Below, in pieces: positions 1-64,000 of a stretch of 64,000 nt of DNA (its first letter is position 1; every line of letters starts with the position of its first letter). The translations under genes were made by a program, and so were the position numbers. Origin of the DNA: Paraburkholderia megapolitana (GTDB lineage: Bacteria > Pseudomonadota > Gammaproteobacteria > Burkholderiales > Burkholderiaceae); NCBI RefSeq assembly GCF_007556815.1, contig NZ_CP041743.1, positions 1,054,001-1,118,000 of the forward strand, given 5' to 3'. Below the pieces are notes generated by a model that was not told where the DNA came from, did not search any database, and was given only the letters and a program-made list of their open reading frames with translations.

Positions 1-841
1 CCTTGGCAAACGGAAAGTACTGGTCGTCGCCACCTGTCATCTCTCCACGAAGTCGGTACATAAGATTGTGTGGCAACAGCGCGTGCGCCCCGTGCTGTTG
101 TACAAGCCGCCGTTGCGATTCGCGATGCGACTCGCGTGTCATTTTCTCGAACTGATCGAAGACCGCGAATAGTTGCTTTGACGTTATGCCGCTACGCGCG
201 TGCAAACGGTATTCAAAGAAGTCGTCGAAACCCAGCTCTCGGGCAAGCGCGTTGCGCTTCGACACAATGTCAAGGAAGCCGCTTTCAAGCACCCAGCGTT
301 CGAGGCCATGCAGCGCCTCGTGTGAGCTTTTGCGCGCGTCCTCGTCGTGATTCGTCGCCAGGTTGGTACGAAGCGCGGCGGGAGATGCGGATACGCGCGC
401 GCCAGAGTCATCGATATGTTTGAGCTCATAGGACTGCCGCCGGGCATACAGATCGGCATTGAGTTCGGACAGCTCCTTCAGCAACGCTTCCGCATGTGGA
501 CTCCCCGTCGCATTACTTTCGAAAACGCGGACCCAACCTTTCAATCCGTTGACCAGCGCATCATCGGACGAGGCCGATGCGGCAGCGCCGAGCGTAGCAA
601 GATGGTGTTTGCACTGAGCGAGACGCGATGCATCACCTGTGAATAACTTTCGTTCCAGCGACGCAGCCGCAAGCGCCGCGTGGTCATCGCTCTGCCCCGT
701 GTGCGTCAACCAGTAAAGCTCGCCTTCCCGGCGATGAATGCTCAGATAGTCTTGATTGAGGTTGTCGAAGAACGACTGTGCGGAATTCACGGCGGTGGGC
801 TCTCGGGGTGGACACTGTTTGTTGATTTTTGGAGCACTCAT
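1..841 (-). CDS. M3-like zinc peptidase, N-terminal 280 residues (cut by window edge)
   Basis: An open frame of 280 codons runs from an ATG at 841 to the left edge without a stop. The start has a GGAG ribosome site seven bases upstream. The protein begins MSAPKINKQCPP and continues with an acidic, helix-rich segment containing FFDNLNQDYLSIH and ELYWLTHTGQSDD. This resembles the helical N-terminal half of M3-type (oligopeptidase-like) metallopeptidases. The zinc-binding HExxH motif would lie in the missing C-terminal half, so catalysis cannot be confirmed. It is transcribed away from the acetyltransferase at 959, with about 117 bases between. The family assignment comes from general resemblance only; the existence of the gene is firm. 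Confidence 0.72.
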   Translation of the reverse strand, partial: MSAPKINKQCPPREPTAVNSAQSFFDNLNQDYLSIHRREGELYWLTHTGQSDDHAALAAASLERKLFTGDASRLAQCKHHLATLGAAASASSDDALVNGLKGWVRVFESNATGSPHAEALLKELSELNADLYARRQSYELKHIDDSGARVSASPAALRTNLATNHDEDARKSSHEALHGLERWVLESGFLDIVSKRNALARELGFDDFFEYRLHARSGITSKQLFAVFDQFEKMTRESHRESQRRLVQQHGAHALLPHNLMYRLRGEMTGGDDQYFPFAK

Positions 842-958
842 CCTGCCGCTCCACACGTACTGTCGATTGTCGATGATTCATGTCGCGACGTCGAATGACA
901 TGTTCAATGTGCTAAAGAAATCTGTGACAATGACCTCGCCTTCTACGAAGAACATGCC

Positions 959-1369
959 ATGCACCTTGATCTGACAGACCACCCCGATGCCGACGACGAA
1001 GCTTTCGTCATCGAGCAAACCCGAACGTATAACAGACGCTTCACTCCACGCGACGTACAACCGCTTTGTGTATTCGCTCGGGACGACGATGGCCAGATCA
1101 TAGGCGGACTGACCGCCAAAACCTACTGGCAGTATCTGGACGTTTCGTTCCTGTGGGTCGACGAACGACATCGAAAATTCGGTCATGCAACGGCGTTAAT
1201 GTCCGCTGCTGAGGCAGAGGCAAGGCGGCGTGGCTGCAAGCACGCGATCGTCGATACCCTCAGCTTTCAAGCGCCCGAGCTTTATCGAAAGCTCGGTTAC
1301 GCCGAGTGGGGGCGTCTCACTGAAATGGCGGGGGAGTATGAGCGCTATTTCTTTCGCAAGCGTCTTTGA
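959..1369 (+). CDS. GNAT family N-acetyltransferase
   Basis: This 136-residue protein is a single GNAT fold, which would transfer an acetyl group from acetyl-CoA to a small molecule or protein amine. Residues 66-90 carry the acetyl-CoA loop region (SFLWVDERHRKFGHATALM), where the usual R/Q-x-x-G-x-G/A is read as RKFGHA. A C-terminal FQAPELYRKLGY segment matches the usual last helix and strand. The stop lies 22 bases before the SDR gene, so the two may be co-transcribed. The substrate cannot be told. The start follows an AT-rich stretch without a strong ribosome site, so the exact N-terminus is less sure than the gene. Confidence 0.85.
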   Translation: MHLDLTDHPDADDEAFVIEQTRTYNRRFTPRDVQPLCVFARDDDGQIIGGLTAKTYWQYLDVSFLWVDERHRKFGHATALMSAAEAEARRRGCKHAIVDTLSFQAPELYRKLGYAEWGRLTEMAGEYERYFFRKRL

Positions 1370-1391
1370 ACGATAACCATCCTAGGAAATC

Positions 1392-2174
1392 ATGCCTCAA
1401 TCATTCCCATCTCGCCGGCTTGAAGGTCGTGTCGCACTTGTCACTGGAGGTGGAACAGGTATCGGGCGCGCCGCCGCTTTGGCGTATGCCGCAGAAGGTG
1501 CACAGGTCGTCGTCGCTGGCCGGCGCAGCGAGGAGATCGACGAAACGGTCCGGCTTATCACGACGAATGGGGGAACAGGTTTCGCTGTTCCCACCGACGT
1601 AGCCGTCGCTCAACAGGTACGCGACATGGTTGACATGACCATCGAGCGCTATGGCCGCCTGGATGTCGCGTTCAATAACGCGGGGATCGAAGGGTCCTTC
1701 GCTCCCATTACAGAACTCACCGAGGAAGATTTCGACGAGGTCATTGCGATCAACCTTAAAGGCGCGTGGCTGTCGATCAAGTACGAGATTGCCGCAATGT
1801 TGAATCTCGGCAACGGCGGCTCGATCGTCAATACATCGTCCTTTCTGGCAAAGGGAGCGTCGCCTGGATCAACCGCTTATTCCGCCAGCAAAGGCGGCCT
1901 CGATGCCTTGATTCGCGCCGTAGCGATCGAGTACGGTCCACACAACATCCGCATCAACAACATCAATCCCGGCGCCATCAGAACGCCGATGTTCGAAAGA
2001 CTCGGTGGTGATGAACACGTGGATTTGATCGAGTCTTACACGCCACTACGCCGTATCGGAGATCCAGCCGATGCAGGCGATGTCGCCGTCTGGCTGTCGA
2101 CTGACGAAGCGCGTTTCGTTACCGGACAGACTTTGATGGTTGATGGCGGTGTTTCCATTCCACACATTCGATGA
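1392..2174 (+). CDS. SDR family oxidoreductase (classical)
   Basis: This is a 260-residue classical short-chain dehydrogenase that should oxidise a hydroxyl or reduce a carbonyl with NAD(P). The Rossmann glycine motif TGGGTGIG is at residues 18-25 and NNAG at 96-99. The catalytic tetrad reads N121, S149/S150, Y163 and K167 (YSASK). The ending, GQTLMVDGG, is typical of glucose-dehydrogenase-like SDRs. Arg45 in AGRRS after the second strand hints at NADP, which is an inference. It heads a same-strand run with the DHDPS-family enzyme and MFS transporter, so it probably supplies an oxidation step for a sugar or sugar acid in that cluster. The real substrate is unknown. Confidence 0.92.
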   Translation: MPQSFPSRRLEGRVALVTGGGTGIGRAAALAYAAEGAQVVVAGRRSEEIDETVRLITTNGGTGFAVPTDVAVAQQVRDMVDMTIERYGRLDVAFNNAGIEGSFAPITELTEEDFDEVIAINLKGAWLSIKYEIAAMLNLGNGGSIVNTSSFLAKGASPGSTAYSASKGGLDALIRAVAIEYGPHNIRINNINPGAIRTPMFERLGGDEHVDLIESYTPLRRIGDPADAGDVAVWLSTDEARFVTGQTLMVDGGVSIPHIR

Positions 2175-2456
2175 GAACCGATCAACCACGCTCCCAGAGA
2201 GCTTCCCAGGGTTTGAAGTATCTGTAGTTTGGTTCACCCAGTGCTACACCTTGCATCTCATAGACATCTTTTCTTTGAGATATCTGAAATGCACCCTTAT
2301 GCCTTCCTCGATATTTCTCCGGTGCCTACACTAGTCTCCATACCCGCTAAGTGACGCGCAGGCAAAACGGCCAGGCTCCACGGCGAGTTGACAGTGGCCT
2401 GTTCCCCAAACGGGGATGCGTCCAGACACGTAACTGTTCGACAACTCGGAGACAGT

Positions 2457-3380
2457 ATGAAAAGCATCGACCTCAAGGGACTGGTTCCCGCTCCCGTTAC
2501 CCCCTTCACCCGTGACGGCGCCGTAGACCACACAGCCATCCAGCGCCTTGGTTCATGGCTTGGAAGCATCGAAGGCGTTAAAGGTCTGACCGTACTCGGT
2601 CACGCCGGCGAAGGTACCTTTATGACGGCGGATGAACAGCAGAAGGTCATCGAGAGCTTCGTCAAGTCGGTCGACAACAAGATTCCGGTCATCGCCGGTA
2701 TCACGCTGGAGGGGACACAGGTCGCATCGCTTGAAGCGAAGCGAGCAGTCGAGGCCGGCGCTTCGGCGGGTCTGGTGTATCCATCGCACGGTTGGCTGCG
2801 CTTCGGCTACCAGGATGGCGCACCTCAGGACCGTTATCGCGCCATCCACGAAGAAAGTGGACTGCCGTTGATTCTCTTTCAGTACCCGGACGCCACCAAG
2901 GCAACCTACAACCTCAAGACCCAGTTGGAAATTGCTGCTCAGCCGGGCGTGTTCGCCATGAAGAATGGCGTGCGTAATATGCGTCGCTGGGACACGGAAA
3001 TCCCCGTCATCCGCCGCGAGCGTCCAGAGCTGCAAATCTTGACGTGTCACGATGAATACCTGCTGCACACGATGTTCGACGTCGACGGCGCGCTGGTTGG
3101 CTACGGCAGTCTGGCGCCCGAGCCTCTTATCGACCTCATCAAGGCAGGCAAGGCGAAGGATTACAAAACAGCACGCGCTATCCACGACCGTCTGCTGCCC
3201 GTCACGCGCTCGGTGTATCACCGCGGCTCGCATATGGAAGGTACGGTGGCGCTCAAGCACGGCCTGGTAGCCCGTGGCATCCTGGAACATGCAACGGTTC
3301 GCTCGCCGCTGCTGCCTCTGCAGGAAGGCGCAGATATTGAAATCGCTCAGGCGCTGCGCTCTGCCGGTCTTGTCGACTGA
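2457..3380 (+). CDS. Dihydrodipicolinate synthase/N-acetylneuraminate lyase family protein
   Basis: A 307-residue class I aldolase/dehydratase of the DHDPS superfamily, forming a Schiff base with a 2-keto acid. I chose the ATG at 2457 because GGAGA precedes it; an upstream ATG at 2388 would add a poorly conserved 23 residues. The sequence shows VPAPVTPF at 10-17, the substrate loop GHAGEGTF at 48-55, the active Tyr143 in FQYPD and the Schiff-base Lys169 in FAMKNG. These fit a 2-keto-3-deoxy-sugar-acid aldolase or dehydratase better than lysine biosynthesis, because it sits between an SDR and an MFS/porin pair. The exact substrate is not determinable. The 282 bases before it hold no gene. Confidence 0.9.
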   Translation: MKSIDLKGLVPAPVTPFTRDGAVDHTAIQRLGSWLGSIEGVKGLTVLGHAGEGTFMTADEQQKVIESFVKSVDNKIPVIAGITLEGTQVASLEAKRAVEAGASAGLVYPSHGWLRFGYQDGAPQDRYRAIHEESGLPLILFQYPDATKATYNLKTQLEIAAQPGVFAMKNGVRNMRRWDTEIPVIRRERPELQILTCHDEYLLHTMFDVDGALVGYGSLAPEPLIDLIKAGKAKDYKTARAIHDRLLPVTRSVYHRGSHMEGTVALKHGLVARGILEHATVRSPLLPLQEGADIEIAQALRSAGLVD

Positions 3381-3618
3381 TAGACGGTACGGTGTTAGCC
3401 GATGCAATAGCGCGTCATCTGCCGGGCGTATGGGCTGAGAGCGGAATAGCCTTAGCCCACGGCGCGGTGCCGCAGTCTCATATGACCAGTTGCAAGCCTG
3501 GCCATATGACGGGCTCGCCATAGCGAGCGTCGCCCGAATGCAGGGCAGACGGGGCTGTTATGAATCATATAAGTGGGCCAAAGTAGAGCCTGCTGTCGTT
3601 GGACTGGGTGGAGACACA

Positions 3619-5055
3619 ATGAGCAAGATACTGGCAGACGCTGTGGTTGGCTCCGACCATAGGGCGAGTACTCAATCCGAACCTGTCGTACGCGCTGCAC
3701 ACTTGCTTTTCCGTATCGAGAACGTTCCGTTTAGCCGGTGGCACACCAGAGCCCGCATTATTATGGGGAGTGCCACGTTCTTCGACGCGTTCGATGCGCT
3801 CTCGCTCGCCTTCGCGTTGCCGGTGCTGGTCGGGCTCTGGCATCTCTCGCCGATGCAAATCGGTGTGCTCATCGCTGCCGGCTATCTGGGACAGTTTGCC
3901 GGGGCACTGACCTTCGGCTGGATCGCGGAGCGTTTTGGACGTGTGCCCAGTGCCACCACGACCGTTGGAATCATGTCAGTCATGGGCATTGCATGTGCGT
4001 TTGCGGGGAATTTACAGCTCCTCTTTCTCGCACGATTTATGCAGGGCATCGGCGTCGGCGGAGAAGTACCCGTTGCGGCAACCTATATCAGCGAGTTGAG
4101 CCAAGCGCATGGTCGCGGCCGATTCTTCCTTCTTTACGAACTGATTTTCCCTTTAGGGCTGCTCGGGGCGGCACAGATCGGCGCATTCGTCGTCCCGCGT
4201 TTCGGCTGGGAATGCATGTTCCTGGTCGGTGCACTCCCAGGCCTTCTTGTGATGCTGTGCATAGCACGTCTGCCCGAGTCACCGCGCTGGCTTATATCAA
4301 AGGGACGTTACGACGAAGCAGAATCAGTCATCGAGAAGATTGAGGCCAGTACGACGCGTCGCAAGCTGGATGTCGAGCGGAACTGGGTGGAGGTTGAGCG
4401 ACGGCTCTCGAAGATTCGCGACGCGAGCCAATCGCGCAGGAAGGCATCATGGAGAGAACTGTTCTCGGACGTCTACCGCGGTCGTACGCTGATTGTCTGG
4501 CTGCTGTGGGCAAGTTCTTACTTCGTGGCCAATGGCATCAACAATTGGCTCCCTAGCCTGTATCACACGGTGTACCACCTTCCTCTGCAAGAGTCGCTGC
4601 ACATGGCATCGTTATCAAACGTTCTCAGTGCATGCGCCGTGTTGCTCTGTGCTTTCCTGGTTGACCGCGTGGGACGTCGCCGCTGGGCCATGGCTACTTT
4701 TGCGATTAGTGGGCTACTGCTGCTGATAGTCGGCACGATGTCGCATGGCAGTCCCTGGTCGGTGATGTTACTGGGATCATCGGCTTACGCGGTGATGGGA
4801 ACGACAACAGTGATGCTCTATTTGTACACGCCTGAGATCTATCCGACCCGGATGCGAGCAATCGGGACTGGACTCGCGACGTCATGGCTGAGGGTCGCCT
4901 CCGCCGCCGCGCCGGCCATGGTCGGCGTCGTGTTGTCGGGTCATGGGATTTCTGCGGTATTCCTTATGTTCGCAGCGTCGACCATTGTTGGATTGCTGGC
5001 GTCTCGCGCCATGATTGAAACGACCAATCGCTCGCTCGAAGAAATCTCGCCTTAA
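3619..5055 (+). CDS. MFS transporter (sugar/organic acid porter type)
   Basis: A 478-residue inner-membrane transporter with about twelve hydrophobic segments. I took the ATG at 3619 because GGAG lies seven bases upstream; the longer frame adds a non-membrane leader. Family marks are FGWIAERFGR in the loop after helix 2, GVGGEVPVAATYISE in helices 4-5, the PESPRWL motif before the central loop, and VDRVGRRR in the matching second-half loop. YTPEIYPTRMRAIGTG in the second half is also typical of sugar and aromatic-acid porters. It lies 238 bases after the DHDPS-family gene and faces the porin gene, so it likely imports the substrate that those enzymes degrade. Confidence 0.92.
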   Translation: MSKILADAVVGSDHRASTQSEPVVRAAHLLFRIENVPFSRWHTRARIIMGSATFFDAFDALSLAFALPVLVGLWHLSPMQIGVLIAAGYLGQFAGALTFGWIAERFGRVPSATTTVGIMSVMGIACAFAGNLQLLFLARFMQGIGVGGEVPVAATYISELSQAHGRGRFFLLYELIFPLGLLGAAQIGAFVVPRFGWECMFLVGALPGLLVMLCIARLPESPRWLISKGRYDEAESVIEKIEASTTRRKLDVERNWVEVERRLSKIRDASQSRRKASWRELFSDVYRGRTLIVWLLWASSYFVANGINNWLPSLYHTVYHLPLQESLHMASLSNVLSACAVLLCAFLVDRVGRRRWAMATFAISGLLLLIVGTMSHGSPWSVMLLGSSAYAVMGTTTVMLYLYTPEIYPTRMRAIGTGLATSWLRVASAAAPAMVGVVLSGHGISAVFLMFAASTIVGLLASRAMIETTNRSLEEISP

Positions 5056-5132
5056 AAGGAACGCAGGTCGTCTTCGAGGCTTGAGCGGATTCTTTCTCCA
5101 GACGGCGTTTCGAAGGGGATGTCTGAGGGAAC

Positions 5133-6197
5133 TCAGAATGTATGTCTCATACCCACGCCGTAACTGTTTCCAGAGGGCTTCGCGCTAAGCTTGTCGAATG
5201 AGTAGACAGCATAGGCGTCCGTCCGCTTCGAGAGGAAGTAGTCGTAGCCGAGCGACGCCGTGTTTCGAATCGAGTCCTGGTCCTTCGGTGCCGAGCGCCT
5301 CGTCATCGCCCATTCGACCAGCACAGCGGAGGTGAGCGTAGCAGGAATGGAGAGGCCTAGCTCGTAGGTATGTGAGCCGACTTGTGTGGTCGTCGTATTG
5401 GTCGTTTGCACGGCCGCATAGACCTTGGTGAAGTTAGCGTTGTACGTGACACCAGCGAGATATAGATACTGCTGGACGTTCGGCATGTTGAGCGCGACAC
5501 GAACGCGTTGTGCGGACAGTGCGATCTGCAGTGGACCGTTGTCGTAGTTGAGATTCAGCGCAACGTTGTCGTGTCCCTGGTCGCCCGCCATGCCACTGGC
5601 ACCATATTGCACAGTGCCGGTAATGCCTTTGTACGGTGCCGTCTCGTAGCTCGCGACGTTAGCCCAGACCGTGTCGCCAGCGACAGTGTTGTTGTACGAG
5701 GCGGTGTATGACTGGACCACCAAGGGAGCGAATACGACGGAAGAGCCGAACGGGTTCAGCAAAATCTGGTTGAGATAGGTGTGTGTGGTCTGTTCGCCGA
5801 ACCGGAAGATGCCATACGGGGTCGCGAAGCCTACGTAGGCATTTCGCGAGAACAAGCCGTCTGTAGTGTTTCTTCCCATTTGACCTGTGTTTGGACGAAA
5901 GAAACTTTCTAGCACGAAAACAGTTGCGTATCCGCCCCCCCGGTCTTCTTTGCCGCGGAGCCCCCAGAACGATGTCGTCAGACCGCCGCCGCCTAACGCG
6001 ACGCTACCTTGCGGCGTGCTGCCCAGTTTTGACTGCGCGATATATGTGCCTACCAGGCCGTATAGTTGAATCGGAGCGGATGAGTCTGCAGAGGATGACT
6101 GAGCTTGAACGACTCCTGCCCATAAACAAATAGATGCCACAGTAACGGAACATGGGGGCAATCTGTGGCCAAAGGGCACACTTCGGTCGGGATTCAT
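5133..6197 (-). CDS. Gram-negative porin, Burkholderia OmpC-like type
   Basis: A 354-residue outer-membrane trimeric porin. The ATG at 6197 is preceded by AAGGAG nine bases away. It opens a signal peptide that ends in the cleavage site VQA-Q near residue 34. The mature part starts with IQLYGLVGTYIAQSK, the usual first strand, and closes with GVGMRHTF; the terminal phenylalanine is recognised by the BAM machinery. Alternating aromatic and polar strands run throughout, and LRGKEDRGGGYATVFVLES matches the second and third strands. It is convergent with the MFS gene and divergent from the LysR gene, suggesting coordinated uptake across both membranes. Confidence 0.93.
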   Translation of the reverse strand: MNPDRSVPFGHRLPPCSVTVASICLWAGVVQAQSSSADSSAPIQLYGLVGTYIAQSKLGSTPQGSVALGGGGLTTSFWGLRGKEDRGGGYATVFVLESFFRPNTGQMGRNTTDGLFSRNAYVGFATPYGIFRFGEQTTHTYLNQILLNPFGSSVVFAPLVVQSYTASYNNTVAGDTVWANVASYETAPYKGITGTVQYGASGMAGDQGHDNVALNLNYDNGPLQIALSAQRVRVALNMPNVQQYLYLAGVTYNANFTKVYAAVQTTNTTTTQVGSHTYELGLSIPATLTSAVLVEWAMTRRSAPKDQDSIRNTASLGYDYFLSKRTDAYAVYSFDKLSAKPSGNSYGVGMRHTF

Positions 6198-6442
6198 CTG
6201 CGACGTCTCCTTAAGTATTTTCTTTGGCGCAGTCACACCCGCCGGGAGCGCAAGAAAGCTCTCGGTAGGGAGATTTGCCTGGGTGTTCGCGTATGCCCGT
6301 CTCCATTGCCGGGCGCTCGAGCGTTGCGTTGCACCCGGCAATTTCGTCGTCTTTTGGGTGAGTGTAAGCAACGAAAATACATGCCGATAGAAGCATCGAA
6401 GGGAATTCAGATATGCTTTAGAAGAGATAGGCGGAGACAGCG

Positions 6443-7465
6443 ATGGACCGGGAAATTTTCAAATTGTTTGTCGAAGTGGCAGAGCTGGGAAGCATCAGTC
6501 GCGTTGCTGCACTTCGGCAAACCGTCCAGTCGAATATCAGCAGGCAGATTGCGGAGTTCGAGCGTGAATGCGGAGGGCGACTGTTTGAACGTACCGGGCG
6601 CGGCGTGAAGCTGACCGGGTTCGGCGAACGGATTATTCCGCGAATACGCGCGTGGATTGCAGACACCGACCAGCTTTTCAACGAAATACAGACTTCGTCG
6701 GGCGCGCCGTTCGGAGAAGTGCGCATCGGAATTTTGCCGTCGACGGCACATCCACTGATAACCACCTTATGTGAGCGCATCAACTCGTCCTATCCAGACA
6801 TTCGTCTGAACGTGCGTGAGAGTCAGTTGGGCGAGGTAGAAACGTGGCTGGACAGTGGGCGTGTCGACCTCGCCATTCTCTTTCACGCAGAACGTGCCAT
6901 GACGACCGAGCGGCTTGCGACGCTCGCTACCATCGAAACCTATCTCGTGGGCGCGCCGGATTCGCCCGTGTTGCAACGTGAAGCCGTCGAATTTCGGCGG
7001 CTCGCCGATTTGCCTTTGATACTGCCGGGACGTCCAAATCGCCTGCGAAATTTACTGGACGACGAGGCACGTCTGGCTGGTATCGAACTGCGGACCGTGC
7101 TGGAAGCAGACTCGCTCGCCGTTCAGCGGGAGGTGGCAGCAAGCGGCCGCGGATACGCCGTACTCGGGCCGTGGGCCATTGCTCCGGACGTTCGCGCCGG
7201 GCGTTTGCGCGCGGCAAGAATCATCAAGCCGAACATCACGCGCTTTGTGACGCTTGCCAGTTCGCGCCAGGGAACGATGACGCCTGCGCTTCGGATTGTG
7301 ATAGCGACATTGAAGAGTGTCGCCTCCGAGTTGTCGGAGTCAGGCGGGTACGATGGTCTCGCAGCTCAAGGCATTGACCGGCATGAGCGTGTCGCTCCGG
7401 CGCGAGATGCGACCACAAAGCAGAAACGTTCAGATCGCTCAATTCCGACTAGCCGAAAAAAGTAA
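6443..7465 (+). CDS. LysR family transcriptional regulator
   Basis: A 340-residue LysR regulator. The winged helix-turn-helix lies in residues 5-62 (FVEVAELGSISRVAALRQTVQSNISRQI, then LFERTGRGVKLT). The effector-binding domain, with two periplasmic-binding-like lobes, follows from about residue 90 (GEVRIGILPST). The last 30 residues are a basic, probably disordered tail (TKQKRSDRSIPTSRKK), longer than usual for the family. It is divergent from the porin, with 245 bases between, so it probably controls the porin, MFS and enzyme cluster and its own gene. The ligand is unknown. Confidence 0.93.
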   Translation: MDREIFKLFVEVAELGSISRVAALRQTVQSNISRQIAEFERECGGRLFERTGRGVKLTGFGERIIPRIRAWIADTDQLFNEIQTSSGAPFGEVRIGILPSTAHPLITTLCERINSSYPDIRLNVRESQLGEVETWLDSGRVDLAILFHAERAMTTERLATLATIETYLVGAPDSPVLQREAVEFRRLADLPLILPGRPNRLRNLLDDEARLAGIELRTVLEADSLAVQREVAASGRGYAVLGPWAIAPDVRAGRLRAARIIKPNITRFVTLASSRQGTMTPALRIVIATLKSVASELSESGGYDGLAAQGIDRHERVAPARDATTKQKRSDRSIPTSRKK

Positions 7466-7536
7466 CGACCTCTCGTCATTCGTTCGAACCGCTTTCCACT
7501 AAAACGAACCGATCGACCACACTCCCACCCAACCGA

Positions 7537-7686
7537 ATGTCTCCAACAAACGACAGCACATCAGTTGACAACGCACGCAATCACATCGAAACTGCTCGAA
7601 TGTTGACACCAATTGCCTCCTCCTTCGCCAAGTACAACCGCATGGGCGCCCGTCTGGGCGTGCCACTGGAGGCCTGCTTGCGTTAG
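7537..7686 (+). CDS. Possible small ORF, 49 residues
   Basis: An ATG-TAG frame of 49 codons encodes MSPTNDSTSVDNARNHIETA followed by a more hydrophobic end (ASSFAKYNRMGARLGVPLEA). A clear intrinsic terminator begins 22 bases after the stop, as expected for a short transcript. No ribosome site is visible before the ATG. I do not recognise the protein. It may instead be untranslated RNA ending at that terminator. Confidence 0.3.
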   Translation: MSPTNDSTSVDNARNHIETARMLTPIASSFAKYNRMGARLGVPLEACLR

Positions 7687-7708
7687 ATTTGCAGCATTGG
7701 AGTCAACG

Positions 7709-7745
7709 GGCCTCGCCGGGAATACGGACGAGGCCTTTTGCTTTT
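7709..7745 (+). terminator. Intrinsic terminator
   Basis: The arms GGCCTCG (7709-7715) and CGAGGCC (7729-7735) form a perfect seven-pair stem with a 13-base loop that can pair further. A T-rich tract, TTTTGCTTTT, follows at once. It ends transcription coming from the left, most likely of the 49-codon ORF. Confidence 0.7.
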
Positions 7746-7793
7746 ATGGCGTCTCCGTTACCGGCATCACTGCATCACCAACGGAGATGAAAA

Positions 7794-8126
7794 ATGGAAA
7801 ACACCAAGTCGTCACACGACTACACCAACCACTCGAATGAGGCGATCTACCCGACCAAAGGTCCGGCGCGGTCGACAGGTTGGGAAGCCGAACAGCACCA
7901 CGCCAGCGGAAGGAACGCAGTACACCTCCCGCTCACGAGGATCTTTCAACCTTACGAATACTGGCAGCACACAGCGCTTGACGAAGCGGAGAACGACGCA
8001 TATGTATCGTCGGCTTCCGAGCCCGATCCGCCGAAGAGTGGCTGGCCCACGGCCCCTCCTGTAGCCATCGCTAGCTGGTTACGGGGCTGGGCAATACGCG
8101 GGCTCGTTTATTTTCGTGTGCTTTAA
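7794..8126 (+). CDS. Hypothetical protein, 110 residues
   Basis: A 110-codon frame starts at ATG 7794 with GGAG eight bases upstream. The product is polar in its first two thirds (MENTKSSHDYTNHSNEAIYP) with several His and Tyr residues. It ends with a short hydrophobic, Trp-containing segment (IASWLRGWAIRGLVYFRVL). No signal peptide or known domain is visible. It stands alone between an intrinsic terminator and a perfect hairpin, in a stretch otherwise without genes. It could be a strain-specific small protein or a chance frame; codon use is only mildly GC-rich at third positions. Confidence 0.4.
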   Translation: MENTKSSHDYTNHSNEAIYPTKGPARSTGWEAEQHHASGRNAVHLPLTRIFQPYEYWQHTALDEAENDAYVSSASEPDPPKSGWPTAPPVAIASWLRGWAIRGLVYFRVL

Positions 8127-8167
8127 GCAAGTCGTAAGAAGCAAACCGCTTTAAGGAGTGGACAAGT

Positions 8168-8201
8168 TGGAAGAGCGCCTGACTCGTCAGGCGCTCTTCC
8201 A
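8168..8201. repeat. Perfect 15-bp inverted repeat (hairpin)
   Basis: The arms at 8168-8182 and 8187-8201 are perfectly complementary over 15 bases around a four-base CTCG loop. No T tract follows on either strand, so it is either a Rho-assisted bidirectional terminator between the small ORF and the minus-strand LysR gene, or a protein-binding palindrome. Confidence 0.65.
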
Positions 8202-8264
8202 CGTCTAGCCATGCACAAAGCGGTGATCTTTTAGCAAGCGATAACTCATGAGAGCACTCATGGC

Positions 8265-9179
8265 TTAACGCTCCACGCCCGCCACCTCAGCGCGAGCCTT
8301 CAAAAAATCGACAAAGGCACGCAACGGCGCAGGCAGATGGCGACGTCCGGGATAGTAGAGGAACGGCCCCGAAAAACGCTGCCACCAAGGCTCCAGAATC
8401 GGCTCAAGCGCGCCGCTATCCAGATGCGGACGCAACATGTCCTCAAACAGGTGGATCACACCGACGCCGGCAACAGCCGCACTGATCGCAAGATCGACTG
8501 CTGCACCCGGTCTGACGAGCAGCGGACCCGTAGGATCCAGCCGTACCACTTCGCCGTTCTGTTCGAAATCCCAAGTTGGCTTCGCGCCGCCCGCAAACTG
8601 GCCGCGCAAACATGCATGCGCAAGCAGTTCGCCCGGATGATCTGGTCTTCCATTCGCATCTAGATAGGACGGCGCCGCCGCTGTAGCAAAGCGCTGCACG
8701 CGCGGCCCGATCGGAACCGCGATCATGTCCTGCTCGAGTCGTTCGTCGTAACGAATGCCCGCATCGCAACCAATCGACAGCACATCGACGAATCCATCCT
8801 CAACCACGACCTCCACACGAATGTCGGGATAGGTTTTCAGAAACGCGGCAATGACGGATGGCAACACGATGCGCGCGGCGCTCGACGGCATGTTGAGTTT
8901 GAGCGTCCCACTCGGTTTGTCCCGGAACGTGTTCAGGACATCGAGCGCCGCTTCCATCTCGCTGAATAGCGGAGTCAGTCTTTCGATGAGACGCAATCCC
9001 GCTTCCGTCGGAACCACACTTCGTGTGGTCCGGTTGAGCAACCGCAAACCGAGCTTCGATTCGAGGCGACGCACCGCAATACTGAGGCTCGACGCGGAGA
9101 CACCGCCAGTTCGGGCGGCATCGCGAAAGCCACCCGCGCGAGCAACCGAAACGAACGCGGCAAGATCGTTGAACTCCAT
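8265..9179 (-). CDS. LysR family transcriptional regulator
   Basis: A 304-residue LysR regulator. Residues 1-62 hold the winged helix (MEFNDLAAFVSVARAGGFRD, then LLNRTTRSVVPTEAGLRL), the pattern seen in the subgroup that sits beside reductase and quinone-oxidoreductase genes. The effector domain follows, including GTLKLNMPSSAARIVL and VEVVVEDGFVDVLSIGCDAGIRYDERLE; the latter two are hallmarks of that subgroup. It is transcribed divergently from the aldo-keto reductase, with tandem inverted repeats between them, so it very likely controls that gene. The inducer is unknown. Confidence 0.94.
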   Translation of the reverse strand: MEFNDLAAFVSVARAGGFRDAARTGGVSASSLSIAVRRLESKLGLRLLNRTTRSVVPTEAGLRLIERLTPLFSEMEAALDVLNTFRDKPSGTLKLNMPSSAARIVLPSVIAAFLKTYPDIRVEVVVEDGFVDVLSIGCDAGIRYDERLEQDMIAVPIGPRVQRFATAAAPSYLDANGRPDHPGELLAHACLRGQFAGGAKPTWDFEQNGEVVRLDPTGPLLVRPGAAVDLAISAAVAGVGVIHLFEDMLRPHLDSGALEPILEPWWQRFSGPFLYYPGRRHLPAPLRAFVDFLKARAEVAGVER

Positions 9180-9186
9180 GGCTATT

Positions 9187-9213
9187 GTTCACTTTTTTGA
9201 ACGACCCGTTCAA
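9187..9213. promoter_or_regulatory. Overlapping inverted repeats, candidate LysR operator
   Basis: GTTCA-N6-TGAAC (9187-9202) overlaps the perfect repeat TTGAACG-ACC-CGTTCAA (9197-9213). Both lie between the divergent LysR and aldo-keto reductase genes. The TTCA/TGAA half sites separated by about one helical turn fit the T-N11-A type of LysR box. Confidence 0.55.
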
Positions 9214-9283
9214 TCTAGATCGGATTATCAAACAACGCAAGCCTGCCCATACTCCGGCTCAACACTTACCAAGGAGTAGCGCC

Positions 9284-10165
9284 ATGTCGAAGTTCATCCC
9301 CAACAACACATTCCAGTTCGCCGGTCGCTCCGTGTCCCGCGTCGGCTACGGTGCCATGCAGCTCGCCGGCCCCGGCGTATTCGGCCCGCCGAAGGACCGC
9401 GTCGCAGCCGTCGCCGTGCTGCGCGAAGCGATCGCGCTCGGTGTCGATCACATCGATACAAGCGACTTCTACGGGCCGCACGTCACCAATCAGATCATTC
9501 GCGAAGCGCTCCATCCCTACCGGGACGATCTGCTGATCGTCACCAAGATCGGCGCGCGCCGCGGCGAAGACGCCGCGTGGATTCCGGCGCAGGAGCCGGA
9601 AGAGATCGCGCGAGGCGTTCACGACAATCTGCGCAATCTCGGCCTCGACGTGCTCGATGTCGTCAATCTGCGGATCATGGGTAACGTCCACGCGCCTGCG
9701 GAAGGCTCGATTGAAAAACAGGTCACCGCGCTTGCCGAACTGCAGCGCAAAGGACTCGTTCGTCACATCGGCCTGAGCAACGCAACGTCGACTCAGGTCG
9801 CCGAAGCGCAACGCATTGTCGAGATTGTTTGCGTTCAGAACCAGTACAACCTGGTTCAACGCGACGATGACGCGCTGGTCGATGAACTGGCTGCCAAAGG
9901 CATCGCTTATGTGCCGTTCTTCCCACTTGGTGGGTTCTCACCGATACAGTCGTCGGCACTGTCGAAGATTGCCCAGACGATCGGTGCGACGCCGATGCAG
10001 GTTGCGCTCGCGTGGCTTCTTTATCGTGCACCGAACATTCTGCTGATCCCGGGGACGTCATCGGTTGGGCATCTGCGTGAAAACATGCAGGCAGCGCAGT
10101 GCGCGCTGACGGACGAGGTTCTCGCCGAGCTGGATGCGATCGGTCGAGACAACACTGCGCATTGA
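9284..10165 (+). CDS. Aldo/keto reductase
   Basis: A 293-residue NADPH-dependent aldo/keto reductase with a TIM-barrel fold. The ATG at 9284 follows AAGGAG by eight bases. Catalytic residues visible are Asp58 and Tyr63 (HIDTSDFYG) and Lys88 (VTKIG). The usual catalytic His is replaced by Arg in VVNLRIMG, as in the YakC/pyridoxal-reductase-like branch. NADP-binding loop residues appear near the end (LLIPGTSSVGHLREN). The LysR gene upstream is divergent. The likely role is reduction of an aldehyde such as pyridoxal or a xenobiotic carbonyl; the exact substrate is inferred only from the branch. Confidence 0.93.
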   Translation: MSKFIPNNTFQFAGRSVSRVGYGAMQLAGPGVFGPPKDRVAAVAVLREAIALGVDHIDTSDFYGPHVTNQIIREALHPYRDDLLIVTKIGARRGEDAAWIPAQEPEEIARGVHDNLRNLGLDVLDVVNLRIMGNVHAPAEGSIEKQVTALAELQRKGLVRHIGLSNATSTQVAEAQRIVEIVCVQNQYNLVQRDDDALVDELAAKGIAYVPFFPLGGFSPIQSSALSKIAQTIGATPMQVALAWLLYRAPNILLIPGTSSVGHLRENMQAAQCALTDEVLAELDAIGRDNTAH

Positions 10166-10202
10166 TCGGAGAAGGCTTAACGGGAGATCAGCGCTGCCTG
10201 AA

Positions 10203-10224
10203 CAATTGCGCCCGTACGCAATTG
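10203..10224. promoter_or_regulatory. Perfect inverted repeat upstream of the RHS gene pair
   Basis: CAATTGCG (10203-10210) and CGCAATTG (10217-10224) are perfect complements around six bases, starting 38 bases after the reductase stop. No T tract follows. It may be a weak terminator or an operator for the DHHV-repeat/RHS operon. The remaining bases up to 10437 hold no gene. Confidence 0.45.
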
Positions 10225-10437
10225 CAATCAGGGTACAAAGCGTAAATCTCCCCATAGAAATTCTTCGTCATATTCGCCGATATGGCGCGCGTTTTTACGC
10301 GAGTTATGTAACCGCCTCCATACTGAATTTGTCTCACCCCCAATGCAAAAGGAAGCAGCAAGTCGACCTTGATTTTCGTTATTTCATAAGACAATATACC
10401 CAGCGCTACGACACAGTCGGCGACGGGGGAAAACGAA

Positions 10438-11319
10438 ATGGCCCTTGAAATACAAAGTCAAAACGTCGTGATGAACGGCGGCTCCACGGCATTCACTTTC
10501 GACAATTCTTTTACTCAATTTCTCGCGGGTGTCGCCTCGTTCCAGTTGTCATACGGAAGCGACGACCACCACGTCGAACAAATGAGTATCCAACTGACGA
10601 CGAACTGGCCAGGCGGCGCACAGGTGAACGTCGGGGCCAACGTCGTGTTGCAGGACGCGTCGGGCCACAACATCGATCTCAGCTCGTCGTATGTCACGGT
10701 CACAGTCATCGCATGGGCGGGTGGCTCATCGAACCAGATCGTGCTGAGTTCGCCGGTTACGGTGGGAAACGGTCAGCAGAGTAACGGAATCACGCTGCCT
10801 AACGGGAACAATATCTTGCAGTCCGTCCTTGACGGGTTCTTCCTGAGCTACGGCACCACGGATCATCACGTCAACCTGGTTGAAGCCTCGGTCAGTGCGT
10901 CGCAATCGAGCAATGTCGGCTACATCGCCGTCACTGCGGGCATGAACGATGCATCAGGCAACCAGGCTGTTAACCCGACCGCGACCGGATCGTTGATCGC
11001 TACATCGATGTCCGCCCCCGGCTTCGTCATTGTTCCGTATCAAGCGCAGTCATCGTCGAACGAGCCGGTTATTCAAATGGGTACGCCGATCAGCGCCGCG
11101 GTCAGCTTCCTGACCGGTTTCCAGGTGCAATATCCCGACTCCGACGACCACCACGTTAAGGCAATCGGTGCGGGCAACAACAGAACCTGGGTCGACCCGA
11201 GCAGTTCGAGTTACGCGCAGACGAACGGCGTCTGGGCATGGATGTATGACGATTCAGGTAACAATCAGGACAACAGCAATAGCTACGCCTCCATCGTCGT
11301 GATAGGCATTCAGGCCTGA
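10438..11319 (+). CDS. Protein of three DHHV repeats (unrecognised), upstream partner of RHS protein
   Basis: A 293-residue protein without signal peptide, made of three roughly 95-residue repeats. Each has a glycine-led strand ending in an aromatic-x-Tyr, then Asp-His-His-Val: FQLSYGSDDHHV (about 38-49), FFLSYGTTDHHV (about 138-149) and FQVQYPDSDDHHV (about 231-243). Repeats 1 and 2 continue to an Asp-Ala-Ser-Gly-(His/Asn) turn, and repeat 3 to Asp-Asp-Ser-Gly-Asn. The sequence is rich in Ser, Thr, Val and Asn, which suggests beta-sandwich modules. GGGGGA precedes the ATG. It ends 57 bases before the giant RHS gene on the same strand, so the two probably form an operon. I do not recognise the family. 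The Asp-His-His triplet could bind metal or sugar, but this is speculation. Confidence 0.85.
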   Translation: MALEIQSQNVVMNGGSTAFTFDNSFTQFLAGVASFQLSYGSDDHHVEQMSIQLTTNWPGGAQVNVGANVVLQDASGHNIDLSSSYVTVTVIAWAGGSSNQIVLSSPVTVGNGQQSNGITLPNGNNILQSVLDGFFLSYGTTDHHVNLVEASVSASQSSNVGYIAVTAGMNDASGNQAVNPTATGSLIATSMSAPGFVIVPYQAQSSSNEPVIQMGTPISAAVSFLTGFQVQYPDSDDHHVKAIGAGNNRTWVDPSSSSYAQTNGVWAWMYDDSGNNQDNSNSYASIVVIGIQA

Positions 11320-11376
11320 AGCAGAACCCGAAGAAGAAACACCCCTGCTCGAGCTGTCACATCGAAGGAGCCCATC

Positions 11377-14300
11377 ATGGCTGCGGATTCCGACAATTCG
11401 CAGATCCCCGCTATTCGCTCGTTTCAGTTCGATTCAAGTAGCGTCGGGGACCTGCGCAGCAGCGTCAATCTGTTTCGTGGCGACATCAATTTCACGCAGA
11501 CCTTGCTGTCGATGCCCGGACGCCGCACCGGCGACAACCTCGATCTGAGCATCGCGCTGCTGTATCAGAGCAATGTCCTTCAGGATGCAACCACCTGGAA
11601 CCTCGACGCGCCGACCAGCACACTCGGCCTCGGGTGGAGCATGCCGATACCGACGATCGTGCTCAACGGTACGGGTTCCCTCGTCGCTGCCACGCGTAGC
11701 TACAGCTACGTCAGCCAGAGCATCTCCACCGATCTCGCACGCGAGCCCGACAATCCGTTTGTCCTCTCGCTGGACGGCTCGCTAGCGGCGTTGCTCGGCA
11801 ACGGTGACACGGTCCCGGCCGCGATCGTCGCAGCATTCGGTGCACTCGGCCTGCCATTGTCGGCAAACACACTCGTCACGCTTACGGGTTCATCGGCATG
11901 GCTGCTGGCCGACGGCGACAACCAGCAGCTATTCAATCTCGCGCTCAACGGCGACGATCTCGATGTGTTCGACGGTGGAGAGTCGTACCAGCTCGTCAAC
12001 TATCAGTTCTGGAAGATTCTTTACTATCCCTGCTACGAGCGCTGGGTCATCGTCAACAATGGCGGCTTGAGGCAGTCGTTTGGCGGCGTGACGGCAAATA
12101 CGCAACAGGGCTACGCAACCGCGGCAGGCAACAGTGTCGAGTGGGGTGTGCGCTGGTCGTCGGGCACCGACTCATCGGGTGCACCTGTTGCGCTGTGGCA
12201 GGGTGACAGCGCGCGAACCGAAGGACAGGTCCAGTACGCGTGCGCCTGGCACCTTTGCCAGGTCACCAATGTATGGGGCGACTCGGTCAGCTATCGCTAC
12301 AACGACTGGCCGCGATTGTCCGATGGTTTGCTACCGACCGTCGAACAGCGCGTCGGCCCCGACGGCTTGCCCTATACGAAAGCGTGTTACCTGACCGGCA
12401 TGACTGACGTATTCGGGCGAACCGTCCAGCTCACTTACGACGACAAGGAATGGAGCAACGCCACGCCGGAGAGCCCGCGCGAATATGCAGACCCGCACAA
12501 GGCCGTGCCGAACACCAACGCGAACGCTTACCAGGACCAGTACGAAACGCTGTACCTGCAAGGCGTCACCGTCCTGGACACGAGCGGCGCAACGCTGTTC
12601 ACCTTTACCCTGGCGTACCAACCCTCCAGTCCGGCGGGCGGCGCGGGTAGTCCCGTTGCCAATGTGACGTCTTCGCAAGGCGAATTGTTCGGCGACACCT
12701 GCAAACGTTTTCTCACCGGCATCACACTCACCAATGCGAGCGGCGACAGTCTTCCCGGGCTCGCGTTCGACTACTACTTCGACGCGACCGGGGACGGTGC
12801 GAGCCCGGGTGCGCTCAAATCCATCACGTACAGCCAGGGTGCGATAGCAACGTACAGTTACACGAAGCAATCGCTCGATATCTGCAATCGCTCGTACACA
12901 GTTTCGCCGCCTTCAGGCGGAACATTCACCGGCGCCACACCGCGCGTGTTTTTCGGCGATGGCTATGCCGTGGTCACGTGGTACTCGCCGGCGAACGGCG
13001 CGTTGTCACTGCAGGTATACAGCTGGCTCGGCAACTGGCAACTGTGGCAACCCACCAGCGACAGCGTGATCTACAGCAACGCGGGCGCCGGGCTCACGCT
13101 GGACACGCTCGATGTGATCGCATGCGAAGATTTCTTCGCGCTTTCGTTCGTGCCGGGCGACGGCCAGAACAACACCACCGTGTATGTCTTTCAGAAAGAC
13201 AATGCACGTCCTTCGCAGTGGGTAGCGGCAACCATCAATGGCACGCAGACCGGTCTGAATACACCGAGCCTTACCTACTCCGGAGCCAGCGGCAGCGTGG
13301 CACTGGAAGGCGGCAGCACGTTCCTGATCGCCGCCACCACGAACGCCGTGAACGGATCGACGTCCTATGATCGCGTGACCTGGCGCTGGAGCGATGCGGC
13401 CTGGACATGTGAAAGTTGTCCGCCGCAGCCGCAGCAACTGACGGTAACCGCCTGCAACGAGTACTACCTGCTACTCGATCTACAGGGCAACGTCTCGATC
13501 TTTGCGCTCGACGCCTGTCTCAACTGGAACGCCGCAGCGACGCTACAGATACCGAACTTTTCCGCATCCGATCCGAGCGATATTGCACTGACACCCTCCG
13601 ACTCACTAGTGCTTGTCAGCAGTCTGACTTTTGCGGGCGCAACGGAGATCTCCTATACGCTGGCCATCGTCCAATGGGATGAGTTGTATCGCCCATTGCT
13701 GCCCGTACCGTCGTTCGACTTTACCGACGTGATGGACAGCAACTTCCCGATTAGCTGGATTCCCAGCGTGGTCGGCAATGAGCTCGTCGCTGTCTCCGGG
13801 CATGTGCTGCGCTTCAATGGCGCCACGTGGCTCGAGAATGACAGCCTGAACGTGTCATATGCTCCATCTGGCCTGCAGCAGCGCTATACGTATGGACCGG
13901 ATTACGTTGCCCAGATTCTTGCGTACCCGAACGGTGGAGGCGACCCAGCGGCGCAGGTACTGTCATTCGATCCGGACACCGATTGCACCACGTGGACACG
14001 TGCACCGGTCACACCCACGCAGACCTTGACGAATCCGACGACGTTTTATGCCACTGCCAACTGGCCTTCGAGCGGCGGTACAGACTGGCTGACACTCGGA
14101 CAGTACCTGTACTACCGGAACACAGCGTGCAGTTGGGACAACGTCATGCAACGCAATCCGCGCGCCGATGTTCAGGCGCTCGTTAATCAGGTGCTTGATG
14201 GCGACGGTGTTTATGTCCTGAACTCGGAAGCGGTGATCGACGAAGCGCCTGATTTTCTCGCGTATTACGTCTTCGATTCCGCAGCCGATAGCAGCGATCA

Positions 14301-17300
14301 GGTTGCGGCCACCATGCTGCGCAACGGTCGGGTATCGGTCAAAGCACAACCGTTTTCCGGACAGCGCATCTATACGAGCGAAGAGGGTGACACTGGCGCA
14401 GGAACCAGTCCCGGTGGAATGAACATGTTCGTCGCCTATCCAGGCGCAGACAGAGATTTCGACAACGCCTCGCAAATCATCCTGCACGCCTATGCGGGCG
14501 ACGCTGTCGAAGGCAATCTGATTCACTACGCCGTCACAGGTCTCGCCGTCGACAACGGCCTCGGACAAACCAGCGCATACAGCTTCGTACCGGATGCGCA
14601 TTCTGCAGCGTGCGATCCGACCGGTGAGGTCTTCAAGTACTACGAGGCGACCGTCTACCCCGGTACCAGTGATCCATCTCAACCGGCGTTTGGCTGGACG
14701 GTGAACCGGTATCTGAACGGCTTGAAGGTGCTCGACGGTGCCGACTTCTACAACATGCTCGACGGGCAGTTGCATCAGCAACAAACCTATGACGCGAACG
14801 GCAATCTGCTCGCCCAGTCGACCACCAAATGGCAAGTCTATCCGACCCGCGCGTCCTCCGCGGACGATCCACAGGCACCGGTTTTGAACCTGAATGGCGG
14901 CTTCCTGTGCCAGACCGCTCAGACCAGCATCGAGGATGGTGTGACAAGCACGCAGCACTCGCGCTATGTCGACAATGGATTTTCCGCACCGTTCTCGGGC
15001 CAGGTCGTATCGAGCCGTAGCACGACATATGGCGGCACAGGTCAGCTCGAAACGTTCACGGCCGACACACTCTTCGCCTATCAGGTCGATGAGACCAACG
15101 TGTCGGCGGCCATGCTCGCAACGCATCGTTTGAGCGACGTTGCGCAAGCCGTCACGTACTGGGAACGCGAAGGCGGTAGCCGCGTGGTCTCGCAAGCCAC
15201 GGCGAGCACGTTCGCGAGCTTTGCCTCTGCGTACGGCGGCGATGTACAGGTACCGTCCAAGTCCGGTAATTTCGTATGGGACGGCACCGGTCACGTGCCG
15301 TTTCCATTCGGGGACTACCAGACCGGTGAGATACCCAAAGGCTGGCTGCCGTCGAATTTCGTGCTCGCCTACACGCCATACGGTCAACCTGCGCAGACGC
15401 GGGATCCGACCGGCGTCGTGCAATCGACGCAATACAGCATCGGCTCGACGTTTGCGGTTGCGCTGTTCACCAACGCGTCGCTGGCGGATGGCGAATGTGC
15501 GTATCTGGGCTTCGAAAGTTACGAGTCGACTAACGGCTGGAGCATCAACGGCTGCACGCCGGTGAGCGACGATGCGCATACTGGTACGGCTAGCCTGAGT
15601 CTTGGCGCCGCAGGGGAAGGATCGCTATCGGTTGGAATCACGCCGCCGAACATCGATACGACCTATCTGCTTGGCTTCTGGTACAAGACGCCGTCCGGCT
15701 TCACATCGACTACTGGCACCGGCTTCAGCGTGACAGTCACCGTCGATGGAGTCGCGGGTGAGCCGCTAGGCGCGGCATTCGCCGACACGAGCGGCATATG
15801 GACCTACCAGACGCTCGGCATTCCGATCAAGGCCGGGCAGCAAAGCGTCGCGCTGGATGTCGCGGCGGCCAACAACAGTAGCGATGCCGTACTGCTCGAC
15901 GACATCTTCGTCGCGCCATTACTCGGCAAGATGTCGGCGCGCATCTACGATCCGTCGTATCGCCTGCTCACCGCGACGGTCGACGCGTCGGGCACCACGA
16001 TGCGCCGTCTTTACAACGGGTTCCAGCGTCTGACCGCAACGACCGGCGCGGACGAGCAGGTAAAGACGATGTCGGTAGCGTTTCTGTCGCGTGAAGGAAA
16101 TGCCAGCAATACCTTTGACGCCAGCGCACCGAATGCGGATCTGTCGCTGAGCCCCGCGGACGGTGGCGTACTCGAAACGTTTCTGAATGGCGACCAATGG
16201 CAACAGCACTGGTCGGCGAGCAACTATCCTGGCAACTGGAACCGTACGAACGGCACGCTGCAACACACCGCCACGACTTCCGATACGCTGAGCTGGCAAG
16301 GCGGCAATAGCGGTCATGTCGGCGACGCGACGAGCACCGCGCTCTACTTCGATCTGGTGACGAACGGCACGCTTGCCGGGCCGCTCGGTATCACGTTCGG
16401 TTCCGGGTACACGATCGCCTTCGATCCTTCCAGTGGGTTCTCATTCGCCGCGCCAGATGGCAGCACCGTGCAAAGCCCGCTTGGCACGCCACCCAACGTG
16501 CCTGCGCAATGGCTGCTCGTCATGGGCAACAGCAACGTGCTGTTCTTCGGCGATGGGCAACTGCTGTTCAGTGCATCGCTTGCTTGCGGCAAACCCAGTG
16601 TCGTTTCGCTGTCGACCGGCCCCAATGCATTTGCGCTGTCGAATCTGGCGATGCTGGCCGGCCCACGCATGAGTGTGGGCTTCCGCGACGCCTCCGGACA
16701 GAAGTGCCAGACGCACCAATGGCTCGGCAGCGATGCGGTCATCTCAGCTGTAATCTCCGACGCAATCGGGCGCACGGTGGCCATTACGCGGCTTGCGCCG
16801 GCGAGCTTCGGCAGCGGCGCGACGCTGCCGCTCCTGACCTTCCATACTGGCTTCGTCGACGTGAATGCTTTCCTCGCATCGATGCAGGACAGTTGGGTCA
16901 TGACGGGCGATATCGCCGATTACTACGCCGGGCAAAGCGACGGTCCCGTTAGCCGCTCCAACGACGAAGGCTATCCCTACTACGGTTACCGCTTCGAAGC
17001 ATCGCCCCGCAAGCGCCGCCTCGAACAGGGTGTGCCCGGTAAAGACTATGCGGTGCACGATCTGCAGGAAACCACACCGGCAACGCGTCAGACGACGCAG
17101 ATCGGTTTTGGCGCGAACACCAGCGATGCATTCGGGTTACCCGAAAACTACGCCACGCAAACGGTGACCAGCCCCGTTAAAAACCAGTTGATGTCCCTGC
17201 GCGACACAAAGGGACGCAATGTCGCTGCGAGCATCAGTGACGAGACGGGTGCTGTCTCAGGACAGAGTCTCGCCAGTGTGGATTTCACTGCATCGGCGAG

Positions 17301-19923
17301 CAACACGTCGATCAGCGAACCCAACAGCTTCACGACCTCGCCGCAATCGGACTCCTCCGCTTTTGCGTCTCAACTGCAGCGCGACGGCGCGGGTAGAACC
17401 ACGCAGATCACCGATCCGAACAGCGGTTTGACGTCGATCATTTGCGATGCCGCGTGCCGGCTACGCTTTGTACAACCGTCACTCGACCCAAACGATGTCG
17501 GCTTCATCTACTACCGGTACGACGCGCTCGGCCGCACAGTCGAGGAAGGCACCGTCGCGCAAACGTGGGACGTGACCACCCTGCAGAAAAAAGCCAATGA
17601 CGCGTCATGGCCACATGGCGACGTACCGTTTACTGTCGTTCGCAGCTACCACTACGACGGCGACGGCAATGACCCGACGCAAATCGGTCGCAAGACCGTT
17701 GCATTGACGTTCAATCAGGCACCAGCGAACGTCAGTGGCGCACAGCCGGTTACGGTCCACGAACAGTTCACATACGACTTCGACGGCCGCGTGATTGCTG
17801 TCACGCTCGCCGTGGACGGACAACCGTCGGCGAGCGGCACGATAGCGTATGCGTACAACAATCTCGACCAGGTACTGCAGATCACCTATCCGGCCTCGTC
17901 GCCGCTGCGCAATGCGTTCTATGGCTACGATGCTGCCGCCCGGGTCGTGAGCATAGGTTCGTCGATCACGACGCCAACGGACATCGCGTCGTACACGTAC
18001 ACAGCAGATGGTGATGTCGAACTGGAGGTCCGCAATAACGGCGCACTAACAGGTGCATTCGAATACGCATCGCCGGGATGGCCGGCCTCGCAAAGCGTCA
18101 CCGTGCAGGGCGCGAATGACGCTGCATTTACGCTCGGCTATGAATACTTCGCGAACGGCTATCCACAAAGCCGCACTCTAGCGCTGGCGTTCGACACGCC
18201 ACAAACAACGCAAACCACCTACACATACGACGCCCAGGGACGTGTCGTCACAGCACTCGTCGGCGACTCGTCTATCGGCAGCGAGCAGATCGACCAGTAC
18301 GATGCGAACGGCAATATCTGGTCGTTAACGCAGGACGGTAGTGCGGCTTACGCGTTCGAGAATACCGCCGGTACCGATCAATTGAGCACGCTTACTGTCG
18401 ACGGCGGCACACCCACTTCGTTTGTCTATAACGCACGCGGCAATCTGATCAACACCGGTAGCGAAAGCATCGACTACGATCCTGCGCTGAACCTCGTGCA
18501 AGGCATCGCGACGGGCGACGGTAGTATGGCCGTGCGCTTTGCCTATAACAGCTTCGGCCAGCGCGTACTCAAGATGGTCAGCGGCGCTGCGCAGGCTGAC
18601 ATCACGTTCAGCGGACTGAGCCGCAACCCACTGACCGTGCAGCGCGACGGCACCTGGTCGGCGCTCGTCTACGGCCCGACCGGACTGATCGCCGCAGTCA
18701 GCGACCAGTGCTATTTCCCGCTCAACGATTCCGCGCATACGGTGTTCGCGACGGTCAACAGTCAGAACCAGCTTGTCGCGCAATTCGCCTATCGGGCATT
18801 CGGCTCGCTCGCTTCGGCGACAGGTTCGAGTCAGGACGCCGTGCCGTTCCGTTTCATGGGTAAGGAATACGACGACGAGACCGGACTCTATAACTTCGGT
18901 GCGCGCCTCTACTCACCCGATCTGCGGCGCTTTCTCGCGGCCGATACCGCGCGGCAATTCGCGAGTCCCTACTTATTTGTCGGCAACAACCCGCTCGTAT
19001 TTGGCGATCCGAGCGGCAACAAGATGACCGTCGGTGCGCAGATCGGCATTGGTGTGGGCATGGCGGCGCTCGCCGTCGCCGGCCTCGTGCTGAGTTTCTT
19101 CACGTTCGGCGCTGCAGCAGTAGTCACGGCAACGGCTGAAGAAGGGATAGCCGACACCCTGGTAACAGCGGATTTGACCGCCGAACTAACCACCGAAACA
19201 ACCGACACGACCGTTGCCGCAACAACTGCAGCGGAGCCCGCTGCGACGTCCACTTCATCGTCGATATTCAATGTCACCCTGCGAGTGCCGCAAGAGTTCC
19301 TTGGGCTCGCCAAAGCGGGAACCACAGTGGCCAACTTCGCCACGCAGATCACCACCAACACGATGTTTGGCGTCGGTACGGCAGGTTTTCAGTACGATTG
19401 CAGGCCGGGGCACGAATTCACGCGCAAGGGTTTCGATGAAGCACTCGCCGGGGGCGCTGTTAGCGGGGCAATATTCGGCGTGATGTCTTTTGGCGCCAGT
19501 CTGACTGCGGGTCCGGCACTGAAGGGAGTCAGCAACCTGTTGCTGCGCGGGACGCTGAAAATGATCATCAACGTGGGTGAGGGCATCACGGCGAACGATC
19601 TGACCCAGATCGCGACCAACGCAATCGAGCACCAGCCATGGAGCAAGGGGCTTGCGCAGGCGACGTGGGTCGGTGCCGCGGGCGGGGCACCGTTCGGCCT
19701 GGGTGACATCCTGGTTAACGACAGTTCGGAAATTTCGGATGCGATCTCTGATCGCTTTGGCAACTCACGGCGTGGTGAACCGGCGCCGGCGCCAGTACCT
19801 GGCGCACAAGCGCAGAATGTTCAGGCTGAGTTGCAGCTTGCGCGCAATGATACAAACGAGGTGACCGGGTTACTGACGGGTTCGTCGTTGAACCGGTCCT
19901 ACGGCACCATGTCGGTTAGCTGA
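11377..19923 (+). CDS. Giant RHS/YD-repeat protein with unrecognised C-terminal region
   Basis: A 2848-residue protein with AAGGAG eight bases before the ATG. It has no signal peptide. The N-terminus carries FRGDINFTQTL and LGLGWSM, as in the entry domain of RHS/TcB-like shells. Trp- and Tyr-rich beta repeats follow. Two lectin-like inserts are suggested at about 1375-1510 (GFESYESTNGW) and 1600-1730. From about 2000, YD repeats such as YDALGRTVEEG, YDANGNIWSL and YNARGNLINTG lead to the RHS core, RFMGKEYDDETGLYNFGARL, which ends at FGDPSGN near 2547. The last 300 residues have a hydrophobic stretch (about 2552-2583), Ala/Thr-rich linkers and glycine-rich helices, but no toxin motif that I know. 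No PAAR, VgrG or immunity gene adjoins it. Expected to form a hollow beta shell around its C-terminus. Confidence 0.93.
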   Translation: MAADSDNSQIPAIRSFQFDSSSVGDLRSSVNLFRGDINFTQTLLSMPGRRTGDNLDLSIALLYQSNVLQDATTWNLDAPTSTLGLGWSMPIPTIVLNGTGSLVAATRSYSYVSQSISTDLAREPDNPFVLSLDGSLAALLGNGDTVPAAIVAAFGALGLPLSANTLVTLTGSSAWLLADGDNQQLFNLALNGDDLDVFDGGESYQLVNYQFWKILYYPCYERWVIVNNGGLRQSFGGVTANTQQGYATAAGNSVEWGVRWSSGTDSSGAPVALWQGDSARTEGQVQYACAWHLCQVTNVWGDSVSYRYNDWPRLSDGLLPTVEQRVGPDGLPYTKACYLTGMTDVFGRTVQLTYDDKEWSNATPESPREYADPHKAVPNTNANAYQDQYETLYLQGVTVLDTSGATLFTFTLAYQPSSPAGGAGSPVANVTSSQGELFGDTCKRFLTGITLTNASGDSLPGLAFDYYFDATGDGASPGALKSITYSQGAIATYSYTKQSLDICNRSYTVSPPSGGTFTGATPRVFFGDGYAVVTWYSPANGALSLQVYSWLGNWQLWQPTSDSVIYSNAGAGLTLDTLDVIACEDFFALSFVPGDGQNNTTVYVFQKDNARPSQWVAATINGTQTGLNTPSLTYSGASGSVALEGGSTFLIAATTNAVNGSTSYDRVTWRWSDAAWTCESCPPQPQQLTVTACNEYYLLLDLQGNVSIFALDACLNWNAAATLQIPNFSASDPSDIALTPSDSLVLVSSLTFAGATEISYTLAIVQWDELYRPLLPVPSFDFTDVMDSNFPISWIPSVVGNELVAVSGHVLRFNGATWLENDSLNVSYAPSGLQQRYTYGPDYVAQILAYPNGGGDPAAQVLSFDPDTDCTTWTRAPVTPTQTLTNPTTFYATANWPSSGGTDWLTLGQYLYYRNTACSWDNVMQRNPRADVQALVNQVLDGDGVYVLNSEAVIDEAPDFLAYYVFDSAADSSDQVAATMLRNGRVSVKAQPFSGQRIYTSEEGDTGAGTSPGGMNMFVAYPGADRDFDNASQIILHAYAGDAVEGNLIHYAVTGLAVDNGLGQTSAYSFVPDAHSAACDPTGEVFKYYEATVYPGTSDPSQPAFGWTVNRYLNGLKVLDGADFYNMLDGQLHQQQTYDANGNLLAQSTTKWQVYPTRASSADDPQAPVLNLNGGFLCQTAQTSIEDGVTSTQHSRYVDNGFSAPFSGQVVSSRSTTYGGTGQLETFTADTLFAYQVDETNVSAAMLATHRLSDVAQAVTYWEREGGSRVVSQATASTFASFASAYGGDVQVPSKSGNFVWDGTGHVPFPFGDYQTGEIPKGWLPSNFVLAYTPYGQPAQTRDPTGVVQSTQYSIGSTFAVALFTNASLADGECAYLGFESYESTNGWSINGCTPVSDDAHTGTASLSLGAAGEGSLSVGITPPNIDTTYLLGFWYKTPSGFTSTTGTGFSVTVTVDGVAGEPLGAAFADTSGIWTYQTLGIPIKAGQQSVALDVAAANNSSDAVLLDDIFVAPLLGKMSARIYDPSYRLLTATVDASGTTMRRLYNGFQRLTATTGADEQVKTMSVAFLSREGNASNTFDASAPNADLSLSPADGGVLETFLNGDQWQQHWSASNYPGNWNRTNGTLQHTATTSDTLSWQGGNSGHVGDATSTALYFDLVTNGTLAGPLGITFGSGYTIAFDPSSGFSFAAPDGSTVQSPLGTPPNVPAQWLLVMGNSNVLFFGDGQLLFSASLACGKPSVVSLSTGPNAFALSNLAMLAGPRMSVGFRDASGQKCQTHQWLGSDAVISAVISDAIGRTVAITRLAPASFGSGATLPLLTFHTGFVDVNAFLASMQDSWVMTGDIADYYAGQSDGPVSRSNDEGYPYYGYRFEASPRKRRLEQGVPGKDYAVHDLQETTPATRQTTQIGFGANTSDAFGLPENYATQTVTSPVKNQLMSLRDTKGRNVAASISDETGAVSGQSLASVDFTASASNTSISEPNSFTTSPQSDSSAFASQLQRDGAGRTTQITDPNSGLTSIICDAACRLRFVQPSLDPNDVGFIYYRYDALGRTVEEGTVAQTWDVTTLQKKANDASWPHGDVPFTVVRSYHYDGDGNDPTQIGRKTVALTFNQAPANVSGAQPVTVHEQFTYDFDGRVIAVTLAVDGQPSASGTIAYAYNNLDQVLQITYPASSPLRNAFYGYDAAARVVSIGSSITTPTDIASYTYTADGDVELEVRNNGALTGAFEYASPGWPASQSVTVQGANDAAFTLGYEYFANGYPQSRTLALAFDTPQTTQTTYTYDAQGRVVTALVGDSSIGSEQIDQYDANGNIWSLTQDGSAAYAFENTAGTDQLSTLTVDGGTPTSFVYNARGNLINTGSESIDYDPALNLVQGIATGDGSMAVRFAYNSFGQRVLKMVSGAAQADITFSGLSRNPLTVQRDGTWSALVYGPTGLIAAVSDQCYFPLNDSAHTVFATVNSQNQLVAQFAYRAFGSLASATGSSQDAVPFRFMGKEYDDETGLYNFGARLYSPDLRRFLAADTARQFASPYLFVGNNPLVFGDPSGNKMTVGAQIGIGVGMAALAVAGLVLSFFTFGAAAVVTATAEEGIADTLVTADLTAELTTETTDTTVAATTAAEPAATSTSSSIFNVTLRVPQEFLGLAKAGTTVANFATQITTNTMFGVGTAGFQYDCRPGHEFTRKGFDEALAGGAVSGAIFGVMSFGASLTAGPALKGVSNLLLRGTLKMIINVGEGITANDLTQIATNAIEHQPWSKGLAQATWVGAAGGAPFGLGDILVNDSSEISDAISDRFGNSRRGEPAPAPVPGAQAQNVQAELQLARNDTNEVTGLLTGSSLNRSYGTMSVS

Positions 19924-19957
19924 AGCGAACGCACAGGCGGACTCGATCATGCGAACG

Positions 19958-20023
19958 TTAGTCGGGATAAGTCATCAGCGCCGACTTACCCGAACCGTTC
20001 TCACCGATCAGCGTTTGAGCTTT
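19958..20023 (-). pseudogene. Stranded P-loop (Walker A) fragment of an ATPase gene
   Basis: In the minus frame that ends at the TAA at 19958-19960, the residues read KAQTLIGENGSGKSALMTYPD. LIGENGSGKSALM is a near-perfect Walker A of an ABC-type or related ATPase. The reading overlaps the last codons of the cupin gene in another frame and stops 18 codons after the overlap, so only this short stub survives. It looks like debris of a disrupted or deleted gene just behind the RHS gene. Confidence 0.5.
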
Positions 20024-20583
20024 TTGCGGCGAGTCGCCGATTTTTCCTTGCCCGTAGTCGTGAACCGTTGTGCCAGATCGAGCACGCGGGGCAGTTCTGA
20101 CTCGCCGTCCAAGTAGAGCGTTTTTTCCAGTCGGCCAACTGTCTTCAGGCTGCGGACCATCACCTTGCCGCTATCCGGATAGGTGCAAACCTCATGCGGA
20201 TCGTTCAAGCCCACGGCGAAGTAAATCAGTTCTTCGTCAAACGGATTGGCAAGTTGATGAGCGATGCCCGTACCTGCCGCACAAGAGATGCAATCGCCTG
20301 CACCGATCTCCTGGAGTGTGTCGCCGTAGCGAAGCACGCCGCGTCCCGAGAGCACAAAGAACACCTCGTCCTCGCGTGCGTGCGTGTGAAACGGACAGGC
20401 AGTTCGGCCGGGTGGCACACGTGACAGGTTAGCTCCGAGTCGACCGGGTATCGCATCGAGCGCAGGCGTAAGCGGCTTCCATGCGCTACCCCAGTGCTTA
20501 CCATCCTTCTGCTCGATTTCCTTGACGTCGTTGACGTTCACGACAACGGGTGGTGTGGGTTTCTTTGTGGATGGTTTTTTCAT
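20008..20583 (-). CDS. Cupin domain protein
   Basis: A 191-residue single-domain cupin. The first metal-binding motif reads PFHTHAREDEVFFVLSGRG (about 64-82), with His, His and Glu ligands. The second is marked by GTGIAHQLANPFDEELIY (about 104-121), with its His ligand. An acidic-then-basic tail (ATRRKKLKR) and a Lys/Pro-rich start (MKKPSTKKPTPP) flank the fold. Such proteins are often metal-dependent sugar isomerases, dioxygenases or sensors; the role here is unknown. It faces the RHS gene with about 85 bases between the stops, and its 3' end overlaps the P-loop fragment. Confidence 0.88.
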   Translation of the reverse strand: MKKPSTKKPTPPVVVNVNDVKEIEQKDGKHWGSAWKPLTPALDAIPGRLGANLSRVPPGRTACPFHTHAREDEVFFVLSGRGVLRYGDTLQEIGAGDCISCAAGTGIAHQLANPFDEELIYFAVGLNDPHEVCTYPDSGKVMVRSLKTVGRLEKTLYLDGESELPRVLDLAQRFTTTGKEKSATRRKKLKR

Positions 20584-20739
20584 ATCGCGAGCTGATCATG
20601 GGTGTAGTGATCGCCAGATACCTAAAGACTTTCCTTCATCTGCCGATAGTCAGTCTCGGACTTGTTCGTTCGTCTCGGTAGAACGAGTACTCGTACGATC
20701 GGGAACCAGGAAAATCGTGTGAACCAAGGAAACATCAAC

Positions 20740-21099
20740 GTGAGAAGAAGTATAGCCAAGTACGCAACCCTGTTCGTTGCCATCATTGCAGCAATTTATT
20801 TTTTGACGGATTTTTCAGAATTATTTTCTGGACCCTTCTTTTCAAGCCTAGTGGGCATGCTTATCTTCGGGGGCATTGCGTGGCTTTTGTGGAGACGATA
20901 TAGATCGTTTCGTACCTACGAACAGCAAACCTACGAATGGTACGTTGCGCAGCATCCACCGCGCACCTCAAGTCGACCTGAGTGTATGAAATGCGGCGGC
21001 ACATTTATGCAAACGGGCAGGCTCATGAGATTCACGTTTACTCGAGAGCATTCCTGTGGGACTTGTGGAACAGCACTTTACTACTCAGAGGAACGGTAG
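20740..21099 (+). CDS. Two-helix membrane protein with C-terminal zinc ribbon
   Basis: This reads as 119 residues from the GTG at 20740, which has AAGGA nine bases upstream. An alternative GTG at 20719 also has AGGA and would add seven residues. A basic start (MRRSIAKY) leads into a first membrane helix (LFVAIIAAIYFL). A second helix (SLVGMLIFGGIAWLLW) follows, then a basic stop-transfer and a cytoplasmic part. That part carries two cysteine pairs, CMKC and CGTC, about 27 residues apart, which suits a zinc ribbon. The codons are AT-richer than the neighbours. I do not recognise the family. Confidence 0.62.
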   Translation: MRRSIAKYATLFVAIIAAIYFLTDFSELFSGPFFSSLVGMLIFGGIAWLLWRRYRSFRTYEQQTYEWYVAQHPPRTSSRPECMKCGGTFMQTGRLMRFTFTREHSCGTCGTALYYSEER

Positions 21100-21143
21100 A
21101 GACCAGTAACGCTTTCCTGCTATTGCGCCTTGCTCAACGACGA

Positions 21144-21188
21144 CTGTTGGTGGCAGGGCGTCTCCCATCGACGGCCTGCCACCAACAG
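21144..21188. terminator. Bidirectional hairpin between convergent genes
   Basis: Perfect 14-base arms (21144-21157 and 21175-21188) enclose a 17-base loop, between the zinc-ribbon gene and the secreted protein gene, which converge here. No long T tract is present on either side. It is probably a shared terminator. Confidence 0.6.
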
Positions 21189-21209
21189 AACAGCTAACAA
21201 CTCCACCAG

Positions 21210-22232
21210 CTAGAAGTACAACGTAGCGCCGTACGGTGCGGAGTAGATGCTATAGCTACACTGCGGCGTAAGCGATCCACTCGCATTTGCCGAATTCCAC
21301 GGCGGCGAAGCGATCTGTGTCTGATTGATGTCGTAGACCCCAATGTCGTAGGAATTAATCAATCCGTTCTGAGGGTACTGGTCACAGGTATCTATGCCAT
21401 AGGCTTCCAGCACGCTACCAAACACCCATGTCAGCGAACCTTGCGGATTGGTATTGAGCGTAGTGCTTTGGCCTGTATGAAGGTCTTTAGACACGATCGC
21501 CCAGGTGCCGCAATTCTGAGTGCCTGCTGCGCAAGTCGAGTGCGTATCGCCAACAATCCCGTCACCGGCGGAAACATTGATCGGATCGCTGTGGTAAGTC
21601 GTGCCGCTCACGCAGCAGTTCCAGCTTGCCATGGTCCACGCGTGATCGTTGTAGCCATTCCACCCAAGCACCGGTTGAAGAATCGATACGACGTTAGGAA
21701 GCTGCTCGAGACCCGGGAAGAAGTACACAATCTGATTGCCGACGTTGCTAGGATTCGACGGCACAGTCCAGCTCGCTACGATGCGACCGATATTCGTCCC
21801 GCTCTCGTAGTTCGTGGACTCCACCCAGCCACTGATGCTCGGATTCGCGCTCTTCACCTGCGCACTGGTCTTGCCATTAACTTCGACCTTCGCGCCATTC
21901 ATGGCGTAATGCGCCTGCGTACATAGCGCAGGTTTGCGAAGCGCCCCTTTGCTTTGCGCGATCGTGCCGTCCACGTTCAGCGTTTCTCCGGAGTGCACGG
22001 TCTGCACGCACTCGGGTGAAAAATATCCGTTGGGGGTAACTACGAAATTACTGGGTACCCCTTGCGGACGAAGGTTCTCCTTGAGCATACCAACCGACGT
22101 CAATTTCACATCGGCAGAAGCGACGCTTTGTGCTCTTGCTTCAGACAACCCGGCAACAGTCGTCAACATTAATAGCGAGGCAACTGCCCATGTGCTATTA
22201 CGCCGCATAACATTCATCATGAATTTTTTCAT
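21210..22232 (-). CDS. Secreted protein related to peptidase G1/A4-like beta-sandwich proteins
   Basis: A 340-residue exported protein. The ATG at 22232 follows AGGAG by ten bases and opens a signal peptide ending in EARA-QS near residue 36. A propeptide-like segment follows (about 37-120). The conserved domain starts at SGWVESTNY and carries NIGRIVASWTVPSNP, IVYFFPGLEQ, ILQPVLGWNGY and MASWNCCVSG. These resemble a secreted family with the eqolisin/G1 lectin-like fold found in actinobacteria and fungi. Several Cys pairs suggest disulfides in the periplasm or outside the cell. Peptidase activity is unproven. The gene stands alone, convergent with the zinc-ribbon gene. Confidence 0.75.
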   Translation of the reverse strand: MKKFMMNVMRRNSTWAVASLLMLTTVAGLSEARAQSVASADVKLTSVGMLKENLRPQGVPSNFVVTPNGYFSPECVQTVHSGETLNVDGTIAQSKGALRKPALCTQAHYAMNGAKVEVNGKTSAQVKSANPSISGWVESTNYESGTNIGRIVASWTVPSNPSNVGNQIVYFFPGLEQLPNVVSILQPVLGWNGYNDHAWTMASWNCCVSGTTYHSDPINVSAGDGIVGDTHSTCAAGTQNCGTWAIVSKDLHTGQSTTLNTNPQGSLTWVFGSVLEAYGIDTCDQYPQNGLINSYDIGVYDINQTQIASPPWNSANASGSLTPQCSYSIYSAPYGATLYF

Positions 22233-22469
22233 CACACTCACGCTCCTGTCTTGTTTTAAGAAGACCATAGGGAAACCGCAACTGCGTTGCGGCACTTCAC
22301 CGAGATTTACTAAGAGGCTGTGCTAAATGAACTTTGAGGTCGATCGATCCGGATTCGATCTATGTGGCCAAATCAGCTTAGTCCACGTATGACACTTTCA
22401 CGACCTATTCATGTTGATAGTTAGGCGGGTCTCACTGCGTCGAATCGACACGTTCAGTAATTGGGAATT

Positions 22470-22503
22470 GAGTTTTCCTTGATCTTTGACGCAAGGAAAA
22501 CTC
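22470..22503. repeat. Perfect 12-bp inverted repeat
   Basis: Arms GAGTTTTCCTTG (22470-22481) and CAAGGAAAACTC (22492-22503) are perfectly complementary around a ten-base spacer, 41 bases past the stop of the SDR gene. It probably ends the SDR transcript, though no T tract follows. The surrounding 310 bases (22233-22544) show no gene. Confidence 0.55.
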
Positions 22504-22544
22504 CATGAAGAATCGATTCCTTCTGTCGCACGTTCACGACTACA

Positions 22545-23303
22545 TCACCACGGAATCGTTTGATCCTCCCAGCGCGTGAACGTCCCTGTCGGGCTATCCG
22601 GACCAAGTAACGCAACACGCACTGCTTCGCGTGCGCCCTGCTCGACAGTATCGGTGCCTGCATATCCGTTGAGGTTCGTTTTCGTAAAGCCAGGAGAAAT
22701 GGCGTGGACCTTGATCCCCTCCGGCTCCAGCTCGAGTGCCATAGCCACTGTCAAAGCGTTGAGCGCCGTCTTGGACGCCGGATAAACGGGCCCGAAAATC
22801 CCGCGATAGTGGAAGGCCGGATCCAGGTTCGTCGTCAGCGATCCCACACCGCTCGACACATTGATAATGCGGGCAGCCGGCGCCTTGCGTAGAAGCGGCA
22901 ACATTGCCTGATACACAGCGAGAACACCAAACACGTTGGTATCCCACACGGCACGCATTTCGTCGAACGACACGTTACTCGGACGGGTCGTGTTCGAGTA
23001 CTCCTCGACGGACTGGTTGGGCCGTTTCTTCGTATTCGAAATCGCAGCGTTGTTGATAAGCAGGTCGAGACGACCCAGCTCTCTGCCGATGCGCTCCGCC
23101 GCGGCAGCAATCGAAGCCTGATCCGTGACGTCGAGCTGAAGTGCGAGTGCGTCCGGCCCGACCTCTTTGGCCGCAACCTCGCCGCGCTCCAGATTGCGCG
23201 ACCCGACCAGCACCGTGAAGCCGTGCGTGCCGAGATCCTTAGCGATCTGAAGACCGATCCCTTGATTAGCTCCAGTAACGAGAGCGATGCGTTTGTCATT
23301 CAT
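22545..23303 (-). CDS. SDR family oxidoreductase (carbonyl-reductase-like)
   Basis: A 252-residue short-chain dehydrogenase with NAD(P) motif TGANQGIG at 10-17 and NNAA at 84-87. Ser150/151, Tyr174 and Lys178 (YPASK) form the catalytic set. The stretch from about 91 to 113 (TKKRPNQSVEEYSNT...) is a longer loop than in classical SDRs and resembles carbonyl-reductase-type members that reduce quinones and aldehydes. It lies behind a second SDR on the same strand, 71 bases away, so both may respond to the AraC regulator at 24225. Substrate unknown. Confidence 0.9.
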   Translation of the reverse strand: MNDKRIALVTGANQGIGLQIAKDLGTHGFTVLVGSRNLERGEVAAKEVGPDALALQLDVTDQASIAAAAERIGRELGRLDLLINNAAISNTKKRPNQSVEEYSNTTRPSNVSFDEMRAVWDTNVFGVLAVYQAMLPLLRKAPAARIINVSSGVGSLTTNLDPAFHYRGIFGPVYPASKTALNALTVAMALELEPEGIKVHAISPGFTKTNLNGYAGTDTVEQGAREAVRVALLGPDSPTGTFTRWEDQTIPW

Positions 23304-23374
23304 AACAAGCTCCTTGTGGCATTACGTTGTAGCTGTAGCGTGACGCTTAGATTCGGCGCAAAAGCGCCGGTGTG

Positions 23375-24124
23375 TCAGCGAACCTCGGCTGCCCATGCTT
23401 CGGCGTCAGCGCCGGCAGGAATACGCATCGGCGATGACGGATCGGTTGCCGCGCGCCATACGGCCTCGGCGACGTCTGGTGCGTGGGTAAGCGGAGACGA
23501 CGTATCGCCGAGTCGCGCCATAACTTCCTTGACGAGATCGGCGTAGGCCGCGTGGTCGAAGCCGTGCATATGAGCGCGCGCGTTATCGCCAAAGCGTGTT
23601 TCAGACGAACGACCCGGCAGCACGAGGCGCACACGCACACCGAACTGTTCGACTTCCGCGGCCAACGACTCGGTGAATGCGTTAACCGCAGCCTTGCTCG
23701 CGCTGTACGCCGCAATCAGCGGGAGTGCCTTTAGCGTCACGCTCGAGGTGACGTTGATGACGACACCCGCCTTACGCTCCCGAAACTGAGGCAATACCGC
23801 TTGCGTCACGGCAATCGTGCCGAAGGTGTTGGTCTCGAACAGTTCGCGCACCGTAGCGGGCGGGACGATTTCTGCAGGCGCAGCTGCACCGAAACCGGCG
23901 TTGTTGACGAGGACGTCGATCGGGCCCGCGGCCTCGACTGCCTGGCGAATGCTCTCGGGGTTCGTGACATCGAGCGCCAGCACCTGCAGACGATCTGAAG
24001 CCGGGAGCACGTCGGTACGCGGCGTGCGCATCGTTGCAACGACGCGCCAGTCGCGCGCGAGGAAGTAGCGGGCGGTCTCAAGGCCGAAGCCGGAAGAACA
24101 GCCTGTGATCAGGATGGTTTGCAT
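23375..24124 (-). CDS. SDR family oxidoreductase
   Basis: A 249-residue classical SDR. The start at 24124 has AGGAG seven bases upstream. Motifs are TGCSSGFG (about 7-14), NNAG and the catalytic YSASK, with a Ser in VINVTSSV. TMRTPR after the second strand suggests NADP. It is divergent from an AraC-type regulator 100 bases away, an arrangement common for reductases of aldehydes and xenobiotics. The second SDR gene follows on the same strand. Confidence 0.92.
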   Translation of the reverse strand: MQTILITGCSSGFGLETARYFLARDWRVVATMRTPRTDVLPASDRLQVLALDVTNPESIRQAVEAAGPIDVLVNNAGFGAAAPAEIVPPATVRELFETNTFGTIAVTQAVLPQFRERKAGVVINVTSSVTLKALPLIAAYSASKAAVNAFTESLAAEVEQFGVRVRLVLPGRSSETRFGDNARAHMHGFDHAAYADLVKEVMARLGDTSSPLTHAPDVAEAVWRAATDPSSPMRIPAGADAEAWAAEVR

Positions 24125-24224
24125 GGGGACTCCTGCGAAAGGTTGGTGTGTGCCCATACGATAGATTGCCGAGGCCGTACTTGCTACAATCAACAATCCG
24201 AATTTCATTTGCGAGAGTCCGGCT

Positions 24225-25145
24225 ATGATCGATCCATTGGCCGAAGTGGTCACGCTGCTGCAGCCGGGTGCGCGGTTCTCCAAACTCATCCATGGCGCGA
24301 GTCCATGGCGCGTCAGTCGCTCGGATGCAGGCCAGCCGTTCTATTGCGCGGTCCTCGAGGGCGGATGCCGCATGGCCATCGACGGACATGAACCCATCGA
24401 GCTCCTGGCAGGCGACTTCGTCCTGATTCCCGCGGCATACGGTGTCGCAATGTCCAGCCTCAAACCGCCGCCGCCGGGTGTCGAGACGGAGGCGCCCGTT
24501 AAGTTGGGCAACGGCGAATTCAGAATCGGCGCGCCGGACAATCCGATCGATGCGCGCATGATGGCGGGCCACTGCACGTTCGGTTCGCCGGATGCGTCGC
24601 TGCTGGTTTCGCTGCTGCCGCAAATCGTGCATGTACGCGGCGAACAGCGGCTCGCTACGCTTGTGCAACTCGTGCGCGACGAAACGCGCGAGCAGCGACC
24701 CGCGCGCGAGGTCGTGCTTTCACGACTGCTGGAAGTGCTGCTTATCGAGGCGTTACGCTCGACGGCAGCGGGAACGAACGCGTCACCGGGTCTCGTGAGC
24801 GGGCTCGCCGACAGCCGCCTTGCAGCCGCGATCCGCGGGATGCACGAACAACCGACGCGCGCATGGACCGTTGTCGAACTCGCGAAAGAAGCCGCTCTTT
24901 CGCGCTCGACCTTCTTCGAGCGTTTCAACCGCGCGGTCGGCATTGCACCGATGGAATATCTGCTCACGTGGCGTATGGCGCTTGCGAAGGATTTGTTGCG
25001 CCGTAACGAAGGTCGTATCGCGGAGATTGCTGAGCGTGTGGGTTATAGCTCTGCGAGTACGTTTAGTGTGGCTTTTACGCGGCATGTGGGCCGGCCGCCG
25101 ACGCAGTATGCGCGGGAGGAACAGGCGGCGGCGAATGGGGTGTAA
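24225..25145 (+). CDS. AraC family regulator with cupin-type sensor domain
   Basis: A 306-residue regulator. The N-terminal half is a cupin_6-type sensor (YCAVLEGGCRMAIDGHEPIEL, then LAGDFVLIPAAYGVAMSSL). The C-terminal 110 residues are two helix-turn-helix units: WTVVELAKEAALSRSTFFERF and RIAEIAERVGYSSASTFSVAF, followed by the closing RHVGRPPTQYAR. It is divergent from the SDR at 23375, so it most likely controls the two SDR genes. No ligand can be named. Confidence 0.94.
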   Translation: MIDPLAEVVTLLQPGARFSKLIHGASPWRVSRSDAGQPFYCAVLEGGCRMAIDGHEPIELLAGDFVLIPAAYGVAMSSLKPPPPGVETEAPVKLGNGEFRIGAPDNPIDARMMAGHCTFGSPDASLLVSLLPQIVHVRGEQRLATLVQLVRDETREQRPAREVVLSRLLEVLLIEALRSTAAGTNASPGLVSGLADSRLAAAIRGMHEQPTRAWTVVELAKEAALSRSTFFERFNRAVGIAPMEYLLTWRMALAKDLLRRNEGRIAEIAERVGYSSASTFSVAFTRHVGRPPTQYAREEQAAANGV

Positions 25146-25202
25146 GAGTGCGGGCACGTGCATGTACCGCATACGGAAAATCCATGGCTGAAACCGCCCT
25201 CG

Positions 25203-26240
25203 TCAGACAAAGCGAACGAAATGGGAAAGCCGACGTAGCAGAGCTGCCTCCGCTTCGAGTGTGAAACGATAGCCCTCGGGTGTCGCGACAATCTCTCCAG
25301 AACTGACCTGTGCATTCCACCAGTCGCGGACGAAACCTGGTGCATATCCACCGGTACAAAAACCGTAGGGATCGGTGACAAGGTCGAGGACGATCATCAA
25401 TTCGTAGCAAGGCCTGTCGTAAGACGCCTCACCCTTCGGATAGTGCGCGAATTCCTCGAATGAGTTCGCTGTGCGCAACTGCGAATAAAGCCAGAACATC
25501 AGGCCGTACATCAGATGAGAACGCTCGTCGGCATGCAACGAGAAGTGGCCTTTCTCATCCACGATCTGCCGTGCGAGTATCCGCAGCACGCGCTCGCCAT
25601 CCGGCAAACGCGGGCCGGCCGCCTTCAGCGCGCGCTGTACGATCGGGGAAAGCGTGCCGTGCTCGACCTTCTCTACCGCTTTTTTGCGGTCTTCTTCGGA
25701 AGTGTCGAATTCCTCTTCGCCGACTAACCCTCGAACGAAGGTGGCGAAATCAGGCGCGACGTGAGTGATGCTGTAGTTGTCTTCCTGGTCGACATACACG
25801 ACTTGGGGCTCACCTTGTTTGCCGCATTCGCGATAATCGAGTGCGATCATTTCATGCCCCGCGGTCGGCGTGTCCGCGAAGTAAACGCCGATGGGCGGAT
25901 ACTCCCACGCTTCTTCCCAGAATCTTGATCCCGCGTCGCCGCACAGCGAATACCTCGACGTGCGGCCGATCGCATACAAGCCGGTGATTGCGATGTGATC
26001 CTCCGCCCAGCCTGTTGGCTCTTGCGTCGGATAGCAATGTCGCTTGAGTGCCCCGCCGTTATGCATCCGCGCGAGTTCGATATAGGCTGCGGGCAACCGG
26101 AATCCGCCTAGCGCCTCCTCGATTGACGTGATTAATTCATCGCTGGGTGCCGGTTCCACATAGCTCTTTAGCGAGTACTCGTGATCGTCCCAGAACCCCG
26201 CGAAATCGAAACCTTCAAACGCGCTTTTATCGCTCATCAC
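25203..26240 (-). CDS. SMI1/KNR4 (SUKH) family protein
   Basis: A 345-residue protein (or 344 from the second ATG at 26237). Residues 25-170 match the SMI1/KNR4 fold: EEALGGFRLPAAYIELARMHNGGAL is the typical first helix and Leu-Pro-x-x-Tyr turn, and PPIGVYFADTPTAGHEMIALDY the later strands. The C-terminal half (from about 200) is a separate helical region that I do not recognise. SUKH proteins are often immunity proteins against polymorphic toxins, including RHS types. Here, however, the gene is on the opposite strand, 5.3 kb from the RHS gene, at the end of a hydrolase operon. It may be housekeeping-like. Confidence 0.82.
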   Translation of the reverse strand: MMSDKSAFEGFDFAGFWDDHEYSLKSYVEPAPSDELITSIEEALGGFRLPAAYIELARMHNGGALKRHCYPTQEPTGWAEDHIAITGLYAIGRTSRYSLCGDAGSRFWEEAWEYPPIGVYFADTPTAGHEMIALDYRECGKQGEPQVVYVDQEDNYSITHVAPDFATFVRGLVGEEEFDTSEEDRKKAVEKVEHGTLSPIVQRALKAAGPRLPDGERVLRILARQIVDEKGHFSLHADERSHLMYGLMFWLYSQLRTANSFEEFAHYPKGEASYDRPCYELMIVLDLVTDPYGFCTGGYAPGFVRDWWNAQVSSGEIVATPEGYRFTLEAEAALLRRLSHFVRFV

Positions 26241-26320
26241 GTCTGTCCTTTTACCTTGCGGGATCGGTTGAACGAGGCCGGCGGTTTGCTATGCGGAGCG
26301 ACGGCCGACCTGATCGCAGC

Positions 26321-27193
26321 TCAATTCACCGGCTCGCAAAACGGCACTTTCTTTTGCAAGGATTCCCCAGCAGCAACGGGATTCTGGTTTGCAGGCAAAG
26401 TCACCGAAACCGACGTGTACTGGGTCTGAGTTTGCGGTTTCATTCCGGGCCACCTGCTTTCTTTCCATGTGGCGATCCAGTCGAGCTTACCCGCACTCGC
26501 TCCTTGCACAAACTTCAATCGCAGTGAACCGTCGAAGTCTTCAGTGCAGTGCACAGAGTGCTTGTAATCGCTATCGGAGAAGCACGCCCGGATTGATTTA
26601 CTGCAGCTGAATGGCAACTTCGAGACGCGGGGAACGCTCGCATGCTGACCGTTCTGGCCAAGTTCGACAAAGTCGGCATTTTCCCAACTCCCGTCGCCAC
26701 CCGAATACATTTCGTGCCATCCGGCCAGAACCGCGACTGCGGAGCGCCCGCTACCTAGCGGATATAACGCTGGATAAATTTCGAGCGGAGGCACCTCGCC
26801 GTCTCCCTCGACGCGATTCGCGGGCGTGTAGTCAGAGAAATTCCATTGCTGCAACACGCTCCAGCCCGCGGTCGATGTGAACGACACTTTCAGTAGTTGC
26901 GGGCCCGGCAGAATTGCGTAGTAGTTTCCAGGCTCGTCGCCCTTGGCACGATAAAGAGCGGGCGCTGGGTTCTCGTTGTTCTGATCGCCCGCGGGACTAC
27001 ACGCCGCAGACGCCAGTTGACACACTTTCTGTTGCCATTCGCGGTCGGGCGCAGCAGATGCCGCGACCTGTAGAAATGGGATGGCGTGGGCTTCGTTTTC
27101 GTTGTCACCGGCGTGCGCTGTCGTAACGTCGAGCAGCGGAGCAGCCACCAACCCGAACACGCAAAAGATGGCCGATCGAGTGTTCTCTCTCAT
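26321..27193 (-). CDS. Exported protein of unknown function
   Basis: A 290-residue protein with a signal peptide of about 28 residues (MRENTRSAIFCVFGLVAAPL then a TAHA-G cleavage site). AAGGA lies nine bases before the start. The mature part has four to six Cys (VCQLASAAC, FSCSKSIRACF, VHCTEDF, FCEPVN), which suits periplasmic disulfides. GDEPGNYYAILPG and SGRSAVAVLAGWHEMYSGGDG look like beta-propeller or beta-sandwich strands. I do not recognise the family. It begins 21 bases after the stop of the hydrolase at 27215, and the SUKH gene follows 80 bases on, so a shared operon is likely. Confidence 0.75.
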   Translation of the reverse strand: MRENTRSAIFCVFGLVAAPLLDVTTAHAGDNENEAHAIPFLQVAASAAPDREWQQKVCQLASAACSPAGDQNNENPAPALYRAKGDEPGNYYAILPGPQLLKVSFTSTAGWSVLQQWNFSDYTPANRVEGDGEVPPLEIYPALYPLGSGRSAVAVLAGWHEMYSGGDGSWENADFVELGQNGQHASVPRVSKLPFSCSKSIRACFSDSDYKHSVHCTEDFDGSLRLKFVQGASAGKLDWIATWKESRWPGMKPQTQTQYTSVSVTLPANQNPVAAGESLQKKVPFCEPVN

Positions 27194-27214
27194 TCAACAG
27201 TGTCCTTGTGATGT

Positions 27215-28384
27215 CTAGCTGGATGGCTTTTTGTTCGCACCGACTACTGGTGAATCCGTGGGCGTAATCATTCCGCGTACGCGCGGTGGCAACATCCATT
27301 GAGCCAGCGTTAACGCAAGGCGATTGCGTACTCCGTCGCCGTACATGGACGCGCGCAGCCACGCGATCATTCCCGGCACCACACGGCGCGCAGCTTCCGC
27401 AGCACAATGACCCAATCCTGGAAACAACCACACTTCTGCCGATGGATAACGACCGAACACCCGCACATCGTCAGACGGAATGTACGGGTCGCAGTCTCCG
27501 TTCACCGCCAGCAGCGGTGCGCAATCAGCGCGGTCGAGCAAACCCTGGTTCTTCAGGGAAAACATCTGCAGCAGCCGCTCTGTATCTGCAATATCTGGCA
27601 CGGCCTGCAGGCGTGCGGCATTCGCAACAATGCCAGTCATGCCGTTTGGTAAGCGTGATGCCCGATTCGCGTCCATACGAGCCGCACCAATTGGCCCTCC
27701 CCAATTGATGGCGGCATCTACGTCACCCCGCAGCGCCAGCTTGGCCGCCCAGTGCCCGCCAAAGCTGATACCGACAATTGCCTTTTTACCTGCACCACCA
27801 AGTTGAGCCATTACGGCGCGGTACACCAAGTCGCTTTCGGACTGCAACGGCACGTCTGTCTCACCTGTTCCGGGCATGTCCATCGCCACCACAGTAAAGC
27901 CTCCGTATAGCGCAAACGCGAGTGCGAGACGATGTAACTCCATCTTTCCTGTATCGACTCCACCGGTGAGGCACACCAGTGGAAAATCACCGCGTCGCTT
28001 TGGTCGATATATGTGCACTGGAAAACGTACAGCCGCATTATTAGCAACCTGGACTTCGGTGCGCTCGAAATGCGTCGGAAAACCGACCGAAGCACGCACG
28101 AAACAGTCGACCTGTTTGCGCAGTGCCTCGTGCCGCAGCGGCGTGCAAACCACTGGAAAACGTGCGGCCCCATAGAGAGTGGAAGCTAACAGCCAACGTT
28201 TATCGGCCTCCGCCGCCACGGCTTCCTGCGACCATTCGTAGGCCCAACCGCCTGGCCCTTCACTCCAGTTATCTGTCACGCGTCGCTCAACGCGTTCAAT
28301 CACCACGCGCGGAATGCCCCACGCAGCGAACTGAATTCTGCGTTCGTCGAACAGTTCGCGAGGATCGAGAGGAAATACGAACAT
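27215..28384 (-). CDS. Alpha/beta hydrolase, FrsA-like
   Basis: A 389-residue hydrolase. The nucleophile elbow reads GISFGG, the acid is in NGDCDPYIP and the His in GLGHCA. An N-terminal helical cap of about 130 residues (PRELFDERRIQFAAWGIP, then WLLASTLYGAARFP) precedes the core, as in the FrsA/DUF1100 esterase group. VVAMDMPGTGETD is the oxyanion-region loop. The start at 28384 lies eight bases after the stop of the frameshifted hydrolase, so the two are one operon. The substrate is unknown; the family includes esterases and secondary-metabolite hydrolases. Confidence 0.85.
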   Translation of the reverse strand: MFVFPLDPRELFDERRIQFAAWGIPRVVIERVERRVTDNWSEGPGGWAYEWSQEAVAAEADKRWLLASTLYGAARFPVVCTPLRHEALRKQVDCFVRASVGFPTHFERTEVQVANNAAVRFPVHIYRPKRRGDFPLVCLTGGVDTGKMELHRLALAFALYGGFTVVAMDMPGTGETDVPLQSESDLVYRAVMAQLGGAGKKAIVGISFGGHWAAKLALRGDVDAAINWGGPIGAARMDANRASRLPNGMTGIVANAARLQAVPDIADTERLLQMFSLKNQGLLDRADCAPLLAVNGDCDPYIPSDDVRVFGRYPSAEVWLFPGLGHCAAEAARRVVPGMIAWLRASMYGDGVRNRLALTLAQWMLPPRVRGMITPTDSPVVGANKKPSS

Positions 28385-28392
28385 GGTCGAGC

Positions 28393-29335
28393 TCAACTCG
28401 CAGCAATCCCAGCCAGCAACTCAGCAAGCACTTCCGGTTGCGACATAAACGGCGAGTGACTCGCGTTCATCTCGTACACAGCAGTTGGAGAACCAGGCAC
28501 GAAAGCATCTGCTTCTTCGATGAAGCGCTTTTGCAGCGCCGGACGGATGGCCCAGTCCTGGAGGCACATGATGTAATGACGGCGCAGGCTTTCCCCACCG
28601 CTCCCGCGTCGTGGCGATAGGTGTAGCAAACGGTGCGACAGGAACATCCGGCGTCAAGAGATTGGCAACCGCGAGGTATTCCTCTTCGCTGACATCACCG
28701 TAAAAGGTCTGCTTGCCGTTTGCCCGATAGCTCGCGTCCTCGCTGCGATGATCCATACGCAGTGCGCCGATGGTCGCCGGGTCCGCCTTTAGCTGAGAGC
28801 CGACGAGTTGACCCGCGTTCTCGGGCTCTGTGATGTATGCGATGCCGGGGACCCCCGATCGCGGCATGAAAGCCGCCAGGTACACGAGGTGGGCGATATA
28901 TTGCGGAACGCGTTCGGCGACAGCGGTAATCGGCACGCCTCCCATGCTGTGACCCACCAGGACAACCTTGTCGTGGCCCAACGAGCGCACTTCTTCGATG
29001 GTTCGAACGATTGAGTCGACGTAGTCGTCGAGTGTCGTGTCGGCTACCGGAGATCTTTCGGTGGCGAACGCTGCATTGTCGAGCGGCCTGCGCAAGTACG
29101 ACAGTGGAATCCTGGCGTTGAGTCCATGTGCGGGCAAATCGCGGGCTACAGTCGCGTGGCCTCGACCGGCGAGCAGCGGAATGATGCGTTCGTAGGTCCA
29201 CGCACCGTGCCATGCGCCGTGGACAAGGACGAAAGGCGTCTTGCCTCGCACGAGCGATTGGCTGCTCACGCTCGCATTGTCGCTGGCGTTAAGCGCGGTA
29301 GTTCGACTGGATAATCCCCGATCTTCGATCGACAT
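28393..29335 (-). pseudogene. Alpha/beta hydrolase (salicylate-esterase-like), frameshifted
   Basis: The first part, from the ATG at 29335 (AAGGA seven bases upstream), reads as a normal hydrolase: FVLVHGAWHGAWTYERIIPLL, the nucleophile in LVGHSMGG, and PFATPIATTRERWG. The frame then turns into non-homologous sequence. The expected ending (LRRHYIMCLQDWAIRPALQ, FIEEADAFVPGSP and the His in NASHSPFMSQP) continues in another frame to the stop at 28393-28395. The switch falls in or near a GGGG run at about 28593-28600, consistent with one extra G. The catalytic His would be lost in the unshifted reading. This is either a real inactivation or a sequencing error in a homopolymer. Confidence 0.8.
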
Positions 29336-29460
29336 GAGCGTGTCCTTGTATGAGCGTCTGGAGGGAACGTTGATGGGTTGCGAGGATTGGTAAAACGGCT
29401 GGTGGCTCGAGTACCTCACCCGACGACACGGCATCAACCGCGTCAATTCTTCCCAGACCT

Positions 29461-30009
29461 CTACCCCTTCTTGCTAATCGTCACCGCACCATAAGTCATG
29501 AACACCAGCGCCGGACCATCCGGACCGCTATAACCACCCTGCCCACCGCCAAGGTGACACGCAAGCGCAGTAAACCCCCATGCATCAGCCTTCGACGCCT
29601 CGATCTTGCGCGTGGTCAGCGCGTTCAGCCCATACCGCTCGCCGAAATCGCGCACGCGCCGGGCGTGCTCACCGAGCGGTTCGGACACGGAAGGATGATC
29701 CCAACCCCACAGCCACGTGCCGTCTTCGGTGTTGTAGGTGCCGACCACCTGCACCGGTGCGGTCACCACCAGTCCCTTTTCGTCGTTCGTGAAGGTGATC
29801 GTCCCTGCGTCGAGATCGGCATTCCATGCGGCCGTGTCGAGTCCCCACATGTTGATCGCGGTTTGCGTGCGCATCTGCATTTCGTTATTCGCACGCGCGA
29901 TAGTGAGGTCCGGTTCGGCAAGCGTTGGCCCGTCGCCATTGCGATCGCCGCCGTCCCCACCCGCGCCCTTATCGTTGCCGCCAAACAGCTTCTTCAGGAA
30001 ATTCGCCAT
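29461..30009 (-). CDS. DUF6882-like protein of unknown function
   Basis: A 182-residue soluble protein. The ATG at 30009 has GGAAGG just upstream. The first 30 residues are Gly/Asp-rich (LFGGNDKGAGGDGGDRNGDG). The core carries INMWGLDTAAWNADLDAGTI, APVQVVGTY and TWLWGWDHPSV. The repeated Trp motif is typical of a small family in proteobacteria that I recall as DUF6882; the name should be checked. The C-terminal GGGQGGYSGPDGPALVFMTYG suggests a flexible glycine loop before the last strands. No function is known. It stands alone, 131 bases from the next gene. Confidence 0.78.
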   Translation of the reverse strand: MANFLKKLFGGNDKGAGGDGGDRNGDGPTLAEPDLTIARANNEMQMRTQTAINMWGLDTAAWNADLDAGTITFTNDEKGLVVTAPVQVVGTYNTEDGTWLWGWDHPSVSEPLGEHARRVRDFGERYGLNALTTRKIEASKADAWGFTALACHLGGGQGGYSGPDGPALVFMTYGAVTISKKG

Positions 30010-30140
30010 CGGTGCCTTCCATTTTCCGAATGAGAATTTTTCGCGAACCCTGATCAAAGGGAGCGCCGATGGTCGGATTTTCGATGATGTATGGCGCATT
30101 GTCGAGCGACCGTTCCTCGCCGAACCTCGAAGCCCCAAAA

Positions 30141-30881
30141 TCACCGCGTAGCAGTCGGCCTGACCACGATTTCATTCGTATCCACATCTTCGGGCTGCGT
30201 GATCGCGTGCAGGATCGCCCGTCCGATCGCCTCCGGCTTAATCGCGATCTGCCTGTACGTGCGCATCAGTTCGATCGCTTCGGGATCGGTGATCGTGCTC
30301 GCCAGTTCGGACTCGACCACGCCTGGATAGACGCAGGTGACACGCAGCTTGTCGTTCTCCTGGCGCAAGCCGTCGGAGATCGCGCGAACCGCGTACTTCG
30401 TCGCGCAATACACGGCTGCGGTCGGCGACACACTCAAGCCGCCCACCGACGAAACATTGATGATGTGGCCGCTTCCCTGTGCCTCCATGATCGGCAGCAC
30501 CGCGGCGATGCCGTACAGCACGCCGCGAATGTTCACATCGATCATACGGTCCCATTCGTCCACCTTCAGCGAACGCATCGGCGATAGCGGCATAACGCCG
30601 GCGTTATTCACGAGCACATCGATTCTGCCGAAGCGCTCGAGTGCGAATGCTGCGAAGCCCTGCATCTCCTCGCGGCTGGTGACATCCAGCGGCATGTATT
30701 CCACCGTGCCGCCGGTGCGGCGAATTTCTTCAGCCAGTATTTGCAGCCGATCGCCGCGGCGTGCGCCGAGGACGAGCTTTGCGCCAGCCGCCGCAGCAAC
30801 GCGGGCAACGCCTTCACCGATACCCGCCGAAGCGCCGGTGATCAGAATGGTTTTTTGCAAGGTCGAAATGGAAGTGTTCAT
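30141..30881 (-). CDS. SDR family oxidoreductase
   Basis: A 246-residue classical SDR, read from the ATG at 30881. The motifs are TGASAGIG (about 14-21), NNAG, a Ser in INVSSVGG and YCATK for the catalytic Tyr and Lys. LGARRGDRL after the second strand has the Arg pair usual for NADP. The ending, LHAITQPEDVDTNEIVVRPTA, is typical of the serine/3-hydroxy-acid dehydrogenase-like subgroup (YdfG-like). It is divergent from a LysR gene 100 bases away. It may reduce a small aldehyde or 3-oxo acid; the substrate is unproven. Confidence 0.92.
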   Translation of the reverse strand: MNTSISTLQKTILITGASAGIGEGVARVAAAAGAKLVLGARRGDRLQILAEEIRRTGGTVEYMPLDVTSREEMQGFAAFALERFGRIDVLVNNAGVMPLSPMRSLKVDEWDRMIDVNIRGVLYGIAAVLPIMEAQGSGHIINVSSVGGLSVSPTAAVYCATKYAVRAISDGLRQENDKLRVTCVYPGVVESELASTITDPEAIELMRTYRQIAIKPEAIGRAILHAITQPEDVDTNEIVVRPTATR

Positions 30882-30981
30882 GACTGGTTTAGGTCGTTGG
30901 TTGGAGTGACTGGACAGTACGCGGAAGGCGTGCAAAGATCGAGTAGCTGCAATTACATGGGCCATTAAGCCCAATTAACCA

Positions 30982-31902
30982 ATGACCGATCCATTCGACG
31001 GCATGACCACATTCCTCGCCGTAGCGGAGACCAGCAGCTTTCGTCAGGCAAGCGAGCGGCTGGGTGTGACGCGCTCGGCGGTCAGTCAAACCATTGCCAG
31101 GCTGGAGTTACGCATCGGTGTGCCGCTGTTCCAGCGCACGACCCGCAGCGTGCGCCTCACGGAAGCCGGCGAGCGCCTGCTCACGGTGTTGCAGCCGGCC
31201 CGCAGAACCCTCGAAGCCGCGCTGGAAACGATCGGCGACGCGCATGGGGCACCGGCAGGCGTGATTCGCATCGCGGTGTCCTCGATTGCAGAACGCATCC
31301 TGGAAGGCCGCTTGTTCGCGACGTTTCTCGAAGCATTTCCTCAAATCGAACTGGATGTCTGGGTCACCGATGACGAGTTCGATATCGTCGGTGCCGGTTT
31401 CGATGCGGGCGTGCGGCTTGGCGAAGTGATCGAAGCCGACATGATTGCCGTGCCAGTTTCCGCGCCGCAGAGGCAGGTGGTGGTTGCATCGCCAGGCTTT
31501 GTCGCGCGGTGCGGTGTGCCTGCGAGTCCGGGCGAGTTGATCGAATACGACTGTATCGGCTGGCGGCCGGCACCGGGAACCGCACCGTATCGCTGGGAGT
31601 TTGCGGACGACGGCCGGTCGTTCGATGTCGCCGTGAACCCGCGCACCACCACGAACGACATGCGCCTGATGATCAACCTGGCGCTCGCGGGCGCAGGCAT
31701 CACCTTCGGCATGGAAGAGACGTTCCACCCTTATGTCGCGCGTGGTGAACTGCGGGTGTTACTCGAAGCGTTTTGCCCGCTTATTCCCGGTTTTTATCTG
31801 TACTTTCCGTCGGGTCAAAAGATACCGGCAAAACTGCGCGCGCTCGTCGATCATGTGCGATCGGCAGTGCCGGCGTGGCCGCCACAACCGGGTTCGTCAT
31901 AG
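30982..31902 (+). CDS. LysR family transcriptional regulator
   Basis: A 306-residue LysR protein: winged helix at 5-63 (FLAVAETSSFRQASERLGVT, then LFQRTTRSVRLTEAGERLL) and effector domain from about 90 (GVIRIAVSSIAERILEG). WVTDDEFDIVGAGFDAGVRLGEV is the mark of the subgroup that accompanies reductases. It is divergent from the SDR at 30881 and probably controls it. Its stop lies 8 bases from the stop of the convergent MarR-GNAT gene. Confidence 0.94.
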   Translation: MTDPFDGMTTFLAVAETSSFRQASERLGVTRSAVSQTIARLELRIGVPLFQRTTRSVRLTEAGERLLTVLQPARRTLEAALETIGDAHGAPAGVIRIAVSSIAERILEGRLFATFLEAFPQIELDVWVTDDEFDIVGAGFDAGVRLGEVIEADMIAVPVSAPQRQVVVASPGFVARCGVPASPGELIEYDCIGWRPAPGTAPYRWEFADDGRSFDVAVNPRTTTNDMRLMINLALAGAGITFGMEETFHPYVARGELRVLLEAFCPLIPGFYLYFPSGQKIPAKLRALVDHVRSAVPAWPPQPGSS

Positions 31903-31910
31903 CGCGGAAC

Positions 31911-32891
31911 TCAGGCAGAACGACGACTGAACCGTTGCTCGACAACCGTGGTGCCCCACTGCGTGCCTTCTGATTCCTCGGTCAGCTGAAAGCCAAACGA
32001 TTCGTATAGATGCCGCGCAGCGTCGAGGCCCTTGAACGTCCAGAGATAGGTTTCGCTGAACCGCCCGTCGACGAATTTCATCGCGCGTGCCATCAGTTGC
32101 CGCCCAACACCGGAACCGCGCAACGAATCGTCCACGATGAACCAGCGCAAATGAGCGACACCTGTTTCATCATTTCCATCGATTGCCAACGAAGCCAGCG
32201 ACCGGCCATTTTCAACGTAGAGCCATAACGCCTTGCCATCGGCGGGCAACGTGTCGACAAACTCGGCCAGTCCGGTCGCCACTTTCTGCTCGAAGAACGC
32301 ACCGAAGCCCCAGTGCTCCGAATAGAACCGCGCGTGCAAGCTTGCGATGTCGCCGATGCAACCGGGTTGGTAGCCCTCCACAATTCGCGCTGCAACGGCA
32401 TCCGATGGAGTCGGTTTGACGGCATTGTCTTGCGCGAGTGCATCGGCATACAACGCGAGCGAACGGACCAGAGTTTGCTGGTCGGCGGGCACCATCCGTC
32501 GCAGCGCGTTGGACACCTGGTCTGTCGCAAACCGGTCGATCTTTTTCCGCAGCTTCTTGCCTGTATCCGTCAGATACAGCTCGGACGTGCGGGCATCTTC
32601 GTCTGCAACCGTGCGCGTGACCAGACCGCTCGCTTCGAGCCGCGCGACCTGCCGGCTCGTGTTCGATTTGTCGAGACGCAGGATGTTGCCGAGATCCTTC
32701 GCGCTTATCCCCGGGGCCGCGCCGATTTCGATGATTGCGTGCACCGCCGACGGCGCGAGATCGCTATCGGCGAGAGTCGTTCGCATGAAGCCGAGTTCGC
32801 GCACCAGCCTGCGGGAGAAGTCCCGAAGCTCGAGAATGGTCGTTTCTCTAGGTTTAGCGGGTGAATCGACGAGATCCATGAACATGCTCAT
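31911..32891 (-). CDS. Fused MarR regulator and GNAT acetyltransferase
   Basis: A 326-residue two-domain protein. Residues 15-140 are a MarR winged helix (GISAKDLGNILRLDKSNTSRQV, then TVADEDARTSELYLTDTGKKL). Residues 165-320 are a GNAT domain with the acetyl-CoA loop DDSLRGSGVGRQLM. Such fusions are common in Burkholderiales; the DNA-binding part probably senses or regulates the same compound that the enzyme part acetylates. Three nearby ATGs (32891, 32885, 32879) are possible starts. The first gives a leader of only about 14 bases after the predicted promoter. A large dyad operator overlaps that promoter, implying autorepression. Confidence 0.9.
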   Translation of the reverse strand: MSMFMDLVDSPAKPRETTILELRDFSRRLVRELGFMRTTLADSDLAPSAVHAIIEIGAAPGISAKDLGNILRLDKSNTSRQVARLEASGLVTRTVADEDARTSELYLTDTGKKLRKKIDRFATDQVSNALRRMVPADQQTLVRSLALYADALAQDNAVKPTPSDAVAARIVEGYQPGCIGDIASLHARFYSEHWGFGAFFEQKVATGLAEFVDTLPADGKALWLYVENGRSLASLAIDGNDETGVAHLRWFIVDDSLRGSGVGRQLMARAMKFVDGRFSETYLWTFKGLDAARHLYESFGFQLTEESEGTQWGTTVVEQRFSRRSA

Positions 32892-32893
32892 AT

Positions 32894-32934
32894 AAGTTGC
32901 GTATCGCAACCAATATAGTTGCGACCCACAACTT
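32894..32934 (-). promoter_or_regulatory. MarR-type dyad operator over a sigma70 promoter
   Basis: On the minus strand the sequence has AAGTTG-N5-CGCAAC, a seven-base centre, then GTTGCG-N5-CAACTT: a 41-base perfect dyad in its conserved parts. A promoter with -35 TTGCAT (32940-32935), a 17-base spacer and -10 TATATT (32917-32912) runs through it. It sits directly before the MarR-GNAT gene, so it is the likely autorepression site. Confidence 0.75.
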
Positions 32935-32948
32935 ATGCAAGCCGGGTA

Positions 32949-33653
32949 TTACCAGGGAACGGTTCTGCCGAGATAGTCGACGTAATGCAAGCCCGCGCGC
33001 CCTTCATGGGCCTCGATCGTATTAACCAGGTTCGGAATGCTTTCTTCGATAGTCAGGCGCGCCTCGGGACCGCCCATGTCGGTCTGGACCCATCCGGGCG
33101 CCATCAGCAGAAGGCTGCGCGGATGCTCGGCGCTTTGTACCGCGTAGGTACGCATGAACATGTTGAGCGCGGCCTTGCTGCCTCGATAGACCTGGTAGTT
33201 CGCATTGGTGGCATTGGCGATGCTGCCCTGCCCCGACGACATGACACCGATCGTTCCGGTCGGCGGGACGAGGTCCTGAAACGCGTTGATGACGCGCATC
33301 GGACTTAGCGAGTTCGTCACCATCACCCGGACGAATTCTTCCGTCGATACGTCCGCTATCGTTTCACGGTCGTCGTTCTTGACGCCTGCGTTCACGAACA
33401 GCACGTCGATGCGCCGATCTGCAAGGCGAGCGCGCAGCGCTGCGACCTGCTCCGGAATCGCGATATCGGCCGCTTCTACTTCGAGCGCGCCGGCGGAGGC
33501 TTCCGCAAGACGTTGAAGCTTTTCTGTAGAAGTCGCGCGTCCCGTGGCGATAACCCGGTAACCGCGCTTCAAATACTCCTCAACCATGGCAAATCCGAGG
33601 CCGCGCGAGGCGCCAACCAGGAGAATGGTTTTCTGCGAAGGTGTGTTTTGCAT
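32949..33653 (-). CDS. SDR family oxidoreductase
   Basis: A 234-residue SDR whose start at 33653 follows AAAGGA. It has VGASRGLG (about 13-20) for the cofactor, NAG in LFVNAGVKND, a Ser pair in GVMSSGQGS and YRGSK for Tyr/Lys. ATGRATS after the second strand suggests NADP. It ends GLHYVDYLGRTVPW, like the SDR family members that end in a conserved Pro-Trp. A LysR gene is divergent, 174 bases away. The MarR-GNAT gene follows downstream but has its own promoter. Confidence 0.9.
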   Translation of the reverse strand: MQNTPSQKTILLVGASRGLGFAMVEEYLKRGYRVIATGRATSTEKLQRLAEASAGALEVEAADIAIPEQVAALRARLADRRIDVLFVNAGVKNDDRETIADVSTEEFVRVMVTNSLSPMRVINAFQDLVPPTGTIGVMSSGQGSIANATNANYQVYRGSKAALNMFMRTYAVQSAEHPRSLLLMAPGWVQTDMGGPEARLTIEESIPNLVNTIEAHEGRAGLHYVDYLGRTVPW

Positions 33654-33827
33654 CGAAATCCTTTGTATACGAAGCCGCTTTCGAACGCCAAAGTTGCGAA
33701 AGCGATCCTCTTCAATCAATCGTGCAGCGAATATAGACGCCGCAAAGGAATGGCGGAAGCCGCACCGAATACAACTAAACTATGCATCGGACGCCATACC
33801 TCATCTCCGCCTGTTACAGGTCAAAAG

Positions 33828-34745
33828 ATGTCTGAACCGGATCTCAATCTTCTTTTCGCGCTCGATGCGCTGCTCACCGAGAAAAACGTGACGCGCGCGG
33901 CCCGGTCGTTGCATTTGAGTGCCTCGGCCATGAGCCGCACGCTGACCCGCCTTCGCACTGCAACCGGCGACCCACTACTGGTCCGCGCCGGGCGCGAGAT
34001 GGTGCTGACTCCATACGCCGAACAGATTCGCGAGCAGACACGCAATGTCGTTCAGGAAGCGCGTTCGTTGCTGCGCCCCTCGCCGGCCACGCTCGATCTT
34101 TCGACGTTGCATAGAACCCTCACGATTCGTGTCAATGAAGCTTTCGTGGAAGCCTTTGGCGCGCCGTTGATCGCCGAAGCAACCGCGCTTGCGCCGCACG
34201 TGCGTTTGCACTTCACGTCAAAGCCGGAGAAGAACGCGGAATCGCTGCGAAATGGCTCCGCCGATCTCGAGATTGGCGTTCTGGAAGGGATGGGGCCTGA
34301 AGTACGCATTCAGGCGTTGTTTCGGGACCGCTACCTGGGTGTGGTCAGAAAGGAGCATCCGCTCGATCTGGCGAAGAAAGTGACGACGAAGCAATACGCG
34401 GCATTCGGCCATGTCGTCGCTCCGTACAGTCGCCAGACAGGCGATGCGCTTGATGCTGAGATTGCACGGTTAGGTCTGGAACGAACGACCGTTGCGATCG
34501 TGCCGAGTTTTCCGGCAGCGCTGGCGGTGGCTCGAGCATCCGATCTGATTGCGCTACTGCCTGCTTCTTTCATCGACACGCAACACGCCGCCACATCCGA
34601 CACCGTCTACACCTTCGAGCTTCCCGTGGCGATCGATGGCATTACGGTTTCCCAGATGTGGCATCCCCGTCTGGAGAATGACCCGGTTCATCGCTGGCTG
34701 CGGCAACTGGTTCTCAGAGTCTGTCGTCAGGTGGTGCCGCTTTGA
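33828..34745 (+). CDS. LysR family regulator, NodD/LeuO-like subgroup
   Basis: A 305-residue LysR regulator starting MSEPDLNLLFALDALLTEKN, the opening of the NodD/LeuO/NahR-like branch. The recognition helix is in TRAARSLHLSASAMSRTLTR, followed by LLVRAGREMVLTPYA. The effector domain runs from about 95. I chose the ATG at 33828; the frame is open for 105 codons upstream, but those overlap the divergent SDR gene. The ribosome site is weak. It probably controls the SDR at 32949. Confidence 0.9.
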   Translation: MSEPDLNLLFALDALLTEKNVTRAARSLHLSASAMSRTLTRLRTATGDPLLVRAGREMVLTPYAEQIREQTRNVVQEARSLLRPSPATLDLSTLHRTLTIRVNEAFVEAFGAPLIAEATALAPHVRLHFTSKPEKNAESLRNGSADLEIGVLEGMGPEVRIQALFRDRYLGVVRKEHPLDLAKKVTTKQYAAFGHVVAPYSRQTGDALDAEIARLGLERTTVAIVPSFPAALAVARASDLIALLPASFIDTQHAATSDTVYTFELPVAIDGITVSQMWHPRLENDPVHRWLRQLVLRVCRQVVPL

Positions 34746-34746
34746 C

Positions 34747-35640
34747 TTAACCCGCGTCGAAACTCGCGATTGCAGCGCTCGGCGAGACTTGCCGTCCGGC
34801 ATTCGCAGCCACGATCCCATCGACGCGCGACAGATGATGCCGATTGTCGTGATCCCACGGATGAAAGCCCGGTCGGAAGAAACTCAACCATTCCCCTGCA
34901 ATGCGCGGAAACACCCCGTGCCGCGGACCGTAGAGAAACTTGATCACCCGCCCCATGCCGCGCACGCGATGATCGGCATACCGGTCGGAGCGGATCAGCG
35001 CGGTATGAATCAGGAACACGACGGGCCAGAACGTCACCGTCGCAAGCAGAAAAACGCTGACGCGTTTCAGATAGCGTATCGGACCCGGCTTGATCACGGC
35101 ATTCCAGACGTCGAACGCTACGGCCTTGTGTTCGGTTTCCTCAAGTGCATGCCAGAGCCACATCTGCCGGTAGCCTTCCTCCGATCCTTCCAGGCGAGTC
35201 GGGTCGTCGAGCATCAGGCCGGCGAGCATCGCCGTGTAGTGTTCGACTGCGACGGTATGGGCAAGCTGCATCCAGTGGGGCATCACCCGTTTCATCCAGC
35301 CTGTCACCGCCCAGTTCTGCTGGTCGATCTTGCGCGCAGGCAGGCGGTTAGCCTGCAGCATTTCGTTGTATTCCACGTGTTCGCGGCTATGCATCGCCTC
35401 CTGGCCGATGAAGGCGAGCACCTGCTTCTTGAGCACCGGGTCGTCGATCTGGTCGCGATAGTTGCGCACAGAATCCATGAAGAAGCGCTCACCCGCCGGG
35501 AAGAGCAGCGACAGCGCGTTGAAAAAGTGCGAGACCTGTGTGCCTTGTCCGTGCCAGTTTTTCGCGCGTTCGACCGGCAAATTGAAGTGCACGTCGCGAC
35601 GCACGGGCATCACGAACGTTGGGTTCGGTTGGGCAGGCAT
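34747..35640 (-). CDS. Metal-dependent hydrolase, PF10118-type
   Basis: A 297-residue, mostly helical protein. FIGQEAMHSREHVEYNE (about 96-112) and WHALEETEHKAVAFDVW (about 170-186) place Glu and His ligands in two helices. This resembles ferritin-like diiron proteins, although the family is named metal-dependent hydrolase in databases. A hydrophobic segment (VFLLATVTFWPVVFLIHTALI) may anchor it to the membrane. The start at 35640 has AGGTGG three bases upstream, overlapping the edge of a perfect palindrome, so a TetR-type repressor probably controls it. No tetR gene is adjacent. It converges with the LysR gene with a gap of a single base. Confidence 0.85.
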   Translation of the reverse strand: MPAQPNPTFVMPVRRDVHFNLPVERAKNWHGQGTQVSHFFNALSLLFPAGERFFMDSVRNYRDQIDDPVLKKQVLAFIGQEAMHSREHVEYNEMLQANRLPARKIDQQNWAVTGWMKRVMPHWMQLAHTVAVEHYTAMLAGLMLDDPTRLEGSEEGYRQMWLWHALEETEHKAVAFDVWNAVIKPGPIRYLKRVSVFLLATVTFWPVVFLIHTALIRSDRYADHRVRGMGRVIKFLYGPRHGVFPRIAGEWLSFFRPGFHPWDHDNRHHLSRVDGIVAANAGRQVSPSAAIASFDAG

Positions 35641-35646
35641 GAGCCA

Positions 35647-35678
35647 CCTATCGTTACATTGATAAATGTAACGATAGG
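35647..35678. promoter_or_regulatory. Perfect 13-bp palindrome, candidate TetR operator
   Basis: Arms CCTATCGTTACAT (35647-35659) and ATGTAACGATAGG (35666-35678) flank a six-base TGATAA spacer. It begins seven bases upstream of the start codon of the metal-dependent hydrolase. Arm length and spacing suit a TetR dimer pair. The regulator itself is not in this neighbourhood. Confidence 0.75.
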
Positions 35679-35771
35679 CCGATGCAGACTTGGGACGCAA
35701 GGCACGCGCTAGTGGCGGACTTCCAAACGCGGCCCCCGCCCGGTGGACACATGTACGGCCCGCCCGCGCAA

Positions 35772-35948
35772 TCAGCCCGCAAAATGCGCGATCAGGCTGC
35801 GCGCCACCGGTATCAGGTTTTCGCCGCCCAGCATACCGAGCAGGCCGACCAGTGCAATCGTCGGCGGCGCCGGTGATTTGACGTTGACCACGCTGTACAG
35901 CAAGCCAACCGCAACGCCGACGGCAAGTGAAATCAGATAGGGTTTCAT
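35772..35948 (-). CDS. XapX domain-containing small membrane protein
   Basis: A 58-codon gene. MKPYLISLAVGVAVGLLYSV forms the first membrane helix. The turn VKSPAPPTIALVGLLGMLGG is the signature of the XapX family. A second, amphipathic helix follows. GAGGAA precedes the ATG at 35948 with suitable spacing. The stop of the oxidoreductase lies 20 bases upstream on the same strand, so the pair is an operon. The family function is unknown; members are small inner-membrane proteins often found beside redox enzymes. Confidence 0.88.
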   Translation of the reverse strand: MKPYLISLAVGVAVGLLYSVVNVKSPAPPTIALVGLLGMLGGENLIPVARSLIAHFAG

Positions 35949-35967
35949 CTCGGGTTCCTCGCGCCAG

Positions 35968-36936
35968 TCATTGCATGTTGATCACGACGCGGCCGCGCGT
36001 TCCGGCCGCCACCGCTTCATACGCTTCGCGAGCTTGTGCGAGCGTGAAGCGCTGCGCGATCACCGGTGCTTCGAAGCTACCGCTTTCGAAGCCTTCGGCA
36101 AGCGCCGTCATCAGTCGCGCGGATTCTGTCACGCCGAGCTTCGCACTGTCCGTGCCGAAGAGTTGTGTCTCGTTGTGATAGAAATCGATCAGATCGAATT
36201 CGACGCGACGTTTGCCGGTTGCGCTGATTTCGACGACCCGACCGCGCTGCTTCGCGAGCCCGAGTGCGATCTCGAACGCGACGCCACCCACCGCGTCGTA
36301 GACGACATCGGCACCGGCGCCGTTCGTCAACGCCTTGACGCGTTCCACTGCGTGCTCGTCGAACGGTACGTATGCATCGATCCGGCGCGCGGCCGGCGAA
36401 TCCGCCACGGGCGGTTGACGATCGACGGCGATCACGCGCGCGCCGCGTGCCTTCGCGATCTGCGTGACGGCTCCGCCCACGCCGCCGGATGCACCGATCA
36501 CCGCAATCGTTTCGCCTGCGGCGAGTTGCGCGTAATCGACGGTACCGAGCCATGCAACCACGAAGTTCACGCCGATCGCTGCGGCCTGTTCATGGCTCAG
36601 CGTAGACGGTTTGCGGCTCAGTGCTGCGACGGGAATTTCGATCAGCTCCGCGTGCGTGCCGTCGCGCGTGAAACCGATGTCGCCGCCGGTACCCCAGACT
36701 TCTGCGCCGAGCCATTCGGCCGGACCCGCCACGACGACACCGCTGAAGTCGCGGCCCGGAACGCGCGGTGGTTTCGTATGCGAGAAATGACCGCCGACAT
36801 TCTTCACATCGCTCGGATTAACCGATGCGCTTTTTACTCGCACCAGTGCATTGCCGGCGACTGGTTGCGGCGTTGCACGTTCGACGTATTCGAGAACGTC
36901 AGGGGCACCGAAGGTTTTGAACTGAATGGCTTTCAT
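35968..36936 (-). CDS. MDR-family NAD(P)H:quinone oxidoreductase-like
   Basis: A 322-residue zinc-independent medium-chain dehydrogenase. ASVNPSDVKNVGG and PRVPGRDFSGVVV mark the GroES-like catalytic domain. IGASGGVGGAVTQIAKARGA (about 147-166) is the Rossmann cofactor motif. No structural or catalytic zinc cysteines are seen, as expected for quinone-oxidoreductase or enoyl-reductase types. The ATG at 36936 is preceded by AGGAG seven bases away. It is followed by XapX and preceded on the same strand by an AraC gene 148 bases off. The substrate is unknown. Confidence 0.92.
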   Translation of the reverse strand: MKAIQFKTFGAPDVLEYVERATPQPVAGNALVRVKSASVNPSDVKNVGGHFSHTKPPRVPGRDFSGVVVAGPAEWLGAEVWGTGGDIGFTRDGTHAELIEIPVAALSRKPSTLSHEQAAAIGVNFVVAWLGTVDYAQLAAGETIAVIGASGGVGGAVTQIAKARGARVIAVDRQPPVADSPAARRIDAYVPFDEHAVERVKALTNGAGADVVYDAVGGVAFEIALGLAKQRGRVVEISATGKRRVEFDLIDFYHNETQLFGTDSAKLGVTESARLMTALAEGFESGSFEAPVIAQRFTLAQAREAYEAVAAGTRGRVVINMQ

Positions 36937-37084
36937 CACACGACTCCTGGTTGACCGGGTGCTGCATCGAGCAGCTTCAGGACGAAGTCTAGATTGCCGA
37001 TTCGCGATTGTCTGGACAAAGACTTTCGAATTTCGGACAACCGGCGAGGGTCGTATTTACGGGTTGTTCCGGCCCGTGGCTGGC

Positions 37085-37900
37085 CTAAGCGGCATCGCTT
37101 GAAGTGACGTCTTCGCTCGATGCATCGAGTGTCTGATGCGGGTGAAAGCCGGTTGGCGGTGCGCCGAGTTCGCGGCGGAACATGTCGCTGAAACTGCTTG
37201 GCAGATAGCCGAGCGCACGCGCGACGCTGCTAACCGCCTGGCCTTCGGCAAGCCACGAGATCGCTACGGCAAGCTGTACCTGGCGGCGCCATTCGGCGAA
37301 GCCCATCCCGAGTTCGCGCTGAAACAGCCGCGACAACGTGCGCGAACTCGCCCCGACCGAAGCCGCGTGTTCGTCGAATCCGATATCGAGCGACGGGTTC
37401 GCGACGACTGCATCGCACAGCATCGCGAGCCTTCGGTCGGAAGTGCCCGGCAGCGGAATACGCTGCACGTGACGGCGTGCATGTGCAAGTTCCATCGCGG
37501 CGAGCCGATAGGCCGTCTGCAGATATTTTTCGTCGCGTTCGGCTTCACGCTCGGCGAGCGTCGTGATCAGTTCGCGCAGCAGGCCGTTCACTTCGAACAC
37601 ATCGGGCCGCCGGCTCAGATGCTGCACGTAACGCTTGTGCAAATAGACGTTGCGCATGTCGACGCTGCTCATCATCGAGATGGCGTGGTCGGTGCCGGGC
37701 GGCAACCAGACTGCGCGTTGCGGCGGCACGATGAGCGCCTCCCTGCCGATCTCCACCCACATCACGCCGGCAACCGCATACAGCACCTGCGCCCAGTCGT
37801 GCTGATGTGCATCGATGCGCGTGCCGCGCGGGTAGTGCCGCGCAAGCGAGCGACCGTGTTCGGGGCCGGTGTGCAGATCGGGTGGAAGCGCTCTGGGCAT
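37085..37900 (-). CDS. AraC family regulator
   Basis: A 271-residue regulator. An N-terminal cupin (DAHQHDWAQVLYAVAGVMWVE, then VPPQRAVWLPPGTDHAI) senses the ligand. The C-terminal part carries SLDIGFDEHAASVGASSRTLSRLF and QAVSSVARALGYLPSSFSDMF, the two helix-turn-helix units. WLPPG and the arrangement of the two units are typical of the AraC subgroup that controls efflux or reductase genes. It probably controls the oxidoreductase-XapX pair downstream. It starts 93 bases behind the stop of the ThrRS-like gene, so read-through from that gene is possible. Confidence 0.92.
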   Translation of the reverse strand: MPRALPPDLHTGPEHGRSLARHYPRGTRIDAHQHDWAQVLYAVAGVMWVEIGREALIVPPQRAVWLPPGTDHAISMMSSVDMRNVYLHKRYVQHLSRRPDVFEVNGLLRELITTLAEREAERDEKYLQTAYRLAAMELAHARRHVQRIPLPGTSDRRLAMLCDAVVANPSLDIGFDEHAASVGASSRTLSRLFQRELGMGFAEWRRQVQLAVAISWLAEGQAVSSVARALGYLPSSFSDMFRRELGAPPTGFHPHQTLDASSEDVTSSDAA

Positions 37901-37993
37901 GTGAAACCGTGGTTGGAAGGGACGCGCGGCGTGGCGCGGCAGTCGATGCGTCGTAGCATACCGCAGCGCTATTGCCGCGCAACAAGAGCACTG

Positions 37994-39259
37994 TCACGAC
38001 GCAATGAACGCTGCATTCGACGGCGCAGAGTGTGCGCGCAATGCCTCACGCAGCGCAGCGCTATCCCCCGACGGCGACGCGAATTCACGCTGCAACTGCG
38101 CGAGCGCTTCGTCGACGGACAGCGTGCTCTGCGCGCCATCGCGCCTGCGCAACGTGACGCTGCCACTGTCCGCCTCGCGTGCGCCGGCAATCGCCAGCAC
38201 CGGTACGCGATACGCGCGCGCATCGACGATCTTGCGTGGCAACCGCTCCGACCGGAGGTCGGGCAGCACCCGCAGACCCGCATCGGCAAAACGCATCGCC
38301 AGTTCGTCCGCATATGCGTATTCCCGCTCGCCGACATTGGCCACGACAATCTGGTCGGGCGCGAGCCAGCCCGGCAGCCAGCCGTCGTGATGTTCGAGCA
38401 GAACGCCGATGAAACGCTCGAGGCTACCCAGCACCGCGTGATGAATCATCACAGGCCGTGCCTTCGCTCCGTCGCGACCGATGTAGTTCGCGTCGAGCCG
38501 CTCGGGCAGCACGTAATCGAGCTGCGCCGTTCCGCATTGCCAGCTTCGTCCGTAGCGGTCCGTCAATAGAAACTCAAGCTTCGGACCATAGAACGCCCCT
38601 TCGCCCGGCTGAATCCGCACCGCAAGATCCGCCGCCACAGCCGCCTGCGCGAGCAGCGCTTCGGCGCGGTCCCACATCGTATCGTCGCCGGCGCGCTGCG
38701 CAGGCCGCGTCGATAGCGCGACATCGAAGCCCGCAAAACCGAAATCCGCATACACGTGACGCAGCAGCACGCAAAACCGCACGAGTTCGCTGACTACCTG
38801 TTCTTCCGCGCAGAAGACATGTGCGTCGTCTTGCGTGAAGGCCCGTGCACGCATCAAGCCATGCAGCGAGCCGGAAGGCTCCGCACGATGCACTGCACCG
38901 AACTCCGCGTAGCGAACCGGCAACTCGCGCCAGGAACGCACGCGCTTGTTGAAGATCTGCACGTGGCATGGGCAACTCATCGGCTTCAGGCACGCGACAT
39001 GACCGTCGTTATCGAGTGCGTACATGTTCGCGCCGAACTTGTCCCAATGACCGCTCTGTTCCCACAACGAGCGCGCAAGCAGTTGCGGCGTACGGATCTC
39101 GCGAAAGCCGGCCTGCTGCATACGCGCGTGAATATAGCCTTCCACCGCGCGATATAACGCTAGCCCGCGCGGATGCCAGAAAATCATCCCGGGACCTTCG
39201 TCCTGCTGGTGAAACAGATCGAGCGCATTGCCGAGCGCCCGGTGATCGACGTCTTCCAC
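37994..39259 (-). CDS. Short threonyl-tRNA synthetase without TGS and editing domains
   Basis: A 421-residue class II synthetase that should charge tRNA-Thr. The GTG at 39259 has AAGGAG six bases upstream; a further GTG at 39283 lacks one. It begins directly at the catalytic domain (motif 1 region GMIFWHPRG), so the TGS and editing domains of the usual 640-residue enzyme are absent. Zinc ligands are kept: Cys96 in LKPMSCPCH, His147 in FTQDDAHVFC and His273 in PVMIHHAV. Motif 2 (GAVHRAEPSGSLHGLM) and the motif 3 Arg282 (LGSLERFIG) are intact. The usual MIHRA reads MIHHA and CPGH reads CPCH. A C-terminal anticodon-binding domain starts near 300. Control is by the threonine attenuator just upstream. 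Confidence 0.93.
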   Translation of the reverse strand: MEDVDHRALGNALDLFHQQDEGPGMIFWHPRGLALYRAVEGYIHARMQQAGFREIRTPQLLARSLWEQSGHWDKFGANMYALDNDGHVACLKPMSCPCHVQIFNKRVRSWRELPVRYAEFGAVHRAEPSGSLHGLMRARAFTQDDAHVFCAEEQVVSELVRFCVLLRHVYADFGFAGFDVALSTRPAQRAGDDTMWDRAEALLAQAAVAADLAVRIQPGEGAFYGPKLEFLLTDRYGRSWQCGTAQLDYVLPERLDANYIGRDGAKARPVMIHHAVLGSLERFIGVLLEHHDGWLPGWLAPDQIVVANVGEREYAYADELAMRFADAGLRVLPDLRSERLPRKIVDARAYRVPVLAIAGAREADSGSVTLRRRDGAQSTLSVDEALAQLQREFASPSGDSAALREALRAHSAPSNAAFIAS

Positions 39260-39300
39260 GATATTCTCCTTCGGGTTGTGCACGCGAGCCGGACGGAGAA

Positions 39301-39332
39301 TAAAAAAAGCCCCGTCCTCTGCGGGCGGGGCT
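39301..39332 (-). terminator. Attenuator terminator of the ThrRS-like gene
   Basis: On the minus strand the arms AGCCCCG (39332-39326) and CGGGGCT (39314-39308) form the stem, with two further C-G pairs possible beyond one mismatch. A run of seven Ts follows at 39308-39302. It lies between the leader peptide stop (39358) and the ThrRS start (39259). Part of its 5' arm and loop (39329-39323, CCCGCCC) is perfectly complementary to GGGCGGG at 39388-39382 near the end of the leader ORF, giving a mutually exclusive antiterminator. Confidence 0.82.
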
Positions 39333-39357
39333 TTGGGTGTCTTGCGACGCGTCTACA

Positions 39358-39435
39358 TCAGCGCATGCGATCTCCCCGCGACCCGCCCATGGCGGTCGTG
39401 GTGGTGGTCGTGGTGGTGATGAAGTGTGCGTTCAT
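39358..39435 (-). CDS. Threonine leader peptide (25 residues, eight Thr in a row)
   Basis: The minus strand reads MNAHFITTTTTTTTAMGGSR and then GDRMR before a TGA at 39360-39358. Eight threonine codons (ACC/ACG) occupy 39417-39394. The count is far above chance, and the ORF is followed by an intrinsic terminator ahead of a threonyl-tRNA synthetase gene. This is the layout of transcription attenuation: ribosomes stall on the Thr codons when charged tRNA-Thr is scarce, freeing GGGCGGG (39388-39382) to pair with the terminator arm. No ribosome site is visible; the promoter lies so close that the mRNA may begin at or near the AUG. Confidence 0.85.
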   Translation of the reverse strand: MNAHFITTTTTTTTAMGGSRGDRMR

Positions 39436-39441
39436 GCGATG

Positions 39442-39471
39442 ACTGTAATGGCGGCGTGACGTGGTTGTCAA
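39442..39471 (-). promoter_or_regulatory. Promoter of the threonine leader
   Basis: A consensus -35 TTGACA (39471-39466) and a -10 TACAGT (39447-39442) are separated by 18 bases on the minus strand. The -10 ends six bases before the leader peptide AUG, so transcription should start at or very near the AUG, giving a leaderless or nearly leaderless leader mRNA. Confidence 0.7.
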
Positions 39472-39568
39472 TTTGCACGTGATTGCGGAAAGTCGTCGTA
39501 GGATAGTGCGTAGCGATTGTATAAACCACACGTCGCGCTCCTACGAGCGCACCAAGGAGGATTCACCG

Positions 39569-40060
39569 TTGCCGATTCACATCCGTCCAGCCGTCGAACA
39601 CGACGCACCGCTGATCCTGCAATTCATCACCGAACTTGCTGTGTACGAGAAAGCCGAGCATGAAGTCGTGGCCACCGCCGACACCATCCGCACGAGCCTC
39701 TTCTCAACCGGCTCGCCAGCGCACGCGCTGATCTGCGAAATCGACGGAGAGCCCGCGGGCTTTGCGGTGTATTTCTTTTCGTACTCGACGTGGCTCGCGC
39801 AGAAGGGGCTGTACCTGGAAGACCTGTACATCTCGCCGCGGTTTCGCGGTACCGGCGCCGGCAAGCGCCTGCTGCATCATCTCGCGCAACAGGCCATCGC
39901 CGATGGTTGTGGACGCTTCGAATGGAGCGTGCTCGACTGGAACGAGCCGGCCATCCGCTTTTACGAAACGGTCGGCGCGAGCCCGCAGTCCGAGTGGGTG
40001 CGCTATCGCCTCGCCGGCGAAGCGCTGCGCGCATTCGCGGGACAAACCGTCGCGTCATAA
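39569..40060 (+). CDS. GNAT family N-acetyltransferase (diamine-acetyltransferase-like)
   Basis: A 163-residue GNAT enzyme. I take the TTG at 39569 as start because AAGGAGG lies eight bases before it and the protein then opens IHIRPAVEHDAPLILQFI, the usual first strand and helix. YLEDLYISPRFRGTGAGKRLL is the acetyl-CoA loop, and LDWNEPAIRFYETVGA the last motif. The GLYLEDLYI and LDWNEPAI wording is typical of spermidine/spermine-acetyltransferase-like bacterial enzymes, so a polyamine or amino acid substrate is plausible. It is divergent from the threonine attenuator. Confidence 0.9.
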   Translation: MPIHIRPAVEHDAPLILQFITELAVYEKAEHEVVATADTIRTSLFSTGSPAHALICEIDGEPAGFAVYFFSYSTWLAQKGLYLEDLYISPRFRGTGAGKRLLHHLAQQAIADGCGRFEWSVLDWNEPAIRFYETVGASPQSEWVRYRLAGEALRAFAGQTVAS

Positions 40061-40067
40061 CCGCATC

Positions 40068-40088
40068 GTCTTGCGCACCGCGCAAGAC
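40068..40088. terminator. Hairpin after the GNAT gene
   Basis: GTCTTGCGC (40068-40076) and GCGCAAGAC (40080-40088) are perfect nine-base arms around three bases, eight bases after the acetyltransferase stop. No T tract follows, so termination would need another factor. The bases from 40089 to 40346 show no gene. Confidence 0.5.
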
Positions 40089-40346
40089 CGTACCTGCCCG
40101 CTCCGTGCAACGCGGACGCGGGCCCTTCATCCACCCGGGCTCTTTCCCAAATCTTGCAGCCCCTCTCACGGTTCCTTTCGAAACTGCATCTTTTGGTAAG
40201 AACATCGAAAGCGAGCCGTCTCTATAGCTTCACACCTGAATGTTCCAATGCGAACGCTCTGATGCACGCCCCAACCGGCTCCGCATTGGCAGTGCGCCGA
40301 CCCCACACGCATGGCGCGCAGTCCGCCGATACCGGAGACCCGAACA

Positions 40347-42050
40347 ATGAAATCAACCAACCAAGTGGAGCCTCGCAATATGTTTCGTCGAGCCTTGATC
40401 GCTGTCCCGCTCACTGGACTGGCGCTCGCGATGTATGCCTGCGGCAGCAACAACGACATTAAAAGCGTCACCGCGCAGAACGCGCTGAAGACGGCCACCC
40501 CCATCAAGCACCTCGTTGTGATCTACAACGAAAACATCTCGTTCGACCACTACTTCGGGACTTACCCGAACGCGACGAACCCGAGCGGTGAGCCGACCTT
40601 CAACGCCGCGTCCGGCACGCCGACCGTCAACGGTCTGACCGGCTCGCTGCTGACCGCGAACCCGAACTCGACGAACACCGCCAACGGCGCAAACGCTGCG
40701 AACCCGTTCCGTCTCGATCGCACGCAGGCCGCGACCGCCGACCAGAACCACTCGTACACGCCGGAACAGCAGGCTGAGGACAACGGCGCCGCCGACCTGT
40801 TCCCGAAATACACCGGCAACGGCACGAGCGGTGGTGCAGGCGCATTCGGCACGAAGGGCCAGGTCATGGGCTACTTCGACGGCAACACGGTCACCGCGCT
40901 GTGGAATTACGCGCAGAAATTCGCGATGAGCGACAACGCGTATACGTCGACCTACGGTCCGTCGACACCGGGCGCACTCGAAGTCGTGTCGGGCCAGACT
41001 AACGGCATGCAGATCGTCAAGACGACGAAGCAGCCGTCGACGCTCGCCGCCACCTCGTACTACATCAACGACGGCCAGGGCGGCCTGACGATGATCAACG
41101 ACGTCGATCCGGGCAACGACGTGTGTTCCAGCACCACCGATACCGCGCTGATGACCGGCAAGAACATCGGTGATCTGCTGAACGCGCAGAAGATCACGTG
41201 GGGCGGCTTCATGGGCGGCTTCAACCTCGGCACGACCAACGGCAACGGCACGACCGGCTGCAAGCGCAGCACGATCGCGACCGCCGTGAACGCTGCAACG
41301 GCCGACTACGTTCCGCACCACAACTGGTTCCAGTACTTCGCATCGACGGCTAACCCGCAGCACACGCGCCCGAGCGCAACTGCGGCCATCGGCCAGAGCC
41401 TCGAAGCCGACGGCAAGACGCCGGAACCGGCGAACCACGAGTACGACACCGACGATTTCTTCGCAGCGGTGCAGGCCGGCAACTATCCGTCGGTCAGCTT
41501 CCTGAAGGCACCGGCCGCGCAGGACGGGCATGCTGGCTACTCGGATCCGCTCGACGAACAGGCTTTCGTCACCAAGGTGATCAACTTCCTGCAGCAGCAG
41601 CCGGACTGGAACAGCACCGCGGTCGTCGTCACGTATGACGACTCGGACGGCTGGTACGACCATCAGTACACGACGCCGACGAACCCCTCGTTCAGCGCCA
41701 TCGACCAGTTGAACGGCAACGCTGTATGCGGTACCGGCTCGCCGCTCTCGGGCGTTGCTGGCACCGGTCCGGTCAACGGTCGCTGCGGTCCCGGTGTGCG
41801 GATTCCGTTCCTCGTGATCTCGCCGTGGGCGAAGACGAACTACGTCGATCACACGCTCATCGACCAGGCATCGGTGGTGCGTTTCATCGAGGACAACTGG
41901 CTGGGCGGCACGCGGCTTGGTGGCGGTGCGTTCGACGCAACCGCGGGCGACATCCGCGGCTTGCTCAACCTGAGCGGCACCGCGAACACGACGCCGCTGT
42001 ACCTCGATCCGACGCTCGGCACGCAGGTCAGCACGCCGCCGGCACTCTGA
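40347..42050 (+). CDS. PF04185-type phosphoesterase (acid phosphatase/phospholipase C family)
   Basis: A 567-residue exported enzyme of the alkaline-phosphatase superfamily that hydrolyses phosphomonoesters or phospholipids. The ATG at 40347 has GGAG nine bases upstream; a second ATG at 40380 is also possible. An N-terminal hydrophobic stretch ends at ALAMYAC, a poor lipobox, so it is either a lipoprotein or cleaved nearby. The metal site begins at LVVIYNENISFDHYFGTYP (the usual ENxSFDHYFG). AVVVTYDDSDGWYDHQYT and GVRIPFLVISPWAK supply later ligands. A long Asn/Thr-rich loop (about 85-140) is also present. It is followed, 144 bases on, by a dihaem peroxidase gene on the same strand. Confidence 0.9.
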   Translation: MKSTNQVEPRNMFRRALIAVPLTGLALAMYACGSNNDIKSVTAQNALKTATPIKHLVVIYNENISFDHYFGTYPNATNPSGEPTFNAASGTPTVNGLTGSLLTANPNSTNTANGANAANPFRLDRTQAATADQNHSYTPEQQAEDNGAADLFPKYTGNGTSGGAGAFGTKGQVMGYFDGNTVTALWNYAQKFAMSDNAYTSTYGPSTPGALEVVSGQTNGMQIVKTTKQPSTLAATSYYINDGQGGLTMINDVDPGNDVCSSTTDTALMTGKNIGDLLNAQKITWGGFMGGFNLGTTNGNGTTGCKRSTIATAVNAATADYVPHHNWFQYFASTANPQHTRPSATAAIGQSLEADGKTPEPANHEYDTDDFFAAVQAGNYPSVSFLKAPAAQDGHAGYSDPLDEQAFVTKVINFLQQQPDWNSTAVVVTYDDSDGWYDHQYTTPTNPSFSAIDQLNGNAVCGTGSPLSGVAGTGPVNGRCGPGVRIPFLVISPWAKTNYVDHTLIDQASVVRFIEDNWLGGTRLGGGAFDATAGDIRGLLNLSGTANTTPLYLDPTLGTQVSTPPAL

Positions 42051-42194
42051 TTCCGGCAAGCAGCGCCGTTGTTCACCGCAGTAGCGGCCGACGCCAAGAC
42101 GTCGGCCGCCAAATAGGTCTCCCGCCGTGTTGCAGCCGGATCATCGGTTGCCACACGGCTCTTTTGCTTGTCAGTCCCGCATAGAAAACGCCAC

Positions 42195-43646
42195 ATGACC
42201 GAGCTTTCTACTTCGCCTGCCCCGTCTTCCGGATCTTCGACGCCGGCCGGGTCCGCCGTGCAGCCCGTTCGCCGCGGACGTCGGCTGCTGCTTTCCCTCG
42301 TTGCCGTCGTCGTCGTGGCCGGGCTCGGCTTCGGCGCGTTCGCGCTCGCGTTTCCGGCCCAGATGCCGGACCCGATCGGCGAGGCAGTCGGCAATCTGAC
42401 CGGCGCCAACCCTCATCCGGTGACGTTGACGCGGCTGCCGGTCGCGCCGCTCAGCGCGGTCGCGTTGCTCGGCAAGCAGCTCTTCTTCGATCCGAAGCTG
42501 TCTGCTTCGGGGCAGCAGTCGTGCGCGTCGTGCCATAGCCCCTCGCATGCGTACGGACCGCCTAACGATCTCGATGCGCAGCTCGGGGGGACGTCGATGG
42601 CGTTGCAGGGTTATCGTCCGCCGCCTTCGCTGATGTATCTGTATCGTCAGCCGAATTTCATGATCGGTCCGGATCAGGGCGAGAACGACGACGCGCCGAG
42701 TGTCGCGCAGCTGGCGGCTTCGTCGGCGGGGGTCGTCAAGGCGCAGAAAACCGCGGGCGCCGCGCCGCCCGCCGCACCGCAGATGGTCCCGCAGGGCGGC
42801 CTGTTCTGGGACGGTCGCGTGGACACGCTGCAGCAGCAGGCGTTTGGCCCGCTGCTCAACCCGGTGGAAATGGCGAACACAAGCATCGACACCGTCGCGC
42901 AAAAACTCGAGAACGCGCCGTACAGCAAGCAGTTCACGCAGCTATTCGGACCGCGCATCTTCGACGACAAACAACTGACCGTTTCCGAGGCGATGTTCGC
43001 GATTGCGCGCTATCAGGTCGAGGACCCGTCGTTCCACCCGTATAACAGCAAGTACGATCGCTGGCTCGAAGGCAAGGAACGTCTGTCGCAGGCCGAACTG
43101 CGCGGCCTGCATCTGTTCAACGATCCGAACAAGGCGAACTGTGCCGGCTGCCACCTCTCGAAGCCCGGCAGCGACGGCCTGCCGCCGATGTTCACCGACT
43201 ACCAGTACGAAGCGCTCGGCGTGCCGCGCAATCGCGCGCTCGCGCAGAACCGCGATCCGAAGTTCTTCGATCTTGGGGTCTGCGGGCCGTTCCGCCAGGA
43301 CCTGAAGGACCAGACGCAGTACTGCGCGATGTTCCTCACGCCGACTCTGCGCAATTCGGCGACGCGCCAGGTGTTTTTCCACAACGGCGTCTATCACACG
43401 CTCGATCAGGTGATGTCGTTCTATAACGACCGCAATACGAACCCGGGCAAGTTCTACCCGAAAGGGGCCGACGGCAAGGTCGACAAGTACGACGACATTC
43501 CGGCGAAGTACCAGAAGAACGTGGACGTGACGGATGCGCCGTTCGATCGCAACTTCGGCGACAAACCGGCGATGACCGATCAGGAGATGCGCGACATCAT
43601 CGCCTTCGTGCACACGCTGAACGACGACCCGCCACCGACGCACTGA
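42195..43646 (+). CDS. Cytochrome c peroxidase/MauG-like dihaem protein
   Basis: A 483-residue membrane-anchored protein. A basic segment (PVRRGRR) precedes a membrane anchor at about 31-53 (LLLSLVAVVVVAGLGFGAF). Haem-binding CASCH is at 110-114 and CAGCH at 316-320, giving the two c-type haems of the di-haem peroxidase family. FFDPKLS precedes the first haem as usual, and TPTLRNSATRQVFFHNGVY the C-terminal side. It faces the periplasm and should reduce peroxide or oxidise a partner. The GTPase-like motif is absent, as expected. It follows the phosphoesterase and ends before a strong terminator; the functional link between the two is unknown. Confidence 0.93.
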   Translation: MTELSTSPAPSSGSSTPAGSAVQPVRRGRRLLLSLVAVVVVAGLGFGAFALAFPAQMPDPIGEAVGNLTGANPHPVTLTRLPVAPLSAVALLGKQLFFDPKLSASGQQSCASCHSPSHAYGPPNDLDAQLGGTSMALQGYRPPPSLMYLYRQPNFMIGPDQGENDDAPSVAQLAASSAGVVKAQKTAGAAPPAAPQMVPQGGLFWDGRVDTLQQQAFGPLLNPVEMANTSIDTVAQKLENAPYSKQFTQLFGPRIFDDKQLTVSEAMFAIARYQVEDPSFHPYNSKYDRWLEGKERLSQAELRGLHLFNDPNKANCAGCHLSKPGSDGLPPMFTDYQYEALGVPRNRALAQNRDPKFFDLGVCGPFRQDLKDQTQYCAMFLTPTLRNSATRQVFFHNGVYHTLDQVMSFYNDRNTNPGKFYPKGADGKVDKYDDIPAKYQKNVDVTDAPFDRNFGDKPAMTDQEMRDIIAFVHTLNDDPPPTH

Positions 43647-43692
43647 GGGTTGCGACCGGAGTAAGCACTAACCCGTCGACTGCTGTACATGC

Positions 43693-43738
43693 AACCGGCA
43701 TCCCGGCGAACCCAGCGCCGCGATGCCGGTTCTTTTTT
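43693..43738 (+). terminator. Intrinsic terminator of the phosphoesterase-peroxidase operon
   Basis: AACCGGCATC (43693-43702) pairs perfectly with GATGCCGGTT (43722-43731), followed by C and six Ts (43733-43738). It lies 47 bases past the peroxidase stop. Confidence 0.9.
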
Positions 43739-43804
43739 GAAAACCTTTCTTTTTCCTTTCATTAAAGCTTAAATAGCGCTTTCAATGACTGCGGGGAGAC
43801 ATCC

Positions 43805-43897
43805 ATGTCGGACTTCATGCGAGGCGCGGTAACACTGGGCGGCTGTATTGGCGCGTTCACGCTGATCGTTAGCGCAATCGAATTGCTGGCCAACTGA
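43805..43897 (+). CDS. Tiny membrane peptide, 30 residues
   Basis: A 30-codon ORF starts at ATG 43805 with a very strong GGGGAG six bases upstream. It encodes MSDFMRGAVTLGGCIGAFTL followed by IVSAIELLAN. The whole middle is one hydrophobic helix, so it is probably a single-pass inner-membrane peptide. It sits alone between a strong terminator and a convergent conserved gene. I do not recognise it; similar tiny peptides often regulate membrane partners. Confidence 0.5.
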   Translation: MSDFMRGAVTLGGCIGAFTLIVSAIELLAN

Positions 43898-43981
43898 ACT
43901 GATGCACCGCCGGGCGGTTTGGCCTTCTGGGCCCCGACCGCCGCGGCACACCTGCCGAACCCACCCCCTGAAAATCCCCTT

Positions 43982-44272
43982 CTAGCGGCCCGGAAAATCC
44001 CCAAACGGATCGTCTGCCGCTGCCGATGTCGTTTCCTCAGACAGGTTGTACTCGGCCTGCACCTCATCGAGCACGGCCGCCACATCGCGCTCAAAGCCCG
44101 CGATATTGCCAAAGTGCTTCATCGTCCAGTTGCAGCCGGTTTTGTCGGGTTCCTGCAACTGCGGGCGCGGCACACGAATCTTCACACCATCTTCGACGAC
44201 CGTATGAAGGCGGTGTATGCGCCGGCTGACTTCGTCCTGTAGCCGGGATGCGTTGAGTGTCTTGCGTTTCAT
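43982..44272 (-). CDS. Conserved-looking small protein, 96 residues, unknown function
   Basis: The ATG at 44272 follows AAGGAGG by six bases. The product starts MKRKTLNASRLQDEVSRRIH, a basic and helical segment. VPRPQLQEPDKTGCNWTMKHF has a single Cys and Trp. An acidic C-terminal helix and a tail (AAADDPFGDFPGR) follow. No signal peptide or membrane helix is present. The composition suggests a soluble cytoplasmic protein; I cannot assign a family. It is divergent from the acetyltransferase at 44424. Confidence 0.7.
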   Translation of the reverse strand: MKRKTLNASRLQDEVSRRIHRLHTVVEDGVKIRVPRPQLQEPDKTGCNWTMKHFGNIAGFERDVAAVLDEVQAEYNLSEETTSAAADDPFGDFPGR

Positions 44273-44423
44273 CGGGCCTCCTTGCTCCATGTGCGGATGC
44301 AGGCTTGTCACGCTGGATTGCAGCGCGCGCCACGTCACGCCGCGAAAGCATAACCCCTCCTGTCCGTATGGCCCGCAAATCTGCGATCATCTGCGGTCCG
44401 TTTTGACGAAGCGATGCCCGCCT

Positions 44424-44957
44424 ATGTCCTCTGCCCTGCACCTCGAAACCGACCGCTTGATCATGCGGCCGCACGTTCGCGACGATCTCGACGACTGCCT
44501 CGCGATGTGGTCCGACCCGACCGTTACCCGTTTTATCGGCGGGAAGCCGTCGACGCGCGAAGAAATGTGGGCACGGTTGCTGCGCTATATCGGGCACTGG
44601 ACGCTGCTCGGCTATGGCTTCTGGGTGGTGCGCGAAAAAGCCAGCGGGCGCTTTGTCGGTGAAGTGGGCTTCGCCGATTTCAAGCGCGATCTCGAGCCAC
44701 CGCTAGGGGATTATCCCGAGATGGGCTGGGCGTTAGCGCCGTCCATGCACGGCAAGGGGTACGGCACCGAGGCCGTGCAGGCCGCGCTGCGCTGGGCCGA
44801 TGTGCACTGGCCGGCTGCGGACACCGTTTGCGTTATTGCACCGGAAAATATTGCATCGCTACGTGTGGCCAGCCGATGCGGGTTCGTCGAACATAGTCGC
44901 GCGATGTATAAGGACGCGCCGACCATCGTGTTGCACCGCGCCGCTGAGTCCGTTTGA
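44424..44957 (+). CDS. GNAT acetyltransferase, RimJ/RimL type
   Basis: A 177-residue GNAT protein of the RimJ/RimL branch, which usually acetylates N-terminal or small-molecule amines. The opening LETDRLIMRPHVRDDLDDCL is characteristic. EMGWALAPSMHGKGYGTEAV is the acetyl-CoA loop, and PENIASLRVASRCGFVEH the last motif. I used the ATG at 44424 because the frame before it overlaps the divergent gene. It converges with the LysE-type gene 83 bases away. The substrate is unknown. Confidence 0.93.
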   Translation: MSSALHLETDRLIMRPHVRDDLDDCLAMWSDPTVTRFIGGKPSTREEMWARLLRYIGHWTLLGYGFWVVREKASGRFVGEVGFADFKRDLEPPLGDYPEMGWALAPSMHGKGYGTEAVQAALRWADVHWPAADTVCVIAPENIASLRVASRCGFVEHSRAMYKDAPTIVLHRAAESV

Positions 44958-45040
44958 TCCTTATAGATCGAGGCGCAGCAGTACTTCAATGTCGCGCGCC
45001 AAATTATCTACAACTGATAGACGGGCGCCGAAATCGACCC

Positions 45041-45655
45041 TTACCGTTCAATGATCGCGGCTACACCAAGTGCAATGAAAAGTATGCCGGCACCATAGCG
45101 ACCTATCGTCATCATGAGGCCCCCGGGCATAACATTCTTGCGAAGAGGATGCGCGAGCATGATGCAAACCAAGTCGGCTATCGAAAATAAAAGGTTGGCG
45201 CTCGCTCCAAGCAGGAATAGCTGCCAGCCGATCTGGAGTGTCGACGCCGGATCGGTAAACTGAAGCAGGAACGACATGTAGAACAATGCCGATTTTGGGT
45301 TCGACGCTTCGATGAGTGCGCTTGATGAGATTACGTTTCTCGATACAGCTCTCGGTACGTCGCTGCCCGGCCGGACACGAATACGTTGGATGCCGAGCCA
45401 GATCAGGTAGATTCCTCCCGCGACCCTCAGCGCGTGATAGAGCCACGGTGAAGTTTTGAGCACGACGACAGCGCCAATCGCAACAACGCATATCTGGAAG
45501 AATGCTCCGAGATGGATCCCTAATGCCGAAAGTAACCCCGTCCGACGGCCATGCTGCAGCGTGAGCGAGACGGTCTGAAGCAAGGCCGGGCCGGGGATAA
45601 ATCCAAATCCGAGGCACGTGAGGACAAATGCGAGCATCGCATTTCCTGCCATCAT
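45041..45655 (-). CDS. LysE family amino acid exporter
   Basis: A 204-residue inner-membrane exporter with about six hydrophobic helices. The family signs are GFGFIPGPALLQTVSLTLQ (helix 1 with Pro-Gly-Pro) and EASNPKSALFYMSFLLQF (the Asn-Pro-Lys turn). The ATG at 45655 overlaps the radical SAM stop (ATGA), with GGAG seven bases upstream inside that gene, so translation is coupled. Members export basic or neutral amino acids and analogues. The coupling suggests that it exports the product of the radical SAM enzyme, which is an inference. Codons are AT-richer than the flanks. Confidence 0.92.
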   Translation of the reverse strand: MMAGNAMLAFVLTCLGFGFIPGPALLQTVSLTLQHGRRTGLLSALGIHLGAFFQICVVAIGAVVVLKTSPWLYHALRVAGGIYLIWLGIQRIRVRPGSDVPRAVSRNVISSSALIEASNPKSALFYMSFLLQFTDPASTLQIGWQLFLLGASANLLFSIADLVCIMLAHPLRKNVMPGGLMMTIGRYGAGILFIALGVAAIIER

Positions 45656-47241
45656 ATTTCGTCTCCGATCACGATACCGAGTCTGGCGCACTCCTTTCTT
45701 ACTTGGTCGCGCGCATCTGAAAGTTGTTCTTTGGAAAGAGATGGCATGAAAACCTTGATGTAGTCATCAATTGCCTTCTCCCGGTCAAATATGTCGATAC
45801 CACGATATTTTGACGCGATCTGATCACGAAAATGGTGAGGTGCGATTTCCAAATTGAGCTGCCTTGAGAACATATCAGCCGAATCCGGATTTGTCAGATA
45901 ATAGAAATCTTTTGAGCCAGGCTCCGGAGAAAGAAGTTCGATATCCGCACTGATTATCACATCCTTTCCACTGCGCAGGAATTCGGTATACATTTGAACA
46001 TTTTCCGCCAGCAGAGATTCGTTCATTCCTAAATGACCGAGTACAAAGCCAGCTTTGATCGAAACACGATGCTCACGAGCGTTTTGCAGCGCCCGCAAAT
46101 TCGACTCATACATCCGTTTTGCCGCGAATGTGGGATTCTTGTTTTTGAGCGGCTTGTTGAGTGCCTGCAATGATAATGCCGCGCCCGCGTCTACGCCAAC
46201 GAAGAGAATCCGGAAGCCGATGTGTCGCATGGCCTTCAATACCTGCTCTTTTTCCATACCGTCGGCTCTGGCGTACCCGACAAGAATCGGACGCTCGTTT
46301 GATGCAAGTGCTCCCCACCAGTCTGGAGGCGATTCGGCCATATCAAGCATCAGCCGTGCAAAGGTCAGCGGCAGTTCGTCCGCAGTGATATAGAGGTAAT
46401 CGTATCCGGCCGACCAGGCCTGGTGAATCGCCTGCCAGGCTTGCGTAGCCGGCAATTCATTCTTCCACATACCTCCGTATTGAATCGAACAGAACGAGCA
46501 GGCATCGTCACCACTAAATTTTATACAACCACGACCGATTTCTACGGGAACTCCACGGTAAGCCTGTCGTCCGGTCAGTTGATGAATCCGCTCACCTAGG
46601 CGACGAGTGAAATTAGAAGAATAAATGGGTGAATGAGGTAATGCGCGGTCAATCAACTGATAGTCAATGATGCGATTAACTCCTTCGCGAATCTGGGGAT
46701 CGACTACGAGTTTCCCACCAAGCCAACGAGTGCAGCCGGGGTAGACGCCGTCGGATCGACCCTGCTGACGATCCTTTAGGTAGTCTCCGAGCCCTGCGTA
46801 GATTTCGTTACCGATGAACCCGCAGTCGATCAGATCTCGATGGTGAGCGAGGATTTCCTGACTCATCGCCGAAAAATGATCGTTACCCATGATAACCGCG
46901 ATGGCCGGGTCAATGCTCTTGATCGTCTGTGCGAGGATGATGGCCGCTTCATAATTCGCCGTAATCGTGCTTAGACAAACCGCAAGCGTTCGGTTGGCCC
47001 GGTCGCTGATTGCCGCAATGATGTTATCGAGATCATGTACTACACCATCGATATAAATCGACTCCATATCAGGTAGCGAGTCGACATATGAAGCAAGGGA
47101 CAGAATTCCGAGATGAGGGAAATTTGCCCAGTCGGTATGTTGAACCCCTTTCGAAACATATTTTCCGTCTGCCTGCTGAGTGCCGACATCATTGCTGTTT
47201 GGGGGATTGATAAAGAAAACTACTACCCTCGGTTCTTTCAT
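45652..47241 (-). CDS. Radical SAM protein with B12-binding-like N-terminus and Cx8CxxC cluster motif
   Basis: A 529-residue protein. Residues 5-165 look like the Rossmann-type B12-binding domain that precedes many radical SAM cores (VVVFFINPPNSNDVG, FPHLGILSLASYV, IAVIMGNDHFSAMS), but the cobalt-binding DxHxxG is missing. The core starts at VPVEIGRGC. Cys239, Cys248 and Cys251 give Cx8CxxC (GCIKFSGDDACSFC), a spaced-out version of the usual Cx3CxxC. AYDY-type strands and FVGVDAGAALSLQALNKP continue the barrel. CGRG-like open ends suggest a peptide or amino-acid-sized substrate, which is a guess. Codon use is distinctly AT-richer than its surroundings. The ATG at 47241 follows GAGG. Confidence 0.9.
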   Translation of the reverse strand: MKEPRVVVFFINPPNSNDVGTQQADGKYVSKGVQHTDWANFPHLGILSLASYVDSLPDMESIYIDGVVHDLDNIIAAISDRANRTLAVCLSTITANYEAAIILAQTIKSIDPAIAVIMGNDHFSAMSQEILAHHRDLIDCGFIGNEIYAGLGDYLKDRQQGRSDGVYPGCTRWLGGKLVVDPQIREGVNRIIDYQLIDRALPHSPIYSSNFTRRLGERIHQLTGRQAYRGVPVEIGRGCIKFSGDDACSFCSIQYGGMWKNELPATQAWQAIHQAWSAGYDYLYITADELPLTFARLMLDMAESPPDWWGALASNERPILVGYARADGMEKEQVLKAMRHIGFRILFVGVDAGAALSLQALNKPLKNKNPTFAAKRMYESNLRALQNAREHRVSIKAGFVLGHLGMNESLLAENVQMYTEFLRSGKDVIISADIELLSPEPGSKDFYYLTNPDSADMFSRQLNLEIAPHHFRDQIASKYRGIDIFDREKAIDDYIKVFMPSLSKEQLSDARDQVRKECARLGIVIGDEI

Positions 47242-47260
47242 AAAGCCTCGTTTGTTTTGA

Positions 47261-47563
47261 TCAATGCGACACGAAGACCAGCTCCATTTTTGAGATAAAA
47301 TGCCTCGCAATACAACTGTATTGTCTTCGTAATCTAACTGTATTGTCTAGAAAAACGATGATTTGATAGATGCAACGTAGGGGAATATCCTCTATCGCAA
47401 AATTCAATGCGTAATGCATTAAATATCCGGGGACAGTCGTAGAACCGACGGTTAACCGTTTGATGTCTTTCCGTTCGACAGCAGCAAGGGCGATCTGTGG
47501 ATTTTCGTGAAGCCGTTTCTCAATTCGCAGGGATTCGCGGTCGATACGTGAGGTGACGTTCAC
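47261..47563 (-). CDS. Possible small ORF upstream of the radical SAM gene (uncertain)
   Basis: A GTG-initiated frame of 100 codons reads MNVTSRIDRESLRIEKRLHE and LAAVERKDIKRLTVGSTTVP, then LMHYALNFAIEDIPLRCIYQ. The first half looks protein-like, but it has no ribosome site, and the second half runs through the tandem repeats in front of the radical SAM gene. The open frame extends upstream for about 27 codons without an ATG, so it could be the tail of a decayed gene. The rest of 47564-47698 shows nothing. Confidence 0.22.
   Translation of the reverse strand: MNVTSRIDRESLRIEKRLHENPQIALAAVERKDIKRLTVGSTTVPGYLMHYALNFAIEDIPLRCIYQIIVFLDNTVRLRRQYSCIARHFISKMELVFVSH
47308..47348. promoter_or_regulatory. 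Tandem 13-bp repeats with embedded palindrome
   Basis: AACTGTATTGTCT occurs perfectly at 47314-47326 and 47336-47348, 22 bases apart (about two helical turns). The first copy also forms the palindrome CAATACA-AC-TGTATTG at 47308-47323. The block lies 67-107 bases upstream of the radical SAM start. Spacing and symmetry suit a dimeric regulator of GntR or MocR type, but no such gene is adjacent. Confidence 0.6.
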
Positions 47564-47698
47564 TTCATTTCGAAGAATGCGGACATCTCGGCCGTCTGCG
47601 GGCGTACTCGATGTGCCTTCTGAATTCGTTTCTCACCGTCACCCAGGCACGAACCCTGCACGAGGTTCAGGTCCTACTGATCAAAAAGTGAGGTCATG

Positions 47699-48016
47699 AT
47701 GCAAATCCAGCCGACTGGATGGTTTCCGCTGAATCACCACGCGCCGGTTCGCGACGGGTGGTATGAGGTTCAGCTCGTGAGCGGCGAGACGGCGTTTGCC
47801 CGGTTCGATGCCGGCATATGGAGCGAGCAACCGCTGCTCGTTTTTACGCACTGGCGCGGACTCAGTGCAGATCCTGCGCGGTCCGGCTCAAATGAAACGA
47901 TCGCTGCGGAAGCGGCCGCCGCCGAAGGCGTCCGCGCCGCGTGGAATGCGTTTTTCCCGGCTGCGGGGCAGGAGCCGCTCAAGCCGGTCAGTCACAAACC
48001 TGACAAACTTCACTAA
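47699..48016 (+). CDS. Hypothetical protein, about 105 residues
   Basis: A short soluble protein starting at 47696 or, better spaced from GAGG, at 47699. It opens MQIQPTGWFPLNHHAPVRDG, then WYEVQLVSGETAFARFDAG, a compact beta-rich pattern with several Trp residues and an HWRGL motif. An Ala-rich helix follows, ending in a Lys/Pro/His tail. It resembles small conserved Burkholderia proteins without known role. It is convergent with the hydrolase at 48034, with 17 bases between the stops. Confidence 0.72.
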   Translation: MQIQPTGWFPLNHHAPVRDGWYEVQLVSGETAFARFDAGIWSEQPLLVFTHWRGLSADPARSGSNETIAAEAAAAEGVRAAWNAFFPAAGQEPLKPVSHKPDKLH

Positions 48017-48033
48017 ACGTTTTACTGAGCGTC

Positions 48034-49134
48034 TCACTGAGCACGTGCGGCCGCACTGTCGTCGAGCAACTGGACCAGATACGGCTTCCACACCTCCGGA
48101 TGCGCGAGCGTCTGGTGGCCGTACGACTGCGCGGTCTCCGGAATCTCGACGAAACGCCCGTGCGGGACCGCGGTGATCGCATGTTGCATGACGCCGAGAT
48201 CGGCGGCATTGATCAGGTCGTCGGCAAAGTTGACGGCGTAGAGCGGCGCGCGAATCCGCGACAGTTGCGGCGCAGGGTCGTAATCCCACGATGATTCGAA
48301 CCAGTACAGCGCATCGTTTGCGTCGATTTTCTGCGCGTCCGCAACGGTCGCATCGTAGAGGCGCGTGGCGGAGTCGCGATCGGGCGCAGCCGCCTGCATC
48401 CGCGCGGCGTTACCGGTGATCACCGAAAAGATCGGCATCGTGCGCGCCCATTGCGTGGGTTGCGTCGTGTAGTCGCCGTTGTTCCAGCCAGGATCGTTGC
48501 GGATCGCACCGATCACCATCTGCCGCCAGAACCAGTTGCGACCGGCCATCGCGATCGGCTGGCTCGCGATCGGCATCAACGCGTCAGCCATCTCCGGATA
48601 ACGCTCGCCCCACATCCACGTCTGCATGCCGCCCATCGAAGTGCCGAGCACGAGCCGCAGATGATCCACGTGCAGCCCGTCCACCAGCAGACGGTGATTC
48701 GCTTCGATCACATCGCCGTACCCGTAATGCGGAAATTTCGTGCGCAGGCCGTCACTCGGTTTGCTGGAACCACCGCGGCCTAGTCCGTCGGGCATCACGA
48801 TGAAGTAGCGCTGCGCATCGAGCGGCGCACCCGGCGCGAAGAGTTCGCGACGCATCGTCGGTGTCAGGAAAGCCCGGCCGGTGCCTGTCGTGCCGTGCAT
48901 CAACAGAACTGCATTGGTCACCGTGCCATGCGTGTCGCGCTGCGGCGTGCCGAGCGTCGCGTAGTGGATGCGAATTTCCGGCAGCGTCGAGCCGTCGGAG
49001 AAATGAAAGTCGTGGATCGTGAAGTCCACGGAGCGCTCGGGCACACTGTCCGACGCCACCGCGCTGCCGGCCATACCGAGTGCGAGTACCGCCCACATTC
49101 CCGCAACGGCCACTACGAATCTGGATCGCAACAC
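48034..49134 (-). CDS. Exported alpha/beta hydrolase, homoserine-acetyltransferase-like
   Basis: A 366-residue protein. The GTG at 49134 follows AGGAG by six bases and opens a signal peptide (VVAVAGMWAVLALGMAG, cut after AVA). The fold is of the MetX type: HYATLGTPQRDTHG, VLLMHGTTGTG, the nucleophile in LVLGTSMGGMQTWMWGE, and the Asp and His in NFADDLIN and SYGHQTLAHP. Export argues against methionine synthesis and for an extracytoplasmic esterase or acyltransferase. Divergent from the YheO-type regulator 144 bases away. The substrate is unknown. Confidence 0.88.
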   Translation of the reverse strand: MLRSRFVVAVAGMWAVLALGMAGSAVASDSVPERSVDFTIHDFHFSDGSTLPEIRIHYATLGTPQRDTHGTVTNAVLLMHGTTGTGRAFLTPTMRRELFAPGAPLDAQRYFIVMPDGLGRGGSSKPSDGLRTKFPHYGYGDVIEANHRLLVDGLHVDHLRLVLGTSMGGMQTWMWGERYPEMADALMPIASQPIAMAGRNWFWRQMVIGAIRNDPGWNNGDYTTQPTQWARTMPIFSVITGNAARMQAAAPDRDSATRLYDATVADAQKIDANDALYWFESSWDYDPAPQLSRIRAPLYAVNFADDLINAADLGVMQHAITAVPHGRFVEIPETAQSYGHQTLAHPEVWKPYLVQLLDDSAAARAQ

Positions 49135-49278
49135 TGCATTCTCCTGTCGGCAACCGGCCGCTGATCGGTACGCGCGATATGGTAGGACAAAACCCGAGCA
49201 GAGGTCGTGCAACCGGGCCACCCAGGGGCCACCCAGCCGCGCCTTGACGAATTGTCCATCTTTAGACATTATATCCAG

Positions 49279-49920
49279 ATGGCAAAGCAGACCAAGCGAA
49301 CTCCCGAACAGACGCTGTTGATCGACCAGCTCAAGCAGGTCGCGCACGGTCTCGGCGAGACTTTCGCACCGTTTTGCGAAGTCGTCGTGCACGATCTGTT
49401 GCATCCGAAACACGCCATCGTCGCAATCCACAACAACCTGTCGGGTCGACAGGTCGGCGCACCCGCTACCGAACTCGGCCTCGCGCGTATTGGCGACGCG
49501 GACTATCCACAGGTGCTCGCGAATTACCCGAATCAGTTCGTCGACGGGCGGCAGGCAAAGAGTACGTCGATCGGTATCAAGGACTCGACTGGCCGTTACG
49601 TCGCGGCGCTGTGCGTCAACGTAGATCTCACACTATTTCGCGGCATGCAGGCCATGCTCACGCAGTTCGGCACGTCCGATCCGAATGCGGCACCGCAGGA
49701 ATCGCTCGACCCCGCGGGGGCCGATACGATCCGCTGCCGTATCGACCGGTTCGCGGCGAGCCTCTCCACCGCGCCGCGTTCGTTGAAAGCTGAAGACCGG
49801 CGCCTGCTGATGCAGGAGCTGAAGCAGTCGGGCTGCCTCGAGGTGCGCCGCGCGATGGAGATCGTTGCGCAGTATCTCGGCGTATCGCGTGCAACCGTGT
49901 ACGGCGATGCGAAAGAATAG
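49279..49920 (+). CDS. YheO-type PAS/helix-turn-helix regulator (DauR-like)
   Basis: A 213-residue regulator. Residues 15-125 form a YheO-like PAS domain (LGETFAPFCEVVVHDLLHPK, then AKSTSIGIKDSTGRYVAALC). Residues 155-210 are an HTH_22 domain (RLLMQELKQSGCLEVRRAM, then AQYLGVSRATVYGD). Members control amino acid breakdown, such as the D-arginine repressor DauR. It ends 66 bases before the dehydratase and probably controls it. The ATG at 49279 has no good ribosome site; I chose it because the conserved part starts just after. Confidence 0.9.
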   Translation: MAKQTKRTPEQTLLIDQLKQVAHGLGETFAPFCEVVVHDLLHPKHAIVAIHNNLSGRQVGAPATELGLARIGDADYPQVLANYPNQFVDGRQAKSTSIGIKDSTGRYVAALCVNVDLTLFRGMQAMLTQFGTSDPNAAPQESLDPAGADTIRCRIDRFAASLSTAPRSLKAEDRRLLMQELKQSGCLEVRRAMEIVAQYLGVSRATVYGDAKE

Positions 49921-49986
49921 TCATGAACGGCGCTTGGCGCGCGCAAGCCGCCGGGCTCAACCAGTCACGCTCACGAGGGAATGAAC

Positions 49987-50946
49987 ATGCTTACGCTGCC
50001 CACTTATGACGACGTCGCAGCCGCCGCCAGGCGCATCGAAGGCCACGCGCATCGCACGCCCGTCATGCGCTCGCGCACGATCGATGCAGAACTGGGCGCG
50101 CAGGTGTTCTTCAAATGCGAGAACCTGCAGCGCATGGGCGCGTTCAAGTTTCGCGGCGCCTTCAACGCGTTGTCGAAATTCGACGACGCGCAGCGACGCG
50201 CGGGTGTCGTTGCATTTTCGTCGGGCAATCATGCGCAGGCCATCGCGCTGTCGGCTGCGCTGCTGAACATTCCCGCGACGATCATCATGCCGCACGACGC
50301 GCCCGCCTCGAAGGTCGCGGCGACGAAGGGCTACGGCGGCAACGTCGTGATGTACGACCGCTACACCGAAGACCGCGAGCAGATTAGCCGCAAGCTCGCC
50401 GAAGAACGCGGCCTCACGCAGATCCCGCCGTACGATCATCCCGATGTGATCGCCGGCCAGGGTACTGCGGCGAAAGAGTTGTTCGACGAAGTCGGTCCGC
50501 TCGATGCGCTGTTCGTGTGTCTTGGCGGTGGTGGCCTGCTGTCGGGGTCGGCACTCGCCACCCGCGTGCTCGCGCCCGACTGCAAGCTGTACGGCGTCGA
50601 ACCGGAAGCTGGCAACGATGCGCAGCAATCGTTTCGCACTGGCAAGATCGTGCATATCGACACGCCCAAGACCATCGCCGACGGTGCACAGACGCAGCAC
50701 CTCGGCGCTTATACGTTCGAGATCATTCGTCGCGACGTCGACGATGTGCTGACCGCGACGGACGCGCAACTGGTCGACTGCATGCGCTTCTTCGCATCGC
50801 GGATGAAGCTTGTCGTCGAACCCACCGGGTGCCTCGGCTTCGCGGCGGCGCGTCAGATGAAGGCGCAGTTGCAGGGCAAGCGCGTGGGGGTGATCGTCAG
50901 TGGCGGTAACGTCGACATGGAGCGGTTCTGCGCGCTGCTGGCGTAA
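49987..50946 (+). CDS. PLP-dependent threo-3-hydroxyaspartate/serine/threonine dehydratase
   Basis: A 319-residue fold-type II PLP enzyme, the short form without a regulatory ACT domain. The PLP lysine is Lys54 in FFKCENLQRMGAFKFRGAFN. The Ala before Phe-Lys is typical of the Sry1-like threo-3-hydroxyaspartate ammonia-lyases, where threonine dehydratases usually have Ser. SSGNHAQAIA and the phosphate loop CLGGGGLLSG are intact. The ATG at 49987 gives AGGG a workable spacing. It would convert 3-hydroxyaspartate to oxaloacetate and ammonia, or L-serine/threonine to keto acids. The YheO-type regulator is directly upstream. Confidence 0.92.
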   Translation: MLTLPTYDDVAAAARRIEGHAHRTPVMRSRTIDAELGAQVFFKCENLQRMGAFKFRGAFNALSKFDDAQRRAGVVAFSSGNHAQAIALSAALLNIPATIIMPHDAPASKVAATKGYGGNVVMYDRYTEDREQISRKLAEERGLTQIPPYDHPDVIAGQGTAAKELFDEVGPLDALFVCLGGGGLLSGSALATRVLAPDCKLYGVEPEAGNDAQQSFRTGKIVHIDTPKTIADGAQTQHLGAYTFEIIRRDVDDVLTATDAQLVDCMRFFASRMKLVVEPTGCLGFAAARQMKAQLQGKRVGVIVSGGNVDMERFCALLA

Positions 50947-50964
50947 CCGTGCGATGTTGGGAAC

Positions 50965-50992
50965 ACACGACGCATGGTCTTATGCGTCGTGT
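50965..50992. terminator. Bidirectional hairpin at the dehydratase/MFS junction
   Basis: ACACGACGCAT (50965-50975) and ATGCGTCGTGT (50982-50992) are perfect 11-base arms around six bases. The hairpin overlaps the last codons of the MFS gene on the minus strand and follows the dehydratase stop by 18 bases. Confidence 0.75.
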
Positions 50993-52221
50993 CGCGGCAT
51001 CGCACGCAGCGTGAAGGCCCAGAACAGCAGCCCGGCAAGCGTGATCGTCGCACCGAGCACACAGACGCCCGTCCATCCCGCCCACGCATAGACGTGCGTC
51101 GACGCAAGCGCGCCGGCGCCGCTACCCGTCGCATAGAACAGCATGTAGCAACCCACCAGGCGGCTGTGCGCATCGGGACGCGTACGAAAGATCATGCTCT
51201 GGTTGACCACGTGTATCGCCTGTCCACTCAGGTCGAGCAACAGCACACCGATCACGAGTGTCCACAGGCCCGATGACAGAAACGCTGCGGGCAGCCACGA
51301 CAGCAGCAGCACAATCCACGCAACGCCGGTTGTCCATTCGCCTTTGCCGCGATCCGCCCAGTGACCGGCACGCGCCGCCGCCAGCGCACCGGCCGCACCC
51401 GCAAGGCCAAACGCACCGATCGCCGTATGTGGCAATGCGAACGGTGGCGCACTGAGCGGCAATGCCATCGCACTCCAGAACACACTGAACGCTGCGAACA
51501 TCAGCATGCCGATCATGCCGCGAATCTGCAGCACGCGGTCGTGTGCGAGTAGCGTGAACATCGATTCCAGCAGCCGCAGATACGGTATGCGTACGCGTGG
51601 AGCCGGTTGCGCAGGCAACGTGTGCCAGAGCACCGGCAGCATGACAACCGCCAGCGCCGCCGACGTGAAGTAAACCGCGCGCCAGCCGGCAACGTCCGCG
51701 ATGAGTCCCGACATCGTGCGCGCCAGCAGCAGGCCGATCACGACACCGCCCTGCGCCGCACCGACTACGCGTCCGCGTTCCCGCGGCGCCGCAACGGTCG
51801 CCGCGTACGCGATGAGCCCCTGCGTCATCGCGGTACCGAGCAGACCCGTCGCGAGCATGCCTGCCAGCAACAACGGTGCAGTCCGCGCCATCGCCACCGC
51901 GACCAGCGCGATGGCCAGCAACACCAGTTGCACAGCCATCAACCGATGTCGGTTCGCACGATCGCCGAGCGGCACGAGCAATACCAGCGCCAACGCACAA
52001 CCTGCCTGGGTTGCCGTGATCACCCCACCGATCGACGCACGGCTCACATTGAAGTCACGGGCCAGCAGGTCGAGCAACGGCTGCGCGTAGTACACGTTTG
52101 CGACACTCAGACCGCAGGCAACGGCAAACAACAGCACCATCGATTGCTTCATCGGCAATGCCGCGCACGGCGTACCGCTGACCGCAGCTTCCGGCAACGA
52201 CTCGACCTTTCCTGCACGCAT
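50980..52221 (-). CDS. MFS transporter, efflux type
   Basis: A 413-residue transporter with about twelve helices. NVYYAQPLLDLLARDFNVSR in helix 1 and the following loop, and LGDRANRHRLM in the loop after helix 2, are typical of the AraJ/YtbD-like efflux branch. AAPRERGRVVGAAQGGVVIG supplies the helix 5 motif. I chose the ATG at 52221 with AGGGA six bases before; a further GTG at 52263 would add 14 residues. It faces the dehydratase and may export a related amino acid or a drug; the substrate is unknown. Confidence 0.9.
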   Translation of the reverse strand: MRAGKVESLPEAAVSGTPCAALPMKQSMVLLFAVACGLSVANVYYAQPLLDLLARDFNVSRASIGGVITATQAGCALALVLLVPLGDRANRHRLMAVQLVLLAIALVAVAMARTAPLLLAGMLATGLLGTAMTQGLIAYAATVAAPRERGRVVGAAQGGVVIGLLLARTMSGLIADVAGWRAVYFTSAALAVVMLPVLWHTLPAQPAPRVRIPYLRLLESMFTLLAHDRVLQIRGMIGMLMFAAFSVFWSAMALPLSAPPFALPHTAIGAFGLAGAAGALAAARAGHWADRGKGEWTTGVAWIVLLLSWLPAAFLSSGLWTLVIGVLLLDLSGQAIHVVNQSMIFRTRPDAHSRLVGCYMLFYATGSGAGALASTHVYAWAGWTGVCVLGATITLAGLLFWAFTLRAMPRHDA

Positions 52222-52404
52222 GTCGATCCCTGATGAGAACAAGTTCCGAATTGAAACTTTCACGCAGTGTAGGAAATGTAGTTTTCTAATGCAACTAGAA
52301 TGACAAAAGACCGCAGTCGCAACAAGGCGAATAGGTGAGATAAAACGGGAGCCCGAAAAACGATCGAATCGGCGCGAATTGCGCGGCCGCCCGGGCTGGC
52401 GGTT

Positions 52405-53328
52405 TCAGCGCAACGCTGCCGCGCCCACTTCCGTATGCAGCCACGCGCGCAGCGCGTCGATCGCCGGCAGCTTCCCACTGTCCGGCCGCCAGACGATGAA
52501 ATGCGCATGCACATCGATCACGCTGCGCTTCCACAATTGCACCAGCCGCCCGGACGCGAGATCCGCTTCGATCACCGAGCGGCGTGCGAGCGCAATGCCG
52601 TCGCCGCGCAACGCCGCATCGAGCAACTTCGCGCCATCGGTGAACGACACCGCGCCAGACGGTTCGGTCATGTCGAGACCAGCGGCCTGAAACCACGGCT
52701 CCCATGGCTGCGCCGCGTGCCGCAACAGCGTGCAGTGTGCGAGATCGGCGAAGCGGCGCGGCAGTTTGCCGCCGCGATAATGCGGGCTCGCAACGGGAAA
52801 GACTTCCTCATCCATCAGCTTGTCGGCGTGCAGTCCCGGCCACTCGCCGGGACCATAGCGCAGTGCCACGTCCACGCGATCGCGGTGATCGAGTTTCGCC
52901 AGTGCAACACCCGGGCGGATGTCCACCGCGATCTCCGGATGCGCGGCACAGAACCGCGGCAGGCGTGGAGCAAGCCAGCGCTCGGCGAAAACGGGCAGCA
53001 CGCTGATCGTCAGCCGGGCAGGTGCGTTGTCCGGCGCGCGAACAGGCGCACGCCCATGCGTCGTCTCGCCGAATGCACGCTCCAGCACGCGCAGGCCCTG
53101 ACGCACCTGGAGCGCAAGATCATGCGCGCGCGGTGTCGGTATGGCGCCGCCCGGCGTGCGTTCGAATAGCGACACATCCAGTTGCGACTCGAGTGCGCGC
53201 ACATGCTGGCTGACCGCGCCCTGCGTCAGCGCGAGTTCGTCGGCGGCGCGCGTGAAGCTGCGCAGCCGCACAGCGGCTTCGAAAACGCGCAGCGTTTGCA
53301 GCGGTGGGATGCGGGAAGAAAAAGCCAT
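52405..53328 (-). CDS. LysR family regulator, GcvA-like
   Basis: A 307-residue LysR protein starting MAFSSRIPPLQTLRVFEAAV, the opening of the GcvA-like branch. The recognition helix is in TRAADELALTQGAVSQHVRAL, followed by LFERTPGGAIPTPRA. The effector domain includes VDVALRYGPGEWPGLHADKL, also typical. It is divergent from a glutathione S-transferase gene, with 79 bases between, and probably controls it. Confidence 0.94.
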   Translation of the reverse strand: MAFSSRIPPLQTLRVFEAAVRLRSFTRAADELALTQGAVSQHVRALESQLDVSLFERTPGGAIPTPRAHDLALQVRQGLRVLERAFGETTHGRAPVRAPDNAPARLTISVLPVFAERWLAPRLPRFCAAHPEIAVDIRPGVALAKLDHRDRVDVALRYGPGEWPGLHADKLMDEEVFPVASPHYRGGKLPRRFADLAHCTLLRHAAQPWEPWFQAAGLDMTEPSGAVSFTDGAKLLDAALRGDGIALARRSVIEADLASGRLVQLWKRSVIDVHAHFIVWRPDSGKLPAIDALRAWLHTEVGAAALR

Positions 53329-53407
53329 GACCGCATTAGTATCACTAATGCCGTGACCGTACAAATCATCGTTTGAAGGCGAGCGGGTCGGCTCATAAAC
53401 TTGCTTC

Positions 53408-54058
53408 ATGAACTACACCCTCTACTACTCCCCCGGCGCCTGTTCGATGGCGGTCCATATCGCGCTCGAAGAGCTCGGCGTTGCGTACGAACTCGAAGCC
53501 GTACCGATTGCGCAAGGTGCGACACAACAGCAAGCGTATCTGTCGATCAATCCAAAAGGGCGCGTGCCTGCGCTGCGGTTGCCCGGCGAGACCAGTGTGC
53601 TCACCGAGTTACCGGCCATCCTCACGTATCTCGCGCGCCAGCATCCGGCGGCCGGCCTGCTACCCGTGAATGACGCCGCCGGCGAGGCCCGCTGCCATGA
53701 ATGGCTCGCGTGGCTGGTCGGCTGGATACACGCGATTGGTTACGGCGAGATCTGGCGACCCGCGCGCTTCACCGGCATCGAAGCCAACCACGACGAGATT
53801 CGTGCGAACGGCAAACAGGTCGTGCTCGATGCGTACGCGAAGATCGAAGCAGCGCTCGCGGACGGTCGCGAATGGGCCGTGCCAGGTAGCTATACGATTG
53901 TCGATCCGTTTCTGTTGGTGTTGTACGCCTGGGGCATGCGGATCGGTATCGACATGCGCGCAAACTACCTTGCGTGGAGTGGGCATATGCAGCGGTCGCT
54001 GGCGCGCCCCGCGGTACAGCGTGTGCTGCAACGCGAAGGCATCGCGCTCGCAGTTTGA
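53408..54058 (+). CDS. Glutathione S-transferase, beta-like
   Basis: A 216-residue GST. The thioredoxin-like half starts with YTLYYSPGACSMAVHIALEE, where Cys12 is the beta-class glutathione-binding cysteine. NPKGRVPALRL and LTELPAILTYLARQHP complete the glutathione site. The helical half includes YTIVDPFLLVLYAWG, the conserved N-capping motif. It should conjugate or reduce electrophilic compounds. It is divergent from the LysR gene at 53328. Confidence 0.94.
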   Translation: MNYTLYYSPGACSMAVHIALEELGVAYELEAVPIAQGATQQQAYLSINPKGRVPALRLPGETSVLTELPAILTYLARQHPAAGLLPVNDAAGEARCHEWLAWLVGWIHAIGYGEIWRPARFTGIEANHDEIRANGKQVVLDAYAKIEAALADGREWAVPGSYTIVDPFLLVLYAWGMRIGIDMRANYLAWSGHMQRSLARPAVQRVLQREGIALAV

Positions 54059-54129
54059 TTACCCAGTTTCTCAATGACCGGGGCGATGCCGTATGACGTC
54101 CATCGCCTCCGAAGCGCGGTGCGCGTCCC

Positions 54130-54684
54130 TCATCCCTTGGGATAGCACCGCTCGTACTGTTCCTCAACACCTTCGAACAACGTCCAGAACGACACCGGCA
54201 CACGCCCGTTCAGCCGCTCGACTAGCACGGCCAGATGAGTGTGCCAGCCGCCCGAAACATTGACCTGCGCGTGACGACCCGACAGCTTGCGATGCGTCAA
54301 TACGAAACGCACCTTGTCGCCAAGCGCCGCCAGTTCGATCAGTACATCCGAACGACCACCATCCGCACCATCGCTCCACGTGAAGCCGAGCGTATGCGGC
54401 GGTTCGTAGCGCGTCACCCGATGCATCGACGAAACACCGTCTTCGTATTTTTTGAAGCGCTCGGGCGTGGGCGTCTTCTCCGGCGACAGATTTCCATGAT
54501 GAAAGAACATCTGAAACTCGCCACCGACCTGCGCCGGCACATCGTCGCCGCTCGCGAGCCACTGCCCGCGTTTGTCCGACTCCACGAGATAGCGCCATAC
54601 GCGCTCGATCGGCCCCGGCAGCAGGCGCTCGAAACGCACCGTCTGCGTGCCGCTTGCGACGCCGAAATCGCTTTCGTCGCTCAT
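54130..54684 (-). CDS. SRPBCC (AHSA1-like) domain protein
   Basis: A 184-residue START-like lipid or ligand-binding fold. VRFERLLPGPIERVWRYLVE is the opening strand and helix, and GQWLASGDDVPAQVGGEFQM the next. PHTLGFTWSD and LIELAALGDKVRFVLTHRKL follow, with the last helix at WHTHLAVLVERLNG. Such proteins commonly partner ArsR regulators in efflux or stress operons. Its start overlaps the ArsR stop by four bases, so the two are translationally coupled. Confidence 0.92.
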   Translation of the reverse strand: MSDESDFGVASGTQTVRFERLLPGPIERVWRYLVESDKRGQWLASGDDVPAQVGGEFQMFFHHGNLSPEKTPTPERFKKYEDGVSSMHRVTRYEPPHTLGFTWSDGADGGRSDVLIELAALGDKVRFVLTHRKLSGRHAQVNVSGGWHTHLAVLVERLNGRVPVSFWTLFEGVEEQYERCYPKG

Positions 54685-55055
54685 CTGGGTGTCTCCTTAC
54701 GATTGGGTAAAGGCATGCCATCGGATGTGGCATCGTCCTGCTGCAGAAGCTGTTCGAGCGTGTCGAGTCGCGCGCTCCAGAAACGTTCGTAGAAACGCAG
54801 CCACTGATCGGCCGCGGCAAGCGGCCCCGCCTCCATCCGGCAGATATGCGAGCGACCTTCGATACGACGCCGGATCAACCCCGCGCCTTCGAGCACCTTC
54901 ACGTGTTTCGACGCCGCCGCGAACGAGATCTCGAACGGCTCGGCCAGTTCGCCGATGTTGCGCTCGCCGTCAGCAAGGCTGGCGAGCATTGCGCGCCGGG
55001 TCGGATCGGACAGCGCGTGAAAGACATCGTCGAGGGAAGATTCGGGATTCGCCAT
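54681..55055 (-). CDS. ArsR family transcriptional regulator
   Basis: A 124-residue winged-helix regulator. It opens VFHALSDPTRRAMLASLADG, then NIGELAEPFEISFAAASKHV for the recognition helix and LIRRRIEGRSHICRME for the wing. No cysteine metal site is obvious. ArsR-SRPBCC pairs of this sort are common; the signal is unknown. I chose the ATG at 55055, where the conserved protein begins. It likely represses its own operon. Confidence 0.92.
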   Translation of the reverse strand: MANPESSLDDVFHALSDPTRRAMLASLADGERNIGELAEPFEISFAAASKHVKVLEGAGLIRRRIEGRSHICRMEAGPLAAADQWLRFYERFWSARLDTLEQLLQQDDATSDGMPLPNRKETPR

Positions 55056-55272
55056 GTGCCGGAGTATAGGTATATCCCACTCTTTATTCAACCAAACGGT
55101 TGAGCAATTTTTCGTAGCGACGGCTCAGGGCCGCCGGTATTGCGACAGAAAAAGTGCCGGGTCACGGGTGTCACACGCGATAGATTGATTTAATTGGCAT
55201 CGTGATTTTCGATGCCCTCTAATGAAAACCTCCGTTGTCTGTCGTCCGACTGCCCTTCCCCCGGAGAATCCC

Positions 55273-55467
55273 ATGGCTCAGCCTCAGCCGAACGTTGACG
55301 AAGTAGTAAAGGCCATCGCCGCTGAAACGAACACCCCTGCGGAGACAGTCTCGAAGATCTACGCCGACACGCTGGCCGACTACAAGGCGGATGCCCGGAT
55401 CCTCGATTACATGTCGGTTCTCGTCGCGAAGAAAGTTCGCGAAACGCTGCGACAATCGCGACACTGA
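55273..55467 (+). CDS. DUF3562-like small protein
   Basis: A 64-residue helical protein. The ATG at 55273 follows GGAG by six bases. It reads MAQPQPNVDEVVKAIAAETN, then IYADTLADYKADARILDYMS and VLVAKKVRETLR, the pattern of the Burkholderia DUF3562 family, which I recall but cannot check. No function is known; a DNA- or ribosome-associated role is conceivable because of the basic C-terminus. It is alone, convergent with the MocR gene. The 180 bases before it show no gene. Confidence 0.82.
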   Translation: MAQPQPNVDEVVKAIAAETNTPAETVSKIYADTLADYKADARILDYMSVLVAKKVRETLRQSRH

Positions 55468-55504
55468 AACGCGCAATCGGCTGCGCGCTCGCGCGGCCGG
55501 GATT

Positions 55505-57004
55505 TCACACCAGTTCCGTACTCGGCAGGCGTACAGCCTCGAGCCGCTGCGTTGGCTTGTGCTCGCCAAGCGAGCGGATCACGCGCGCGAGCCGTGCGAC
55601 CAGCGCATCGGCTTTCTCCGCCGGCACGCCCGCGTAGCCGAGGATGAAGCCGTTGTAATCGCTGGCATCGGTGCCGGGCAGGCAATACGTGCTGAGCGGC
55701 GCGATGTAGAGCCCGTGGTCGCGCATTGCGTCGCTGACTTCGCGATCCTGCAACGGTGCATCGAGACGCACGGTTAAATGCATGCCGCCGCCATCCGCCG
55801 ACAGCGTGACGAGATCGCCCATCTGCCGGTCGATCGCGGCGACGAGCGCGACCCGGCGTTGTTGATAGAGCCGCCGCATCCGTCGCAGATGACGCGCGTA
55901 CTTGCCGCTGTCGATGAAGTGCGCCAGTGCGATCTGTTCCGCCACGCGCCCCTGACGCGCGATCTCGCCCAACGCTTCATCGATCTGCTGCACGAGATGC
56001 GCCGGCACGATCATGAAGCTCATCCGCAGTGCCGGAAACATCGTCTTGCTGTAGGTGCCCAGATAGACCACGGGCGCATGCGCCGCGAGCCCCTGGATTG
56101 CCGGTAACGGCGGCCCGTTGTGCCGCAACTCGCTGTCGTAATCGTCCTCGATGATCCACGCGCCGCAGGCCATGGCGTTCTCGATGATCGAGCGGCGCCG
56201 CTCGAGGCTCAGCACGCAGCCGAGTGGATACTGGTGCGACGGCGTCGTATAGACGAGCCGCGGCGGTGTCTCGCGCCAGTGGCGCGGCGTCGGCGCGATA
56301 CCCGATGCATCCACCGGAATCGGCTCGAGCCGCAACCCCGCCGTCTGAAACGCGGCCTTCGCGCCGTGATAGCCGGGATTCTCGACCCACGCGGTTTCGC
56401 CAGGATCGGCGAGCAGGCGGGCGCATAGATCGAGGCTCGCCTGGGTGCCTTGCGTGATGAAGACCTGATCCATCGAACAGCGCACGCCGCGCGAAACGCG
56501 CACGTACTCTGTAATCGCACGCCTGAGCGCAGGGTGCCCGGCACTGTTGCCGTAGCCGAGCTCGTGCGGATCGATCGTGCGCCATGCGCGCTCCACCGAC
56601 GCACGCCACTGCGCCACCGGAAACTCATCGAGTGCAGGCACGCCCGGGCGAAACGGCGTTGGATTGTCGGGGCCGCCGCGCTCGCGCGGCAGGTCGGCCA
56701 CACGTCGCGACAGACGGCTCGCGGTGCCGCCGGTGCCGCGCAGATCGGCGGATGCGGAAAACGCCACGCGGCTCACCACCGAGCCATGCCGGCTCGTCGT
56801 GATGAAGCCTTCCTCGGTCAGCCGCTCGTATGCGTACAACGCGGAATTGCGCGCAATGCCGAGCTGCTCGGCCAGCGCGCGCGTCGGCACGAGCTGCGTG
56901 CCGTAGCGCAGATCGCCGTCGAGTATCGCCTGACGCAGGCTCTCGTACAGCAGATTCTGCTGGGTCAGCTTGCGGCCGTTTGTCCGCTTCGCGAAGTTCG
57001 ACAT
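55505..57004 (-). CDS. MocR-type regulator (GntR winged helix fused to aminotransferase fold)
   Basis: A 499-residue PdxR/MocR-like regulator. Residues 12-75 are the GntR winged helix (LYESLRQAILDGDLRYGTQL, then ALAEQLGIARNSALYAYERL). From about 120 on, a fold-type I aminotransferase domain follows, with the PLP lysine Lys320 in YLGTYSKTMFPALRM and an intact SNPGYHGAK-like substrate loop (WVENPGYHGAKAAF). It senses PLP or an amino compound and is divergent from a GNAT gene, which it probably controls. Conserved residues (DYALLM) run into the start from upstream, so translation may begin a few codons earlier. Confidence 0.93.
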   Translation of the reverse strand: MSNFAKRTNGRKLTQQNLLYESLRQAILDGDLRYGTQLVPTRALAEQLGIARNSALYAYERLTEEGFITTSRHGSVVSRVAFSASADLRGTGGTASRLSRRVADLPRERGGPDNPTPFRPGVPALDEFPVAQWRASVERAWRTIDPHELGYGNSAGHPALRRAITEYVRVSRGVRCSMDQVFITQGTQASLDLCARLLADPGETAWVENPGYHGAKAAFQTAGLRLEPIPVDASGIAPTPRHWRETPPRLVYTTPSHQYPLGCVLSLERRRSIIENAMACGAWIIEDDYDSELRHNGPPLPAIQGLAAHAPVVYLGTYSKTMFPALRMSFMIVPAHLVQQIDEALGEIARQGRVAEQIALAHFIDSGKYARHLRRMRRLYQQRRVALVAAIDRQMGDLVTLSADGGGMHLTVRLDAPLQDREVSDAMRDHGLYIAPLSTYCLPGTDASDYNGFILGYAGVPAEKADALVARLARVIRSLGEHKPTQRLEAVRLPSTELV

Positions 57005-57143
57005 CAGCAGCGCGTAGTCCAAGATGCGTGGCTCCAGATTTTGCTTTCGAGGTGGAGCTAACAATGGTGCCACAAATTTTCTATCCTGCTTCCTATCGAA
57101 CAATCGAAGCCATGCCGAAGCCATGCACCAAGGAGCCCGACCC

Positions 57144-57605
57144 GTGACAGACACACTCCCGATCCGCCCCGTAACGCCCGCCGATTTCGACGCGTGGCTG
57201 CCGCTCTGGGACGGCTACAACGCGTTCTATGGGCGCACCGGTGCAACCGCACTTCCACGCGCGATCACCGACCTCACGTGGAATCGCTTTTTCGATGGCT
57301 ACGAACCGATGCATGCGCTGGTCGCCGAACGCGACGGGCAACTGGTCGGACTCGTGCATTACCTGTTTCATCGCAGCACGACGCTCGTGGGGCCGACCTG
57401 CTACTTGCAGGATCTGTTTACGCTCGCTAGCGAACGCGGCAAGGGTGTCGGCCGTGCGCTGATCGAAGCGGTTTATGCGCGTGCCAAGGCTAGCGGCTCA
57501 TCGCGCGTGTACTGGATCACGCAGGAAACCAACACGACTGCGATGCGGCTTTACGACGACGTGGCCAGTCGCCCGGGATTCGTCGTCTATCGCAAGGAAC
57601 TGTAA
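57144..57605 (+). CDS. GNAT family N-acetyltransferase
   Basis: A 153-residue GNAT enzyme with start GTG at 57144, eight bases after AAGGAG. IRPVTPADFDAWLPLWDGYN is the usual opening. CYLQDLFTLASERGKGVGRALIEAVY holds the acetyl-CoA loop, and ITQETNTTAMRLYDDVASRPG the last motif, in the form seen in polyamine/amino-acid acetylating members. Divergent from the MocR gene, 139 bases away, which likely controls it. Confidence 0.93.
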   Translation: MTDTLPIRPVTPADFDAWLPLWDGYNAFYGRTGATALPRAITDLTWNRFFDGYEPMHALVAERDGQLVGLVHYLFHRSTTLVGPTCYLQDLFTLASERGKGVGRALIEAVYARAKASGSSRVYWITQETNTTAMRLYDDVASRPGFVVYRKEL

Positions 57606-57859
57606 ACACACGCCGTGAGCGCGCGCCGCGTCACGGCTCGACCCCACATTCCCCTTTCATCGCATAGCGCTCATAGCGCTTCTCGCCGATCTGCTGAAGC
57701 GAAGCAGCACCCTCCCATCCGGCCCAGGTTGCGGTCCGCACCCACCGCATGTCACGATGCGCGTTGCTCAGCGCGTGCACGCTGTCGCACGTTGCCGCGG
57801 CTCGCCGCCATGCGTAGCCGATGCTGCCACTTTCGCCCACGGATTCAGGAGCCACGCCG

Positions 57860-59557
57860 ATGAACGAGAACGATCTCAACGATCCGAACCTGCCTGCCGC
57901 CAGCGACGATACGCCGGACGATCCCGAGCGCCGCCGTGTCCTCACCGGAATCGCCGCCGTCGGCATGGGGGTGATCCTCAGCGGCTGCCAGACTGCGGAG
58001 CAAACTTCGACAAACGGCGGCGGCCCGCGTAGCGCGGCCGATCTGCGACTCGATGCGGCGTTGCGCGACCAGGTGCGCAACATTGTCGTGATCTACGCGG
58101 AGAACCGCAGCTTCGCGAATCTGTACGGCAACTTCCCTGGCACACTGCATCCGCTCGACACGGTGCCGGCCGCGCGGTCCACGCAACTCGATCGCGACGG
58201 CAAGACACCGCTCGCGCAGCTACCGAAGTTCTGGGGCGGACTCGTGCCGCAGGCACAGGAAGTGGACGGCAAGCGCTATGCGATCGCCGAAGGCGATATC
58301 ACGGGCCTGCGCAACGGCCCGTTTCATCTCACCGATGCACAGGGGGCACCGCTGCCGAACGGCGTGATTACGCGCGACCTGTGGCATCGCTTCTATCAGA
58401 ACCAGATGCAGATCAACGCCGGGCGCAACGATCAGTTCGTCGCGTGGGCCGATTCGGGCGGCCTCGTGATGGGCCACTACCGCAATTCCGCCGAAACACT
58501 CCGGCTCTGGAATCTCGCGCGGCAATACACGCTTTGCGATCACTTCTTCATGGCGGCGTTCGGCGGCTCGTGGCTGAATCACATCTTCCTGATCTCCGCG
58601 CAGGCGCCGCTCTATCCGGATCTGTTGAAGAGCCCGGCGAAGCGTTTCGTCTCGGTGGTGGAAGGCGACGATCCAACTGGCACGCGTCTGAAGGTCGCGA
58701 CAGATTCGCCGGCGTCCGCGATCGACGGCCCACCGAAGTTCATCAACGACGGTCTCTTCACGCCCGACGGCTACGCGGTCAACACGATGGCGCCGCCGTA
58801 TCAACCGAGCTTCGTGCGACCCGCCGCGGGCGGCAATCCGTTGCTGGCGAACCCGGCCGATCCGAAAGTGCTGCCGCCGCAAACGTACGCGACCATCGGC
58901 GATCGCCTGTCGGCAAAAGGCGTCGACTGGGCGTGGTACAGCGGTGCATGGCAGTACGCACTCGATCATCGCGATATGGGCGCGGTGCCCGACTTCCAGT
59001 ATCACCACCAGCCGTTCAACTACTTCGCGAACTACGCGCCGGGCACCGATGCGCGCCGCCGCTATCTGCGCGACGGCGGCGTCGGCGAGGACGCATCGAC
59101 CAACCGGCTGATCGCCGATATCGACGCGGGCCGCCTGCCGGCTGTCACGTTCTACAAGCCGCAGGGGAACCTGAACATGCACGCGGGCTACGCGGATGTC
59201 GAATCGGGCGACCGCCATATCGCCAATGTGATCGATCATTTGCAGCGCGGTCCGCAGTGGGCCAACACGGTGGTGATCGTCACACACGACGAAAACGGCG
59301 GCTGGTGGGACCCGGTCGCGCCGCCGAAGGGCGACCGCTGGGGCCCGGGCTCGCGCATCCCCGCGCTCGTGATCTCGCCGCTCGCGAAGAAGGGCTACGT
59401 CGATCACACGCTCTACGACACGAATTCGATTCTTCGGTTGATCACGCGCGTGCACGGCCTCGCGCCGCTCGATGGTGTGCTTGCGCGCGATCGAGCGTTC
59501 GCGCAGAACGGCCAGGTGCCGCCCGGCGATATGACGGGTTCGCTGGATCTCGCGTGA
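57860..59557 (+). CDS. PF04185-type acid phosphatase (AcpA-like) lipoprotein
   Basis: A 565-residue phosphoesterase. The ATG at 57860 follows AGGAG by eight bases. A Tat-like twin Arg (ERRRVLTG) precedes the lipobox LSGC, so it is probably exported folded and lipid-anchored. The metal site starts at IVVIYAENRSFANLYGNFPG; later ligands are in VIVTHDENGGWWDP and GSRIPALVISPLAKKGYVDH. It shares family, and the C-terminal VDHTLYDTNSILRLI pattern, with the phosphoesterase at 40347 but is clearly a separate gene. It would remove phosphate from periplasmic substrates. The next gene faces it 31 bases away. Confidence 0.93.
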   Translation: MNENDLNDPNLPAASDDTPDDPERRRVLTGIAAVGMGVILSGCQTAEQTSTNGGGPRSAADLRLDAALRDQVRNIVVIYAENRSFANLYGNFPGTLHPLDTVPAARSTQLDRDGKTPLAQLPKFWGGLVPQAQEVDGKRYAIAEGDITGLRNGPFHLTDAQGAPLPNGVITRDLWHRFYQNQMQINAGRNDQFVAWADSGGLVMGHYRNSAETLRLWNLARQYTLCDHFFMAAFGGSWLNHIFLISAQAPLYPDLLKSPAKRFVSVVEGDDPTGTRLKVATDSPASAIDGPPKFINDGLFTPDGYAVNTMAPPYQPSFVRPAAGGNPLLANPADPKVLPPQTYATIGDRLSAKGVDWAWYSGAWQYALDHRDMGAVPDFQYHHQPFNYFANYAPGTDARRRYLRDGGVGEDASTNRLIADIDAGRLPAVTFYKPQGNLNMHAGYADVESGDRHIANVIDHLQRGPQWANTVVIVTHDENGGWWDPVAPPKGDRWGPGSRIPALVISPLAKKGYVDHTLYDTNSILRLITRVHGLAPLDGVLARDRAFAQNGQVPPGDMTGSLDLA

Positions 59558-59588
59558 TTTTCGCGTGAACCGTAGGCGCCGCGCGCGG

Positions 59589-60170
59589 CTACTTGAAGTC
59601 CGCGAGCAGCGCCGTCCGCACCTGCGGTTCAACCGTCTGCACAGGCACCGGATAGTGCGGATGATCGCAACCGATCTTCAACGACGCCCCGTCGCGTAGC
59701 CGCGTCTTCATCGCCGGCGTGAACTCGAAGCGCACGAAGTGCACCGCGGAAGTTTTCTGCGCGTTGTCGCGTTCGAGATCTTCGTCGGCGATCGCGTAGG
59801 CCGGCGGCTCGCCGTCCACCTCGACGAACACGCGATCTTCGATGCCGATCAACCGCGCGAGCGCGGCGGCCCGCTCAACTTCGTTCGCGTACTCGATCTG
59901 CATCGTCGCCTTCAGATTGCTACCGTCGGGCACGAGCGGCAAGTACGCATCGAGTTCGCCCTGAATCCCGTCCTCATCGAAGATCTTCTCGATGTGCAAC
60001 ATCTCCTGAATCTGATAGCGGATAGTCAGCTCGTCCTCGAACAGAAACGTGACGTGATTGCCGAGCGGCACAGTGCGCAGCTTCTTGTGCTCGATGACCT
60101 GCGCGCGCATCGTCTTGCGCGCCTTCGAATAGTTTTCGAGCGACAGCAACGAATTCCTGGCAATGCTCAT
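59589..60170 (-). CDS. DUF3501 family protein
   Basis: A 193-residue soluble protein that opens LENYSKARKTMRAQVIEHKK and continues VTFLFEDELTIRYQIQEMLH, the DUF3501 pattern. NLKATMQIEYANE and VHFVRFEFTPAMKTRLRDGA lead to GCDHPHYPVPV with a lone Cys and several His, which could bind metal. GAGGA precedes the start. It follows the Fe-S protein by 34 bases in an operon-like row with rubrerythrin. The domain has no proven function; the context points to oxidative stress or redox. Confidence 0.88.
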   Translation of the reverse strand: MSIARNSLLSLENYSKARKTMRAQVIEHKKLRTVPLGNHVTFLFEDELTIRYQIQEMLHIEKIFDEDGIQGELDAYLPLVPDGSNLKATMQIEYANEVERAAALARLIGIEDRVFVEVDGEPPAYAIADEDLERDNAQKTSAVHFVRFEFTPAMKTRLRDGASLKIGCDHPHYPVPVQTVEPQVRTALLADFK

Positions 60171-60204
60171 CGGGGATCCTCGCGATTCGATTACAGCATG
60201 GACG

Positions 60205-61542
60205 TCAGATACCGTACGCCTTGCGCAGCAGCGTCAACGGGTGAGCGAGCTGCGCTTTCGGCAGGCCGTTCTCCTCGATGCCCTGTTCGATATGATGGCC
60301 CGCGAGCTGGCAATCCGACGAAATATAGTCGGGCTGCGGTTGCGCCATCGCCTTGAATACCGGCGTGCCGATCTGCATCGACATGCGGTGGAATTCCTTC
60401 TTCACACCGAACGTGCCCGCGTGCCCCGAACAGCGCTCGACCACCGTCACCTTCGTATCGGGCACGAGCGTCAGCGTTTCGAAGGTCTTGCGACCGATGT
60501 TCTGTACGCGGCCATGACATGGCACGTGGTACGAAACCTTGCCGAGCGCGGTTTTGAAGTCGGTGTTCAGCAGACCGTCGCGATGGCGCGCCACGAAGTA
60601 TTCGAACGGGTCCCAGAACGCTTCGCTGACGGCGCGCACGTCGGCGTCGTCGGGAAACATCAGTGGTAGTTCGTGCTTGTACATCAGCACGCAACTCGGA
60701 ATCGCACCGATCAGTGCATAGCCTTCGCGCGCGTATTTCGCGAGCACCGGCAGGTTCTTCTTTTTCTTCTGCGCGACGCCCTTCAGGTCGCCCTGTTCGA
60801 GCAACGGCATGCCGCAACAGGCTTCGCTTTTGACCAGTTCATACGGAATGCCGTTGTGAGCAAGCACGGCGAGCAGATCGTGGCCGATGCCGGGTTCGTT
60901 GAAATTCACGTAGCAGGTCGCGTAAATCGCGACCTTGCCGGGCGTGCGCTCGCCGTCGTTCACGGGCGTGGCCGGTGACTTCTTCGCCGCACTACGGAAT
61001 TTGCGCGTGGCGAAATCGGGTAGCCATGCGTCCTTGTCGACTCCGAGCGCCTTTTCCATCAACCCGCGCGCGGCACCCGTGTGATTCACAGCGTTGACCG
61101 TCTGGGTGACGATCGGAATACCGGCGAGATGGCCCAATGCATCGGTATTCGACAGGAACCGGTCGCGCACGCTCACGTCGCCGCGCTGATAGTCGACCGC
61201 TTTCGCGCGCAGCATCAGATGCGGAAAATCGACATTCCACTGATGCGGCGGCACGTACGGGCATTTCGTCATGTAGCACAGGTCGCACAGATAGCATTGA
61301 TCGACGACCTTGCCGAATTCGCGCTTGTCGACTTCTTCGACTTCGCCGCCGTCGGTTGCATCGACGAGATCGAAGAGCTGCGGAAACGCGCCGCAGAGCG
61401 ACACGCAACGTCGACAACCGGCGCAGATATCGAAGACGCGTGCCAGTTCCTTGTCGAGCGCGTCCTGATCGTAGAAACCGTCCGAGAGCCAGTCGAGCGG
61501 ATGCCGGGTGGGCGCTTCGAGACTGCCTTCCTTGTGGGGCAT
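60205..61542 (-). CDS. Two-[4Fe-4S] CCG-domain redox protein (GlpC/HdrD-like)
   Basis: A 445-residue redox protein. Two ferredoxin-type clusters are bound by Cys40, 43, 46 and 50 (CAGCRRCVSLC) and Cys83, 86, 89 and 94 (CYLCDLCYMTKC). Two CCG-like segments follow: ACCGMPLLEQGD (about 265) and a second region with VPCHGRVQNIG and CSGHAGTFG in place of a full CCG. The layout matches GlpC/HdrD-like electron carriers that pass electrons to an unknown partner. It lies between rubrerythrin and DUF3501 on one strand, a module that suggests peroxide or superoxide reduction. The start at 61542 was chosen because the family starts there. Confidence 0.9.
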   Translation of the reverse strand: MPHKEGSLEAPTRHPLDWLSDGFYDQDALDKELARVFDICAGCRRCVSLCGAFPQLFDLVDATDGGEVEEVDKREFGKVVDQCYLCDLCYMTKCPYVPPHQWNVDFPHLMLRAKAVDYQRGDVSVRDRFLSNTDALGHLAGIPIVTQTVNAVNHTGAARGLMEKALGVDKDAWLPDFATRKFRSAAKKSPATPVNDGERTPGKVAIYATCYVNFNEPGIGHDLLAVLAHNGIPYELVKSEACCGMPLLEQGDLKGVAQKKKKNLPVLAKYAREGYALIGAIPSCVLMYKHELPLMFPDDADVRAVSEAFWDPFEYFVARHRDGLLNTDFKTALGKVSYHVPCHGRVQNIGRKTFETLTLVPDTKVTVVERCSGHAGTFGVKKEFHRMSMQIGTPVFKAMAQPQPDYISSDCQLAGHHIEQGIEENGLPKAQLAHPLTLLRKAYGI

Positions 61543-61679
61543 ATCGTCAGTCTCCTGGGGATTGTGGTTTTGTCGCGCACGTGCCGCACACGGTCGTGCC
61601 CGTGCGTGCGGACCTTGCCGCACGCATCCATAGCGTCACCAACGCGCGCCGCTAGACCCTTCCGGCGCGCGCGGGCACG

Positions 61680-62102
61680 TCAATCCACCAGGGCGTCGAG
61701 TGCTTTCGTGTAGCGGTTCGCGTGACTGCGCTCGGCTTTCGCGAGCGTTTCGAACCAGTTGGCAATTTCATCGAAGCCTTCTTCGCGCGCCTCCTTCGCC
61801 ATACCCGGGTACATGTCCGTGTATTCGTGCGTTTCGCCCGCGATCGCCGCCTCGAGATTCAGACGCGACGAACCGAACGGCAGGCCGGTGGCCGGGTCGC
61901 CCGATGCTTCGAGATATTCGAGGTGGCCGTGCGCATGACCGGTTTCACCTTCGGCGGTGGAACGGAACAACGCGGCGACGTCATTCTGGCCCTCGACATC
62001 CGCCTTGGCGGCGAAGTACAGATAGCGACGGTTTGCCTGCGATTCGCCGGCAAACGCTGCCTTAAGGTTGTCCTCTGTCTTCGTTCCCTTGAGTTGCGAC
62101 AT
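61680..62102 (-). CDS. Rubrerythrin (no rubredoxin domain)
   Basis: A 140-residue ferritin-like diiron protein. Helices carry the iron ligands FAGESQANRRYLYFAAKADV, ALFRSTAEGETGHAHGHLEY, AIAGETHEYTDMYPGMAKEA and ETLAKAERSHANRYTKAL. The ExxH pairs EGETGH and KAERSH are intact. The C-terminal rubredoxin module of classic rubrerythrins is missing, so electrons must come from a separate donor, plausibly the Fe-S protein encoded next. It would reduce hydrogen peroxide. AGGAGG precedes the ATG. Confidence 0.95.
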   Translation of the reverse strand: MSQLKGTKTEDNLKAAFAGESQANRRYLYFAAKADVEGQNDVAALFRSTAEGETGHAHGHLEYLEASGDPATGLPFGSSRLNLEAAIAGETHEYTDMYPGMAKEAREEGFDEIANWFETLAKAERSHANRYTKALDALVD

Positions 62103-62290
62103 CTAAACCTCCTGGAAAGCCGTGTATGTGGGGTGCGCGAGGGGGGTAAAGCGAACGATCGTCTGTCCGATGTCCACGTAAGCGATGCAACGACAGCGGG
62201 GCACGCGGTCCGCCAGCGTGTATCTAAATCTAGAAGCTGGGCAAGGGGTTCCCCAATTGTGTTTTTCAATCCCACCGATAGCCGCACACC

Positions 62291-62331
62291 TTGCATAATG
62301 CGCACCCCCGTCTACACTCGTATAGCTATAC
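62291..62331 (+). promoter_or_regulatory. Candidate promoter with 12-bp palindrome
   Basis: TTGCAT (62291-62296) and TACACT (62313-62318) are 16 bases apart. GTATAGCTATAC, a perfect palindrome, follows at 62320-62331, ending 16 bases before the ATG at 62348. It may be an operator over the transcription start. The rest of 62103-62290 holds no gene. Confidence 0.4.
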
Positions 62332-62347
62332 CCTCGGTGGAATTGCC

Positions 62348-62707
62348 ATGCGACTCACCATCCTGATCAACGGTTCCGATCCCACCGTCAACCACGATTA
62401 CGCCGTGCTCTGGCTCGATACCGATGAACATCGGTGGTCGCGCGAAGCGCATGACGGAATCGATCTGCCCCCGTGGGGCGAAGTGCGCGATGTCGACGGC
62501 GTCACGACGCTGTGCGCGCCGAGCACCGATGCACCGCTGTGCACGCTGCGCGGTCTGTCGGTCGACCGCAGGCAGCGCGTCAGCTCTGCGCAAGGTCCGG
62601 CTGCGTGGTCGTGCGTGCAGGCCCATACGCCGGCTACCGGCTACTGGCGTCTGCAGGCAGTCGATCGACAGACCGTGCATGCTGAACACAGCGTGTTCAG
62701 CCGCTGA
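62348..62707 (+). CDS. Hypothetical protein, 119 residues
   Basis: A soluble protein starting MRLTILINGSDPTVNHDYAV, then WLDTDEHRWSREAHDG and GYWRLQAVDRQTVHAEHSVF. It has several Trp and three Cys (TTLCAPSTDAPLCTL, SCVQAH). No signal peptide or membrane helix is present. The ribosome site is GGTGGA. I do not recognise the family. It stands alone behind a palindromic promoter, divergent from rubrerythrin. Confidence 0.72.
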   Translation: MRLTILINGSDPTVNHDYAVLWLDTDEHRWSREAHDGIDLPPWGEVRDVDGVTTLCAPSTDAPLCTLRGLSVDRRQRVSSAQGPAAWSCVQAHTPATGYWRLQAVDRQTVHAEHSVFSR

Positions 62708-62884
62708 ACCGCTCTCGCTGCGTCGCACCGTTCTTGTGTTGCAGGTATCCGTCAGCTACGTCGGCGGCGTACGCCTGCCTTGACAGACGCTGAGCCTCCT
62801 CTCGATACTCCGGGCTATTCGATCTTTTCGCCGTGTCCACTGCAAGCAGCATGCCGCGTGACACGTCGAAATCCGGGGGAATGG

Positions 62885-64000
62885 ATGCGGCATCCTGCAG
62901 AAAACCTGCTTGCACGACGCAGCCGATGGCTCACGCATGCGATCAGTGTGCTGGCCCTGGCTGCGTTAGCTATCTTCGCTACGTTTTCGCTTACGGCCCA
63001 CGCCGCCGCATCGGATGCAAACGCTCCGGACGCCGATGCCTGCAAGCTCGTGCAGGAAGCCAATGCCGAGCAACTGATCGTGCCGGCCGACAATGAGACC
63101 GACACGGACACCGTGATCGACCGCTCGTCGAGTCACCCGGAGCCGGGCAAGTCCAACTGCTTCTGGCAGACGCATAAAAGCGGCGCCGCGAGCAATACGT
63201 CGCCGGACGCCACGCTCTCACTCGACTTCTATCACTTCGTCGATGCCGCCCATGCGCAGGCGAACACCCGCGATCTCGGCGTACCCCCGATCCCGCCACT
63301 GTTCATCACCACCGACGATCCCACCGACCGGATCTTCCGTATATCCGGCAACGAGATCGCCGCGCTGCATGGTTCTGACGTCGCGGTAGTGCATGCGGAA
63401 ACGCCCGCGACCATTTCGAATCATGCGGCCTGGAGTGCGCGTCTGGAGGCGCTGGCACTGGGCGCGGCCGGTGCGCACGTGCATGCGTCGGCCAACGCAA
63501 ACTCAAATGCAGGCGCAGGCGCAAGTACCGGCGAAACCGCCGCATGGCGTCCCGCAGCACACGCCGCGCCTGCTATCGGCGCCACACTGGCGCTACCCCT
63601 GCACGTGCTATGGGCGCTGATCCGCTGGCGTTTCTTGATGCCGCCCGTTCTCATTGCACTGATACTCGCCTCTGCCGTATTTCTGAAAGGTCTGCGTCGC
63701 CACTTTGGCTGGTTGATCCCACTGGCCGTGGTACTGACCGTCGTGAACATCATCTTCGGCCCGTACCTCGGTGTGCTGCTCATTTATCGCATGGGCGAGC
63801 AGGGTCAGGCAGCTGTTACCAGTACTTACGGGACCAGCACGAGATATAACAATCACCGTGTCATCGGTTACAACGTGCTGCTGCGCACCGCCGATGGCAA
63901 GGTTGTCGAAACCACGTTCGAAGACGACGACCTGAACATCTATGCGCCGCACAACTCAGCGTTTTATCCACATGAGGGCGATGAATTTACGGTGCGCTAT
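62885..64000 (+). CDS. Membrane-anchored protein of unknown function (cut by window edge)
   Basis: An open frame of 372 codons starts at ATG 62885, four bases after GGGGGA, and runs off the right edge. MRHPAENLLARRSRWLTHAI is followed by a hydrophobic signal or anchor and an AHAA-type cleavage site near 42. A periplasmic domain carries DACKLVQEANAEQL and SNCFWQTHK, with two Cys and a beta/alpha look. An Ala/Gly/His-rich linker (about 185-225) precedes three membrane helices (LMPPVLIALILASAVFL is one). A further soluble part with YNVLLRTADGKVVETTFEDD follows. No family is recognised; the true end is outside the window. Confidence 0.75.
   Translation, partial: MRHPAENLLARRSRWLTHAISVLALAALAIFATFSLTAHAAASDANAPDADACKLVQEANAEQLIVPADNETDTDTVIDRSSSHPEPGKSNCFWQTHKSGAASNTSPDATLSLDFYHFVDAAHAQANTRDLGVPPIPPLFITTDDPTDRIFRISGNEIAALHGSDVAVVHAETPATISNHAAWSARLEALALGAAGAHVHASANANSNAGAGASTGETAAWRPAAHAAPAIGATLALPLHVLWALIRWRFLMPPVLIALILASAVFLKGLRRHFGWLIPLAVVLTVVNIIFGPYLGVLLIYRMGEQGQAAVTSTYGTSTRYNNHRVIGYNVLLRTADGKVVETTFEDDDLNIYAPHNSAFYPHEGDEFTVRY

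Follow-up and report, generated by a model that had tools for sequence, protein, structure and literature searches.

A spare aminoacyl-tRNA synthetase under the control of a stalling ribosome has a precedent. In 2010 Vecchione and Sello reportedly described an auxiliary, antibiotic-resistant tryptophanyl-tRNA synthetase (TrpRS) under ribosome-mediated attenuation, said to be an indolmycin-resistant enzyme of Streptomyces with a leader that carries Trp codons. Among the systems considered here this is the closest, being likewise a spare synthetase with an attenuator. The thrZ gene of Bacillus subtilis, a duplicate threonyl-tRNA synthetase (ThrRS) gene, uses a conserved antitermination element, the T-box. 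The Thr operon leader (RF00506), found before thrABC in enterobacteria, combines a Thr-rich peptide with mutually exclusive hairpins and a terminator. According to PMC4787780 and PMC9437257, both thrZ and ThrRS T2 of Anabaena are inducible duplicates. Obafluorin producers carry a second ThrRS, ObaO. We found no report of a ThrRS attenuator of the present kind in the open-licence literature, and PMC2965389 and PMC4833913 likewise yielded none.

The locus described here encodes a short ThrRS (ThrRS2) and lies in the window, which is the whole stretch of 64,000 nucleotides of Paraburkholderia megapolitana DNA that was analysed. The best Rfam match of its leader is RF00506, over the full length of the model, with 20.7 bits and an E of 0.1; no Rfam family reaches its gathering score in the window (55 bits for Thr_leader; rnk_pseudo scores 20.6). 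The leader differs from RF00506 in that it controls a synthetase and not biosynthesis, has a pure Thr run without Ile, is probably leaderless, has region 1 inside the Thr run, and is followed by a hairpin at the ribosome site. Compared with the attenuated TrpRS, the amino acid and the phylum are different, and the cassette is shared with genes that do not encode synthetases. thrZ and T2 differ by conserved-element antitermination and low zinc; as stated, the window has no Rfam family at gathering score. A related locus (L164/L275) has a ThrRS with the S463 and M489 of ObaO as described in the available text, whereas the window ThrRS2 belongs to a separate, shorter group with Gly463. Attenuation is known in kind, and the best reading is that it is used here as a transferable alarm for Thr-tRNA charging.

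Anatomy of the locus and of ThrRS2

The features of the locus are given in Table 1. The first-pass annotation listed a consensus promoter, an ORF of 25 codons with an unbroken run of eight for Thr, a hairpin with a U7 tract, and a ribosome site followed by a ThrRS gene, and all of these were found again. The promoter is the one promoter-like site in 39200-39600, where shuffles expect 0.1. A search for six successive ACN codons in the window gives three overlapping matches, all inside the leader (shuffles expect 0.00). The whole genome, of 7.63 Mb in 3 contigs, has only 3 runs of eight when these are counted without regard to frame, and a reversed control has 1. The terminator stem and its seven T are seen in the predicted fold of the whole leader, which has an energy of -61.5 kcal/mol (z -2.3, with 3 of 200 shuffles equally good); a simple terminator scan missed this stem and listed a different one inside the ThrRS gene. 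GGGCGGG (39388-39382) is the exact complement of CCCGCCC in the terminator arm, just as the annotation had it.

Table 1. Predicted features of the ThrRS2 locus (window positions)
Feature	Position	Strand	Remarks
Sigma-70-type promoter TTGACA-N18-TACAGT	39442..39471	minus	ends 6 nt 5' of the leader ATG
-35 element TTGACA	39471-39466	minus	followed by an 18-nt spacer
-10 element TACAGT	39447-39442	minus	
Leader ORF	39358..39435	minus	MNAHFITTTTTTTTAMGGSRGDRMR and stop; 25 codons; eight consecutive Thr codons at 39417-39394
Region 1	39391..39398	minus	CGACCGCC; last Thr codons and the next codon; partner of region 2
Region 2	39379..39388	minus	GGGCGGGTCG; takes part in either the 1:2 hairpin or the 2:3 antiterminator
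Region 3	39323..39329	minus	CCCGCCC; inside the terminator stem (5' arm); can pair with region 2 instead
Terminator hairpin and U7 tract	39302..39334	minus	stem 39334-39306; seven T at 39308-39302
Predicted hairpin at the ribosome site	39263..39301	minus	ATTCTCC (39301-39295) with GGAGAAT (39269-39263); ThrRS ribosome-binding site paired
Ribosome site GGAG	39269-39266	minus	5' of the ThrRS GTG start at 39259
ThrRS2	37994..39259	minus	421 aa; GTG start; catalytic core and anticodon domain; without TGS and editing domains

ThrRS2 scores 447.6 bits against TIGR00418 (curated cut-off 383.65), covering profile positions 170-564 only. Its Pfam matches are PF00587 and PF03129, with none to TGS or tRNA_SAD. 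Since only the catalytic and anticodon-binding domains are matched, ThrRS2 lacks the TGS and editing domains, in agreement with the earlier description of a short, editing-free enzyme. The same genome has a separate full-length ThrRS, which is 51% identical to ThrRS2 across the core.

The zinc ligands C334, H385 and H511 are all present in 99 of 99 short-ThrRS rows. Gly463 (E. coli numbering) is likewise found in 99 of 99, near copies counted, so that the Ser typical of ObaO is absent at this position from all the short rows and from the window enzyme, which has Gly463 and Leu489. The residue beside each zinc ligand is substituted in the short enzymes: N333S in 99/99, I386V in 96% and R512H in 96/99. 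Among the long rows N333S occurs in 2/65 and R512H in 0/65.

In an unrooted tree of 29 short representatives and 65 long ThrRS, the branch separating the two has a support of 100/100. Myxococcaceae, Alphaproteobacteria and Burkholderiaceae all lie on the short side, a pattern that fits a single origin in which gene and switch would have been transferred together. The nearest flanking ORFs revealed no conserved operon around ThrRS2; the neighbour shared most widely, a divergent GNAT gene, is common to 12 loci. Near ThrRS2 in the window (40311-42050, plus strand) is a protein of the phospholipase C / acid phosphatase kind, which scores under the curated cut-offs.

Conservation and alternative pairing of the leader

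All 144 genomes searched in the genus have a ThrRS match, and 52 have a second, short ThrRS, with 61-100% identity. Genus genomes and named contigs, with some genomes in both, gave 68 short-ThrRS loci (69 minus the duplicate L002) with 66 distinct leaders. The loci were picked by similarity of the protein and not of the leader, and they span Paraburkholderia, Burkholderia, Alphaproteobacteria and Myxococcota. Homologues lacking the Thr run or the terminator were sought among them, and the result favours the first-pass interpretation. The core formed by region 2 and the terminator is present in 68/68, in two phyla. Five or more Thr codons in eight were found at 63 of the 68, and at none of 63 full-length ThrRS loci; the remaining five of the 68, all from Bradyrhizobium, have 3-4 in eight. 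The full-length control covers the 300 nt upstream of the frame-opening stop and none of the sequence between this stop and the true start; two of the 65 were without upstream sequence. Attenuator control is the rule for the short ThrRS paralogue among the loci read, contrary to the first-pass statement that synthetase genes are rarely controlled in this way in beta-proteobacteria.

TTGAC lies 35-37 nt 5' of the leader ATG at 61 of the 68 loci (51 at 36 nt), compared with 41 of 3450 random positions (1.2%), and in no fewer than 52 of these 61 a TANNNT hexamer stands 6 nt away from the ATG. From this fixed spacing we infer that leader mRNAs, including that of the window, probably have no 5' UTR, the RNA starting at or next to the ATG. 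The U tract is weak (CCTTTGGCGTTTC or similar) in most Paraburkholderia leaders, and absent in the three Myxococcaceae leaders.

The pairing was analysed across the 66 leaders. The 1:2 helix, in its majority register, is paired in 89.6% of cells and the terminator helix in 93.9%; jointly, 1:2 and 3:4 reach 92.6%, compared with 23-51% in slid controls. Their covariation score is 0.124 as against 0.062 in shuffles (0/500 as high), and their double-change pairs are not above shuffles (209/500 as high). Of the 2:3 pairs, six (columns 44-49 with 125-130) are present in 64-66 leaders, and the outer pair 43-131 fails in 47. For 2:3, 88.3% of cells are paired, against 31-58% in slid controls; this share is no better than that of column shuffles (195/500 as high), and the 2:3 covariation score is equalled in 4/500. 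The columns of 1:2 and 2:3 hardly vary, which makes covariation there weak. Alignment was expected to show conserved Thr runs with compensating changes in the stems. The Thr runs are indeed conserved, but compensation in 2:3 comes down to one C-G to U-A exchange in L017, which preserves 2:3 and breaks 3:4.

Region 1 consists, in most Paraburkholderia, of the Thr codons themselves, ACG ACG ACC. Static folds ending before region 4 were calculated in both states, and the median probability of 2:3 rises from 0.01 with region 1 to 0.90 without it (63 leaders). Together with the conserved pairing, this upholds the two exclusive folds proposed in the first-pass annotation. The window leader itself does not follow the median, having a 2:3 probability of 0.93 with region 1 and 0.99 without, and at least five others (L006, L011, L122, L028 and L059) have 0.75-1.00 despite region 1. 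The pairings 1:2, 2:3 and 3:4 are mutually exclusive, and in the window leader's static fold 1:2 loses to 2:3; as 2:3 is already likely there and in the others just named, 1:2 would have to form first in these leaders.

On these grounds the window leader is very probably a transcription attenuator of the ribosome-mediated kind, which senses how well tRNA-Thr is charged, with ThrRS2 made on shortage. Judging from the promoter spacing, RNA polymerase would begin on the first base of the leader ATG or beside it, and ribosomes would load on a leaderless ORF. With tRNA-Thr charged, the ribosome would pass the Thr codons, 1:2 would pair, and the terminator 3:4 would end transcription. With charged tRNA-Thr in short supply, it would stall on the Thr run and cover region 1; 2:3 would then pair, no terminator would form, and ThrRS2 would be made and restore charging.

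The same leader before other genes

A covariance model built from the 66 leaders matches 186 of 398 family genomes, in 12 of 25 genera, at an E of 1e-3 or better, and 116 of the 144 genus genomes at 1e-6. It also matches 58 of 398 phylum genomes, many of them weakly, and many of the phylum matches near E 1e-4 are probably due to chance. Partial and opposite-strand matches, and the short full-model matches L192 and L193, were left out, and genes were then read behind 121 of the better matches. Their names come from the sequence, and Pfam was applied to one or two genes per main class (PF00857, PF03992, PF07690, PF11142 and PF06568 were found). There are 39 isochorismatase-type hydrolases, 35 ThrRS, 13 DUF2917-type proteins, 7 ABM monooxygenases, 6 DUF1127-type proteins of Bradyrhizobium, 3 MFS proteins and 17 single genes, with no gene behind one match. 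The ThrRS count includes one full-length enzyme and one place counted twice (L150 = L199), and some of its rows duplicate loci of the homologue set (for example L267 and L222).

The hydrolase, ThrRS, ABM and MFS leaders that have an assigned ORF are Thr-rich. Those of the DUF2917 and DUF1127 classes, and a second leader in the window, share the core without a Thr run. Five matches have no assigned leader ORF (L212, a second match, and L214, L217, L256 and L264), and L195 was rejected as a leader, being a false match of the model to coding sequence. The MFS protein is closest to the drug exporters MdtH and YdeE, at scores far under the cut-off. The model also recovers a leader before a thrA-like gene (L191) from another order of the same class, which we take to resemble the thr leader of E. 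coli.

Of the 144 genus genomes, 17 have the hydrolase (E 1e-30), and a model match lies directly 5' of it in 17/17 (16 loci were read and G121 was placed by coordinates). None of the 17 has a second ThrRS or a ThrRS2-type leader. There are 55 ThrRS2-type leaders in the genus at 84.9 bits or more, three of which (G016, G077, G124) precede a gene that looks truncated or disrupted. The complete lack of overlap in the genus has a chance p of 1.5e-4, uncorrected for kinship. If ThrRS2 and the hydrolase are alternative answers to one threat, this would explain why no genus genome has both. A general mutual exclusion was rejected: it applies within the genus, and G443 and G238 have both. Asp15 and Lys89 are invariant in 37/37 hydrolases, and the expected catalytic Cys is not among the invariant positions of these 37 rows, of which at least one (L209) is frame-shifted. 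Asp15, Lys89 and the Cys are presumably the catalytic residues.

Some of these genes share more than the pairing pattern with ThrRS2. The three MFS genes are 85-87% identical in DNA to the ThrRS2 locus L220 across 261-289 nt, from 5' of the leader to 52-75 nt into the ORF, and their proteins start with MDDCDRRxSG..VDPF, much like ThrRS2 (MDDCDHRVLGNKLDLF). Four of the seven ABM genes were compared; their shared DNA (72-79% over 196-255 nt) runs from the promoter region and stops 4-19 nt into the ORF. At L164, with its full-length ThrRS, the shared stretch measures 159 nt (79%) and is confined to the leader. Hydrolase leaders match ThrRS2 leaders weakly. From the DNA shared by ThrRS2 loci with the MFS, ABM and L164 loci, we infer that the cassette has been taken over at least three times.

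Several further leaders were noted. The second leader of the window (7565-8126, plus strand) has the architecture of an attenuator, again without a Thr run, and is conserved in G001. TTGAC lies 35 nt 5' of the ATG at 7600, the leader MLTPIASSFAKYNRMGARLGVPLEACLR ends with a stop (7600-7686), and it is followed by a putative terminator (GCCTCGCCGG..CGGACGAGGC and T4), a CTCCGTT:AACGGAG hairpin at the ribosome site, and an ORF of 110 aa (7794-8126) with no Pfam match. The leaders of the DUF2917-type genes (assigned by Pfam on L250 only) have a common motif that is not a run, AIKNRMNAI.GGSSG.RVR or AINHPMNAI, at L210, L213, L249, L250, L252, L259, L260, L262, L265, L268, L272-L274, L299-L302 and L304; these are perhaps arrest peptides sensing a signal other than an amino acid. 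The Bradyrhizobium leaders L175, L176, L178, L179, L181 and L182 have the same core before DUF1127-type proteins (Pfam on L179 only), and several end in NHMTRFGWAVGGVVR. In G006 the model has a second match (L267, 251-400), roughly 1 kb 5' of the ThrRS2 leader, with no convincing gene.

The inducing signal and the rival readings

The device would respond to the charging of tRNA-Thr, and in nature a blocked housekeeping ThrRS may set it off no less than a lack of threonine does. This reading of the trigger comes from the genes that the cassette controls in relatives, namely the hydrolase, the monooxygenase, the exporters and an ObaO-like ThrRS. The last is the full-length ThrRS of L164/L275, which lies under a Thr leader and has S463 and M489. 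According to PMC11252418 the same two replacements characterise ObaO, and in E. coli ThrRS it is G463S that confers resistance to both obafluorin and borrelidin, L489M giving no obafluorin resistance; ObaO is also treated in PMC10619133, and PMC9880928 has the diphenol of obafluorin binding the zinc of ThrRS. M489 is not rare (4/65 long rows). No obvious biosynthetic cluster was seen by eye in about 20 kb at L275. A DNA motif of the type GEGAFY[S]PK is present in two of the 398 family genomes, and the idea that every S463 ThrRS has a Thr leader was rejected, as one of the two has it (G158) and the other does not (G216). In G216 the full-length ThrRS with the S463-type motif (L288, 9306) has no Thr-run leader that we could find upstream.

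The first-pass annotation proposed that ThrRS2 is a backup, or a form resistant to inhibitors such as borrelidin or obafluorin. The set of genes and the ObaO-like ThrRS favour defence against inhibitors, but the resistant form cannot be explained by G463S in the window, the enzyme having Gly463. The replacements beside the zinc ligands might tie ThrRS2 to obafluorin as a zinc-binding inhibitor, and are suggestive only. We regard a role in defence against ThrRS inhibitors as about evenly balanced.

A plain back-up against threonine starvation, with ThrRS2 as a high-affinity or zinc-sparing spare and no link to antibiotics, is somewhat unlikely. The device would be unable to distinguish starvation from inhibition, the clade has its substitutions beside all three zinc ligands (N333S 99/99, R512H 96/99, I386V 96%), and in the available parts of PMC4787780 and PMC9437257 Anabaena uses its duplicate ThrRS at low zinc, all of which would suit such a spare. 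The hydrolase, the ABM monooxygenase, the exporter and the S463 ThrRS are, however, odd targets for it, and apart from the thrA-type L191 no threonine-biosynthesis gene was noticed behind the 121 matches read, all from among the better ones, nor in 18 further stretches (three of them already counted).

It is quite unlikely that translation is the main output, by way of the hairpin at the ribosome site and a 4:5 / 5:6 cascade in which 2:3 frees region 4 for the anti-SD strand. The hairpin recurs with differing sequences (CTCCGTTT:AAACGGAG, GTTTCTCC:GGAGAAAC), and it is stronger with its own partner than with partners from other classes at 75 of 94 ThrRS and 32 of 35 hydrolase loci, although this fails for ABM (3/7) and DUF2917 (1/9). 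In two Bradyrhizobium loci region 4 pairs with the anti-SD strand at -19.0 kcal/mol (0/200 shuffles as strong), and Myxococcaceae have no U tract. Against this, when 2:3 is forced the ribosome site becomes freer in 13 of 63 leaders and more hidden in 4, with a median change of 0.004, and only 13 of 65 cases have a 4:5 pairing that at most 10 of 200 shuffles equal. The ribosome site is predicted to be still paired in the antiterminated state in most of the 63 leaders. As a general rule the six-segment cascade was unsupported by folding and shuffles.

That the Thr run and the core are a coincidence of coding or repeats with no regulatory role is highly improbable: 1:2 and 2:3 covary weakly in their nearly invariant columns, but the core is present in 68/68 loci from two phyla and a model match precedes 17/17 hydrolase genes of the genus.

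Beyond the attenuator itself, we tentatively propose, at a confidence somewhat below even, an alarm cassette that has spread horizontally through Burkholderiaceae and some other soil bacteria and was captured at least three times (by MFS, ABM and full-length ThrRS genes). Once an antibiotic aimed at ThrRS blocks charging, the cassette would induce the gene behind it, be this a ThrRS (spare or resistant), a hydrolase, an exporter or an ABM monooxygenase, with ThrRS2 and the hydrolase as alternative answers. If this is true, one RNA device flags genes that protect against ThrRS poisoning, and it would be an example of a regulatory leader captured by other genes. Compounds that induce a reporter would then be a route to ThrRS inhibitors, and the genes behind the cassette a source of new resistance and detoxification enzymes. 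The conditional retention of an editing-free spare ThrRS would likewise become testable.
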